Below, piece after piece: positions 1-52,530 of a stretch of 52,530 nucleotides of DNA. How positions within the stretch are numbered: position 1 is the first letter of the stretch; each line of letters opens with the position of its first letter. Made by a program: the position numbers and the translations under genes. The stretch comes from Pseudomonadota bacterium. Its GTDB lineage: Bacteria; Desulfobacterota; Binatia; UBA12015. The notes beneath the pieces are model-generated. The model was given only the letters and a program-made list of their open reading frames with translations, searched no databases and was not told the DNA's origin. Location of the stretch: NCBI GenBank assembly GCA_005777805.1, contig SXLG01000066.1, positions 1 through 52,530 on the forward strand. Direction: 5' to 3'.

Positions 1-1
1 C

Positions 2-1144
2 CTTGCCGGTCTCACCGTCCTCGACCTCTCGCGGTTGCTGGCGGGGCCCTACGGCACGCTCGTTCTGGCCATTCTGGGCGCGCGCGTGATCTAGGTCGAG
101 CGACCCGTGCGCGGCGACGACGTGCGCGATGTCGGGCCCTTCTGCGGTGGCAAGAGCCTCTACTTCTCGGCGCTGAACTACGACAAGGAATCGATCGCGC
201 TGGACCTCAAGGCGCCGGCAGACCGCGCCCTCTTCGAGCAACTGCTGGCGCAAGCCGACGTGCTGGTCGAAAACTACCGCCCCGGCACCATGCAGCGCCT
301 CGGCTACGGCTGGGAGACCCTGCACGCGCGCTTGCCGCGCCTCATCTACGGCGCGGCCTCGGGCTTCGGCCATACCGGTCCGCTGAGCCCGCGGCCTGCC
401 TACGACATGGTCGTGCAGGCGATGAGCGGCATGTTGAGTCTCACCGGCTACCCCGGCGAGCCACCGGCGCGAGTCGGCGTCTCGATCGGCGATATCGCCG
501 CAGCTCTCTTCCTCGCGATCGGGATATGTGCTGCACTCCACAAACGGCGCGACACCGGCGAGGGCGCGATGATCGACGTCGCCATGCTCGATTCGCAGAT
601 CGCGATCCTCGAGAACGCCCTGACACGCCATCTCGTCACCGGCGACGTGCCGGGTCGCACCGGCACGCGACACCCGAACATCTCACCCTTCCAGGCCTTC
701 CAGACCGCCGACGGCCAGGTGGTCGTTTGTGCCGGCCACGACGAAATCTATCACGTTTTCTGCGACACGCTGGGCCGCGGCGAGATGAAATCCGATCCAC
801 GCTTTCTCACCGCCGAGGACCGCCGCGTCAATGTCGACGCGATGCAGGTCGAAATCGAGGGGGTCATGCGCCAGCAATCAACGGAATACTGGCTCGCCCG
901 CCTCGAGGCCGCCGCTATCCCCTGCTCGCCGATCAACACGGTCGCCGAAGCGGCGCGGCTGCCGCAGCTCGCGGCCCGCGCCATGGTGCGCGAGATCGCT
1001 GATCCTGCGATTGGCAGCCTCTTCGTCTCGGGCAACCCGATCAAGATCTCGGGCGTGCCCGAACCCGCAGTCCACCGGCCACCACCCGAACTCGACGCCG
1101 ATCGGGCCGCAATCCTCGCCGGGTTGCTGCCCAGGCGCGACTGA
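2..1144 (+). pseudogene. CaiB/BaiF family (family III) CoA-transferase, interrupted by in-frame TAG at 92-94; 5' end outside window
   Basis: Frame 2 reads [46 protein letters not shown]...; family-III motifs LDLSRxLAGPY, VENYRPG, RLIYGxxSGFG, AYDMVVQAMSGM. Intact ORF only from 107. Confidence 0.85.
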
Positions 1145-1329
1145 AGGTTTCCCCGCGGCGCCCGGCAAGCGGGGCCAGAGCGGAACCGCCTTGGCTGCCA
1201 CGGCCTCGGCAACGTCCGCCCGCGCCGCATGGACGAGTCCGTCTGTCCCGATTCGATGGCCATCGCGAAGTCGACTTCAGACGTGAATGCCATCGCCGCG
1301 GGATCGAGCGAGCACGACGGACTGGCCCC

Positions 1330-2361
1330 TCAGGCGCGCTTCGGCATGAGTTCCCAGTGGTCCATGTCGAGAAGGACGCGCGGATCGTGCCGCAAAACAC
1401 CTCGCTCGTCCCGGATCTCGATGGCAAAGTCGGGAAGATTCGCCGGGTTCATATCCTTGACCGCGACCAGGCGCAGGCGCAAGGCACCCCAGGACGCCCC
1501 CGGCACGTCGTGCGTCTCGAGCACGTCGGTGAACGAGTAGATCGTGGTGCCGGCGTAGCAAGGGTTGGCGTGTACGCCAGAGTTCATGGCGACGATCCCG
1601 GAGCGGTTCTCGAGTCCGTTCTGCGCCTGTGCGTAAGCGATCGACATCGGCAGCCCACCGTACACCAGCGGACGGCCCTCGGTCAGGATTGCATCGAAAT
1701 GGACCTTGGCGGTGTTCTGGAAGAGGCGCGTGTACGACGTGTGGTCGGACGCGTTCACCGTCATGCCATCATGATGAAAAATGCGCTCGCCCGGCTGATA
1801 GTCCTCGAAGGTGAATCGCCCGCCCGTTTTCTCGGCGCGCGAGAGTTCGCCATCGAAGGGCGGCAGCTCGGTGGGGGCGACCTGCCTGGGTAGACTCGGC
1901 ACGACCGGCTCCTCGAGCCAACGGGTGGCCGCGCCCGCGTCCCGCTTCTTCACCATCACCCAGCGCGTGTACTCGAGCACCACCACGCCCTGCTGATTGC
2001 GACCGATCGTCTTCACCCAGACGTTGCCGGTCTGCCGGTTCGAGTTCTCTTTCAGACCGAGGATCTCGATCTCGGTGGTGATCTCGTCGCCGTGAAAGAC
2101 CGGCGCGCGCCAGATCATGCCGGCGTAGCCGAGATTGGCGCGCGCGTTGAGAGAAATCTGCCTGACGGTCTGGGCGATCACCAGATGAAAGACGATCAGC
2201 GGATGGACGCGACCCTCGGCGCTACAGAACCGCGCGCTGCGGTCGTTGGTGGTGGCGATATGAAGCGCCGTCTCGGCCGGGCCGAGCACACGCGGCACCG
2301 GACACAGGCTGCGCCACCCGAGCGCGAAATCCTCAAAAAAGTTCCCGAGATCACCCTTCAT
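1330..2361 (-). CDS. MaoC-like double-hotdog dehydratase, mesaconyl-CoA hydratase-like
   Basis: MKGDLGNFFEDFALGW...LLVFH-like 'LIVFHLVIAQTV..ISLNARANLGYA', 'VIGLKENSNRxTG', 'YTRWVMVKKRD' resemble Mch/MCD proteins; start chosen at MKGDLGNFFEDF rather than the longer ORF. Confidence 0.8.
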   Translation of the reverse strand: MKGDLGNFFEDFALGWRSLCPVPRVLGPAETALHIATTNDRSARFCSAEGRVHPLIVFHLVIAQTVRQISLNARANLGYAGMIWRAPVFHGDEITTEIEILGLKENSNRQTGNVWVKTIGRNQQGVVVLEYTRWVMVKKRDAGAATRWLEEPVVPSLPRQVAPTELPPFDGELSRAEKTGGRFTFEDYQPGERIFHHDGMTVNASDHTSYTRLFQNTAKVHFDAILTEGRPLVYGGLPMSIAYAQAQNGLENRSGIVAMNSGVHANPCYAGTTIYSFTDVLETHDVPGASWGALRLRLVAVKDMNPANLPDFAIEIRDERGVLRHDPRVLLDMDHWELMPKRA

Positions 2362-2421
2362 GCCCACTCCTCGCACAATTGGACCGCCGGCCTCCAACAA
2401 GTGCCCGGTCGCCCCGCCGGG

Positions 2422-3873
2422 CTAGCGCGCAACCGCGGCTGGAGTTTCGTGGTCCGCCTCGGCCGCTTCCAGGAGGCGAGCCAGGTTGCTCTGGTGGCGG
2501 TCGCGATCGATCCGGTAGGGAAAGAGACAAGCGATCGAGCAAGCATAGAGGACCGCCACGATCGGCGTGAAGCTGGCCCCGAGCCACCAGAGCGTCTCGG
2601 GCGGGACCTCACCGGGCTTCGCACCGGAAGGAAAGCCCACCGCCGTCAGCAGCAGACCGGAGCCGAGCACGCCGAAGCCCGAGACGATCTTCTGCACGAA
2701 CATCCGCACGGCAAAGAACGTCCCCTCCGAGCGCCGTTTGGTGCGAAGCTCACTCTCCTCGACGATATCGGCCACCATCGCCGACACCAGGATGCTCGAG
2801 GAGATCACGAGCGCGATCTCGATCATGGTGAAAAGGGCCAGGACGGGAAGCAGCAGCGGCGTGCCGTTGGCCGGCATCACGTCCATGAGCCGCAGCACGA
2901 TCGGCACGGGCACCAGGCTGAGTCCGGCCGTGCCGGTGGCGATCGCCGCCCGCTTCTTGCCGACGCGCGCCGAGAGGCGCGGCGTCAGCGCGAAGGCAAG
3001 CAACGCAGCCGGGAAGTAGGACAGAACCAGCAACGAAATCTGCGCTGCGCTGAGGCCCCAGAAGAAGGTGCTGAAGTAGACATGGAGCGCTGCCGAGATC
3101 CCCGCCGCCGCGGCCCCGAAAAGCCCCGACACGAAGAGCGCCAGGAAGTTGCGGCTGGCGAGCGATTCGCCCAGCTCGCGCAGCATCCGTCGCAGCGCGA
3201 AGGGGGCAGCCGGCGGGGGGGCCTTGAGGCGCGGAATGTGGCGGTGCGTGCCAAGAGCAGAGACCAGGATCGCGGCCACCATGAGCACCGCCGCCACCAC
3301 GCCGTAGATCCGATAGCCCTCCGCGTTGAGCACGCCGATCGGCTGCTCGGCCGTGGGGCGCAGCAAGATCCCGTAGGCGAGCAACGCCATCCCGAGCCCG
3401 CCCCACCAGCCAAACAGGAAGCGGAAACTCATCATCGAGGTGCGCTCGTCGTAGTCGTCGCTCAGCTCGGCGACCAGCGCCGTGCTCGGGATTTCGTAGA
3501 AGGTGATGCAGACCCGCACCACCACGGCCATGCCGACAAAGTAGGCAAAGAGAGCATCGCCGCCGAGTCCGCGCGGTGGGGCAAACAAGAGCCAGAACGA
3601 CACCCCGACCGGGAGTGCGGCGGCGTACATGAAGGGATGCCGCCGGCCCCAGCGCGAATGCAGATGGTCGGAGAGATGACCGACCAGCGGATCGAGGATC
3701 GCATCGCAAGCCAGCGCGACCAGGATACCAAGGCCAACCCGCGACTCGGGCACGCCGAGCACCTGGCCGTAGTAGATCAGGAGAAAATAGGAGAATCCGT
3801 TGTCCTTGACGCCGTAGGCGACCGACCCGAGTCCGTAGAAAATCTTGGTACCGAGATCGACCTTGCCACGCAT
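2422..3873 (-). CDS. MFS/GPH-type (glycoside-pentoside-hexuronide) cation symporter
   Basis: MRGKVDLGTKIFYGLGSVAYGVKDNGFSYFLLIYYGQVLG...DPLVGHLSDHLHSRWGRRHPFMYAAALP, multiple TM segments, typical of GPH/MelB fold. Confidence 0.85.
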   Translation of the reverse strand: MRGKVDLGTKIFYGLGSVAYGVKDNGFSYFLLIYYGQVLGVPESRVGLGILVALACDAILDPLVGHLSDHLHSRWGRRHPFMYAAALPVGVSFWLLFAPPRGLGGDALFAYFVGMAVVVRVCITFYEIPSTALVAELSDDYDERTSMMSFRFLFGWWGGLGMALLAYGILLRPTAEQPIGVLNAEGYRIYGVVAAVLMVAAILVSALGTHRHIPRLKAPPPAAPFALRRMLRELGESLASRNFLALFVSGLFGAAAAGISAALHVYFSTFFWGLSAAQISLLVLSYFPAALLAFALTPRLSARVGKKRAAIATGTAGLSLVPVPIVLRLMDVMPANGTPLLLPVLALFTMIEIALVISSSILVSAMVADIVEESELRTKRRSEGTFFAVRMFVQKIVSGFGVLGSGLLLTAVGFPSGAKPGEVPPETLWWLGASFTPIVAVLYACSIACLFPYRIDRDRHQSNLARLLEAAEADHETPAAVAR

Positions 3874-4020
3874 GTCCGCCGTACTCCGTTCGCGGAAGTC
3901 CGGGGCCGGGCCGGCTCCGAGCCCTCGAGGATTCGCCCCTTGTGGGGGTTGGGGGTGCCCGGTGCAAGGGCGTGCCCGACGACGCAACGACCGAGCCGTG
4001 TCAGCGCGTCGCGCCACCTC

Positions 4021-4062
4021 AAAATGGAGAGGGGCGACCTCCACCATGAGGCCGCCCCTCTC
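4021..4062 (-). terminator. Hairpin terminator downstream of secreted protein A
   Basis: 4027-4041 GAGAGGGGCGACCTC pairs with 4048-4062 GAGGCCGCCCCTCTC (1 mismatch), 6-nt loop; on the minus strand it is followed by CCATTTT. Confidence 0.7.
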
Positions 4063-4135
4063 GTCCGTCTCGAGCCGGCGACGCGTCCCTTGGGACACGC
4101 CGCCGGCTCGCGAGGGCGTTACTTCACTACCCGGA

Positions 4136-4996
4136 TCAGAACAGCGACGAGCCGTCGACGAACGCACCACTCGGCGAGCCGTCACAGCCCTCGGTGTTGT
4201 TCCAGGTCGAGCTGGCCGCGTCGGTGAGCGCGTTGTCGATCAGCGGGATCAGCGCCGCGTACGTGCCGCCACCAGCACCGAGCTTGGATTCCATCTTGGC
4301 CCGCGCGCCGTCCCGGCAGGCGTCCTGCACGGGATCCGGGGTATCGGCACTCTTGGCGCTGCACTGGGTCAGGCTGTCGGTGAGCGCGCCGCCGCCCTTC
4401 GAGCCCTTGGAATCACCCTCACAGGAGCCGATGCACTTGAAGAGGCTCTGGCCATACTTGCTGAGTTCGCCGATGTCCTTGCCGAGCGTCTTGATGTCCT
4501 TGCCGGCGGCGTTGCCGAGAACATTCGCCAGCAGGGCAAGCGCGTCGAGCTGCGCGTAGGTCGAGTCGTGGGCCCCCTGCCAATCCTCGACGTCCGTGTA
4601 GTCCTGGTTGCCGGGCGTGGTCGAGTCGTTGTCACCCGGACATTGCATCGTCGTGTAGTCAGCCGACGCGTCGCCCGTCGCCGACTTCTTCGAGTAGTCG
4701 ACCTTGCTCTCGCACGACGCCAGCGCTTCTGCGAAACCCGATCCAGCCGGGCCGGTCGCGGTCGCCATCACGCAGTCCTGCGTCGCGACATCCATGCCGT
4801 ACTTGCCCTCGCACTTGACGGTGGCCTTCACCACGCAGGCGACGAATTTGGCCTGCTGCTTGTAGATGTCGATCAGCTGACCGAACGCTGCCTTCTCGCC
4901 ATCGTCGGTCAGATCCGGCACCCAAGCGCGGGCCATTCCAGCCGACGCGAGCAAGGCGCCCGCGGCCACGGCCATCTTAAAAGTTGGGGTACGCAT
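4136..4996 (-). CDS. Secreted 10-cysteine protein, paralogue A (unknown family)
   Basis: Signal peptide MRTPTFKMAVAAGALLASAGMARA; 10 Cys; AGGAGG RBS upstream; paralogous to 5481-6287 and 6764-7624. Confidence 0.85.
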   Translation of the reverse strand: MRTPTFKMAVAAGALLASAGMARAWVPDLTDDGEKAAFGQLIDIYKQQAKFVACVVKATVKCEGKYGMDVATQDCVMATATGPAGSGFAEALASCESKVDYSKKSATGDASADYTTMQCPGDNDSTTPGNQDYTDVEDWQGAHDSTYAQLDALALLANVLGNAAGKDIKTLGKDIGELSKYGQSLFKCIGSCEGDSKGSKGGGALTDSLTQCSAKSADTPDPVQDACRDGARAKMESKLGAGGGTYAALIPLIDNALTDAASSTWNNTEGCDGSPSGAFVDGSSLF

Positions 4997-5390
4997 GCTT
5001 TCTCGAGCCTCCTGTGGGGTTAGAGGTCAGCTATCCGGCGATTGAGGTCACCGTCCGGGGCTGACCGGGGATAGCTTCCCCAATAGACCCGTTCGGAGTC
5101 ATCGAGCAACCGCTGACGTTGCCTGGATCTCGAAAATCGTCGAATCGTCCCGATAATCGGTCGGACGAGGGATGTCCCCTACTGGCCTTCAAGCTGGCCA
5201 TGCTGCGCGAGCGCGTGCTCGGTCCCAGCCGGGGGACAGCTCCGCGATTCCCCTCTGGGCAAATCGCGCCATCGAAACGGGGCGATGTCGGGAAGGGGCG
5301 GTAGAGCCTTCCGCGGGCGTCCGCGCGCTCGTGCGGGGCCAAGTCCGCGAAGCTTGCCGGGCGGACGGGAGACCGTGCAGCGCCCAAGCC

Positions 5391-5459
5391 GGGACCGCTC
5401 GGCCCAGTCTCGCGGGATCGGCGCTTGGGGTGCGCCGCTCCCGCGGACTGCCGGGTCCC
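5391..5459 (-). terminator. Nested GC-rich hairpin downstream of paralogue B (terminator or structured RNA element)
   Basis: gggacc/ggtccc outer, cagtc/gactg, cgcggga/tcccgcg, gcgc/gcgc; homologous hairpin at 6702-6738; no clear U-tract. Confidence 0.45.
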
Positions 5460-5480
5460 GATCAGAAGAGCGACGAGTCG

Positions 5481-6287
5481 CTAGCTGCAGCCCTCGCTGT
5501 TGTTCCAGGTGGTGTTAGCCGCGTCGCTCAGCGCGTTGCGGATCAGTGGGATCAGCGCCGCGTACGTGCCGCCGCCCAGACCGAGCTTGGACTCCATCTT
5601 GACTATCGCGGCGTCCCGGCAAGCCGCCTGCACGGGATCGGGAGTGTCTGCGCTCTTCACGCTGCACTGGGTCGTGCTGTCCGTCGTCCCGCCGTTGCCC
5701 TTCGAGTTCTTGGTATCCCCCTCGCAAGCGCCAATGCACTTGAAGATAGCCTGGCCGAACTTGCTGAGTTCGCCGATGTCCTTGCCAATCGTCTTCACGT
5801 CCTTGCCGGCGGCAACGCCAAGCACGCTGGAGAGCGTGCCCAACGCGTCGAGCTGGGTGTAGGTCGCAGAGCGGGACGCTTGCCACGCCGAGAGATCGGC
5901 AAATTGCTGGTTGCCGACCGCGGTCGAGTCCATGTCACCCGGACACTGCATCGTCGTATAGTCAGCCGACGAGTCGCCCGTCGCCGACTTCTTCATGTAG
6001 TCGACCTTGCTCTCGCACGACGCCAGCGCCTCTGCCAGACCTGGACCGCTCGCAGTAGCGAAGACGCACTCGCGCACGGCGGGGTCTGAACCCAGGGCTT
6101 CGCACTTGACGGCAGCCTTGACGACGCAGGCAACGAACTTGGCCTGCTGCTTGTAGATGTCCGTGAGCTGGCCGAACGCTGCTTTCTCTGACGCGTCGGT
6201 CAGATCTGGAACCCAGGCGTGGGCCATTCCGGCCGACGCCAACAAGGCGCCCGCGGCCATGGCCATCTTCAAGGTTGGAGTACGCAT
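5481..6287 (-). CDS. Secreted 10-cysteine protein, paralogue B (C-terminal tail lost)
   Basis: MRTPTLKMAMAAGALLASAGMAHAWVPDLTD...; very similar to A; stops at EGCS before the conserved GSPSGAFVDGSxLF tail. Confidence 0.85.
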   Translation of the reverse strand: MRTPTLKMAMAAGALLASAGMAHAWVPDLTDASEKAAFGQLTDIYKQQAKFVACVVKAAVKCEALGSDPAVRECVFATASGPGLAEALASCESKVDYMKKSATGDSSADYTTMQCPGDMDSTAVGNQQFADLSAWQASRSATYTQLDALGTLSSVLGVAAGKDVKTIGKDIGELSKFGQAIFKCIGACEGDTKNSKGNGGTTDSTTQCSVKSADTPDPVQAACRDAAIVKMESKLGLGGGTYAALIPLIRNALSDAANTTWNNSEGCS

Positions 6288-6701
6288 ACTTCTTCAAGCC
6301 TCCTGTGGGGTTGGGGGTCAGCCGTCGGGCAGAATTATGGTCACCGTCCGGAGCTGGCCGGGTAGATCATCCCCCATAGACCCGTCCGAGATCGTCGCGC
6401 AATCCTTGAGATCACCCACCCCTCGGAAACCGTCGAACCGTCCCGATAGTCGGTCGGACCCGGGATCTCCCGCTTCCACGCGGCCGAGGGGGCCACGAAG
6501 AACCCGGAGGTGTCCCCTGGAGCGTCCCCGAAGGGGCGCACCCCCGCCTCGCGCAAGAGAGGCGGTCGCGACTCCCGGAGGGAATCCTCCAGCGGGGGAA
6601 TGGTGGCCGGCGCGCAACCGCCATGGCCAAGGAGTCAGGGGTCTCGGCGTTCGCCGGTGATACCGGCGGGAAACCGTGCCGCGCACGGTTCGGGACAGTC
6701 C

Positions 6702-6738
6702 CGCGGGAGCGATGCGCTGCCGGCGCGCCGCTCCCGCG
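6702..6738 (-). terminator. GC-rich hairpin downstream of paralogue C
   Basis: cgcgggagcg(6702-6711)/cgctcccgcg(6729-6738) with inner gcgc/gcgc; position and sequence match the hairpin downstream of B. Confidence 0.45.
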
Positions 6739-6763
6739 TGGACCGTCGGGGCGACCGTGTCGC

Positions 6764-7624
6764 TCAGAACAGGGGCGAGCCGTCGACGAACGCGCCGCTC
6801 GGCGAGCCGTTGCAGCCCTCGGTGTTGTTCCAGGTGGGCTGAGCCCCGTCACCGATTGCGCCGTCGACCAGACCGATCAGTGCGGCGTATGCGCCACCAC
6901 CCGCGCCGAGCTTGGTTTCCATCTTTATCTTGCTCTTGTCGTAGCAGGCGATCATCGCGGGGTCAGCCGCACCATTGCCAGGATCACACTGGGTCGTGCT
7001 GTCGGTGAGAGCGCCCCCGCCCTTGGTCCCCTTGGCGTCGGCCTCGCATTTGCGGATGCAAGTGAAGAGCCCCTTGCCGTATTTGTTCAGGGTGCCCGTG
7101 TCGGCCGCTGTCGCGATGGCGTCCTTGCCCGCCGCGTCCGCAAGCAATGCGACGAGGGTCGCCAGAGTATCGAGCTGAGAGTAGGTGCTCGGGAGCGCTG
7201 CCGTCTGCCAGGCCGTGAGACTGGCGTAGTCCTGATTGCCGGGCGTCCCGCTATCGGAATCAGCCGGGCATTGCATCGCGGCGTAGTCAGCTGCCGCGTC
7301 GCCCGTGCCCTTCTTGTTGTAGTCGACCTTGGCCTCGCAGGCGGCGAGCGCCGCGCCGAAGCCCGAACCGACCGGACCCGTCGCGGTGGCGAACACGCAT
7401 TCCTGCGTACCCACCGAGGTCCCATAGGTCTGCTCGCATTTGATCCCGGCCTTCACCACACAGTCGACGAACTTCGACTGCTGCTTGTAGATGTCACCGA
7501 GCTGCTTGAAGCGCGCCTTCTCGGCCGGGTCGGCCAGATTGGGAATCCACGCGCTCGCCGCGCTGGCCGTGGCAAGCACTACCGTGGCGACGAACGCCAC
7601 CCTCGAGATCAGAATCCTAGCCAT
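6764..7624 (-). CDS. Secreted 10-cysteine protein, paralogue C
   Basis: Signal peptide MARILISRVAFVATVVLATASAASA; all ten Cys of A and B conserved; GSPSGAFVDGSPLF tail. Confidence 0.85.
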   Translation of the reverse strand: MARILISRVAFVATVVLATASAASAWIPNLADPAEKARFKQLGDIYKQQSKFVDCVVKAGIKCEQTYGTSVGTQECVFATATGPVGSGFGAALAACEAKVDYNKKGTGDAAADYAAMQCPADSDSGTPGNQDYASLTAWQTAALPSTYSQLDTLATLVALLADAAGKDAIATAADTGTLNKYGKGLFTCIRKCEADAKGTKGGGALTDSTTQCDPGNGAADPAMIACYDKSKIKMETKLGAGGGAYAALIGLVDGAIGDGAQPTWNNTEGCNGSPSGAFVDGSPLF

Positions 7625-7712
7625 CTGTTCTTTCTCCTGTCCTCAACACCGGGGGACGATCCTCGTCCGGAAGGGGTCAGTTCAAGGCCGTCCAGTCTTT
7701 CGGATGTTCTAC

Positions 7713-7728
7713 TAGGTATTTCTACCTA
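7713..7728. promoter_or_regulatory. Palindromic operator-like site TAGGTATTTCTACCTA
   Basis: Perfect 6-bp inverted repeat, 4-nt centre, in the AT-rich divergent intergenic region upstream of paralogue C and the GT4 gene. Confidence 0.4.
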
Positions 7729-7860
7729 AAGACAACCCTATACCCCCTGATTAAACGACACGACCTGCCCCATATTCACGTATGAACATTGGAATCTTGC
7801 GGGCGTAGGGCGATCGCCTCGGACGTTCGCACAGCAGTCGCACGCCCGACGCTCCGCGGC

Positions 7861-9105
7861 ATGAACGCACCCGCGAGCGCCCAGGCCCCTGTGCTAGCCG
7901 GGCCCCGCGTGCCCGACCGCCACATCTTCGTGACCCAGGATTACCCGCCCGCGCCGGGCGGCATGGCACGGCGCCACGCGGATCTCTGCCGGCGCTTCGC
8001 ACCACGCCCGGTAACCGTCTCCACAGTGGCGGCACCCGGCGCCGCAACCTTCGACGCCGGCGAGCGGACCGCGATCGAGCGTCTGCCCTTTGGCTTCGAC
8101 GACGCCCACCTGCTGACCAACCAGTGGCGCTGGTACCGGCGCCTCGTCGCGCACCGACGACACTATGCCGGCAGCACCACCGTCCTGCATTGCGGCAACA
8201 TCCGGCCCTGTGGCCATGCCGTGTGGTGGCTCCACCGCCACCACCGCGTGCCCTATCTCCTCTACGTCAATGGCAGCGATCTGGTACGCGAGGAGATCAA
8301 GGCCCGCGGTCGACTGCGGCGGGCCGTAACGCGAAGGATTCTCGGCGACGCCGCCGGGATCGTGGCGATCTCTGCGTGGACGGCCCGCTTGGCCGCAGGA
8401 CTGCTGGCACGGCTCGGGATCGAACGCCCGCCCGAGATCGCCACGATCGACCTCGGTACCGATCCCGAGGTCTTCCGGCCCGAGCGCGACACGGGCCAAC
8501 TGCGCCACCGTCTGGGTCTCGGCGACGCCCCGCTCCTCCTCACGGCGGCAAGGCTCGTGCCCCACAAGGGAATCGACACCGCGCTCAGGGTCCTGGCACA
8601 CCTGCGCCGGAACCACCCGCGGCTGCGTTACCTCGTCGCCGGCAGTGGCCGTGACGCCCCCCGCCTGCGCAGCCTCGCCTTGGAGTTAGGGCTTGACGAT
8701 GCGGTCATCTTCGCGGGCACCCTCTCGGAAGCCGATCTCGCCGAAGCGCACGCCACCGCGACGCTCTACTTGGGCCTCTCGCGCGTCCACGCCACGGTCA
8801 ACGTCGAGGGGTTCGGACTGGTCTTCGTCGAGGCGGCCGCGAGCGGCACACCGTGCGTGGCCGGAGACAGCGGCGGTATCCGCTCCGCCGTGCGGGACGG
8901 CGAGACCGGGCTGATCGTGGCGCCGGAAGATATCGGCGCCGCGACCCAGGCCTGCGATCGACTGCTCTCCGACACCGCACTCCGCGCCGGCATGGCCGCC
9001 GCCGGCCGCCGCGCGGTCGAGACGCACTACAACCTCGACCGAGTCGCTGATGAGACCCTCGCCTTCGTCGATCGCGTCACGTCGAAAGTCAAGGCGAGTC
9101 GCTAA
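7861..9105 (+). CDS. Glycosyltransferase family 4 (GT-B)
   Basis: HIFVTQDYPPAPGGMARRH...; LLLTAARLVPHKGIDTAL; EGFGLVFVEAAASGTPCVAGDSGGI. Confidence 0.9.
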   Translation: MNAPASAQAPVLAGPRVPDRHIFVTQDYPPAPGGMARRHADLCRRFAPRPVTVSTVAAPGAATFDAGERTAIERLPFGFDDAHLLTNQWRWYRRLVAHRRHYAGSTTVLHCGNIRPCGHAVWWLHRHHRVPYLLYVNGSDLVREEIKARGRLRRAVTRRILGDAAGIVAISAWTARLAAGLLARLGIERPPEIATIDLGTDPEVFRPERDTGQLRHRLGLGDAPLLLTAARLVPHKGIDTALRVLAHLRRNHPRLRYLVAGSGRDAPRLRSLALELGLDDAVIFAGTLSEADLAEAHATATLYLGLSRVHATVNVEGFGLVFVEAAASGTPCVAGDSGGIRSAVRDGETGLIVAPEDIGAATQACDRLLSDTALRAGMAAAGRRAVETHYNLDRVADETLAFVDRVTSKVKASR

Positions 9106-9251
9106 AACTGTCGCGACCGGGCCCGCGCCCCAGCGGATCCTCTGCGTGGCCAGTCCTGCCCGGCGCCTGGCACGGTGCGCTGGTGCGCGGGCACCAACGA
9201 AGCCTCCCGGTGACCCGTCCTGCCCGATGTCGCTGCGGCCGGCTCGAGTCC

Positions 9252-12200
9252 TCAGCAGCCCGTGGCGCGCTTCCGACCCCTCGACGAGCGTTGCGCGCCT
9301 CGGCTCGCCCCGGCCTCTCCTCCCGCGAAGAGCGGCTGCAACGCCTCGCCGGTCGGTGTGGTGGCGCTATGAGCGAGAGCGAACGGCGCCCCCTCGGCCA
9401 CAATCCGGCCGCCCCGTTCGCCCCCACCGGGGCCGAGGTCGATCACCCAGTCTGCTGCGGCAATGAAGTCCGGGTTGTGCTCGACCACCAGCACGCTGTG
9501 ACCGCGATCGACCAGCCCGTGCAGCACGGTGGCGAGGCGCGCCACGTCCGTGAGATGCAGCCCTGTCGTCGGTTCATCAAAAATCAGGAGCCGGCCCGCC
9601 CCGGCATCCGGATCGATGAAGCTCGCGAGTTTCAGCCGCTGCGCCTCGCCCCCGGAAAGCGTCGCCGTCGACTGTCCGAGGGTGAGATAGCCGAGACCGA
9701 CCTCGCCGATTGCGCGCAGCCGCTGACACACCCGGGGAATGTCGGCGAAGAATCGCTGCGCCTCCTCGACCGTCATGGATAGTATTTCGTCGATGCCGCG
9801 GCCGCGCCAGCGCACCGCGAGCACCGCCGAGCGGAACCGCCGCCCGCTGCAAACCTCGCAGGTAACCGTCAGGTCGGCCATGAAGTGCATCTCGAGCGTG
9901 ACGATCCCCATGCCGCCACAGGCCTCGCAGCGACCGCCCGCTGCATTGAACGAGAAGGCTCCAGGACCGAGCCTTGCGGCCTTCGCGGCGGGGGTGGCCG
10001 CGAAGAGACGGCGGATCTCGTCCCACGCCTTCAGGTAGGTGGCAGGATTCGAGCGCGACGAGCGACCGACCGGAGCCTGCGACATGACCACCACGTCAGC
10101 GAAGCGCTCGATGCCATCGATGCCGGCACACGCGCCGGGCTCGGCGGCGAGGCCGCGCGCCCGCAGCCAGCCCTGATGCAGCACCTGCTCGACCAGCGTG
10201 GATTTGCCCGATCCCGAGACTCCCGTGACGCAGACCAGACGGCCGACCGGGATGCGCACGTCGATGCCCTTGAGGTTGTTCTCGCGCGCGCCGCGGACGA
10301 CGATCGCCGGCGTTGCCGCGGCAACCGTGCGACGCGGGCCGGCATGGCGGCTGCTCCGCGCCAGCAACGCCCGCGCCGTGCCCGAGCCCGTGGCGCGCAT
10401 CCGGGCCGGAGGGCCGGCCCAGACGATCTCGCCTCCACCCGCCCCACCCCCGGGACCCATATCGATCACCTGATCGGCACCCTGGATGAGCGACGGATCG
10501 TGTTCCACCACCACCACCGTGTTGCCCGCCGCAACCAGCCGTCGCAGCACCTCGAGCAGGCGGGCTGCATCGCGCGCGTGCAGACCGACCGTCGGTTCAT
10601 CCAGACAATAAAGCGTATCGGTCAGCGCCGACCCGAGCGCGCTCGCGAGGTGAATACGCTGCGCCTCCCCGCCCGAGAGCGTGCGCGCCTGGCGCGAGAG
10701 CGTCAGGTAGTCGAGGCCGACGGCCAGCAGATAGCCGAGCCGCGCGCGGATCCCCGCGAGCAGCACCGCGGCGCGAGTATTCACACGCTCGTCGCGCTGG
10801 AGGTCTTCGGCCCAGAGGAGGGCACGATCGATCGGCAGCTCGGCCACTTCGGCGATCGTCAAGCCACAGACGCGGCTCGCGAGCGCCTCGGGGCGCAGGC
10901 GCGCGCCGCCACAGGCGTCACACGGAGTGTAGCCGCGGTAGCGCGCCAGCAGGACCCGGACATGGGTTTTGTAGCGCTTCTTTTCGAGCCATCCGAAAAA
11001 TCCCTTGATTCCGGGAAACCGACGCCGGTGCCCCGGCGAGGCTTGCGTCTCGCCATCGACCACGAGACTGCGGGCGGACGCGGCAAGCTCGGCCCACGGC
11101 ACGACGGTGGGGACGGCGTGCGCCCGCGCGCTCCGCAGCAGCCACGCCTGCATCTCGCGGCCGCTCGGCGTCGTCCACGGCGCCACGGCTCCGGCCTCGA
11201 GCGAGCGCGAGGCATCGGGGATCACCTTGTCGAGGTCGATCCCGGTGACCCGACCGAAGCCCTCACAGGTCGGGCAGGCGCCAAGCGGATTGTTGAAGGA
11301 GAAGAGCTGGGGTGTGGCCGACGGCTGCACGCGCCCGCAGGCGCGACATGTGGAGCGGCGGTCGAGTTCGATGCTGCGACCGGCATCGACGAGCAGCAGA
11401 GTGACGTGCCCCGCGCCCAGCGAGAAAGCCGCCTCGAGCGCCTCGCGCACCCGCGCGCGCGGCGACGTGCCCGCGCGCAGGCGGTCCACCACGACCGGCA
11501 GCACGCGCCCGCCACTACCCGCCCCGGCCGGCACGCCAACCGATTGTGCGGCCCCGCGGCGACGCGCCTTTGATCCGGCTGTAGATGACCGGGAGTCCCT
11601 TGCTGCACCGGCCAACCGTGCGCCCCCTTTGCGACGCGCGGGCCGGCCCCGCGCTGGCCCTGGGGAGATCGAGTCAGCAACAATATTTGACAAGAGGACG
11701 TCACCCGCCGCACCCCGACCATCTGGCCCGTCGGCGACGGACTCGACGTTCAGCCCGTCAACGGCGGGCTCGTCGAGACGCACGAGTCTGCCGTCGAGCC
11801 AGAGGCGCCGGTGACCGGCCGCGACCAGCTCGGCCACCACCTCGCCCACCCGGCGCCCGCCGGTTGCGACCGGAGCCAGCACGACGACCACCGTCCCCTC
11901 GGGCAAGGCAGCGAATTCGGCGAGACCGCTCTCGGGGTCGTCGGCCACGACCCGGCCGCCGCATTCCGGGCACGACACCAGGCCTGTGTGCGCGAAGAGC
12001 AGCCGCAAGTGGTCGTTGATCTCGGTGATCGTGCCGACGGTCGAGCGGGCATTGCGGATGGTGTTCTTCTGCGCCAGCGCGATCGCCGGTGGGACGTTCG
12101 AGAGAAAATCGACTTCAGGACGTTCCATGCGCTCGAGGAAGAGCCGCGTATAGGTTGACATCGATTGCACGAAGCGGCGCTGCCCCTCGGCGTAGAGAGT

Positions 12201-12356
12201 GTCGAAGACAAGACTCGACTTTCCCGAGCCCGAGGGGCCCGTGACGACCGTCAGGGCACGCTCGGGGATCGCGCACGAGACCCCCTTGAGGTTGTGCGTG
12301 CGCGCGCCGCGAATCTCGATCGCCCGGCCCGCCCGCGCCGGCGCGCGCCGCGGCAT
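9252..12356 (-). CDS. uvrA: UvrA-family excinuclease ATPase with repeat-containing insertion
   Basis: Walker A GPSGSGKSSL and GVSGSGKSTLVEQ; LSGGEAQR x2; CRAC...CPTC and CDAC/CEAC Zn motifs; extra ~75 aa between NVESVAD and LPVVVDRL. Confidence 0.9.
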   Translation of the reverse strand: MPRRAPARAGRAIEIRGARTHNLKGVSCAIPERALTVVTGPSGSGKSSLVFDTLYAEGQRRFVQSMSTYTRLFLERMERPEVDFLSNVPPAIALAQKNTIRNARSTVGTITEINDHLRLLFAHTGLVSCPECGGRVVADDPESGLAEFAALPEGTVVVVLAPVATGGRRVGEVVAELVAAGHRRLWLDGRLVRLDEPAVDGLNVESVADGPDGRGAAGDVLLSNIVADSISPGPARGRPARRKGGARLAGAARDSRSSTAGSKARRRGAAQSVGVPAGAGSGGRVLPVVVDRLRAGTSPRARVREALEAAFSLGAGHVTLLLVDAGRSIELDRRSTCRACGRVQPSATPQLFSFNNPLGACPTCEGFGRVTGIDLDKVIPDASRSLEAGAVAPWTTPSGREMQAWLLRSARAHAVPTVVPWAELAASARSLVVDGETQASPGHRRRFPGIKGFFGWLEKKRYKTHVRVLLARYRGYTPCDACGGARLRPEALASRVCGLTIAEVAELPIDRALLWAEDLQRDERVNTRAAVLLAGIRARLGYLLAVGLDYLTLSRQARTLSGGEAQRIHLASALGSALTDTLYCLDEPTVGLHARDAARLLEVLRRLVAAGNTVVVVEHDPSLIQGADQVIDMGPGGGAGGGEIVWAGPPARMRATGSGTARALLARSSRHAGPRRTVAAATPAIVVRGARENNLKGIDVRIPVGRLVCVTGVSGSGKSTLVEQVLHQGWLRARGLAAEPGACAGIDGIERFADVVVMSQAPVGRSSRSNPATYLKAWDEIRRLFAATPAAKAARLGPGAFSFNAAGGRCEACGGMGIVTLEMHFMADLTVTCEVCSGRRFRSAVLAVRWRGRGIDEILSMTVEEAQRFFADIPRVCQRLRAIGEVGLGYLTLGQSTATLSGGEAQRLKLASFIDPDAGAGRLLIFDEPTTGLHLTDVARLATVLHGLVDRGHSVLVVEHNPDFIAAADWVIDLGPGGGERGGRIVAEGAPFALAHSATTPTGEALQPLFAGGEAGASRGAQRSSRGRKRATGC

Positions 12357-12360
12357 GGTG

Positions 12361-13689
12361 TCAGATCGCCTCGCTGACCATGTCCTCGCGAACGGAAGGC
12401 TTGGGCCGCGACTCGATCGGAGCCCAGTGGCGCTCCTCGGCGCCGGTGTAGAGCTGGCGTGGGCGGCTGATGCGTTGCTCGGGGTCGCGCACCATCTCGG
12501 CCCACTGCGCGAGCCAGCCCGAGGTGCGCGGGATCGCGAACAGGACCGGGAACATCTCGAGCGGGAAGCCCATCGCCTGGTAGATCACGCCGGAATAGAA
12601 ATCGACGTTGGGGTAGAGCCGGCGCTGCACGAAGTAGTCGTCCTCGAGCGCGATGCGCTCGAGTTCCATCGCGATGTCGATCAGCGGATTTCGGCCCGTG
12701 ACGTCGAAGACCTCGAGCGCCAGCTGCTTGATGATCTTCCCGCGCGGGTCGAAATTCTTGTAGATGCGAGGGCCGACTCCCATGAGGCGCGACTCGCCGC
12801 GCTTGAAGCGCTCTATCGCCCGCGGCACCGCCGCGGCCGATCCGATTTCCTGGAGCATCCGCACGACGGCCTCGTTGGCGCCACCGTGCAAGGGCCCGTA
12901 GAGCGCCGCGATCCCCGCCGCGACCGCCGAGTAGGGATCAACGCCCGAGCTGCCCACCGCACGCACGGCGTTGGTCGAGCAGTTCTGCTCGTGATCGGCG
13001 TGCAGGATGAAGAGGACATCGAGCGCGTGCTCCAGAACGGGGTCGGGTTTGTAGCGGTTCTCGCCCATGCGGAAGAGCATCGAGAGGAAGTTGCCGGCGT
13101 AGCTCAACTCATTATCGGGCTGGAGGTAGGGCAATCCGCGTCGGTGCCGGTAAGCCCACGCCGCGAGTGTGGGCATCTTGCCGATCAGGCGGCGGGTCTG
13201 CAGCCGCCGCGATTCGAGATCGTGAATCTCCTTGGCATCCGGGTAGAACGTGGACAGCGCCCCGATCGTCCCGAGGAGCATCCCCATGGGGTGCGCATCA
13301 TACCGGAAGCCGTCCATGAACTTTTTGATGTTCTTGTGGACCATCGTATGGAGCGTGATGTTCCGCTCCCAGCGCGCGTAGTGCTCGGCGTCGGGCAGTT
13401 CGCCCTTCACGATCAGGTAGGCGGTCTCGAGGTAATTGCTCTGCGCCGCGATCTCCTCGATGGGATAGCCGCGGTCGCGCAGGATGCCGCGATCACCGTC
13501 GATGAAAGCGATCTGACTCCGGCAGGATGCCGTGTTGAGAAACGCCGGATCGTAGGACAGCAGACCGGGGTCGTGCTCGCCGGCCTTGATCTGGCCAAGG
13601 TCACGGGCGTGGATGGCCCCTTGCTCGATCGGCAACTCGTAGGTCTTGCCGGTCCGGTTGTCAGTGATGGTGAGCGTCTCTTTTGCCAT
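12361..13689 (-). CDS. gltA: Citrate synthase
   Basis: FIDGDRGILRDRGYPIEEIA; ILHADHEQNCSTNAVRAVGSSG; GPLHGGANEAVV; PNVDFYSGVIYQAMGFP. Confidence 0.93.
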   Translation of the reverse strand: MAKETLTITDNRTGKTYELPIEQGAIHARDLGQIKAGEHDPGLLSYDPAFLNTASCRSQIAFIDGDRGILRDRGYPIEEIAAQSNYLETAYLIVKGELPDAEHYARWERNITLHTMVHKNIKKFMDGFRYDAHPMGMLLGTIGALSTFYPDAKEIHDLESRRLQTRRLIGKMPTLAAWAYRHRRGLPYLQPDNELSYAGNFLSMLFRMGENRYKPDPVLEHALDVLFILHADHEQNCSTNAVRAVGSSGVDPYSAVAAGIAALYGPLHGGANEAVVRMLQEIGSAAAVPRAIERFKRGESRLMGVGPRIYKNFDPRGKIIKQLALEVFDVTGRNPLIDIAMELERIALEDDYFVQRRLYPNVDFYSGVIYQAMGFPLEMFPVLFAIPRTSGWLAQWAEMVRDPEQRISRPRQLYTGAEERHWAPIESRPKPSVREDMVSEAI

Positions 13690-14035
13690 GTCCAGACCTC
13701 TCCCTCCGCCTGCCCTCTGTCTTAAACGGTGGCGCTCCCTGCTGCCAGAGAGAGGGGTCCGCGGGATTCCACGGCTGTCCCGAGCACGTCGGGGTGGCCG
13801 AGGCCTGGGTCTCGCGTGGTGCCGAGTGCGCGGGTCCGTCGCGCCGGCGCAGGCCGCGCCCGTAACGCAGGGAGCTGCGCGCCCTGGGGCGCGAGCCGCA
13901 ACTCACACCGCGAGCCGCCCCCCGGAGCGCGGCCCTGTCGCGACGCCACGGCAGCGCGCGCCGGACTCGCCCCCCCACGCGTGCGTAGAGCCGCGCTGAT
14001 GCGCTCGGCAGAATGGGGCGCGACGCCGGCGGTGC

Positions 14036-15154
14036 TCAGGCCGCCGACTGCCGGTAGCGCGTCGTGCTGTGTAACGGATTCTTGTCGAACTCGGGGATCA
14101 CCTTCTGACCGAAGGTCTCGAGGCACTCGAGAACCTCGTCCCGGCTCAGGTTGCTGGGCATGCCGAAGACGAGCTGATCGACGCCCGTGCGACGGTAAGC
14201 CTCGATCTGCTCGCAGATGTCCTCAGGCGTCCCGCACAGCAGCGCGCCGCGATCGATCGCTGGCTGCACGTGCTCAGGCAAAAGCCGGAGGGGAGGCTCG
14301 GGCCAGACCGGTGCTCCGGCGGGTTTCGGGAAGGTATCGTGGTAGAGGCAGACCAGCGAGAAGAGATAGTTGCGATCGGGCCGCGTCGCCGCCGCCCGCG
14401 CCCGCTCGCGGTCGCGGAAACAGATCACCGAGTTGGTGACCATGACGTTATCGTTGATGTACTCGCCGACGGGTTCGCGGCAGGTCGCGATACCTTCCTT
14501 GTAGGCGCCGATCTGCGGCTTCATCTCGTGGATCGGCGAGAAGTTGAACCCGAGCGCGCCGATTCCCATCTTGCCGGCCTTGGCAAATGTGGCCGGATTA
14601 CCGCAGGCCACCCAGAACGGGGGGTGAGAACTCCTGTAGGGCTTCGGCAACAGGTTGTGCGGCTTGTCGATCGAAAAGTGCTCGCCCTTGAAGGTGTAGA
14701 ACTTCTCGCGGAACATCCGCGGCAACTCGCGGATGACCTCGTCCCACTCGGCCTTGGTCGAGTTGATGTCGTGGATGTTGAACGTCCCGACCTCATGCGA
14801 ACCGGCACCACGGCCGGTGCCGAACTCGAAGCGGCCTTCGCTCAGATGATCGAGCATGGCCGCGCGTTCGACGTTGCGCACCGGATGGTTCGCCCGCGGG
14901 CTCAGGTTAAAGATGCCCGAGCCGAGATGGATGCGCTTGGTCGCGTGGGCGAGGTAGCCCATGTAGACGTCGCTCGCCGAGATGTGGCTGTACTCGGTGA
15001 GCGCGTGGTGCTCGGTGACCCATACGTACTTCCAGTTGTTGCGATCAGCGACGACGACGTACTCGGCCTCGTTCATGATCGCCGCGTGCTCGCGCTCGGG
15101 GTCGTGGGCCCCGGCCCCGGGAACATAGCCCTGGATGAAGATTCCGAATTCCAT
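14036..15154 (-). CDS. LLM-class flavin-dependent oxidoreductase
   Basis: MEFGIFIQGYVPGAGAHDPE...VTEHHALTEYSHISASDVYMGYLAHATKRIHLGSGIFNLSPRANHPVRNVERAAMLDHLSEGRFEFGTGRG. Confidence 0.88.
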   Translation of the reverse strand: MEFGIFIQGYVPGAGAHDPEREHAAIMNEAEYVVVADRNNWKYVWVTEHHALTEYSHISASDVYMGYLAHATKRIHLGSGIFNLSPRANHPVRNVERAAMLDHLSEGRFEFGTGRGAGSHEVGTFNIHDINSTKAEWDEVIRELPRMFREKFYTFKGEHFSIDKPHNLLPKPYRSSHPPFWVACGNPATFAKAGKMGIGALGFNFSPIHEMKPQIGAYKEGIATCREPVGEYINDNVMVTNSVICFRDRERARAAATRPDRNYLFSLVCLYHDTFPKPAGAPVWPEPPLRLLPEHVQPAIDRGALLCGTPEDICEQIEAYRRTGVDQLVFGMPSNLSRDEVLECLETFGQKVIPEFDKNPLHSTTRYRQSAA

Positions 15155-15260
15155 GATCCCTCCGCCGAAGAGAAGTTCAATTCTCCGAATCACGGTTCTA
15201 GTACCCCGAACCGACCTGCGGGGCAACCACCGGACCGGGAGAATCTGATAGGCAGGAGGC

Positions 15261-16052
15261 ATGGTGCTCGACCTTCTCGTCCCGAGTTGGAGCGACGCGG
15301 CCGGGCGGCACGGCTTCCGGCCGCCCGACGCGGCGAAGGGGCCGAGCCCAGCGTTGCGGGCGCAGCAAATGGACGGGACTCCGCCTGCCGAGCAAGTGCC
15401 ACCCGCCCAACCGCCCCAGGAGCTATTGCGGGCACAGCAGCTCGGACTCGGACTCGGGGTTCAACCACTGAACGAGCCCTTGCGGGCCCAGCAGGTACAC
15501 GGGGTCGCCGTGATCGAGGTCAGCCCGGGCGCGCAATCGCCGGTGGGCGAGGCGGACGCGCTGGTCTCGGCCACGGTCGGCCTCGCCGTAGGCATTGCCA
15601 CGGCCGACTGCGTGCCCATCCTGCTCGACGCGCCGGGCGTGGTGGCGGCCGTCCACGCCGGCTGGCGGGGCAGCCTGGAAGGCGTCGTGCTGGCGACCCT
15701 GCGCCACCTCGCCACGCGCCACGGCGTCGCGCCCGCAGAAGTCCGGGTTGCGCTGGGGCCCTCGATCGATGGCTGTTGCTTCGAGATCGAACGGGAGATC
15801 GCGGCGCGCTTTGCTGTGCGTTGGGGGAGCCGGGTGTGGCGACTGTGGCGCGAACGCCCGGCAGGCAAAGGCACGCTTGACCTGCGCGGCTTCAACGCGC
15901 TGGTGCTGCTCGAGGCCGGCGTCGGGGAGAACGCGATCGAGCGCGTCGGCCCGTGCACGTTCTGCGGGCCGGGGCCCTGGGCATCGTACCGGCGGGAGGG
16001 CCCGGATTGCGGGCGGCAACTGGCGTGGGTCGCACCGGGGCCGCGGCCGTGA
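15261..16052 (+). CDS. pgeF: Laccase-domain protein PgeF/YfiH (polyphenol oxidase family)
   Basis: QVHG, GIATADCVPILL, AVHAGWRG, CCFEI metal-site motifs; atypical repeat-bearing N-terminus. Confidence 0.85.
   Translation: MVLDLLVPSWSDAAGRHGFRPPDAAKGPSPALRAQQMDGTPPAEQVPPAQPPQELLRAQQLGLGLGVQPLNEPLRAQQVHGVAVIEVSPGAQSPVGEADALVSATVGLAVGIATADCVPILLDAPGVVAAVHAGWRGSLEGVVLATLRHLATRHGVAPAEVRVALGPSIDGCCFEIEREIAARFAVRWGSRVWRLWRERPAGKGTLDLRGFNALVLLEAGVGENAIERVGPCTFCGPGPWASYRREGPDCGRQLAWVAPGPRP
15354..15494 (+). repeat. Three copies of TTGCGGGCNCAGCA(G), spaced 72 and 54 bp, encoding LRAQQ x3 in PgeF
   Basis: 15354-15368, 15426-15440, 15480-15494; spacings are multiples of 3. Confidence 0.75.
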
Positions 16053-16145
16053 AGCGACGCGAGGCGGCCCGCGCCAGCGTGGGTCGCGCCGGGGCCGCCG
16101 CTCTGAAGCGACGCGAGTCGGCCCGCGCCAGCGCGGATCGCACGG
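16023..16145 (+). repeat. 54-bp tandem repeat (about 2.3 units) across pgeF stop / mutY start
   Basis: GCGTGGGTCGCRCCGGGGCCGCSGCYSTGAAGCGACGCGAGKCGGCCCGCGCCA repeated. Confidence 0.85.
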
Positions 16146-17293
16146 GAGTCACGATCTCGCCCCAGCTCCATGCGGCATCGGCTCGAACGAACGCGCCGGC
16201 CCAAGCCTTGTCCACGGCCAGCTCGCCGCTCTCGCGCCGGGCCGCGGCACCCACGGCACCGCGGCCGCTCGGGCGCACGGCAGCGCTGCGGCGCGCGCTG
16301 CTCGACTGGTACCGCCGGGAGCGCCGGGATCTGCCCTGGCGCCACGACCGCGATCCCTACCGCGTCTGGCTCTCGGAGATCCTCTGCCAGCAGACGCGCG
16401 CCGAAGTCGCGGCCGTTGCGTTCGAGCGCTTCGTTCTGGCATTTCCTGATCTCGACGCACTGGCTCGCGCCGACGAGGACGCCGTGCTCTCGCTCTGGTC
16501 GGGGCTGGGCTACTACTCGCGCGCGCGCTGCCTGCTGCGCGCCGCGCAATCTCTACGGGCCGCCGGCCACCACAACGTCCCGGACGACTCAACCCGACTC
16601 CGTGCGCTGCCCGGAGTCGGGCCCTACACCGCTGCCGCGATCCTCTCGATCGCCTTCGGCCACCCGCTCGCCGCAGTCGACGGCAACGTGATCCGGGTGG
16701 TCTCGCGACTGGCCCGCCTCGACCGGCCCGATGCCCGCGGCGAACCGCACGCCACTCTCGCTCAGGAACTCCTCGATCCAGCGCACGCCGGGGACTGGAA
16801 TCAGGCGATGATGGAGCTCGGAGCGCGCATCTGTACGCCGCGGGCGCCGCGCTGTCCCGCGTGTCCGATCGCCACCGCGTGTCAGGCCCGGACGGCCGGG
16901 AACCCCCTCGACCATCCGCCGCCCAAGCCCCGCCGCGCGCGCGAGATCGTCGGGGTCGAAATCACCGTGACGACCGATCCGGCCGGGCGGCTCTTGCTCG
17001 AGCGCGGCGCCTTCCCGCTTCTGCGCCACCTCTGGCTGCCCCCGGCGCGCCTGCGCTCGGGAGACTTGTCCAGCTATGATTTCAAGCACCACATTCTGCA
17101 CCGCGAACTGCGGGTGACCCTGCGCTCGCAGCACACCGCATCACGGCCGCACCGAGCGCCGCGAGTCGGTCAGGCGTCCGTGATCGAGCGGCGGTTCTTC
17201 GAGCCGACAGCGCTCGGCCGCATCGGCCGCTCCTCGTTGCTGGCGAAAGCGCTGCATCATGCGGCCCTGGCAACGCACCCTGAACAGGGATGA
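16049..17293 (+). CDS. mutY: A/G-specific adenine glycosylase MutY (start uncertain)
   Basis: LLDWYRRERRDLPWRHDRDPYRVWLSEILCQQTRAEV; LPGVGPYTAAAILSIAFGHPLAAVDGNVIRV; C-X6-C-X2-C-X5-C Fe-S motif. GTG start overlaps pgeF TGA. Confidence 0.85.
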   Translation: MKRREAARASVGRAGAAALKRRESARASADRTGVTISPQLHAASARTNAPAQALSTASSPLSRRAAAPTAPRPLGRTAALRRALLDWYRRERRDLPWRHDRDPYRVWLSEILCQQTRAEVAAVAFERFVLAFPDLDALARADEDAVLSLWSGLGYYSRARCLLRAAQSLRAAGHHNVPDDSTRLRALPGVGPYTAAAILSIAFGHPLAAVDGNVIRVVSRLARLDRPDARGEPHATLAQELLDPAHAGDWNQAMMELGARICTPRAPRCPACPIATACQARTAGNPLDHPPPKPRRAREIVGVEITVTTDPAGRLLLERGAFPLLRHLWLPPARLRSGDLSSYDFKHHILHRELRVTLRSQHTASRPHRAPRVGQASVIERRFFEPTALGRIGRSSLLAKALHHAALATHPEQG

Positions 17294-17520
17294 GATCGAA
17301 CGCGCTGGCCCCCGAGATGTGCAACGCGGCGCGCGACACCGCGCTTTACCGCCCGGCCGGCAGCGGCTAGGAGCAGTACGGACTCCACGCGCATGTTCAC
17401 CGCGAATTGATGCGGGTACACCGCCGAACCTTCGAAGGGAATACCGCTCATGAATGCTGCCCGGCCTGATCAAGCGCCGCCCCCCCTGCGATCAGCGTGG
17501 AAGGGCGCAAGGGCCGGAGC

Positions 17521-18351
17521 GTGAACGCCCCCACCGCGTCGCTCCCTGATCTCTCGGCCGCGCACGCCCTCCCCGAGGCCTGCATCGAAGATTTCGGCCG
17601 TTGCGGCCACACCCTGGTGCGCGGCCTGGTTCGCCCCGGGGAGATCGCTCCCTTTCGCGAGGCTATCGTCGAGACCGGCCCGCGCGGCCGCATCGACCAC
17701 CGCCCACTCGCCGAGCGCGACACCTACGGTCAGGCCTTCGTGCAGATGTTCAACCTCTGGACGCACGACCCACGCGTGCAGGCCTTCGTCTTCGCACGGC
17801 GCTTCGCCCGCGTCGCGGCCGAGCTGCTCGGCGTGCCGGCGGTGCGGCTCTATCATGACCAGGCGCTGTTCAAGGAAGCCGGAGGCGGCTTCACCCCCTG
17901 GCACCAGGACCAGTTCTACTGGCCGCTCGACACATCCGACACCATCACGATGTGGATGCCGCTGGTCGATTTGACACCCGAGATGGGCCCGATGCATTTC
18001 GCATCGGGCTCGCATCGCCAGGGCAGTCTGTGTGGTTTACCGATCAGCGAGGAATCGGAACTCGCCATTCAGGAAATCATGACGACGCGCGGCTTCCCAC
18101 GCCACAGCTACGGCGCCCTCACCGCCGGCGACGCCTCTTTCCACGCCGGCTGGACTCTGCACGGCGCCCCGCCCAACACGACCGGACGCATCCGCGAAGT
18201 CATGACCATCATTTACTACGCTGACGGCTGCCGGATCGGTCCGCTCGATCACCCGGCACGCCTTTTCGACTGCAACGTCTGGCTCGGCGGAGGCCGGGAG
18301 GGCGATCCCGCGGCCGGGCCGGGGAATCCCGTCCTCTACTCACGCGCTTGA
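17521..18351 (+). CDS. Phytanoyl-CoA dioxygenase (PhyH)-like Fe/2OG dioxygenase
   Basis: WHQDQFYWPL, MGPMHFASGSHR, FHAGWTLHGAPPN motifs; start could be 17497. Confidence 0.85.
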   Translation: MNAPTASLPDLSAAHALPEACIEDFGRCGHTLVRGLVRPGEIAPFREAIVETGPRGRIDHRPLAERDTYGQAFVQMFNLWTHDPRVQAFVFARRFARVAAELLGVPAVRLYHDQALFKEAGGGFTPWHQDQFYWPLDTSDTITMWMPLVDLTPEMGPMHFASGSHRQGSLCGLPISEESELAIQEIMTTRGFPRHSYGALTAGDASFHAGWTLHGAPPNTTGRIREVMTIIYYADGCRIGPLDHPARLFDCNVWLGGGREGDPAAGPGNPVLYSRA

Positions 18352-18640
18352 ACCAGCTCGGGGCGGAGCTCGGCCTGGGGAACCCCCGCCCTCTGACGCA
18401 CACGCCTGCGTCCGTGCCTCCTCGCACGCCAGAGCAAGCGCCACAGCAGGCTCCCCGGACGATCGCTGGAATCGCCCCCTAGAGACCTGGAGTACAGGCT
18501 TTCTTGCAGCCAACTCCGCCGACGCGGCGGGGCCCGGATCCCCGGGTTGAAGCCGAGGCTATCGGGCTCGTCCAAGGGACAGCGAGCTGCGCTGCGCCTT
18601 GGAGGTGCAGCCGCACCACCCCCACCAAGAGGACCGAACC

Positions 18641-18792
18641 GTGACTACCGCCTCATCCCTCCTGCGACCCTACGAACTCGGCCCAAGAGCCGCCCCGCCC
18701 ACGCCTCGCCTCCGCGGTGCTGGCCGCCCGATGGTGCTTCTGGCCGTGCTCCCGCTTCTGCCGCAGCTCGCCGGGAGCGTCCTTGATATCGG
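18641..18792 (+). pseudogene. Truncated copy of the N-terminus of the downstream histidine kinase
   Basis: GRPMVLLAVLPLLPQLAGSVLDI vs GRPRTSRPLLLVIVLPLLMQLVGSVFNI; DNA similarity 18718-18792 vs about 19820-19905. Confidence 0.6.
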
Positions 18793-19256
18793 ATCGGGTG
18801 CCCCGGTTGTCGCGTAGCGGGCAACAAACATCTGCCCCCCGGTATTGGTTTTTTCATTTGCACCGCTCTTCCCAACAACGACGATCTTGTCGTCGGGCTG
18901 GACGGCAACCGCGAAGGCGTGGGCTCCCGGGTCAATGACGGAACCAACCACCCTGCCCTGGACGCCGAAAGTCGAATCGGGCACGCCAGTTGCGGAATAT
19001 CGCGCCAACAGGACGCGGCCAAAAATACCTAGCTGATCCCCTGCCAGTCCGACCACGATGATGTTGCCGTGATTGTCGAGGCGATGTCACCCGGCAGCGT
19101 CAGGCCGCCTTCCCTCGGCGTCTCGACGATTCCGCCCGTGCCGAAGGTCGGATCGAGATCGCCCGGAAAGGCCAGTGCCGAGCAAGCTGCAAGCAGTCCG
19201 GCGAGGGCCGTCGCCCGAATTCCAATGGGTCGGAGGTGACGGGGTATCCTGTTCAT
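18793..19256 (-). pseudogene. Frameshifted, truncated delta-60-repeat (beta-propeller-like) secreted protein
   Basis: MNRIPRHLRPIGIRATALAGLLAACSALAFPGDLDPTFGTGGIVE... then, in another frame, RLDNHGNIIVVGLAGD...LLARYSATGVPDSTFGVQGRVVG...AVAVQPDDKIVVVG...FVARYATTGAPDP|. Confidence 0.7.
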
Positions 19257-19623
19257 TTGCTCCACCATGTCCTTTCCCGGTTTTTTGTCTCGATCAGGAA
19301 TAACGACGATTCGAAACGAGATCCATTCGGCCGACAGGCCCCCGCCGTGGCCACCTTGCCAACTAACATTCGCGATAGCTTGAAATAATCCAAGGATTGT
19401 CACACTTCCCGGGACAGAACGAGGCCGTCGGCCCTCACGAGCTGCTGGAATGCGCGACTGACCCGAGGTCCTCGGTCGCGCAATTCTGGAGCTACGTCTG
19501 CACTGCCGCCCCCCGCCGTGCCTCCGGTCCCAGAGCTGTCGGTAGGAGAAGCTCGAGTTCAGACCTCAACCAGCCCGGTGGTGTTCGCGGACCCGCGAGC
19601 GAGACTCGACCGACCTCATGATC

Positions 19624-19649
19624 CACGATAGGTGTTTATGCCTATCGTG
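19624..19649. promoter_or_regulatory. Perfect 9-bp inverted repeat CACGATAGG-N8-CCTATCGTG upstream of the histidine kinase
   Basis: Read directly; inner TAGG-N8-CCTA matches the site at 7713-7728. Confidence 0.5.
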
Positions 19650-19743
19650 ATACGGATTACACCGGAGAAGATCCCGATCGGAACTGATACCTTTGCGGGT
19701 CGTCCCAGCCCACGAAACTCGGGGCTAATTCGCACAGGCGCGA

Positions 19744-21546
19744 GTGCCGAAGAAAATCGAGGTGGGTCTTCCGGCACTGGGCAACGGCACGCTGGTCATG
19801 GGACCGACGCGGGCGATCGGTCGTGGCCGTCCACGCACGAGCCGTCCGCTCCTGCTGGTGATCGTGTTGCCGCTTCTGATGCAGCTCGTCGGGAGCGTCT
19901 TCAATATCTGGTACAACACCTTCCACGTTGTCCCCCTACTTGACGCCGCACAAAAGGACACCTTCGAGCAGACCATCGTTCTGTTCAATTGCGTGGCCTA
20001 CCCGACGTTCATCGGTATCTGGGTCTACGCCGTCCTCAGACTGCGCCAGCCGCTGCAGGCCCGCCACTCCGGTCAGGCGCTGCCGGCGGAGCAGGCCACG
20101 GCCGCGCGACGAGCCGCCGTGCACCTGCCCTGGTGGACGCTCGGCGTCACGGCCGGCGGCTGGGTGCTCTGCATCCCAGCACTCCTGATTCCGCTCGCGA
20201 CCGGGCCGGGCCGGCTCGATCCGCAGGTCTTCGTTCATCTGCCCATCTCGATCGCGATCGCTGGGCTGATGTCGGTCACGCAGGGCGTGTTCGTCGTCGA
20301 GCTCGCCGCCGAGCGCCGTCTGTTCCCGCTCCTCTTCGACCGCGACACGCTGCTCGAGATCGAGGGGGTCCACCCTCTGTCGCTGCGCGGCCGCGGCATG
20401 CTCTGGCTGTTCAGCGTCGCCGTGTGTCCGGTGCTCTCGCTGCTCTTGCTGCTCGTCGGCTCGGATATGGGGGCCGACGACCGGCTCTTCGCCACCGCAG
20501 TGAGCGGCGTCGGCATCGCGTTCGCCTTCGGCAGCGCCTGGCTCATGGCCCGGCTGCTGGTCGAGCCCGTCGAGCGGCTCCGTCACGCCGCGCGCGACGT
20601 CGCCGCCGGCCGCCTCGACACGCATATCGACATGCTGCGCGCTGACGAGTTCGGGCCGCTCATCCACGAGTTCAACGCGATGATCGCCGAGCTGCGCCAG
20701 CAACAGCGCCTGCGCATCCAGCTCACCGACCGGACCCGCGCCCTCGAACGCACGACGGGCGAACTCGAGAGGGTTGCTCGCCAGCGCGCGGAAGCCACCG
20801 AACACCTGCGCAGCGCCCTCAGCGTGGCCGAGCAGGCAAGCCGCGCCAAGTCTGAATTCCGCGCCAACATGAGCCACGTGCTGCGCACGCCGCTCTCGGC
20901 CATCCTAGGCTTCGCGGAGATTCTCGAGGACGAGGAGGTGCCGGGCGAGACGCGACGCGAGTTCACCGCGGCCATCGAGAAGAGCGGCCGCCACCTGCTC
21001 TCGATCATCAATGACGTGCTCGACCTGAGCGCCATCCAGTCCGGCCGTCTGCCGGTGCAGCGTGTCCCGACACGCCTCTCGCGCGTGCTCGACGAGGTGC
21101 TGGCACTGGTTCGCGTCGAGGCGGCGCGACGCGGTCTCACACTCGAGGTCGACATCGCCAATGACGTGCCGCAGCAGATCGACACCGACCCGCTCCGGCT
21201 CAAGCAGGCCCTGCTCAACCTGGCAGGCAATGCGGTCAAGTTCACCGAGAACGGCAGGATCTCCCTGCGGGTCTCCCTGACGGACGGCGCCACCGCGGGA
21301 CGACGCCTCGTGCGACTCGAGGTCGACGACACGGGGCCGGGGATCCCGCCCGAGAAGATCGATGAGATCTTCGACCCCTTCACCCTCGGCGATATGTCGG
21401 CGACCCGCCGCCACGAGGGCACGGGCCTCGGCCTCTCGATCGCGCGGCATATCGCCGGCCTGCTCGGCGGAGATCTCACCGTCTCCTCCAAGCTCGGCAC
21501 GGGGAGCCGCTTCACCCTGACGATCGCCGGCGACAGCGCCGCCTGA
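19744..21546 (+). CDS. Membrane-bound sensor histidine kinase (TM region + HAMP-like + HisKA + HATPase_c)
   Basis: Hydrophobic N-terminal half; FRANMSHVLRTPLSAILGFAEIL H-box; DTDPLRLKQALLNLAGNAVKFT (N box); DDTGPGIPPEKI; GTGLGLSIA. Confidence 0.9.
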   Translation: MPKKIEVGLPALGNGTLVMGPTRAIGRGRPRTSRPLLLVIVLPLLMQLVGSVFNIWYNTFHVVPLLDAAQKDTFEQTIVLFNCVAYPTFIGIWVYAVLRLRQPLQARHSGQALPAEQATAARRAAVHLPWWTLGVTAGGWVLCIPALLIPLATGPGRLDPQVFVHLPISIAIAGLMSVTQGVFVVELAAERRLFPLLFDRDTLLEIEGVHPLSLRGRGMLWLFSVAVCPVLSLLLLLVGSDMGADDRLFATAVSGVGIAFAFGSAWLMARLLVEPVERLRHAARDVAAGRLDTHIDMLRADEFGPLIHEFNAMIAELRQQQRLRIQLTDRTRALERTTGELERVARQRAEATEHLRSALSVAEQASRAKSEFRANMSHVLRTPLSAILGFAEILEDEEVPGETRREFTAAIEKSGRHLLSIINDVLDLSAIQSGRLPVQRVPTRLSRVLDEVLALVRVEAARRGLTLEVDIANDVPQQIDTDPLRLKQALLNLAGNAVKFTENGRISLRVSLTDGATAGRRLVRLEVDDTGPGIPPEKIDEIFDPFTLGDMSATRRHEGTGLGLSIARHIAGLLGGDLTVSSKLGTGSRFTLTIAGDSAA

Positions 21547-21747
21547 TCGTCGCGGCCCGCGCTCGCCACGACGCCCCGACCCGACCGGCCGCTTGGCCGC
21601 AAGCGACTCCGGCGCACGCGGCCGGCGGGTGATGGAATCGCCGCCCGCGCGTTCGCGGCTCCAGATCCAGCCCACAGGCACAGCGACCACCACGTCGGGC
21701 AAGGGTGTGCGCTGGCGGCGGTCGCGGTGGTAGGCGGAGCCCGGCCC

Positions 21748-23283
21748 ATGCCCGCAGACCCCACACCACCCTGGTGGAAGACGGCCGTCATCTATCAAAT
21801 TTACCCGCGCAGCTTCTGCGACACGTCGGGCGACGGCGTGGGCGACCTCGAAGGCGTCCGGCGCCACCTCGACCATCTCGTCGATCTCGGCGTCGACGCG
21901 ATCTGGCTCTCGCCCTTCTACCCTTCGCCGATGAAAGATTTTGGATACGACGTTACCGACTACTGCGACGTCGATCCCCTCTTCGGAACGCTCGCCGACT
22001 TCGACCGCCTGCTGGCCGCAGCACACGATCGCGGGTTGCGCGTGGTCATCGACTGGGTCCCCAACCACACCAGCGACCAGCATCCCTGGTTCCTCGAGTC
22101 GCGCCGTTCGCGCGAGTCCCCCCGGCGCGACTGGTACGTCTGGCGTGACGGGACGCCCGATCGCCCCCCCAACAATTGGCACGCGGCCTTCATCGATGGT
22201 CCAGCCTGGACCTGGGACGAGGCCACCCGCCAGTGGTACCTGCACCTCTTCCTCGGCGAGCAGCCCGACCTCGACTGGTCCAACCCCGCGGTCGTGCAGG
22301 CCATGCACGGCACACTGCGTTTCTGGCTCGACCGGGGCGTGGACGGCTTCCGCATGGACGTCATCCACTGTATCGGCAAGGATCCCGCGCTGCCGGACGT
22401 ACCCGCGGAGATCGCCGGCATCCCGGCGTGCGCCCTCAACGACGACCCGCGCACACACGATCTGCTGCGCGACATCCGCCACGTGCTCGACGAGTATCCC
22501 GGCGAGCGCATGATGCTCGGCGAGGTTTTCCTGCTCGAGACCGAGCGGGTCGCGAGCTACTACGGCTCGGGCGACGAGCTGCACCTCGCCTTCAACTTCC
22601 CGCCGCTGTTCGCGTCCTGGGACGCCGCGGTCTGGCGCCAGCAGATCGCGCAGGCCGAGCAGCACATCGAGGGACGGAACGCCTGGCCGACGTGGGTGCT
22701 TTCCAACCACGACAACCGCCGCCACCGCACGCGCTATGGCAGCGAGGCGCGGGCGCGCGCCGCCGCCTTCCTGCTGCTCGGCCTGCGCGGCACGCCGCAT
22801 CTCTACGCAGGCGAGGAACTCGGACTCGAGGACGCGGAGATCCCCGCCTCCCGCAGGCTCGATCCGGGCGGACGCGACGGCTGTCGCGCGCCGATTCCAT
22901 GGACCGGCGCTGTGGATCACGGTTGGGCCGGCGCCGACCCCTGGCTGCCCTGGCCTCCCGAATGCACGCAGCGCAACGTCGATGCCCAGCGCCGTGATTC
23001 GGCCAGCACCTTCCATCTCTACCGCCGCCTGATGCGGGCACGCCGCGCGTCGCCTGCTCTGCGCACGGGCGCGCAGAGAGTACTCGACACGCCCGGCGGG
23101 ATCGTGGCCTGGCAGCGCGACGCGGGCAGTGATCGCCGGATCGTCGCCGTCAACTTCACGGACGAGACGCTCGACTGGTCGCCCAGCGGCGAGTGGCAGG
23201 TCGAGGTCGCCAGCGGTGACGCTCGCGAGGGCGAGCGCTTCACGGGACGCCTTGGACCGGACGCGGCCTTGATCCTGCGCTGA
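21748..23283 (+). CDS. GH13 alpha-glucosidase / oligo-1,6-glucosidase-like
   Basis: YQIYPRSFCDTSGDGVGDLEG; GFRMDVIH; MLGEVF; VLSNHDN. Confidence 0.92.
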   Translation: MPADPTPPWWKTAVIYQIYPRSFCDTSGDGVGDLEGVRRHLDHLVDLGVDAIWLSPFYPSPMKDFGYDVTDYCDVDPLFGTLADFDRLLAAAHDRGLRVVIDWVPNHTSDQHPWFLESRRSRESPRRDWYVWRDGTPDRPPNNWHAAFIDGPAWTWDEATRQWYLHLFLGEQPDLDWSNPAVVQAMHGTLRFWLDRGVDGFRMDVIHCIGKDPALPDVPAEIAGIPACALNDDPRTHDLLRDIRHVLDEYPGERMMLGEVFLLETERVASYYGSGDELHLAFNFPPLFASWDAAVWRQQIAQAEQHIEGRNAWPTWVLSNHDNRRHRTRYGSEARARAAAFLLLGLRGTPHLYAGEELGLEDAEIPASRRLDPGGRDGCRAPIPWTGAVDHGWAGADPWLPWPPECTQRNVDAQRRDSASTFHLYRRLMRARRASPALRTGAQRVLDTPGGIVAWQRDAGSDRRIVAVNFTDETLDWSPSGEWQVEVASGDAREGERFTGRLGPDAALILR

Positions 23284-23395
23284 AGCATCCGTCGCGACGA
23301 TACCGCTGGATCGGGCCTGTGCGCGGGACGACGCAAGGCCGTCGCGCACGGTGGGCGGCCGCCCGCAGCGCTTGCAGCATGAGGCGCGACCCGGC

Positions 23396-24322
23396 ATGGC
23401 CCAAGCCGTGACTTCGGCCACGATCGGCATCGACCTCGGTGGCACCAAGATCGAGGGCGTATTGCTCGACCACAAGCTTCGGGTTCTGGCGCGAGAACGC
23501 CTCCCGACGGAGCAGGAGCACGGCTACGAGCACATCCTCGGGCAGATCGCGACAGTGGTCGGGCTGCTGCGCGAGGCCGCCGCTACCCCGGTTGCCACCG
23601 TCATCGGCGTCGGTGCGCCGGGGTCGATCTCCTCGCGCACTGGTCTACTCAAAAACTCCAACACGGCTTGTCTCAACGGCCGCAAACTCGACCTTGACCT
23701 CGAGCAGCGACTCGGCGCTCGGGTGCGGCTCGAGAACGACGCCAACTGCTTTGCGCTGGCGGAAGCGCTCGCCGGCGCCGGTCGCGGCGCCGAAGTGGTC
23801 TTCGGTGTCATCCTCGGCACGGGCGTCGGTGGCGGCATCGTGATCGACGGCCACCTACGCACCGGGCCCAATCGGATCGCCGGGGAATGGGGCCACCACT
23901 CGATCGATCCCGCCGGGCCGTCCTGCTATTGCGGGCAGCGCGGGTGCGTCGAAGCCCTGCTCGCCGGACCGGCGCTCGAGGCCGCCTACCGGTGCAGCGC
24001 CGGCAGCGCCGCCTCGGTCCGCGTCCCGGAGATCGCGCGGCGGGCCGGAGCGGGCGACGCCGCAGCACAAGCGGTCATCGAACGCTGGCTCGGTGGATTC
24101 GGCCGAGCCCTCGCCAACCTGATCGACATTCTGGATCCCGACGTCGTGGTGCTGGGCGGAGGGCTCTCGAATCTATCGGTGATCTACCCGCGCGGTGTGG
24201 CCGAGGTCGCAGCCGCCGTCTTCAACGACGAGTTGCGCACGCCGATCGTCCGCAACCAGCTCGGAGACTCGGCCGGAGTGATCGGCGCCGCCCTGCTGGC
24301 CCGCGCAGCACCGCCCGGCTGA
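23396..24322 (+). CDS. ROK-family sugar kinase
   Basis: IGIDLGGTKIEGVLLD; GVILGTGVGGGIVIDG; GEWGHHSI..CYCGQRGCVE zinc motif. Confidence 0.9.
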   Translation: MAQAVTSATIGIDLGGTKIEGVLLDHKLRVLARERLPTEQEHGYEHILGQIATVVGLLREAAATPVATVIGVGAPGSISSRTGLLKNSNTACLNGRKLDLDLEQRLGARVRLENDANCFALAEALAGAGRGAEVVFGVILGTGVGGGIVIDGHLRTGPNRIAGEWGHHSIDPAGPSCYCGQRGCVEALLAGPALEAAYRCSAGSAASVRVPEIARRAGAGDAAAQAVIERWLGGFGRALANLIDILDPDVVVLGGGLSNLSVIYPRGVAEVAAAVFNDELRTPIVRNQLGDSAGVIGAALLARAAPPG

Positions 24323-24337
24323 GCCTGCCACCATCGC

Positions 24338-25612
24338 CTACAAGAACGCGCCGGCGACCGTGGCGGTCATGCAGGTGGCAAGCGCGCCGCCAATCATCGC
24401 CCGCAGCGCGAGCTGGGCGATCTCGGCGCCGCGCTCGGGGGCGAGCGGTGGGATGCAGGCCAGTTGGATGCCGATCGAACCAAAGTTGGCAAATCCGCAA
24501 AGGGCATAGATCGCCATCCCGGCCGAGCGTTCGTGCTGGAACACCAACGCCTCGCCCGAACCGGGGAAGAGGTGGATCAGCCGCTCGTAGGCAAGGAACT
24601 CGTTGGCCGCGATCTTGAGCCCGAGCAGCGAACCGAAGAGCCGGGCGTCGTGCCAGCCGTCGATGCCCATGAGCCACGCCAGGGGTGCCAGGAGCCAGCC
24701 CAGAAGCCACGCCAGCGAGAGCTCGGGGACGCCGAGCCAGCCCCCGAGCGCGCCGAGCGGCCAGTCAATGAGTGCCAGCAGGCCGAGAAACGCGATCAGC
24801 ATGGCGATCACGTTGAGGTAGAGCTGGAGGCCGTCGCGCGTGCCTGTCACCGCGGCCTCGATCAAATTATTGCTCTGGCGTTCGACGACAAACGGCACGC
24901 GCCCGGCAGTCATGGGCTGCCCCGTTTCGGGCAGCATCACCTTGGCGATCAGGAGAGCCGCCGGCGCCGACATGATCGACGCCGCAAGCAGATCCGGCGC
25001 CCAGCGTTTGCCGACCATCCCGATATAGACGGCAAGCACCGAACCGGCGAGCGTCGCGAAACCACCCGTCATGAGGCAATTCAACTCGGAGCGTGTCATG
25101 CGGGCGAGGTAGGGCCGCACCACGAGCGGCGACTCCGCCTGGCCGACGAAAACCGTGGCGGCCATGGCCAGCGCCTCCGCGCCCGAAACGCCGAACGTGG
25201 CCGAGAGCATCCGCGCGACAACCCAGGTAACCCGCTGCATGACGCCAAGGTGGTAGAGCACGCTCATCAGCGCGGCGAAGAAGATGATGACCACGAGCCC
25301 GGTGCCCGCAAAAGCGAACACGAAGGCCCGCGCTGGACCGAAGGTACCCGCCATCGCCGCCGGATCAGCAAGCGGCCCGAACACCAGCTCGGCCCCCGGA
25401 CGGGCCATCCCCACCAGTCGGTTCACGAAAGCCGCCGCGAGCTGCATCGTCTCCCGCCCCGGCTCGGTCCGCAGGATGAGAAGCGCCAGGAGCACCTGTC
25501 CGCCGATGCCCCATGCGACAATCCGCCACGGAATACGCGCGCGACGCTCCGCGACGAGCCAGGCGACAAGGATAATAAATGCCAGACCGAGAGCCGCACG
25601 CAAGATCGCCAT
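24338..25612 (-). CDS. Concentrative nucleoside transporter (NupC/CNT)
   Basis: VFVGQAESPLVVRPYLARMTRSELNCLMTGGFATLAGSVL; GLKIAANEFLAY; ALCGFANFGSIGIQL. Confidence 0.9.
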   Translation of the reverse strand: MAILRAALGLAFIILVAWLVAERRARIPWRIVAWGIGGQVLLALLILRTEPGRETMQLAAAFVNRLVGMARPGAELVFGPLADPAAMAGTFGPARAFVFAFAGTGLVVIIFFAALMSVLYHLGVMQRVTWVVARMLSATFGVSGAEALAMAATVFVGQAESPLVVRPYLARMTRSELNCLMTGGFATLAGSVLAVYIGMVGKRWAPDLLAASIMSAPAALLIAKVMLPETGQPMTAGRVPFVVERQSNNLIEAAVTGTRDGLQLYLNVIAMLIAFLGLLALIDWPLGALGGWLGVPELSLAWLLGWLLAPLAWLMGIDGWHDARLFGSLLGLKIAANEFLAYERLIHLFPGSGEALVFQHERSAGMAIYALCGFANFGSIGIQLACIPPLAPERGAEIAQLALRAMIGGALATCMTATVAGAFL

Positions 25613-25697
25613 CCCGCCCGAGTAGCCGGCCCGGGCGAAGCAGGGCAAACGCCGGCCTATGCACCCCGGCACGACGTCGCCAGGATCACCCGCTGGC

Positions 25698-25850
25698 TCG
25701 CTATCCGAGTGCGCCAGGTGCGCGGGCCTCCGACCGTTGTTGCGTGCCTGCGACGGGAAGCCGCGCGGCCTCGCCGCCCGAATGCGTTGGGTGCGCGGGC
25801 CTCCGGCCCGCTCTTCGTATCGTCAACGTCGCCCACAGGTTCGCCGCCCG
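25698..25850. repeat. Direct repeats of about 70-73 bp (TCGCCGCCCGA...GGTGCGCGGGCCTCCG), about 3 units
   Basis: GGTGCGCGGGCCTCCG at 25717 and 25790; TCGCYRYCCGA at 25698, 25771, 25841. Confidence 0.65.
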
Positions 25851-25966
25851 AGATCCTTGCGACGGCACGACGACGCCATCGCTGGCCCAGAGCGCGACGT
25901 CGCGCGGGCCCCCCACGCGCAGCCGAGCTTGCACCAGCACCCGGCTGAGCCCTATGGCGCAGAGCC

Positions 25967-27397
25967 GTGAATCACGAACTCGAAGAACTGGACGCCACCG
26001 CCTGCGCCGAGCTGATCCGGCGCGGCGAGGTCACACCGCTCGAGATGGTCGATGCCGCGATCGCCCGCATCGAGGAGCGCAACCCGGCGCTCAACGCGAT
26101 CGTAACGCCGATGTTCGAGATTGCGCGCGAACGGGCGCGCGGGCCACTGCCCGACGGCCCCTTCCGCGGCGTGCCCTATTTGCTCAAGGACCTGATGGGG
26201 ACATGGGCCGGCGTCCGGGAGACGAGCGGCTCGGCGCTGCTGCGCGACTTCGTCGCTCCCTTCGACTCCGAGTTGGTGGCACGCCTCAAGGCGGCTGGCT
26301 TCATCGTGCTCGGCAAGACCAACACGCCGGAGTTCGGCATCGTCCCGACCACCGAGTCGGCCTTTCTCGGTGCGGCGCGCAACCCGTGGAATCGGGCGCA
26401 CAGCACCGGCGGCTCGAGTGGTGGCTCGGCCTGCGCCGTCGCTGCCCGCATGGTGCCGGCAGCACACGCCAACGACGGTGGTGGCTCGATCCGCATCCCG
26501 GCCTCCTGCTGCGGACTCTTCGGACTCAAGCCCACGCGCGGCCGGAATCCGCTCGGACCGATCTACGGCGACGTCATGAACGGGCTCGTGGTCGAACATG
26601 CCGTGACGCGCTCGGTCCGCGACAGCGCTGCGATTTTGGATGCGACGTGTGGCGCCGACGCCGGCGCGCCCTATTTTGCGCCGCCACCGGCACGCCCCTT
26701 CCTGCAGGAGGTCGGTGCGCCGACGGGACGGCTGCGGATCGGCGTCACTATCGATTCGCCGCTGGGAGGTGCGAGCCATGCCGACTGCGCCGAGGCGGTC
26801 CGCGCGACCGCTCGCCTGCTCACCGACCAGGGCCACGCGGTCGAGGAGATCCGCGCCCAACTCGATCCTGCGGCACTGCAAGACGCCTTCATCAAGATCT
26901 ACGCCTGCGGCATCGCCCAGAACGTCGCCATGGCCACTCTCGCGGCGGGCCGCCAGCCCGAGGCCAACGATCTCGAGCCCCTGACCGCAGCACTCGCCGA
27001 GATGGGCCGCGGCATCTCGGGGGCGGACTATTTGATGGCCGTGCTCACGCTGCAACTGGCCACCCGTCAGCTCGTCGCGGCCATGGACGGCTTCGATCTC
27101 TGGCTGACGCCCACCCTCACCGAGCCGCCGGTGTCGCTCGGAACGCTCGACTCGCCGGCCGGCGATCCGCTGCGCGGCCTGATGCGGGCGAGCACCTACG
27201 TGCCCTTCACCGCGCTGTGCAACTTCACCGGACAGCCCGCCATGTCTTTTCCCTTGCACTGGAACGAGGTCTCGCTGCCGATCGGCGTGCACTTCGTGGC
27301 CCGGCAAGGCGCCGAGGCCCTGCTCTTCCGGCTGGCGGCCGAGCTCGAGGAGGCCCGCGGGCCCCTGCGCGCCCCCGCTCCTCCGGCCGCCGGCTGA
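25967..27397 (+). CDS. Amidase (amidase-signature family)
   Basis: [57 protein letters not shown]. Confidence 0.92.
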
Positions 27398-27450
27398 GGT
27401 CGCCGGGACCCGGTGGCCGCCGCCCCGAATCTGTGAGAGGAGGCATCACC

Positions 27451-28977
27451 GTGCGGATGGCCTCTTGGATCGCGGCGAGCCTCTTTCTGCTGAGCGCGCT
27501 CGCCCAGTGGAACGATCCCGATCCCATTCGTTGGATCGCCCTCTACCTCGGCGCGACCCTGCTGGCGGTCGGCGCGGCGCGCGGTCAATTCTGGCTGTGG
27601 CCGAGCACCTTCGCGACGTTGATTTACCTCGCCACGGCAGCACCGCTGCTGCCCTCGCTGCGCGCCGCGGACCTCAGCGCGTTCACGTCCTTCGGCATGT
27701 CGTCGCTGCGCGACGAGGAGGCGCGCGAAGCGCTGGGGATGCTGATCTGTGCCGGTTGGAGCGGGGGACTGGCGCTGCGCGCGGCGGGACGGCGCCGCGC
27801 CCGACGGCGCCGGCGCGGACTCCTGCTGCCACTCGTCGTCGGCGCCCTGTCGACGGCACTCGGCGGCTGCGCAGCACTGGCCCCCACCCCGGCAACCCTG
27901 CAAGCCAAAGCCGCTCTGCCCATCACCATTCCGCTCGGTCCCGAGGTCGATCTAAGGCCGCGCACCACCGTGGCCTCGGGCCTTGCCAATCCCCGCGGCA
28001 TGTTGGCGCGCGCCGACGGCAGCCTGCTCGTGGCGCTCGCCGGCACGGGCGACTCGGCGGCACCGGGTTCGGGCGCACTGGTCGAACTCACGCCACCGCG
28101 CGAGGGCCGCCGCTCCGTGCGACCGCTGCTCATCGGTCAGGAATCGACCAATCTGGTCGCGCTGGTACGACGCGACGAGGTCTTTGGCCTTGCCGGCATT
28201 TCTGCGGGCGACGACACCGTACTGCTCACCCTGGCTCGCTTCGGTGGTCCCTCGCACGTCCTTGCGATCGAGGGGCAGACGACGCGGCCCTGGGCCGTGG
28301 TGCACGGCAACATCAACGACATGACGTGGGATCCCAGGCGGCGGCGCTGGTACGGCGTGTCGTCTTCGCACGACGAAATACTGATCCTGACCGCCGGTGC
28401 CCGCTCCCGGCGCTTCGTCAAGCTGCCGCCCCTGGCACAGGGCCAGGACGCCGTGCCGGGCTACCTCGAGTACGATCCAACCACCGATCGCATTCTGGTC
28501 TCCCTCTTCACCGGCTCGCCACTCGGCGAGGAGGGCGGCACGGGTACCGATATCATTCCCGGCGCCGGCAAGATCATCGCCGTCGATCCCGATTCCGGGG
28601 ACATCACCGATGTCGTGACCGGACTCACGGCCCCGACCGATCTGGCGCTGGACTCGGCAGGGAAACTCCATGTGCTGGAGATCTCGCGTGATTTCGTCGA
28701 CGCGGTGGAGTCACGGCAAGCGATGCTCGGCAAGGTCAGCCACGGCGGCTTCCGGCGCTTCTCCGGCCGGCTACTGCGCATCGATCGCCAGCGCGGCAGC
28801 GTGACAGTGCTGGCGGACGATCTCGACGCCCCGACGAATCTCGCCTGGGACGGTGCGGCACTGCTGGTGGCCCAGGGCATGGGCACCCCCGAACGGCTCA
28901 TCCCACGCCCCGACGGCAGCATCACCCCGCTCGACGGCGTGATCGAGCGCATCGAGCTGCCGGCCCACCAGCCCTGA
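27451..28977 (+). CDS. Fusion: TMEM220-like membrane domain + SMP-30/NHL-type beta-propeller
   Basis: MASWIAASLFLLSALAQWNDPDPIRWIALYLGATLLA...EEAREALGMLICAGWSGGLAL then repeated propeller-like GLANPRGMLARADGSLLVAL / GLTAPTDLALDSAGKLHVLE / DLDAPTNLAWDGAALLVAQ; RBS GAGAGGAGG. Confidence 0.75.
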   Translation: MRMASWIAASLFLLSALAQWNDPDPIRWIALYLGATLLAVGAARGQFWLWPSTFATLIYLATAAPLLPSLRAADLSAFTSFGMSSLRDEEAREALGMLICAGWSGGLALRAAGRRRARRRRRGLLLPLVVGALSTALGGCAALAPTPATLQAKAALPITIPLGPEVDLRPRTTVASGLANPRGMLARADGSLLVALAGTGDSAAPGSGALVELTPPREGRRSVRPLLIGQESTNLVALVRRDEVFGLAGISAGDDTVLLTLARFGGPSHVLAIEGQTTRPWAVVHGNINDMTWDPRRRRWYGVSSSHDEILILTAGARSRRFVKLPPLAQGQDAVPGYLEYDPTTDRILVSLFTGSPLGEEGGTGTDIIPGAGKIIAVDPDSGDITDVVTGLTAPTDLALDSAGKLHVLEISRDFVDAVESRQAMLGKVSHGGFRRFSGRLLRIDRQRGSVTVLADDLDAPTNLAWDGAALLVAQGMGTPERLIPRPDGSITPLDGVIERIELPAHQP

Positions 28978-29074
28978 TCCACCCGTTCGGCGGCGCGAGC
29001 GCAGGCCCCCACCGACGAGCCGACGTGGGCCATGCCGGGCGTCCGCGGGAGACCTGCGCGGGGCGCCGTCCAGC

Positions 29075-31327
29075 TCAGGGCGCCGGGGCGCGGGCGTAAT
29101 CCACAAAGATTGGCGATGACCAGGCGCGTTCCTCGGTCGGCGAGAGGCAGTCGTCCATGAAGGGGGTGCGGAAGTCGCCCCAGCAGGGATCGACCTTCCG
29201 GCAGTTGCCCTGATCGTCGTAGACGCAACGCAAGTTCTTCGCATTGACCGCCTGGCTCGGCTCCTCGACGGCGCGCGCGTAGTAGAGCGTGTCGCGGGAG
29301 AGTCCCGGAAACTCGTCGTCGGTGAACTCGATCGCGCAACCGGCGGGATCAGCCGGACACTCGAAGACCCGCCACGGATCCTCGATCAACGGGCGCACAT
29401 CCTCGCCCGCCTTCACCTGCGGCTGAATGCGGATCACCTCGATGCGCGAGATCTTCCGCCGGACGTCGGACGGGTTGTAACACTCGCCTTGACAGAGGCT
29501 CTGCAAACGCTCGGGCGAGAGAGACTCGGTCGAGTACTCGGGGCAGCCCGGCTTCTGTTCGAGAGAGCCGACCGCCCGCACCCCGAAGCGCGGCGCCTCG
29601 CCCATCCGTGTCTCGCTACCCATGGGCAGCGCGGCCGTGCTGCCGGGAGCGTTGAGCAGGTCGAACCACAGCAGGATCCGGGGTCCGCTGGTGCCGTAGA
29701 CCTCGCGGCGTTCGAGCGCTTGCCAGATCGAGTCGCGATCGCGGCCGCTGGAGTGCACCGCCGCCAGCCCGCCGGTCAGGAAGAACGAGGCCTGCCGCTC
29801 GACTTCGACCAACTGGAAGCCCTGCATCGGTCTGGTCACCGGATCGAAGGGGATCGCCTGCGAGCGGGGCTCGGCGGCCGGCGGCATCAGGATCGCGCGA
29901 TCCTCGGCGCTGCGGGTTCCGGCGGCCTCGGTCATCTCGCTGCGGTTGTATTCCTTGTAGCCCGTGCCCGGACGGGCGGTGTGGACGTCGCTCGATGCCA
30001 TGAAGCCGAAACGGAAACGGCGCGGGCTCTGCGGGTCCGCAAAGTTCGAGATGGCTTCGATGTACTGCGCACTGCTGCCGGGGCGGTAGTTGAAGGCCGG
30101 CTGGAAGCAATCCTTGCACTGACCGGAATCGAGCCATTCTTCCGTCTTGACGCCGGGCACGGTGAGATGACCCGCGATGGCCGCATTGACGTAGAACTGG
30201 CGCGCCTCTTCGACCCGACGCGTACATTCGTCGGCCGCGAGCCCTTCCTGCCGGCAGCGCTCGCCGATGATCTCGCCCGCACGCCAGCACGAGGGCATGT
30301 AGTCCGGGCGCGGCTCGGGGCAGTGCGGCTTGCCCTGAGCATCGAAGCGGACGGCCTGCCAATCGCGGTACTCCTCGGAGTTGCCGTGCCCCGAGAAGAC
30401 CTCGATCAGGCGCTGCAGATTCGGGTCGTGCATCGCGCCCTCGAGTTGCTTGTCCCAGGTCGAGCCCGGCGGTGTGTAAAAACCCCAGGTCGTGCCGTGC
30501 GGAATCACGATCGCCGGGACGTTCCACTGGCGCAGCTTCTCGAAGAGCACGTCGGGCGTGCCCGCCGACTCGAGGCAACTCTCGGGCAGCTCGCGCACGT
30601 CGATCCCGTCGGGGCAGGGCTCCAGGTCGGCGCGCTCCGAGAGAAACCGGGCCATATCGTGGTAGCGCCGATCGCCGCCGCGCAGCGCCAACATGCCCCG
30701 CATGAAAACACCGGGGGCAGCCTGCAGCGTCTGGGCACTCACGCCGCGCGAGGCGATCGGCCGCGTCGTGATCTGATCGTCGGAAAGGCCCCGCAAGATA
30801 ACATTCTTGTGTCCGTAGTGATCGGCCGGACTGGCGCCAACCTGGGTCCACTCCCAGCCGAGATACGCCACCACATCGGGGTCAGCGGCGTCGCCGGCGA
30901 CGGCATTGCACTGCCGGATCGACTCGACGGTCTCGTCCCAGTTGGCCGGACTGATGCCCTCGGCATGGTCGTTGATCGACCAGAAATCGAGCGTCGAGCA
31001 GTAGCGCGCGAAGTCGCAGGCATCCGCGGGCGGGTGGCTGCCCTCGCCCGCGAGGAAGGGCAGGCTCATCATGAAAGCGTCGGCCGAGAAGGTCGTATGG
31101 ACGTGCAGATCGCCGAAAAGGACTTGTTTGGGCTCGTCCACACCGACACGGCGGGCGGCCGTGGTCACCGCGGCGGCGTGCTCGGCGACGACCTCGGGCG
31201 CCAGCCGGGGACCGGCGATCTCGCCGGGGCTCTCGTGACTTCCGAACCAACCCCGGCCGGCGGCGTAGACCACGAGCACGCCGAGCACGATGAGGACCAC
31301 AGCCCCGGTCAGAATACGTCTGAGCAT
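29075..31327 (-). CDS. DUF3604 family protein (PHP-like), N-terminal TM anchor
   Basis: VLFGDLHVHTTFSADAFMMSLP; FWSINDHAEGI; GWEWTQVG; FGFMASSDVHTARPGTGYKE. Confidence 0.85.
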   Translation of the reverse strand: MLRRILTGAVVLIVLGVLVVYAAGRGWFGSHESPGEIAGPRLAPEVVAEHAAAVTTAARRVGVDEPKQVLFGDLHVHTTFSADAFMMSLPFLAGEGSHPPADACDFARYCSTLDFWSINDHAEGISPANWDETVESIRQCNAVAGDAADPDVVAYLGWEWTQVGASPADHYGHKNVILRGLSDDQITTRPIASRGVSAQTLQAAPGVFMRGMLALRGGDRRYHDMARFLSERADLEPCPDGIDVRELPESCLESAGTPDVLFEKLRQWNVPAIVIPHGTTWGFYTPPGSTWDKQLEGAMHDPNLQRLIEVFSGHGNSEEYRDWQAVRFDAQGKPHCPEPRPDYMPSCWRAGEIIGERCRQEGLAADECTRRVEEARQFYVNAAIAGHLTVPGVKTEEWLDSGQCKDCFQPAFNYRPGSSAQYIEAISNFADPQSPRRFRFGFMASSDVHTARPGTGYKEYNRSEMTEAAGTRSAEDRAILMPPAAEPRSQAIPFDPVTRPMQGFQLVEVERQASFFLTGGLAAVHSSGRDRDSIWQALERREVYGTSGPRILLWFDLLNAPGSTAALPMGSETRMGEAPRFGVRAVGSLEQKPGCPEYSTESLSPERLQSLCQGECYNPSDVRRKISRIEVIRIQPQVKAGEDVRPLIEDPWRVFECPADPAGCAIEFTDDEFPGLSRDTLYYARAVEEPSQAVNAKNLRCVYDDQGNCRKVDPCWGDFRTPFMDDCLSPTEERAWSSPIFVDYARAPAP

Positions 31328-31686
31328 GGGGTCAGGAATCACGGGCCGCATCGCCCCGCAAGCGGCACGCCCCCCCTAAGCCCCGCGCGAGGGCCGTCCG
31401 TCGGAGGCCGGATCCGCCATCGCCTCGACCGCCAATGGTTCCTCGAAGCGCCTCTCGGGGACCAACCGGACGGGGCCGAGCTGCACCGACGGCTTCCGGC
31501 ATGGGGCGCGGCGGCCTCGCTGCAGTTCCGAGAGCGGCCGTTCCCACCCGGTGGCACACCCGGGCCGACCTCTTGACCTCCCTGCCGTTGCAAACAGCCC
31601 CTCGAGGCGCCAAGGGACGGCAAGCTGTGCCAACGGCCGCCACGGAACCAAGCGTTGCGTTCACGCCGCCGCAGAGGAGACCCCCG

Positions 31687-33405
31687 ATGATCCCTTCGCT
31701 TCGATCCCCTTGGCGACTCGTCGCCCTGGCCCTGGTCAGCGTCTCCGCTGCCGCCTGCAGCAATGCCGGCGGCGGCGCGCCGGTCGATCCGCCCGCAGGC
31801 TGCGTCGGCGAGAGTTACGCGAGCACCTTCGAGGCCGTGCAGAAGCTCGTCTTCGCGCGGCACGGCTGCGCCGCCGAGGCCTGCCACGGCGGCGCACGTT
31901 CGGGAGGTCTCGACCTGCGGCCCGAGGTCGCCCACGCCAACCTGATCGACGTGCCCTCGGCCGGCGACGCCGAGGCCCGCGTCGTGCCGGGCGACCCGCA
32001 GCGCAGCACCCTCTGGCGCAAGCTCGCCGCGGCGACCGTGCCCGGCTCGGTCCGGATCGCGAATTCGCCCATGCCGATCGGCGCGGCCCCCCTCAGCGAG
32101 GAGGAACTCGAACTCGTCCGCTTGTGGATCTACGGCGGCGCGCCCGCCACGGGCACCGTGCTCGGCTCCGACGAGCTCGTCGACGGCTGCCTGCCCGAGG
32201 TCGATCCCATCACCATCAAGCCGCTCGATACCCCGGCCCGCGACGAGGGCATTCAACTCGTCATGCCGCAGTACACGCTGCCCGCAGGCGTCGAGGTCGA
32301 GAACTGCTTCGCGTCCTACTACGACTTCTCGGCCCAGATTCCCGCGCGATTCCTCGAGGCCAACGACTACATGTTCCGCTTCAAGGGCATCGAGCTGCGC
32401 CAGGATCCGCAGAGCCATCACGTCATCGTCAACCTGAAATTGCTCGACCCCGCGGAACTCGACCATCCAGATTTCGGCGAGTGGACCTGCAAGGGCGGTC
32501 CCCGCCACGGTGAGGCCTGCGAGCCGCTCGACACCACCGGCTGCGGCGCGGAGGGGCTCTGCGGCAGCGCGCCCCGCGACACGTTTGCCTGCGCCGGCTT
32601 CGGCCCCGGCCCGGGTATTCTTGGCCAGGATCTCTTCCGCATCGGCGGCGCCCAGCAGGCGCAGAACAAGCTCGACTTCCACCCCGGCGTGTTCGCGCAG
32701 ATGCCGGTGCGGGGGCTCGTCTACTGGAACTCGCACGCCTTCAACGTGACGCCCCGCGATCATGTGATGAATGCCCGCCTCAACTACTACTTCGCCGAGA
32801 AGACCGAGTCCTTGCACTCGCTCCGCACCATCTTCGACTCCTCGCGCATCTTCGCGGCCAATGCGGCCCCCTACACCAGCCAGACGATCTGCCAGGACCA
32901 CGTCCTGCCGCAAGGCGCCAACCTCTACGAGCTGAGTTCGCACACCCACAAACACGGCGAGCATTTCTGGGTGGACCTCCAGGGCGGCGAACGAGTCTAC
33001 GAGAACTTCATCTACAACGACCCGGCCGAGGTGCGCTTCGACCCGCCGCGGGTCTTCGACTCGCCCGACCCGGCGCAACGCACGCTGCATTTCTGCGCTA
33101 CCTACAACCACGGCGTCGCCGCCGACGGCTCGCCGGATCCCGAGGTGGTGACGCGCTCGTCGCGTGTGCCGGAGAGCGCGCGCCAACCCGGCTCCTTTGG
33201 CACCTGCGAACCGACCGCCTGCGTCAGCGGCAAGATCGGCGCACCCTGCGACGACGGCGTGCGCGGCAACCTCACCGGCAACGACGACGCCTGCGACTCG
33301 TCGCCCGGCAAAGGCGACGGCTGGTGCGACGCCTGCTCGATCACCGCGGGCGAGAGCACCGAGAACGAAATGTTTATCTTGATCGGAAGCTACTTTATTC
33401 CTTGA
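31687..33405 (+). CDS. Lipoprotein with CX4CH cytochrome-like N-domain and Cu type II ascorbate-dependent monooxygenase-like C-domain
   Basis: Lipobox-like SAAACSN; FARHGCAAEACHGG; SSHTHKHGEHFWVDL; ATYNHG; ENEMFILIGSYF. Confidence 0.7.
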   Translation: MIPSLRSPWRLVALALVSVSAAACSNAGGGAPVDPPAGCVGESYASTFEAVQKLVFARHGCAAEACHGGARSGGLDLRPEVAHANLIDVPSAGDAEARVVPGDPQRSTLWRKLAAATVPGSVRIANSPMPIGAAPLSEEELELVRLWIYGGAPATGTVLGSDELVDGCLPEVDPITIKPLDTPARDEGIQLVMPQYTLPAGVEVENCFASYYDFSAQIPARFLEANDYMFRFKGIELRQDPQSHHVIVNLKLLDPAELDHPDFGEWTCKGGPRHGEACEPLDTTGCGAEGLCGSAPRDTFACAGFGPGPGILGQDLFRIGGAQQAQNKLDFHPGVFAQMPVRGLVYWNSHAFNVTPRDHVMNARLNYYFAEKTESLHSLRTIFDSSRIFAANAAPYTSQTICQDHVLPQGANLYELSSHTHKHGEHFWVDLQGGERVYENFIYNDPAEVRFDPPRVFDSPDPAQRTLHFCATYNHGVAADGSPDPEVVTRSSRVPESARQPGSFGTCEPTACVSGKIGAPCDDGVRGNLTGNDDACDSSPGKGDGWCDACSITAGESTENEMFILIGSYFIP

Positions 33406-33406
33406 C

Positions 33407-33447
33407 CCGGTCGCGGGCGCACCCCAAGCCGGTGCGCCCGCGACCGG
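33407..33447 (+). terminator. Perfect 17-bp stem hairpin immediately after the Cu-domain lipoprotein
   Basis: CCGGTCGCGGGCGCACC / CCAAGCC / GGTGCGCCCGCGACCGG; stop codon ends at 33405. Confidence 0.65.
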
Positions 33448-33562
33448 CTTGACCGAGACGAGCGGCCGGGCCTCGGAGTCAGCCGCCCCAGCGCGAAGAG
33501 CGTGGCGCACGCAAGCGAGCGCGCTCGACCGACAAGCCGCCGGGCCCGCCCCCACAGCGCGG

Positions 33563-35560
33563 CTACTCGACGTAGCCGAGCGTGCGGAGGGCGGACTCCA
33601 GTGCGTGATCGAGCGCTTCGGGCGTACCCGGCTTCGTGCCGTCGAGCGATCCGTCGGCACCACGTGCTCGCCCGCGCTGCACGAGCTGCTCGACCCGGAG
33701 CGGGTGATCGGCGGCTACGTCCCGCGCTTCGAGCGGATCGGTCTCGAGATCGAAGAGGCGCGGCTTACCACCGTCAACGAGCAGTTTCCAGCGCCCCTCG
33801 CGCACGAACCAACCCGCGACCGGCTGACGCCAGACACCGCTCTCGCCGCCCGTGAGACCGCCGCCGAGGCGCTGACCAACGGCGATCGGCGGACAGGCCT
33901 CCCCGGAGATCGCCGCACTCGTCGGTGGCATCCCGGCCAGGCCGAGCAGAGCCGGCGCGAGATCCATCAGTGACGCCAGGCCGCCGACGCGGGCGCCTGT
34001 GCCTCCGGGAATCGAGATCACGAGGGGAACGCGCACGATCTCCTCGTGCAGCGAGTGGCCGTGCTGGACGGTGCCGTCGTCGAGGTTGCCGAGCGCCTCG
34101 CCGTGGTCGGACGTGATCGCGACGATCGTGTTCTCGAGCAAGCCACGTCGTTCGAGCTCGACCAGGAGCCGGCTCAACTCACGATCGGCGTAGGCGATAC
34201 TCGCGTCGTAGGCGCCGGGATCGAGCAGCGGGTCCTCGGCGAGCGGCTTGCCGATCACACGCGCAAACATCTCTTGCATCGCGCGCGCATCGGCGGTCAG
34301 CGGCCGGACGACACGCGGCGTCGGCGGAACCGGCTCGGGCGGAAAGCGCTCGGCCAGATCCGCAGGCATCTCGTAGGGATAGTGCGGGTCGAAGGACTGC
34401 ACCCAGAGGAAGAGCGGCCGGCGATCTTGATCGCCCTCGAGCCACTCGAGCAGGGTCTCGTGCAAACGCCGCGCGTCATGGCCCGGAAACGGCGATCCGG
34501 GCGTCGGCGGCGGGGCCACGATCTCGAAGATCTCGAAACCGCGCTTGAAGCCGACATCACCGCGCAGAACGGGATTGGCGAGGAACGCCGCCGTGCGATA
34601 GCCCGCCGCGCTGAAGCGCTCGGCCAGAGTCGGCTCCGGCGAGCGACGAAGTTCCTTCACCGGGATCGCCGAGGGCCGGATCGACGACATCATCGCCGGA
34701 ATCGAGCCCAACGTCGAGGGACCGGGGGCATAGATCGCGTCAAAGACCAGCGCCTTCTGCGCCAAAGTCTCGAGTTCGGGGGTCGTCGGCCGGCGATAAC
34801 CGTAGAGCGAGAGGTGATCGGCGCGCAGGGTGTCGATCACGTAGAGCAGAACGTTCAGAGGCCGCCGGCGCGCCGGTGCGCGATCTCCACGACGATCTGG
34901 ACCTGAACGACGTAGTTCGAGAGCGGGCTTGATGGGCCGCTGCCGCCCGGCCAACACGACGCGCCCCATGAGTTCCGGCGAGGTGGCGATCTCCAGACGC
35001 GCGAGCCTCCCGGGGCGTGCCGCGATCGCACCGCGCCAGCGCCGGGGACCATCCTGGACCAGCGCCAGCGCCTCGGTACGGTCGCCTGTGGTCACGACCG
35101 CGAGCGGCGCGCGAGGGCGTACCTGCTGCGCTGCGCCAGCGCCCGTCGAGTTTTCGCGAGCCGGAGCGGCGAGTTCGACGACGAGTTCGGCCGCGGCGGG
35201 AAGACGCAGCGTGGCGTGCAGGTCGCGCCGCACCGCACCACCGCCAACCCGGGTCCGAACCACTTCCGCCGCGGCTCGCAACGCCTTGACGATCCCCGCC
35301 GCCTTGGTTCCTTGATCTCTCCGCGAGATCGGCTGATCCGGCGACGGCACATCCATCGCAGCACGGATCCCTCGCGCTGCCGGCACCGCCGCGCAGGGAT
35401 CGGGCGCGAGCAGGTCGAGCACCACCGGCACCCGCACCGGCCCGCTCACGCTCTGGCGCACGGCGGTCCGTAGACCGACAACGAGCACCACCAGCGCAGC
35501 AGCCCGCAGAACGCCGGAGAGGAGAGCGGAAGGCCGTTCGCCGTCGTTGGCAGTGCTCAC
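33563..35560 (-). CDS. Sulfatase/alkaline-phosphatase superfamily protein
   Basis: NVLLYVIDTLRADHLSLYGYRRPTTPELETLA; SFDPHYPYEMP; ITSDHGEALG; HGHSLHEEIVRVPLVI. Confidence 0.85.
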   Translation of the reverse strand: MSTANDGERPSALLSGVLRAAALVVLVVGLRTAVRQSVSGPVRVPVVLDLLAPDPCAAVPAARGIRAAMDVPSPDQPISRRDQGTKAAGIVKALRAAAEVVRTRVGGGAVRRDLHATLRLPAAAELVVELAAPARENSTGAGAAQQVRPRAPLAVVTTGDRTEALALVQDGPRRWRGAIAARPGRLARLEIATSPELMGRVVLAGRQRPIKPALELRRSGPDRRGDRAPARRRPLNVLLYVIDTLRADHLSLYGYRRPTTPELETLAQKALVFDAIYAPGPSTLGSIPAMMSSIRPSAIPVKELRRSPEPTLAERFSAAGYRTAAFLANPVLRGDVGFKRGFEIFEIVAPPPTPGSPFPGHDARRLHETLLEWLEGDQDRRPLFLWVQSFDPHYPYEMPADLAERFPPEPVPPTPRVVRPLTADARAMQEMFARVIGKPLAEDPLLDPGAYDASIAYADRELSRLLVELERRGLLENTIVAITSDHGEALGNLDDGTVQHGHSLHEEIVRVPLVISIPGGTGARVGGLASLMDLAPALLGLAGMPPTSAAISGEACPPIAVGQRLGGGLTGGESGVWRQPVAGWFVREGRWKLLVDGGKPRLFDLETDPLEARDVAADHPLRVEQLVQRGRARGADGSLDGTKPGTPEALDHALESALRTLGYVE

Positions 35561-35806
35561 GCTTCGACCCTCTCGTCAGCCATCAACCCATCCCGTGCCC
35601 CGCGTCGCGGAGAGCGAGTGTACACGGCCAGAGCGCGGGCGCCGTCCCCGGACGTCTTGGTCCGCCGTCGCGCTAGATACGACCGACGAGCACCGCGGCC
35701 CGGTCCCCGGGGGACACGTGTGCATCTTGGTCGCCCGAACCCCGACGGGCTATGATCCGGCCTCGCTCCGCGTCCGGCTCGGGCCGTGGCGCCCGAGCCG
35801 ACGCCC

Positions 35807-38305
35807 ATGTCCGGCCAAAATCCAATGCCCTCTTCCGCCGGGACGCCGATCACCCCCGCGCGCGACCGCGCCCACGCCCCTCTCGGTTGCCGTCGGGTTC
35901 TCACCTGGGCCGCGCTTGCGGCGCTGATCTATGCCCTCGCCCTGCCCTGGGTGCTGCGGCCCTGGTTCCCCGCCGCGACGACTCTACCGCGCAGCGAACT
36001 GCGCTACGGCCCGATGGAGGACACCGATCTCCTCCTCAACGCCTGGATCCTGGCCTGGATCGCGCACGCCGCCGTTGCCGAACCCGCCCGGCTCTTCGAT
36101 GGTAACGCCTTCCACCCCGCGACCAACGTCATCTCGGGCTCGGAGAACATGCTCCAGCACGTGCCCTTGACGGCTCCACTGGCGGCCCTCGGCGGCGACG
36201 CCATCGAAATCATCGCTGCGGTCGTCGCCGAGAGCTTCGTCGTCGCGGGCCTCGGCATGTTTCTCTACGTCCTCTGGCACACGGGTCGCTTCGTGCCGGC
36301 GCTCGTGGCCGGCGCCGTCTTCACCCTCGCGCCGTGGCGGGTGCAGAACGTCCCGCATCCACAGTACCTGGCGACCGGTTTCCTGCCGCTCGCCCTGCTC
36401 GCCGTAGACATTTGGATTGAGAACGGCCGCTGGCGAGCGCTGGTTGGTCTCGCCGTTGCTTTCGCGCTGCAGACCGCAGCCTGTCTCTATCTGGGCTACT
36501 TCGCCGGCCTCGCGATCCCCAGCTACGCCCTCGCCCGCGCGCTCGGCACACGTGGCCGACGTGCTCGGGCGCTCGCCGGCCCGTTGCTCGGGCTCGCCCT
36601 GGGTGGACTTTTGGTCCTACCGCTGGCCCTGCCCTACCTGGCGGCCCGTCAGGCCGGGGTGATCCCGCCCTGGGAAATCGCGAGCTGGGGCGACTGGTCG
36701 TGGAAACCTTGGTGGTACCTGGGCCGGCCCTTCCTGCAACGGGCCGGACCGGTGGTGCTGGCGATCGTCGCCGGCGATCTTCTGGCACGCGCCTGGGTGC
36801 GCCGGCGCGCGGCCCCGACCCGCCTGGAGCGCTGGCCGGCCGAGCGCGCGCTCTGGATGATGGCGGCCGGCGCGGCCTGGCTCTCCGCCGGACCGCATCC
36901 CGAACTTCCGGGAGGTCTCGCGCTGCCGACACCCTATCCGCTCTTGCAGGCACTGGTGCCCGGATTCGCCGAGCTCCGCGGCCCCGGCCGGCTCTACATT
37001 GTCGTGCTCGCCGCACTGGCCGCACTCGCGGGCTTCGCGGTGGCCCGCTGGCAGGAGCGCCTGGAACCGTCTCGCCCACGGCGTGCCGTGCTCGCAACGG
37101 CCGCCGTCCTCCTCTGTGCCGCCACCGCGGCCCCGCACCCGGCCCCGCTGCTCGACGTCGCCCTCCGCCCGGGCGCTTCACCGCTGCACGACTGGCTGGC
37201 TCGACACGGCGAGCACGCGCCGGTGCTCGAGTTGCCGGCTCCGACGACCGACCACGACGTGCGCGGCAACCTCGCCAGCGCCCGCGCCATGTTCGAGAGT
37301 ACGCGCGGCTTCTGGCCGCTGCTCAACGGGATGACCGGCCACCCTCCGGTCACGGCACGTTTCGTCAATGCAATCGTGCGCCGCCTACCGGATCCCACAG
37401 CCCTCCAGATGCTGGTCAACACGCACGACGTGCGCTGGCTCGTGGTGCACGAAGAAACATTGCTCGACCACGAGCGAGCGGCGTGGGCGGGCGCCCCGCC
37501 CCCGGGCCTCGCCCTGCGCCAGCGCTTCGACGGCACGTCGCTCTACGAACTCACGCTGGCCCCCGAGCCCGATCTGCGCGACCACCTGCGCCGCGCAGCG
37601 ACCGGCGCAGGCGGAGCGCCCGCAACAGCGCTCCCTGCGGCAGCCGGGCACGCTCGTGCGGCGAGGACCGATGCCTCGGCAGTCCCGACGGCATCCCTGC
37701 CCGCAGGCAACTCGGGCGCAGCGCCGTCAAGCAACACGACCCGTGCCCGCGAGGAACTCGATGTCCTCCCACCTGCAGGCAACTCGGGCGCAGTGTCGTC
37801 AAGCAACACGCCCCTTGCCGACGGGGCACTCGACGACTTCCCGCCTGCGGGCAACTCCGGCGCAATGCCCCGAGCCGCGAGATTACGTCCCCTCGATGCC
37901 CCGCCACCCGAACCTCTCGCGGCCGCGTGCCGCGCGGCACGGATCGACGCGGCGGCCGTTCCCGCCGTGATCGCGATGGCGCCCTTGCCCCTCGCGCTGC
38001 CGGTCACCTTCAGCAATCTGTCCACCTGCCTCTGGCCGGGTCTCGCCATCCGACCCGCCGGCCTGGTCGGCTTCACTTACCGCTGGACCGATCCGCACGG
38101 ACAAGCCTACCTTTACCCGCCGGCGGCCTTCTCGCCGCTCCTCGCCGACGTGCCCGCGGGCGCGACCCTCTCCGATTCCATGATGGTCGTGCCACCGGCA
38201 GGCGACGAGGGGGCGTGGACTCTCGACGTCGACCTCGTCCAGTGGGGTGTCCCGACACCGCTCGCTTCCGTCAGGCGCAAAGTCGAACTGCGCGCCTTCC
38301 GCTAA
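35807..38305 (+). CDS. Large polytopic membrane protein, GT-C/YfhO-like, with internal 24-aa repeats
   Basis: Multiple TM segments, FNPATNVISGSENMLQH-like luminal motif, GPGRLYIVVLAALAALAGF; repeat region 37690-37880. Confidence 0.65.
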   Translation: MSGQNPMPSSAGTPITPARDRAHAPLGCRRVLTWAALAALIYALALPWVLRPWFPAATTLPRSELRYGPMEDTDLLLNAWILAWIAHAAVAEPARLFDGNAFHPATNVISGSENMLQHVPLTAPLAALGGDAIEIIAAVVAESFVVAGLGMFLYVLWHTGRFVPALVAGAVFTLAPWRVQNVPHPQYLATGFLPLALLAVDIWIENGRWRALVGLAVAFALQTAACLYLGYFAGLAIPSYALARALGTRGRRARALAGPLLGLALGGLLVLPLALPYLAARQAGVIPPWEIASWGDWSWKPWWYLGRPFLQRAGPVVLAIVAGDLLARAWVRRRAAPTRLERWPAERALWMMAAGAAWLSAGPHPELPGGLALPTPYPLLQALVPGFAELRGPGRLYIVVLAALAALAGFAVARWQERLEPSRPRRAVLATAAVLLCAATAAPHPAPLLDVALRPGASPLHDWLARHGEHAPVLELPAPTTDHDVRGNLASARAMFESTRGFWPLLNGMTGHPPVTARFVNAIVRRLPDPTALQMLVNTHDVRWLVVHEETLLDHERAAWAGAPPPGLALRQRFDGTSLYELTLAPEPDLRDHLRRAATGAGGAPATALPAAAGHARAARTDASAVPTASLPAGNSGAAPSSNTTRAREELDVLPPAGNSGAVSSSNTPLADGALDDFPPAGNSGAMPRAARLRPLDAPPPEPLAAACRAARIDAAAVPAVIAMAPLPLALPVTFSNLSTCLWPGLAIRPAGLVGFTYRWTDPHGQAYLYPPAAFSPLLADVPAGATLSDSMMVVPPAGDEGAWTLDVDLVQWGVPTPLASVRRKVELRAFR
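37703..37880 (+). repeat. 72-bp (24-aa) tandem repeat, about 2.5 units
   Basis: PAGNSGAAPSSNTTRAREELDVLP / PAGNSGAVSSSNTPLADGALDDFP / PAGNSGAMPRA...; GCAGGCAACTCGGGCGCAG at 37703, 37775, 37847. Confidence 0.9.
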
Positions 38306-38323
38306 ACTCGACCTCGGGCGCGA

Positions 38324-41300
38324 CTACCAGAGCCGGAAACCGCGATGATCCGCGGCGAAACCTGCAGCGACGAGCACCCGCGCCAACGGGTGCACGGCCG
38401 CGGGCCGGCCGTCGATCGTGGTCGAGCACCAGGCACGACGGGTGCGCCCCCCTGCCGCCGTGGCGAGCGCTCGCGCCGCCGCCAGCGCGCGGGTGCCATC
38501 GCGCATCGCCGGAAACGTGAACAGCATCCGGCCGGCCGGGGTCGCGTACAGCAGCGGCTCGCCATCGAGCAGGACGACGCGCGCCCCCACGATCCGACGC
38601 AGCGATTCCTGGTGTGACTCGGCCACGAGTGCGGGCCAGGGCAGCGCGCCACCGAAAGGCTGCGCCGGATCGCACGCGGCGAGCACCACGGCAGCGGCGG
38701 CGGAACTTGCCGACCTTGCGGCGCGCAAACGCTCGACCGCGGCCGGCAGCCCGAACTGCGCTCCCTCGAGCCCGGCGACGAAATGGCCGCGGCGCACGCG
38801 CCCCTGCTCCTCCATCACCCGCAGCACCGGGTAGATGCGCGCAAAGCCCCCGGCCGTCGGCTCGGGGGCGAGCGTCGCCCGCGCCACGATGCCGTGGCGC
38901 TCGAGCAGTGCCTGGGCCTGCGCGTGTGCCGTGCGGGTCGGATCGACCTCGCGCACGAAGAGCGGTGCGGTGCGCGACCAGCGGCCGCTCACCGCACCAC
39001 CGGCACCACCCCCTCGACCCACGCGGCCCGACTTGCCCGCGCGCTCGCGGCCGCGCCGCCGCAGCGGCTCGAAGCCATCGTTGGTGACGAGGCCCGCCCA
39101 CACCAGTGCCCACAGCGCGTCGCGCAGCGCCCGCACCGCGACCCCATCGAGTTCGAGCGCGAGGTCGTGGAAGAAGCAGGCACCCCGCGCGCGCAGCACT
39201 CCCAGCACCACGCCCGCGACACTCGCCCCGTCCACGCTTGACTCGTCGGGTCGAGCGCAAAGGAGTGCGGCCTGGGCACGGCGGCAGACGACGATTCGCC
39301 CATCGTCGCGCGACAGCCGGCCGCGGCCGAACCACAGCCACTCGCCACTGGCGATCCGGCGATCGAGATCGGCCGGGCCATGCTCCGCCGTACGCAGCGG
39401 CAGCAGGACCTCCTCGAACTCACGAAACGAGAGCGGCAGGCCCTCGAGACTCTCCAGGGCCGCATCGAGTGCGGGCGGTGCCATGGCCGCCCTGCTCGTT
39501 GCGTGCTGTGGCCGGTCGAGACTCTCCAGGGCCACATCGAGTGCAGGCGGTGCCATGGCCGCCCTGCTCGTTGCGTGCTGTGGCCGGTCGAGACTCTCCA
39601 CGGCCACATCGAGTGCAGGCGGCCGGTCCTGGGCAAAAATGGCGCCGTGCCAGGCCAGCGTAAAGCGTGCGAAAGTCGCCGCGTCGACCGGTGCGATCTC
39701 GGCGCGGACACGCGCCAGCGTGCGCCCCCGGATCCGTCGCAACACGTCGCGCTCGACCCACTCGTCGGCCGGGCCGCCGCCGGGAGCGCCCGCCGCCAAC
39801 GGCAGAAACCCGCCCCTCTCCAGCAGGCCCTCGTCCTCGAGAGAGGCCAGCAAGCGCGTCACTGCGGCCGCCGAGAGACCGAGGTCCCGGGTCACCTCGC
39901 TTGAGGTGAAGGGGCCGCGCTGGCGCGTCCAGCGCCGCAGCACCTGGGCCACGGCGTCGTCTACTGGATCGAGGAACTCGGTCGGCAGCCGGCCGTCGGC
40001 GAGGCCCGGACCGCGCGCCGCGACCGCGTCGCGCCAAAGTCCGGCCTCCTCCGCGGCGATCCACCGGATGCGACCGGCGATCTCGAGGGAAAGGGCGCGC
40101 CCGTGCATCGCCAGCGTCTCGAGCCAGGTGCTGGCCTCACCCTCGCAACGTTCGTCCATCTCGGCGACCGTCAGAGCGCCGAGGGCCCGCAACAGATCGT
40201 GCAGAGCCTCGGGCGAGCGGGCGCGGCGCTCGGGGGAGAGGTGCTGCAACTCGCCTGCGACCTCGGCGATCGCCGCCTCGTCAAGCAAGCTACGCAGATC
40301 GGTGGCCCCGAGAAGCTCGCGCAAGAGCCCGCGGTCGAGGGCCAGCGCGCGGGCCCGGGTCTCGGCCGCGGGCTCGTCGCCCGAGTACATCCGGCTCGCC
40401 TCGAGACCGCGCACAAGCGAGCGCGCGAGCGGCGAGGGGCCGCGGGTCTCCACCTCGACGACGCGCACCGACCCAGCCTCGATGCCGGCGAGCAGTGTGC
40501 GCAGCGCCGCGAGATCGAACACGTCCTGGAGACACGTGCGATAGGTTTCGAGCACGATCGGAAACGACGGGTAGCGCCGCGCCGCGGCCAACAGATGACG
40601 GGCCTTGTGCCGCTGCACCCAGAGCGGCGTGCGGCGTCCCGGCATCCGCCGTGGGAGCAGCAGCGCGCGGGCCGCGCCCTCGCGGAAGAGACCGGCGAAG
40701 AGAGCGGTCGTGCCGAGGCGTCCGACGAGCAACTCCTCGATCTCGCTAGCGCGCGGCACGAGAAAATCGAGCGTCGGGGGCACGCCGGAGTCCCCCAGGC
40801 GAAGCAGGATCCCGTCGTCATTCCACACCGCCTGGACGTCGAGACCGGCCCGGGACGCAAGTACCCCTTCCACGGCGAGCGCCCACGGCGCGTGCACGCG
40901 GCTTCCCCATGGGCTCAGCAGGGCAACGCGCCAATCGCCGAGTTCGTCCCGGAAGCGCTCGACCACGACCGTGACATCCGAGGGCAGCGCACCCGTCGCA
41001 GCGCGCTGCTCGGTGAGGAGATCGGCCAGTGCCGCCGCCGCGTTCGCATCGAGGCCCGCCAGGCCCACGGCCCGCTCGCGCCGCGCGCTTGCGTCGAGTC
41101 CGTCGAGTTCGCGTAGGCGGGCGCCGATCGCACCGCCCAGTTCGACCGGCCGGCCCGTGCCCTCGCCCCGCCAGAACGGCAGCCGGCCGGCCTCACCCGG
41201 TGCCGCCTCGACCACGACACGGTCACGTCCGATGTCGAGCACGCGCCACGCGGACGCGCCGAGCATCACGACTTGACCGGGCCGGGTCTCGTAGACCATC

Positions 41301-43084
41301 TCCTCGTCCAATTCGCCGACGCGAGGGCCACCGAGCCCGAGATGGACCGGCCAGAGGCCGCGGTCGGGAATCGTACCGGCATTGGCGATCGCGATCCGGG
41401 CGGCGCCGGGCCGGGCGTGCAGGCGGCCCGCGACGCGATCGAAGTCGAGCCGCGGCCGCAGATCGGCGAAGTCGGTCGATGGCCAGCGCCCGGAGAGCAG
41501 ATCACACACCGAGAGCAACGCGGCGCGGCTCAAGTCGCGCCAGGGTGCAGCGCGCCGGACCAGCGCTTCGAGCCGCTCGAGTGACCAGTCCTCCAGCGCG
41601 ACCATGGCGACGATCTGCTGCGCCAGAACGTCGAGCGGATTCATGATCGGACACAGGGCCTCGACCGCGCCGCGCTCCATGCCCTCGACCACGACCGCCG
41701 CCTCGAGCAGTTCGGCGGGATGTCGCGCGAGCAAGGTGCCGCGGCTGATCTCTCCCGGCGTGTGACCGGCGCGGCCGACGCGCTGGAGTGCGGTGGCCAC
41801 CGAGCCGGGGCTGCCGGCGAGGACGACGTGATCGACCGCGGCCATGTCGATCCCAAGTTCAAGACTGCTCGTCGCGACCACGGCCCGCAGCGCGCCCGTG
41901 GCAAGCATTTCTTCGATCTCGCGCCGGCGCTCGCGCGCGATGCTGCCGTGATGCGCCAGCACCAGCGGCGGCCCGTCGTCGGGAGCCACGCCCTCCGCCT
42001 GCGCCTGCCAGCCGCGGGTGAGTTCGTCGAGTCGTCGCGCGAGCCGCTCACACGCGCCGCGACTGTTCACGAATACGATCGTCGAGCGGGCATCGAGAAT
42101 GCCGCAGGCGAGGCTCGTTTCGATCGCCGGCCATACCCCCGGACGCAGGCCATCGCCGCCAGCCGCGAGGTGAGCCTCGCGCTCGATCCACCGTCGGCGC
42201 GGGTCCGCAGCACTTTCCGCCGTTGCAGGAACGGTACTCTCGACCGCCCCGGCACGAGCCGACCGATCAAGGTGCTTGCTTGACGCTATGCTCGACCGGG
42301 GCGCGTCGACCTCGGCCGCCTCGACGCGAACCGACGCCTCACCCGCCCCGTCCGCCCACGGCGCCTCGACCCGTACCGCGAGCCGCGGCGGCGCGGTGAC
42401 GTCCACGATCCGGACCGGCCGCGACCCACCGAGGAAATCGGCCACTGTCGACGCCGGCCGGGCCGTCGCCGAGAGACCGATCCGCTGCGGATCGCGTGGA
42501 GTCAGCGCCGCCAGCCGCTCCAGCGAGAGGGCCAGATGCGCCCCGCGCCGGCTCGCCGCCAGCGCGTGAATCTCGTCCACGATCACCCACTCGACCCGGC
42601 GCAGCATCTCGCGCGCACCCGAGGTCAGCAGCAGAAACAAGCTCTCGGGCGTCGTAACCAAAATCTCGGGCGGATCGCGCCGGAACGCCCGGCGCTCAGC
42701 GGCCGGAGTATCCCCGGTCCGCAAGCCGACACGCGGGCACCAGGGCAGGCCGGCGCGGCCGCCGGCCGCGCGCACGATGCCCTCGATCGGAAGAACGAGA
42801 TTACGCTCGATGTCGTGTGCCAGTGCCTTCAGCGGCGAGACGTAAAGCACCCGCACGCCTGCCCCCTCGGCCGGGTCGAGCAGCGTGCAGCGGTCGATCG
42901 CCCACAGGAACGCGGCCAGCGTCTTGCCACTTCCCGTCGGCGCGAGCAGCAGGGTGTGGTCGCCGCGCGCGATGACCGGCCAGCCCTCGACCTGCACACG
43001 CGTCGGCACCGGGAAGGCGGTGGCGAGCCAGCGGGCAACGGGCGCGGTGAAGAGACGAGTGACGGCGGTCGCGGGCCTGCTCAC
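38324..43084 (-). CDS. lhr: Lhr-type large DEAD/DEAH helicase
   Basis: LLLAPTGSGKTLAAFLWAIDR; WVIVDEIHALAASRRGAHLALSLERL; VFVNSRGACERLARRL; VGRAGHTPGEISRG; long Lhr C-terminal region. Confidence 0.92.
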   Translation of the reverse strand: MSRPATAVTRLFTAPVARWLATAFPVPTRVQVEGWPVIARGDHTLLLAPTGSGKTLAAFLWAIDRCTLLDPAEGAGVRVLYVSPLKALAHDIERNLVLPIEGIVRAAGGRAGLPWCPRVGLRTGDTPAAERRAFRRDPPEILVTTPESLFLLLTSGAREMLRRVEWVIVDEIHALAASRRGAHLALSLERLAALTPRDPQRIGLSATARPASTVADFLGGSRPVRIVDVTAPPRLAVRVEAPWADGAGEASVRVEAAEVDAPRSSIASSKHLDRSARAGAVESTVPATAESAADPRRRWIEREAHLAAGGDGLRPGVWPAIETSLACGILDARSTIVFVNSRGACERLARRLDELTRGWQAQAEGVAPDDGPPLVLAHHGSIARERRREIEEMLATGALRAVVATSSLELGIDMAAVDHVVLAGSPGSVATALQRVGRAGHTPGEISRGTLLARHPAELLEAAVVVEGMERGAVEALCPIMNPLDVLAQQIVAMVALEDWSLERLEALVRRAAPWRDLSRAALLSVCDLLSGRWPSTDFADLRPRLDFDRVAGRLHARPGAARIAIANAGTIPDRGLWPVHLGLGGPRVGELDEEMVYETRPGQVVMLGASAWRVLDIGRDRVVVEAAPGEAGRLPFWRGEGTGRPVELGGAIGARLRELDGLDASARRERAVGLAGLDANAAAALADLLTEQRAATGALPSDVTVVVERFRDELGDWRVALLSPWGSRVHAPWALAVEGVLASRAGLDVQAVWNDDGILLRLGDSGVPPTLDFLVPRASEIEELLVGRLGTTALFAGLFREGAARALLLPRRMPGRRTPLWVQRHKARHLLAAARRYPSFPIVLETYRTCLQDVFDLAALRTLLAGIEAGSVRVVEVETRGPSPLARSLVRGLEASRMYSGDEPAAETRARALALDRGLLRELLGATDLRSLLDEAAIAEVAGELQHLSPERRARSPEALHDLLRALGALTVAEMDERCEGEASTWLETLAMHGRALSLEIAGRIRWIAAEEAGLWRDAVAARGPGLADGRLPTEFLDPVDDAVAQVLRRWTRQRGPFTSSEVTRDLGLSAAAVTRLLASLEDEGLLERGGFLPLAAGAPGGGPADEWVERDVLRRIRGRTLARVRAEIAPVDAATFARFTLAWHGAIFAQDRPPALDVAVESLDRPQHATSRAAMAPPALDVALESLDRPQHATSRAAMAPPALDAALESLEGLPLSFREFEEVLLPLRTAEHGPADLDRRIASGEWLWFGRGRLSRDDGRIVVCRRAQAALLCARPDESSVDGASVAGVVLGVLRARGACFFHDLALELDGVAVRALRDALWALVWAGLVTNDGFEPLRRRGRERAGKSGRVGRGGGAGGAVSGRWSRTAPLFVREVDPTRTAHAQAQALLERHGIVARATLAPEPTAGGFARIYPVLRVMEEQGRVRRGHFVAGLEGAQFGLPAAVERLRAARSASSAAAAVVLAACDPAQPFGGALPWPALVAESHQESLRRIVGARVVLLDGEPLLYATPAGRMLFTFPAMRDGTRALAAARALATAAGGRTRRAWCSTTIDGRPAAVHPLARVLVAAGFAADHRGFRLW
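39446..39630 (-). repeat. 72-bp (24-aa) tandem repeat, about 2.6 near-identical units within lhr
   Basis: GAGACTCTCCAGGGCCRCATCGAGTGC... at 39446, 39518, 39590; protein ALDVALESLDRPQHATSRAAMAPP. Confidence 0.92.
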
Positions 43085-44874
43085 GAAACCATCTGGACGA
43101 CCGAATCGCCGTGGTGGCGCAGGACGAAGCGCGCATCCTCGACGATCTTGCGCTTGGCCTCTCGCTTGACGACGAAATTGCCGAGATAGAGCACGTCCAT
43201 CTCCGAGCGACTGAAGGTATTGAAGGCGTTGGCGGGGGTCTCGACGATCGGCTCGCCCTTGAGGTTGAAGCTGGTATTGAGCACGACCGGCACGCCGGTG
43301 GCGGCGCCGAACTTCTCGATCATGCCGTGATAGAGCGGGTTGGTATCCCGCTGCACCGTCTGGAGGCGGCCTGTGCCATCGACGTGGGTGATCGCCGGGA
43401 TCACCTCACGCTTCTGCTCCACCACCGGGACGACGTAGAGCATGAATCGCGCGGGAAACTGGTCGATCGCATCGGGCAGCTCGAAGAACTCCTCACAGCG
43501 CTCGGCAAGCACGCTCGGCGCGAAGGGCCGGAACGCCTCGCGGAACTTGATTTTGGCATTGACGACGTCTTTCATCTCGGCGCGACGCGGATCGGCGATG
43601 ATCGAGCGCGCCCCGAGTGCACGCGGTCCCCACTCGAAGCGTCCCTGCATCCACCCGCAGACCCGGCCCCCGAGAAGGTCGTCGACGACGCGATCGGTAA
43701 AGCGCTCCGCGTCGTCGATCTGCTCGTGGGCAATACCCTCCCGGCGCAGGAAGTCGGCGATCTGGGATTCGCTGTACTCGCTGCCGAGATAGGCGTGGCC
43801 GAGGGCCGCGGCACGCGGCCGCCCCAGAACCTGATGGTACGCCCAAAGGGCGGCACCGATGGCGCCACCGTCGTCTCCCGGTGCCGGCGGCACGTAGATC
43901 CGGTCGAAGCCTGCCTCGCGCAGAATCTTGGCGTTGGCAACCGAGTTCAGCGCGACGCCACCCGAGAGACACAGATTGCGCAGTCCGCTGCGCTGGCGCA
44001 GCGAGCGCGCCATGCGGATCAGAATGTCCTCGGTCACGGCCTGGATCGACGCGGCCACGTCGCAGTAGAAGGGGTCGAGCGATTTGTCGCCCAGCGCAGG
44101 ATCACGCGGCGCCTGCCCCATCACCGCACAGAAGCGCGGTGAAATCGTCGTGTCGGCCGAGTGCTGGAAGGCAAAATGGTCGAGGTCGAGCCAGTAGGAT
44201 CCATCCGAGCCGACGTGGATCATCCGGTGAATGCGGTCGACGTATCGCGGCACGCCGTAGGGCGCCATGCCCATCAGTTTGTACTCGCCCTCGTTCACCT
44301 CGAAACCGCAGTAGGCCGTGAAGGCGGAGTAGAGCAGCCCGAGAGAATGCGGGAAGCGGCTCTCTTGCTCAAGAGTGATGTTCGTCCCGCGACCGGTGCC
44401 CACGGTGCCCGTGGTCCACTCGCCCGCGCCATCCATCGTGATGATCGCGGCCTCGTCGAAAGGCGAGCAGAAGAACGCCGCCGCCGCGTGCGACATATGA
44501 TGCTCGGCAAAGAGGATCCGCTTCGGATCGATCCCGAGGCGATCGCGGATCAGTGGCTTGATCCAGAGCTTGTCGCCGAGCCACCGCCGCATCGACTCCC
44601 GGAAGACACGCTGCGAGCGCGGGAAGGTGGCAAAGGCCGTGAGCAACAGGCGCTCGAACTTGACGAACGGTTTCTCGTAGAACACGACCCAGTCGACGTC
44701 GTGGATCGAGATCCCGGCACGAGCCAGGCAAAAATCGATCGCGCGCCGCGGAAAGCCGCTGTCGTGCTTGACACGCGAGAAGCGCTCCTCCTCGCCCGCC
44801 GCCACGACCACGCCATCGTGCACCAGCGCCGCGGCGCTGTCGTGGTAGTTGAACGAGAGACCCAGAACGTACAT
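43081..44874 (-). CDS. NodU/CmcH-family carbamoyltransferase
   Basis: MYVLGLSFNYHDSAAALVHDGVVVAAGEEERFSRVKHDSGFP; HHMSHAAAAFFCSPFDEAAIITMDGAGEW; CLSGGVALNSVANAKI; FEWGPRALGARSIIADPR. Confidence 0.93.
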   Translation of the reverse strand: MYVLGLSFNYHDSAAALVHDGVVVAAGEEERFSRVKHDSGFPRRAIDFCLARAGISIHDVDWVVFYEKPFVKFERLLLTAFATFPRSQRVFRESMRRWLGDKLWIKPLIRDRLGIDPKRILFAEHHMSHAAAAFFCSPFDEAAIITMDGAGEWTTGTVGTGRGTNITLEQESRFPHSLGLLYSAFTAYCGFEVNEGEYKLMGMAPYGVPRYVDRIHRMIHVGSDGSYWLDLDHFAFQHSADTTISPRFCAVMGQAPRDPALGDKSLDPFYCDVAASIQAVTEDILIRMARSLRQRSGLRNLCLSGGVALNSVANAKILREAGFDRIYVPPAPGDDGGAIGAALWAYHQVLGRPRAAALGHAYLGSEYSESQIADFLRREGIAHEQIDDAERFTDRVVDDLLGGRVCGWMQGRFEWGPRALGARSIIADPRRAEMKDVVNAKIKFREAFRPFAPSVLAERCEEFFELPDAIDQFPARFMLYVVPVVEQKREVIPAITHVDGTGRLQTVQRDTNPLYHGMIEKFGAATGVPVVLNTSFNLKGEPIVETPANAFNTFSRSEMDVLYLGNFVVKREAKRKIVEDARFVLRHHGDSVVQMVS

Positions 44875-45238
44875 CGGCGCCTCCCGCGGACGTGCGACGC
44901 AAGCTCGGCGGGGGCATCGCCGACCACCGCCACCGCGCGACCACAGGCTGAGGCTCCGTCTACCCGATGCCGCGGGCTCACTCCATGGGCGCGGCGCAGG
45001 TCCGGCGGTGTGGGGAAGGCCGCGCGCAGGAGGCGTCACTCCGCAGCACGGCGCGGGTGAGGAGTGTGCGCCCGCCCTCCGCCACGACTTCCGAGCTCGC
45101 CGCCATGACGACCCGGGCCCAAGTCAGGAGTGTGCGGCCGGCGGTCGCCACCACCTGCCGCCGCGCGACCTCGATCAGGCGGTGCGCCCGTCCGGCGGGC
45201 GGAGTCCGCCCGGTTGATGCTGCAGCTTGCGGTCTCGG

Positions 45239-46138
45239 TCAGGCCGTCTGCGCACGTTGGGCAAGGCCGCGGTAGTGGGCCTCGCGCGGGTCGAGCCAGA
45301 GCGGCCGGCCGGACGTCCCGACCGGGACGGCGTCGCGCGGCGGGCGCGCACCCTCACCACACAACGTCTCGAGTTCGGGCTCAGTCAGGCTGCCAAACCG
45401 CGCCAGCGCCTCTCCCGGCGCGGGATCGGGACGCCGGGCTCGTTCCAGATGCGGCGCCACGGCGAGCAGTGCGCTCTCGTAGACTTCGGCCGGCTTCCAC
45501 CCCGGGATCGTGCGCTCACCGGCCGGCCCGCGCAAGATCAAGGTCGGCAGCGCGAAGCGAAGCCCCTCGGCATCCACCACGGCCCGCCCACTGCCCTCGC
45601 CGATCTCGTCGAGGTCGAGGACCTCGGAAACAGGCTGGCGAGCAGCTCTCGCGTCCTCCCGCAAAGTCTCTTCGACATCACGCGAGGCCGCCCGGGCGAG
45701 CAGGCGCCAGAGGTCGGCCTCGGGCAGGACGCCGCGTAAAGCACCATGCATCTCGGCGGCCGAATCGGGGATCACGCCCCATACAAAAATGGATTCACGC
45801 AAGCGGCGCAGCACTTCGAGACCAAGTTCGGGGGCCCGGGCAAGTGCCGCCGCGACAACCCGACAGAGGCGGCGCGTGTCGGACAGAGGCTGCGTTAGCG
45901 TCACGGGTGCAGGCATCGCCGTATGGCCCGAAATCGTCCGCCAAGCAGCGAGTTGGGCGGTGATCGCGACGGCCTCTTCCCCCGGGGGATGCTGCGACCA
46001 CAGGCCCGCCAGCACGATCCGCCATTCGAGCCGCAGCCCGAAGCGCCAGCGCAGCCGCCGTAATTTAGGCTCGCTGCCCCAACACCAGGCGCACGCGGGA
46101 TCGGTGACCTCGACGACCTCGACCCCTGCCCCCAACAT
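45239..46138 (-). CDS. DsbA-family (CxWC) thioredoxin-fold protein
   Basis: VVEVTDPACAWCWGSEPKLRRLRWRFG; central helical domain; LPTLILRGPAGERTIPGW cis-Pro region. Confidence 0.75.
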   Translation of the reverse strand: MLGAGVEVVEVTDPACAWCWGSEPKLRRLRWRFGLRLEWRIVLAGLWSQHPPGEEAVAITAQLAAWRTISGHTAMPAPVTLTQPLSDTRRLCRVVAAALARAPELGLEVLRRLRESIFVWGVIPDSAAEMHGALRGVLPEADLWRLLARAASRDVEETLREDARAARQPVSEVLDLDEIGEGSGRAVVDAEGLRFALPTLILRGPAGERTIPGWKPAEVYESALLAVAPHLERARRPDPAPGEALARFGSLTEPELETLCGEGARPPRDAVPVGTSGRPLWLDPREAHYRGLAQRAQTA

Positions 46139-46420
46139 GACCTTGGCCTTATGGCACTCCCGAGCGTTTGCAGGGAAGTCAGGGAATTGCGGACCCGAGG
46201 GAAACCGGGCTCGCCGGCCGCAAGAAGCGCACGAACACTGCTCGAGGCGCGGCGCGATGAACCGCATCGCGTCGCGCCAACCGGGCGGCCCCGAGTGTCT
46301 GGCGACGCTCCGAGTCCCACTCCTCGGTCCAGTCTCTTGGTGGACTGCGCCAAGATCGCGCAGTGGCAGCAATCAAGGGTACTTCGCCGACACTCGATTC
46401 CAGCCTCGCCACCGACCGTG

Positions 46421-46516
46421 CCTGCTCGGCCAGGCTGCGGGGCGGGACATCTCACCGGGAGGCACTCGCCGCAGCGCGCCGCTCGACGGACTGCGCCTGC
46501 TCGGCCAGACTGCGGG
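46421..46516 (+). repeat. 75-bp spaced direct repeat CCTGCTCGGCCAGRCTGCGGG (x2, possible third diverged copy near 46345)
   Basis: 46421 and 46496. Confidence 0.65.
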
Positions 46517-46517
46517 C

Positions 46518-47234
46518 GTGAAGGACTGGACCGCGGGAGGGGATCCCGCCCTGCCGGCCGAAATCCGCCGGCCTCGTCGAGCGGGCATCCAAGAGCAGAA
46601 CACCACCGCGGCGACGAACGGCCCGGCCCTTGGTAGCGAACCAGGTCGCGGGACCGGAGCAGCGGACGCCCCGGAACAGAATCGCCGCTCCCCGCGGGTC
46701 GCGCTCGCCGCACTGGCCTTGCTCGGTGTGGGTGGCTTGGTCGTGACCACGCTCGGCGGCCTCGACCATCTCGCGGCCTTGCGCGACCGCCGCGGTGCGA
46801 TCGCCGGCCTGGCACTCGTCCCGCTCCAGACCCTGATGTCGGTGTCGTTCTCGCCCATCCCGAGTGACGCCGTGGCACTCGTCATCGCCTCGCTCTGCGG
46901 TTTCTGGGCCGGCAGCGTCCTCATCTGGATCGGTTGGATGGCCGGCGCCGTCGTGCAGTACGAGTTGGCCCGGCACGCCGGGGCCGACGGGAGCGCGGAG
47001 CGACTTCGCGCCCGACTCCCCAGACGCCTGCGGACGCTTGATCCGAGCCATCCCCTGTTCCTGATCTGCACCCGCTGGCTGCCGCTCGGGCCGCATATCG
47101 TGGGCACGCTGGCGGGTGCGCTGGGCGTGCCGCGGGTGCGCTACCTCGGCTCGGCCGCCCTCGCGACCCTACCCGTGAGCTTGCTGGTCGCGGCGATGGG
47201 CGCCGGCATCGGCACTTGGCTGACGAATCCTTGA
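46518..47234 (+). CDS. VTT/DedA-like (TVP38-type) membrane protein; start uncertain
   Basis: VPLQTLMSVSFSPIPSDAVALVIASLCGFWAGSVLIWIGWMAGAVVQYELAR; PLGPHIVGTLAGALGVPRVRYLGSAALATLP. Confidence 0.65.
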   Translation: MKDWTAGGDPALPAEIRRPRRAGIQEQNTTAATNGPALGSEPGRGTGAADAPEQNRRSPRVALAALALLGVGGLVVTTLGGLDHLAALRDRRGAIAGLALVPLQTLMSVSFSPIPSDAVALVIASLCGFWAGSVLIWIGWMAGAVVQYELARHAGADGSAERLRARLPRRLRTLDPSHPLFLICTRWLPLGPHIVGTLAGALGVPRVRYLGSAALATLPVSLLVAAMGAGIGTWLTNP

Positions 47235-47262
47235 AAGCGCCGGCCGGGGCCCACTAACGCGC

Positions 47263-47290
47263 CGGGCGGGTGGCTCACGCCACCCGCCCG
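47263..47290 (+). terminator. 12-bp stem, 4-nt loop hairpin after the VTT gene
   Basis: CGGGCGGGTGGC-TCAC-GCCACCCGCCCG. Confidence 0.6.
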
Positions 47291-47586
47291 CGCCCGCAAT
47301 CCCGAGCTGCCGGACACGTCTCCGCCAGAGCGTCCCCGAGCAGGACCAGTCTAGGCAGGTTGCCCTGGCGAGAACAATGGTTTCGCCTACGACAGACGAG
47401 AACTCCCGGCCGCGGCGAATTGGGGTCGCCGGCGGTGCGCCCCGAAGTGGCACCGAAGTGCACTTTATGACTTCCCCACCAAGTGCCGATGGTGAACCTT
47501 GGGCTCCTCACAGTTCGGGGGCTCCAGCCGGGGCCCTTGCCACCCCGTTCCCCTTCTCTTTCATCTCGTTCGGAGGACATCCATTC

Positions 47587-48720
47587 ATGAGCAAGCCGGT
47601 CGTCATTATCCCCTCGATCCGCACCATCGAGGCGGACCGCATCGCCGCGATCCCCGAGGACGTCGACATTTTCGTGGTCGATGACTCCGACGGAAACATC
47701 AAACCCTCGCGAGACCGGATGACGGTCTTCACCTACGCCGACCAGCGCGAGGTCATGGGCAAGGACTACGACCTCATCCCGCACAAGACGGCGGCCTGTC
47801 GTAACTTTGCCTTCTACTACATCTACAAGCATACGGATCACGACCTCATCATCACGCTCGATGACGACGTCTTCTGTCCGCCCGATTTCATGTCGGCCTA
47901 CTCCGCAATCGGCACGACCCGCGAGTTCCCGAACGTCGAGGTCGACGGCTGGTACAACACCATCGACTTCATGGGTGTGCGTGGCGATGGCGGCCGCGAG
48001 ATCTACCCGCGCGGCTTCCCCTACTGGCTGCGCAGTCCGCTGGAGAAGCGCTTCGGCACAGCCACCGGCCGGCTGGTCTGCATCATGGGCTTGTGGACCA
48101 ACGTGCTCGACTACGACGGCCTGGACAAGTATCTGTTCGAGGATTACCGCTCGCTGCACCACGAAGCGAAGCTGGTGGAACCGCTACTCACTGTCGGCAC
48201 GCCGAAGTGCCCGACCAAGTTCTCGTTCTGCGCGATGAACTTTGCGTTCCACCGCGACATGCTGCCCGCCGCCTATCAGATGCCGATGGACCGTGAGATC
48301 GCACCGGGCTACCCGATCTGGCGCTTCGACGACATCTGGGCCGGCTATGTGATCGAGGCCCTGGTCCACAAACGGGGCGGCGCCGACGTGATCGGCATCG
48401 GCAATCCGGTCGGCACGCACCTCAAGGAAGGCAACCTCGTTCGCGAGGTGCACGGCGAGCACTACGGCCACCTGATGTCGCCCTACTTCTACGACATGAT
48501 CGAAACCGGCGTCGCGGCCATCGCGCCGGGCAGCTACGCCGCGATGTACCAGGATCTCTTCGGCACGCTCTCGGCGAACTTCACGAAGATCGCCGACGAC
48601 CTGCGTTGCCCGGAACTCTACCGCGGCTACTTCCGGGAGACCTTCGAGCGGCTCCACCGCTGGGCGGTGCTCTTCGATCGCGAGGATTCGTCGAGCGAGC
48701 GGCGCAGCGCGGTCGGCTGA
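47587..48720 (+). CDS. GT75-like protein (reversibly glycosylated polypeptide / UDP-arabinopyranose mutase family)
   Basis: VVIIPSIRTIE; IITLDDDVFCPPDF; YNTIDF; YPRGFPYWLR; MGLWTNVLDYDG; FCAMNFAFHRDML; WRFDDIWAGY. Confidence 0.75.
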   Translation: MSKPVVIIPSIRTIEADRIAAIPEDVDIFVVDDSDGNIKPSRDRMTVFTYADQREVMGKDYDLIPHKTAACRNFAFYYIYKHTDHDLIITLDDDVFCPPDFMSAYSAIGTTREFPNVEVDGWYNTIDFMGVRGDGGREIYPRGFPYWLRSPLEKRFGTATGRLVCIMGLWTNVLDYDGLDKYLFEDYRSLHHEAKLVEPLLTVGTPKCPTKFSFCAMNFAFHRDMLPAAYQMPMDREIAPGYPIWRFDDIWAGYVIEALVHKRGGADVIGIGNPVGTHLKEGNLVREVHGEHYGHLMSPYFYDMIETGVAAIAPGSYAAMYQDLFGTLSANFTKIADDLRCPELYRGYFRETFERLHRWAVLFDREDSSSERRSAVG

Positions 48721-48743
48721 GCGGCCCGCCTGACTTCTCTCAC

Positions 48744-48786
48744 GGGAGACGGGGGAGTGGGGCCGCGGCCCCGCCCCCCGTCTCTC
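48744..48786 (+). terminator. Long GC-rich hairpin after the GT75-like gene
   Basis: gggagacgggggagtggggccgc pairs with gcggccccgccccccgtctctc with few mismatches. Confidence 0.6.
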
Positions 48787-48787
48787 T

Positions 48788-49005
48788 CATCGCTCGCGTC
48801 GACCGGCGCTTCTGCGAAGAAGGCCCGCTGGATAGGGCCTGCCCTGCGACGGCCCACTTTCATCGCTCGCGTCGAAAGGCACGCTGCGAAGATCCGGGCG
48901 GGGTGGCGCAGGGCTGCGCGAACCCCAACTCTCATCGTTCACGCCGACGGGCGCGCTCGGCTGCAAGCCCCGACGGGCTTCGGGCGGTCGTCTGAGATAG
49001 CGAGG
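48788..49005 (+). repeat. Three tandem ~72-73-bp units beginning CATCGYTCRCGYCGA
   Basis: 48788, 48861 and 48933; spacings 73 and 72. Confidence 0.8.
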
Positions 49006-49009
49006 CTCG

Positions 49010-50518
49010 ATGGCCATCCCGACCTCCGCCACCGAGGGTCGCTTCGACCTCTGGCGTCGACGCGCCGGATTCTTGCTGGCACCTCTCGCCTTCACCCTGG
49101 CCTGGCAAGCCGCGAGCGCCTTGCCCCGGCCGGCGCACCGGCTGGCGGCCATCCTCGCCACGGTGATTGTCCTCTGGGTCAGCGAGGCCCTGCCGCTCGC
49201 AATCACGGCATTTCTCGGCGTCGCTGCGGCCGTCGTGCTCGGCGTAGCGCCGGCAGGGGTGGCCTTCGCGCCCTTCGCCGATCCACTCATTTTTCTCTTT
49301 GTCGGCACCTTCATCCTGGCGCGGGCGATTTTCTTCCACGGCCTCGATCGCCGCTTCGCCTTCGCGATCCTCGGCCTCGGGTGGGTCGGCCAGAGCCCCG
49401 GGCGAGTGCTGGCGGCGTACGCGCTGGTCACCTGCGTGCTCTCGATGTGGATCAGCAACACCGCCACCACCGCCATGATGTTCCCGATCGGCGTAGCCCT
49501 GCTCTCGTTCATGGAATCGCACGGCGGACTCACGCAAGCGCCACGCTTCGCCAGCGTGCTCCTGCTCGCCAACGCGTTTGCGGCCTCGATCGGCGGTCTC
49601 GCGACCCCGGTCGGCACACCGCCCAACCTGATCGGGATCGGTTTCCTGCGGCGCGAAACCGCGGTCGATCTGAGCTTCTTCTCGTGGATGGCACTCGGCG
49701 TCCCGGTGGTCGTGCTGCTTCTCACTGTTTCACTCCTTGACTTCTGGCGATCAGGTGTTCCCCGCAACTCGGCGATGCCGGCAGTGGCCGCGATGGTCGC
49801 CCGCGAGCGGGAATCGCTCGGGCCGTGGACACGCGGCCAGCGCAACACGGTCGTGGCGTTCGGCCTCACGGTCGCATTCTGGATCCTGCCCGGCATCGTC
49901 GCGCTCATCGTCGGCGAGCAACACCCGCTCTACCAGCAACTCACGGGCGCTCTGCCCGAGGGCGTGGTGGCGTTGCTCGGTGCGAGCCTGCTCTTCCTGT
50001 TGCCGGTCGATCTTCGTCACCATAAATTTACGCTTGACTGGGATGAAGCCGTGCGCATCGACTGGTGGATCGTCTTCCTCTACGGCGGCGGCATCGCGCT
50101 CGGGACGCTCTGCTTCAAGACCGGTCTCGCCGAAGCGATGGGACGCGGCCTGACCGGTCTGCTCGGGGTTCAGAGCGATTTCGGCCTGCTCGTGCTCGCC
50201 ACCTCGATCGCGGTCGTGCTCTCGGAGACGACGAGCAACACCGCCTCGGCCAACATGGTGGTTCCGGTGGTGATCGCCATCGCCCGATCGGCCGGACTCG
50301 ACCCGGTTCTACCCGCGGTGGGCGCGACGATGGGCGCCTCGCTCGGGTTCATGCTGCCGGTTTCGACGCCGTGCAACGCCATCGTCTACGCCTCTGGCCG
50401 GATTCCGCTCTCGACAATGATGCGGCACGGCATCGTGCTCGACGTACTCGGCGTGATCGCGGTCGTGTCGGTGCTGTGGACCCTCGGGCCACTCGTTCTG
50501 ACCGCGGCGTCGGGCTGA
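49010..50518 (+). CDS. SLC13/DASS-family anion:Na+ symporter
   Basis: VLSMWISNTATTAMMFPIGVALL and VLSETTSNTASANMVVPVVIAIA SNT motifs; multiple TM segments. Confidence 0.9.
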   Translation: MAIPTSATEGRFDLWRRRAGFLLAPLAFTLAWQAASALPRPAHRLAAILATVIVLWVSEALPLAITAFLGVAAAVVLGVAPAGVAFAPFADPLIFLFVGTFILARAIFFHGLDRRFAFAILGLGWVGQSPGRVLAAYALVTCVLSMWISNTATTAMMFPIGVALLSFMESHGGLTQAPRFASVLLLANAFAASIGGLATPVGTPPNLIGIGFLRRETAVDLSFFSWMALGVPVVVLLLTVSLLDFWRSGVPRNSAMPAVAAMVARERESLGPWTRGQRNTVVAFGLTVAFWILPGIVALIVGEQHPLYQQLTGALPEGVVALLGASLLFLLPVDLRHHKFTLDWDEAVRIDWWIVFLYGGGIALGTLCFKTGLAEAMGRGLTGLLGVQSDFGLLVLATSIAVVLSETTSNTASANMVVPVVIAIARSAGLDPVLPAVGATMGASLGFMLPVSTPCNAIVYASGRIPLSTMMRHGIVLDVLGVIAVVSVLWTLGPLVLTAASG

Positions 50519-50531
50519 CCGGGGACGGCCC

Positions 50532-52031
50532 TCAGCGCACGCGCAGGCGGAGCTTCTTCTGCCTGGACTCGGCGAAGAAGCCATCGGTAACGAGCAGCAG
50601 GGCGTCATAGACACCCGCGCCGAGGGCCACCTCGACGCGCACCGTGGCCGGATCGACAGCACCAAAGTTCCACTCGTCGATCAGCGCGCCGTCGGGAAAG
50701 CGCCGCAGCTCCATCTGGTAGGCCGCAAGGCCCGCCGAGACCCCATGCGATTTGAGAGCCGAGAGTTCGATCCGCCGCGGCGGGCCCCGTTCCAGAACCG
50801 ACTGGCGCAACGCCGCCACGGGCCGCCGCAGCCGGCTCGGACAGGCGCCAAATTGGAGAGCCGCGAAATCGACATCGATCGGCCCCACCACGCGATCGTG
50901 ATTCAGATCGGCCGCGGGGTTCCAGGCCGGGTCTCCCGGAGACGTCGCCTGAGCCAGCGAGACTGCCGCGATGTCGGAACCGTCGACAAAGCCATCGCCG
51001 GCGATGTCGGCGTTGCAGCCGGGGTGGACCACGGAAACGCCCGCCGGCGGTGCACCGAGGGGCAGACGCACGGGCCGATCGAGCTGCACCGGCGCGTTGG
51101 TCTCGAGCGGAGTCCCGCAGTCACCAAAATAAAGCCGATCGGCCACCGTACCGCCCGCGAGTACATCGAGACACGTCTCGCCGGGTGCGTCGATCCGCAC
51201 CATCGAGAGGACGGTTCCGGTCGAACGCGCACCGATACGCAGAGTGCCCTCGAATTGGTCGTAAGAGAAAGAATTTCCGAGGTCGTCATCTTCGAGCCAG
51301 TGCAACGGGGCTTCGAGAAATTGATTCCCCGAGAAGCGATTCTCGTCCGAATCGCGCATCTCGAGCCCCTGGTGGCCGCCGCGCGTCGTGTTGTTCTGGA
51401 TGTCGTTGCGATCGGCATGAATGACGTAGAGCTGCTCGAAACCGTTGTCGGCGACGAGATTATCGCGAACCGCCACGCCCTCGGAGCTCGTGAGGTGGAT
51501 CCCTTCGTTGCCGTTCGCGAGCACCTGGTTGCGGTGAACGATGACGTCGTGCGAGCTGGCGACGTCGATCCCGTAGCCCGTGCCGTTGACCTCCGGGTCG
51601 AACCAGCCGTTGTCACGCACCAGGTTGTCTTCGACCGTCACGTCCGACGAGTTGTTGACGTAGATCCCCCACCAGAAGCCCGAGACGACGCAGCCGCGCA
51701 GGGTCGAGCCGGTCACGGGGCGCGTGCTGGATCCCGTCTTGATCCCGAACTCCTGCCTGGTCGCGTCCGCCGGCCCCAGAATGGAGTAGCCGGCGCAGTC
51801 GAGCACGACGTCGGAATCGAGCCTGAGGCCGACCAGCTCGTCGCCTCCCCCCTCCGGCCACACGCACGGGCCGATATCGGCCGTGAGCACGGTGTCCGCG
51901 ACGACCCGGTCGCCACAAGCACACGGCACCACCCCGCCGCAGTCGGCGGTACGGGCGGTGCCGACGAGCCCAAGCGCCAGCACCAGAGCCAGCGGGCCGA
52001 TCCAGAGGTGGCGGCGAACGCGTTCGTGCAT
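50532..52031 (-). CDS. Secreted right-handed parallel beta-helix protein with dockerin-like Ca-binding module
   Basis: Signal peptide; NSSDVTVEDNLVRDNG / SSHDVIVHRNQVLANGNEGIHL / SSEGVAVRDNLVADNG; NADIAGDGFVDGSDIAAVSLAQ...AADLNHDRVVGPIDVDFAAL. Confidence 0.82.
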   Translation of the reverse strand: MHERVRRHLWIGPLALVLALGLVGTARTADCGGVVPCACGDRVVADTVLTADIGPCVWPEGGGDELVGLRLDSDVVLDCAGYSILGPADATRQEFGIKTGSSTRPVTGSTLRGCVVSGFWWGIYVNNSSDVTVEDNLVRDNGWFDPEVNGTGYGIDVASSHDVIVHRNQVLANGNEGIHLTSSEGVAVRDNLVADNGFEQLYVIHADRNDIQNNTTRGGHQGLEMRDSDENRFSGNQFLEAPLHWLEDDDLGNSFSYDQFEGTLRIGARSTGTVLSMVRIDAPGETCLDVLAGGTVADRLYFGDCGTPLETNAPVQLDRPVRLPLGAPPAGVSVVHPGCNADIAGDGFVDGSDIAAVSLAQATSPGDPAWNPAADLNHDRVVGPIDVDFAALQFGACPSRLRRPVAALRQSVLERGPPRRIELSALKSHGVSAGLAAYQMELRRFPDGALIDEWNFGAVDPATVRVEVALGAGVYDALLLVTDGFFAESRQKKLRLRVR

Positions 52032-52103
52032 CTTTCCCGCGACGCTAGACGGCCGGCCTGAGATCGCGCAAGAGCGATCGTGAACGCTGTAGAGAGCACT
52101 GAA

Positions 52104-52423
52104 GATGTCCGGGTCATAAGCACTTAGAGATGTCCGCCCTACTGGCTAGGTGCGCGGATGGAGAGATTCCGCCGTGCCGTAGCCCGGGAGACCAGGGCGA
52201 TGGCCGAGACGGCTTATGACCCGGATTTGTGGAACTGCTCCTGACACCACGACACCGCAGCGTGTCGCGGACGCACCCATCGGCCCCCAGACCGGCGGCC
52301 TTGACGCGCCTCGCAGCGCCTCCTCCAACGCCGCAGGCGGATCGCGTGCCCAGCGGTCGCGGACCGGGGGCTTGTCAGGAGCACTTCCTCAAGTCCGGGT
52401 CATAAGCAGTTAAAGATGTCCGC
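52104..52423. mobile_element. IS/transposon end remnants (repeated GTCCGGGTCATAAGCASTTARAGATGTCCGC)
   Basis: Near-identical direct copies at 52107-52136 and 52393-52422, plus inverted CTTATGACCCGGA at 52213-52225. Confidence 0.55.
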
Positions 52424-52427
52424 TGGT

Positions 52428-52529
52428 TCAAGCGGCCTTCTTCCTGGTTTTGGGCCGAGGGAGGAGGTCGCCTTGGTGGTCGAAGGTGGCGAGCAGGCGG
52501 CCTTGGTAGCTGACGCCGATGGTGTGATC
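52428..52529 (-). CDS. C-terminus of a probable transposase (truncated by window edge)
   Basis: DHTIGVSYQGRLLATFDHQGDLLPRPKTRKKAA* adjacent to the repeated end sequence; family not assigned. Confidence 0.45.
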   Translation of the reverse strand, partial: DHTIGVSYQGRLLATFDHQGDLLPRPKTRKKAA

Positions 52530-52530
52530 G

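Follow-up and report, generated by a model that had tools for sequence, protein, structure and literature searches.

The window, i.e., the whole stretch of 52,530 nucleotides that was analysed, belongs to a genome of 3.6 Mb in 194 contigs that is estimated to be 70% complete. Three genes, designated here W1, W2 and W3, follow each other on its minus strand, and their ORFs of 286, 268 and 286 aa were found exactly at the positions given in the first-pass annotation. The genes and their parts are as follows (the basis of each assignment is given in brackets).

4136–4996, minus strand: W1, predicted exported ten-cysteine protein of 286 aa with a C-terminal SPSGAF tag (ORF, alignment, homologues).
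4925–4996, minus strand: predicted signal peptide of W1 (MRTPTFKMAVAAGALLASAGMARA), with a basic n-region, a hydrophobic core and an ARA cleavage site (read from the sequence).
4154–4180, minus strand: C-terminal motif GSPSGAFVD of W1, followed by GSSLF and the stop codon (tag pattern searches).
4997–5178, minus strand: spacer upstream of W1, matching the W2 upstream region at 75–84% (repeat families D4/D6).
5462–5480, minus strand: remnant of the tag region of W2 past its TAG stop (CGACTCGTCGCTCTTCTGA), matching the W1 DNA for DGSSLF and the stop (alignment, with a gap of about 23 nt spanning the motif).
5481–6287, minus strand: W2, predicted exported ten-cysteine protein of 268 aa that has lost the tag and ends in NNSEGCS (ORF, alignment).
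6288–6471, minus strand: spacer upstream of W2, partner of the W1 upstream spacer (repeat families, alignment).
6764–7624, minus strand: W3, predicted exported ten-cysteine protein of 286 aa with a C-terminal SPSGAF tag, the earliest branch of the tandem set in the tree (ORF, alignment).
6782–6808, minus strand: C-terminal motif GSPSGAFVD of W3, followed by GSPLF and the stop codon (tag pattern searches).

The flanking genes are ordinary and include those for a MaoC/mesaconyl-CoA hydratase-like protein, an MFS_2 transporter, a GT4 glycosyltransferase and a UvrA-like protein.

Aligned end to end with W1, W2 shows 76% and W3 62% identity. The DNA repeat unit in the trio is about 1.3 kb long, and the W1/W2 repeat extends into the upstream spacer (families D4 and D6). 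The alignments identify W1, W2 and W3 as tandem paralogues derived from duplication of a 1.3-kb gene-plus-promoter unit; since the W1 upstream spacer was duplicated along with the gene, the copies are probably served by separate promoters. In the tree W3 falls outside the group formed by W1, W2 and a tandem pair of genes (L005/L018) from a sister genome. The original description of the locus as a tandem triplication is valid for the trio, but the family is wider. A profile built from W1–W3 revealed a distant fourth paralogue elsewhere in the genome, on a separate contig (G000:C171), and profile searches of 195 relatives and of 151 class genomes yielded homologues in 14–16 genomes of the class. 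The six relatives obtained in a GTDB-wide scan (85,462 species, subset alignment A3) all belong to the lineage and to genomes already found; four of them carry the label "Deltaproteobacteria bacterium", the fifth is an "uncultured bacterium" and the sixth is assigned, probably wrongly, to Klebsiella. No relative was detected in a genome-contig scan with the narrow alignment A1 or in a scan of viral contigs, and a hand-made DNA pattern found nothing in the window's own genome. As far as these searches reach, the family is patchily distributed and restricted to the class.

The ten cysteines (positions 54, 62, 75, 95, 119, 188, 192, 212, 227 and 271 of W1) and the shared motifs pointed out at the first reading are invariant in the trio. 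None of the 22 full-length members, 18 of them from other genomes, departs from this set of ten cysteines, a degree of conservation far beyond chance; the cysteines account for ten of the 15 invariant columns of this alignment. The total number of cysteines is even in every full-length member (range 10 to 38), and the extra ones co-occur, those of columns 166 and 177 in the same eight members and those of column 212 or 214 together with 233/234. Such paired gains and even totals make disulfides very likely, and five conserved bonds, the upper number suggested earlier for W1, W2 and W3, appear very plausible. The dN/dS values between paralogues and orthologues are 0.21–0.40, which indicates purifying selection and hence maintenance of these genes, and not the elevated ratio that would betray their decay.

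The judgement that this is an unrecognised family of exported proteins has held up. W1, W2 and W3 all have predicted Sec-type signal peptides and would thus be exported. No characterised domain was found in the ten-cysteine body with Pfam, NCBIfam, PHROGs or PADLOC profiles (best E > 0.01, short of the cut-offs), and a PDB sequence search gave chance matches only, none of them credible. The AlphaFold2 models of the ten-cysteine proteins (nine input sequences) are all-helical and of moderate confidence (pLDDT 68, pTM 0.65–0.67); with models of this moderate quality, Foldseek returned no match in the PDB with E < 1. The ten-cysteine proteins appear to represent an undescribed helical family, rich in disulfides, for which neither sequence nor fold relatives turned up. 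Their body is probably a structural or binding module that resists proteases.

The most unusual feature of the locus, however, was overlooked in the first-pass annotation: a C-terminal tag common to unrelated proteins. All three products had been described as ending in TWNN(T/S)EGC. This is true of W2, apart from one additional Ser, but W1 and W3 continue for 15 residues after EGC with the sequence (D/N)GSPSGAFVDGS(S/P)LF. The tag has the form x-SPSGAF-[LVI]-[DE], nine residues, with 0–7 residues after it, and in W1 it is predicted to be disordered (AlphaFold pLDDT about 36). We searched for the W1/W3 tail peptide as a degenerate DNA pattern in any frame and at any position; the placement of the hits near stop codons is thus a result and not a product of the search design. 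Exact matches to GSPSGAF[LVI]D were found at 33 sites in 15 of the 151 class genomes, compared with none for the reversed-pattern control. Of these sites, 32 are located near the end of an open frame, 9–16 codons ahead of its in-frame stop, and the remaining one belongs to an RCC1-repeat protein. Three variant copies are likewise internal in an RCC1-repeat protein of the window's genome (G000:C35). The tag codons vary synonymously at nearly every wobble position, and the flanking DNA is unrelated and not conserved outside the 27 nt. It follows that selection acts on the tag peptide.

A listing based on a regular expression that admitted some variants and required the motif within 40 residues of the stop comprised 54 tag-region ORFs in 26 body clusters, the last 20 residues having been removed before clustering. 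Only one of these ORFs (L172) has the motif as far as 28 residues from its end; the others, about 53 proteins of which most are predicted to be exported, fall into about 25 unrelated clusters. In all listed ORFs but one the motif is followed by 0–7 residues, and one protein (L192) contains a further exact tag core at an internal position. The core composition is S in 54 of 54, P in 52, S in 52, G in 50, A in 54, F in 54, then L/V/I and D/E in 51; the expression itself prescribed A, F and L/V/I and very nearly the first S. The extended tails often end in an aromatic residue (13 F and 5 Y of 37), the other ends being D/E or short. The looser search was limited to the two tag-bearing families of the class, f1 and f8, to which the tag is confined. 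In a sample of 396 genomes of the phylum the tag peptide was present only in G000 and G021, a single further DNA match (G452) lying outside any ORF and being due to chance. Neither "GSPSGAF" nor "SPSGAF" was mentioned in the full-text literature searched, and in the tagged proteins that were scanned the tail is not covered by any NCBIfam or Pfam model. The number of tagged proteins with an exact or near-exact motif is about 1–8 per genome, which is fewer than in typical sorting systems.

The bodies that carry the tag are highly diverse. According to Pfam they include a GH5 cellulase, a pectinacetylesterase, a phospholipase C-like phosphoesterase, a lipase and a ThuA/GSDH-PKD protein, and further tagged proteins are of beta-propeller, legume-lectin-like and cysteine-repeat types (the latter being L193, L188 and L080/L085). 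In several of them a Ser/Thr-rich linker precedes the tag. By a crude rule, signal-peptide-like N-termini are present in 37 of 49 tagged proteins and in 57 of 212 neighbouring ORFs (Fisher P = 4e-10), the tagged sites including paralogues that are not all independent and the source genomes being fragmentary MAGs. The genes next to the tagged ones include no recurrent neighbour.

By alignment with W1, W2 has lost its tag by a deletion: about 23 nt over the motif are missing, a TAG codon follows directly, and the old end is still recognisable at 5462–5480. The second gene of the sister-genome tandem pair (L018) also has no tag, and its neighbour L005 is tagged. As L018 groups in the tree with the tagged L005, and W2 is placed among tagged relatives, the tag was probably lost twice. 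The tagged and untagged tandem copies thus form a ready-made pair on which the tag can be tested.

We propose that W1, W2 and W3 are exported, disulfide-held helical proteins, two of which, W1 and W3, bear a C-terminal sorting or processing signal, a reading that we regard as the best one and as somewhat more probable than not. After export and disulfide formation, a candidate envelope protein would recognise the exposed flexible tail, and the cargo would then be cleaved, attached or retained at the cell surface; the tagless W2 would be released or stay periplasmic. As for the broader proposition that SPSGAF[LVI][DE] represents a new kind of C-terminal sorting signal in an uncultured lineage of gram-negative type, with the ten-cysteine proteins as one of its cargo families, our confidence is evenly balanced.

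Some of the same observations can be read in other ways. The ten-cysteine body may have a distant link to a commoner secreted repeat of this lineage, CQxxIxK...C, and one may ask whether it is no more than a divergent form of this helical repeat with two modules, the family being a paralogous expansion and the tag incidental. Proteins with CQxxIxK...C repeats (L040, L041 and L193; in L040 and L041, from other genomes of the class, the pattern is CQxxIxK...KC...DC...C) resemble the ten-cysteine family in being exported, helical and cysteine-rich and in having a K/Q-rich helix that leads into a KC(E) motif, and some of the repeat proteins bear the SPSGAF tag too, as the tagged cysteine-repeat proteins mentioned above illustrate. 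Profile–profile comparison with hhalign yielded a match over 55 columns in which the Cys and K/Q positions correspond (probability 56%, E 1e-4), and weak profile matches to proteins of this type exist in G006 and G019. The hhalign match, however, extends over the N-terminal module only and is suggestive but falls short of proof; the CxxxCExDxKxxKGxGG half of the ten-cysteine body has no counterpart in the CQxxIxK...C proteins, which, in contrast to the ten-cysteine family, have a repeat architecture. Moreover, such an origin leaves the tag on enzymes and beta-proteins unexplained, and we consider it possible but doubtful as an account of the locus.

The main rival to a sorting or processing signal is that the SPSGAF tail serves as a docking or assembly epitope by which the unrelated exported proteins bind a single shared partner at the surface; this partner would be non-catalytic, and the tail would be neither cleaved nor covalently attached. 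Dockerin-like tags and PDZ ligands are short linear motifs of this sort that bind a common partner. The tail is indeed short, flexible and strongly conserved, it is not accompanied by a transmembrane stop-transfer segment, no known sortase-type enzyme tracks it, and variants of the motif occur within the loops of the RCC1 protein, where cleavage would be destructive. On the other hand, the narrow distance of 9–16 residues to the C-terminus is more typical of a C-terminal processing signal, and no candidate receptor has been identified, so that docking is, in our estimation, unlikely, if still to be taken seriously.

Much less can be said for the assumption that the cysteines bind metal and do not form disulfides, for instance as in a cysteine-lined helical bundle for copper storage. 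Exported cysteine-rich four-helix copper-storage proteins exist, and the predicted models are all-helical with cysteines on the helices, but there is no Pfam match of any kind, only a single CxxxC is present, and the paired cysteine gains and invariably even totals are what disulfides require; we regard metal binding as very improbable. Finally, the common tail might be explained as a DNA or RNA element, such as a terminator or a palindromic insert, that happens to be translated, or as an artefact of assembly. This notion could draw on the short palindrome (GCTCGCCGAGC) in the commonest DNA version, its location at gene ends and its occurrence in MAGs, but it is largely refuted and was rejected: the tag is in every case read in the sense frame of the gene upstream, it varies synonymously at nearly every wobble position, nothing is conserved in its unrelated flanks beyond the 27 nt, and it recurs in MAGs of different genera.

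If the SPSGAF tag is a sorting signal, as we propose, its occurrence on glycoside hydrolases, lipases, phosphoesterases, propellers and cysteine-rich proteins in two families would imply a dedicated, so far undescribed envelope machine. With the tag as a sequence handle, this machine might then be located by phylogenetic profiling, and the surface or extracellular proteins of these uncultured bacteria would be recognisable by their C-termini. Because the tag is associated with neither transmembrane nor basic segments, the cognate enzyme or receptor would have to act on soluble periplasmic or outer-surface cargo.

In this respect the tag departs from the LPXTG, PEP-CTERM, GlyGly-CTERM and MYXO-CTERM signals, which consist of a motif, a transmembrane helix and a basic cluster (PMC11980579, PMC3237569, PMC1569441). 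Among the closest parallels are MYXO-CTERM with myxosortase and GlyGly-CTERM with rhombosortase (PMC11980579, PMC3237569), in which a short terminal motif is likewise found on many unrelated exported proteins; these signals and the tag are alike in being lineage-restricted and in their presumed processing by one dedicated envelope system. The SPSGAF tag differs from them: it lacks the hydrophobic helix and the basic cluster as well as any invariant Cys or Gly-Gly, and only 0–7 residues follow it. PEP-CTERM, handled by exosortase, is also a C-terminal signal of gram-negative type on diverse exported proteins (PMC1569441), but again the tag has no transmembrane helix. Exosortase PF09721 was not found in f8, the family richest in the tag, or in G000, G001, G004, G005 and G008, a set that covers the window's own genus. 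Sortase PF04203 is present in five of the 151 class genomes, among which only G005 has the tag. C25 (PF01364) is absent from 15 of the 16 genomes tested, including all the tagged ones, and its sole carrier, G059, has no tag. Sortase, exosortase and C25 were therefore rejected as partners of the tag, their presence or absence not tracking it. Rhombosortase and myxosortase (CPBP) belong to broad families that presence or absence by itself resolves poorly.

The signal of type IX secretion is a folded domain of about 70–80 residues, in contrast to the nine residues of the SPSGAF tag. At the surface this C-terminal signal is taken off the cargo and replaced, in a system whose sortase, PorU, is a C25 protein (context in PMC7468200). 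Both signals are C-terminal, and surface processing is in the case of the tag our proposal. With the CTERM classes the tag shares the short conserved motif near the end of many unrelated exported proteins, whereas the transmembrane helix and the basic cytoplasmic cluster are absent and neither sortase nor exosortase co-occurs with it consistently. The SPSGAF tag is a member of no described CTERM class, and in its proposed way of working it resembles a C-terminal sorting tag.

The SPSGAF tag also forms the C-terminal end of several different secreted Cys-rich repeat proteins (L080, L085, L188, L193 and L210-L212) in the genomes of f1 and f8, two families of the class, and tagged genes are likewise present as tandem copies (G021:C1:50101 and 51273; G034:C102; G054:C429). 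Within the genome containing the window, G000, the only clear non-terminal site of the motif is an RCC1-repeat protein (G000:C35:15286-15788; loci L075, L088 and L089), in which three internal variants, GSPTGAFLDG, GSPGGAFVDG and GSPAGAFVDG, lie in the loops between blades.

Several ten-Cys members from other families of the class have a Cys-rich C-terminal tail, CGTCGDGxREGxEECDG, in place of the tag. The members carrying this tail are:
L011 and L019 (genome G021), which have an additional extracellular domain
L013-L015, L017 and L021 (genomes G059, G033, G053 and G075)

A further ten-Cys homologue, L055, sits in record CAMBZJ010000032.1, titled 'Klebsiella pneumoniae'. This record corresponds to a contig of G002, whose genome belongs to the same family as the window, and looks like a mislabelled MAG.

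The window holds other features:
50532-52031, a NosD-like protein with a right-handed beta-helix, which has no connection with the ten-Cys and tag finding
2092-4227 (711 aa), 6623-7729 (368 aa) and similar, long antisense ORFs opposite real genes

These ORFs are not genes; their occurrence is an effect of the high GC content.
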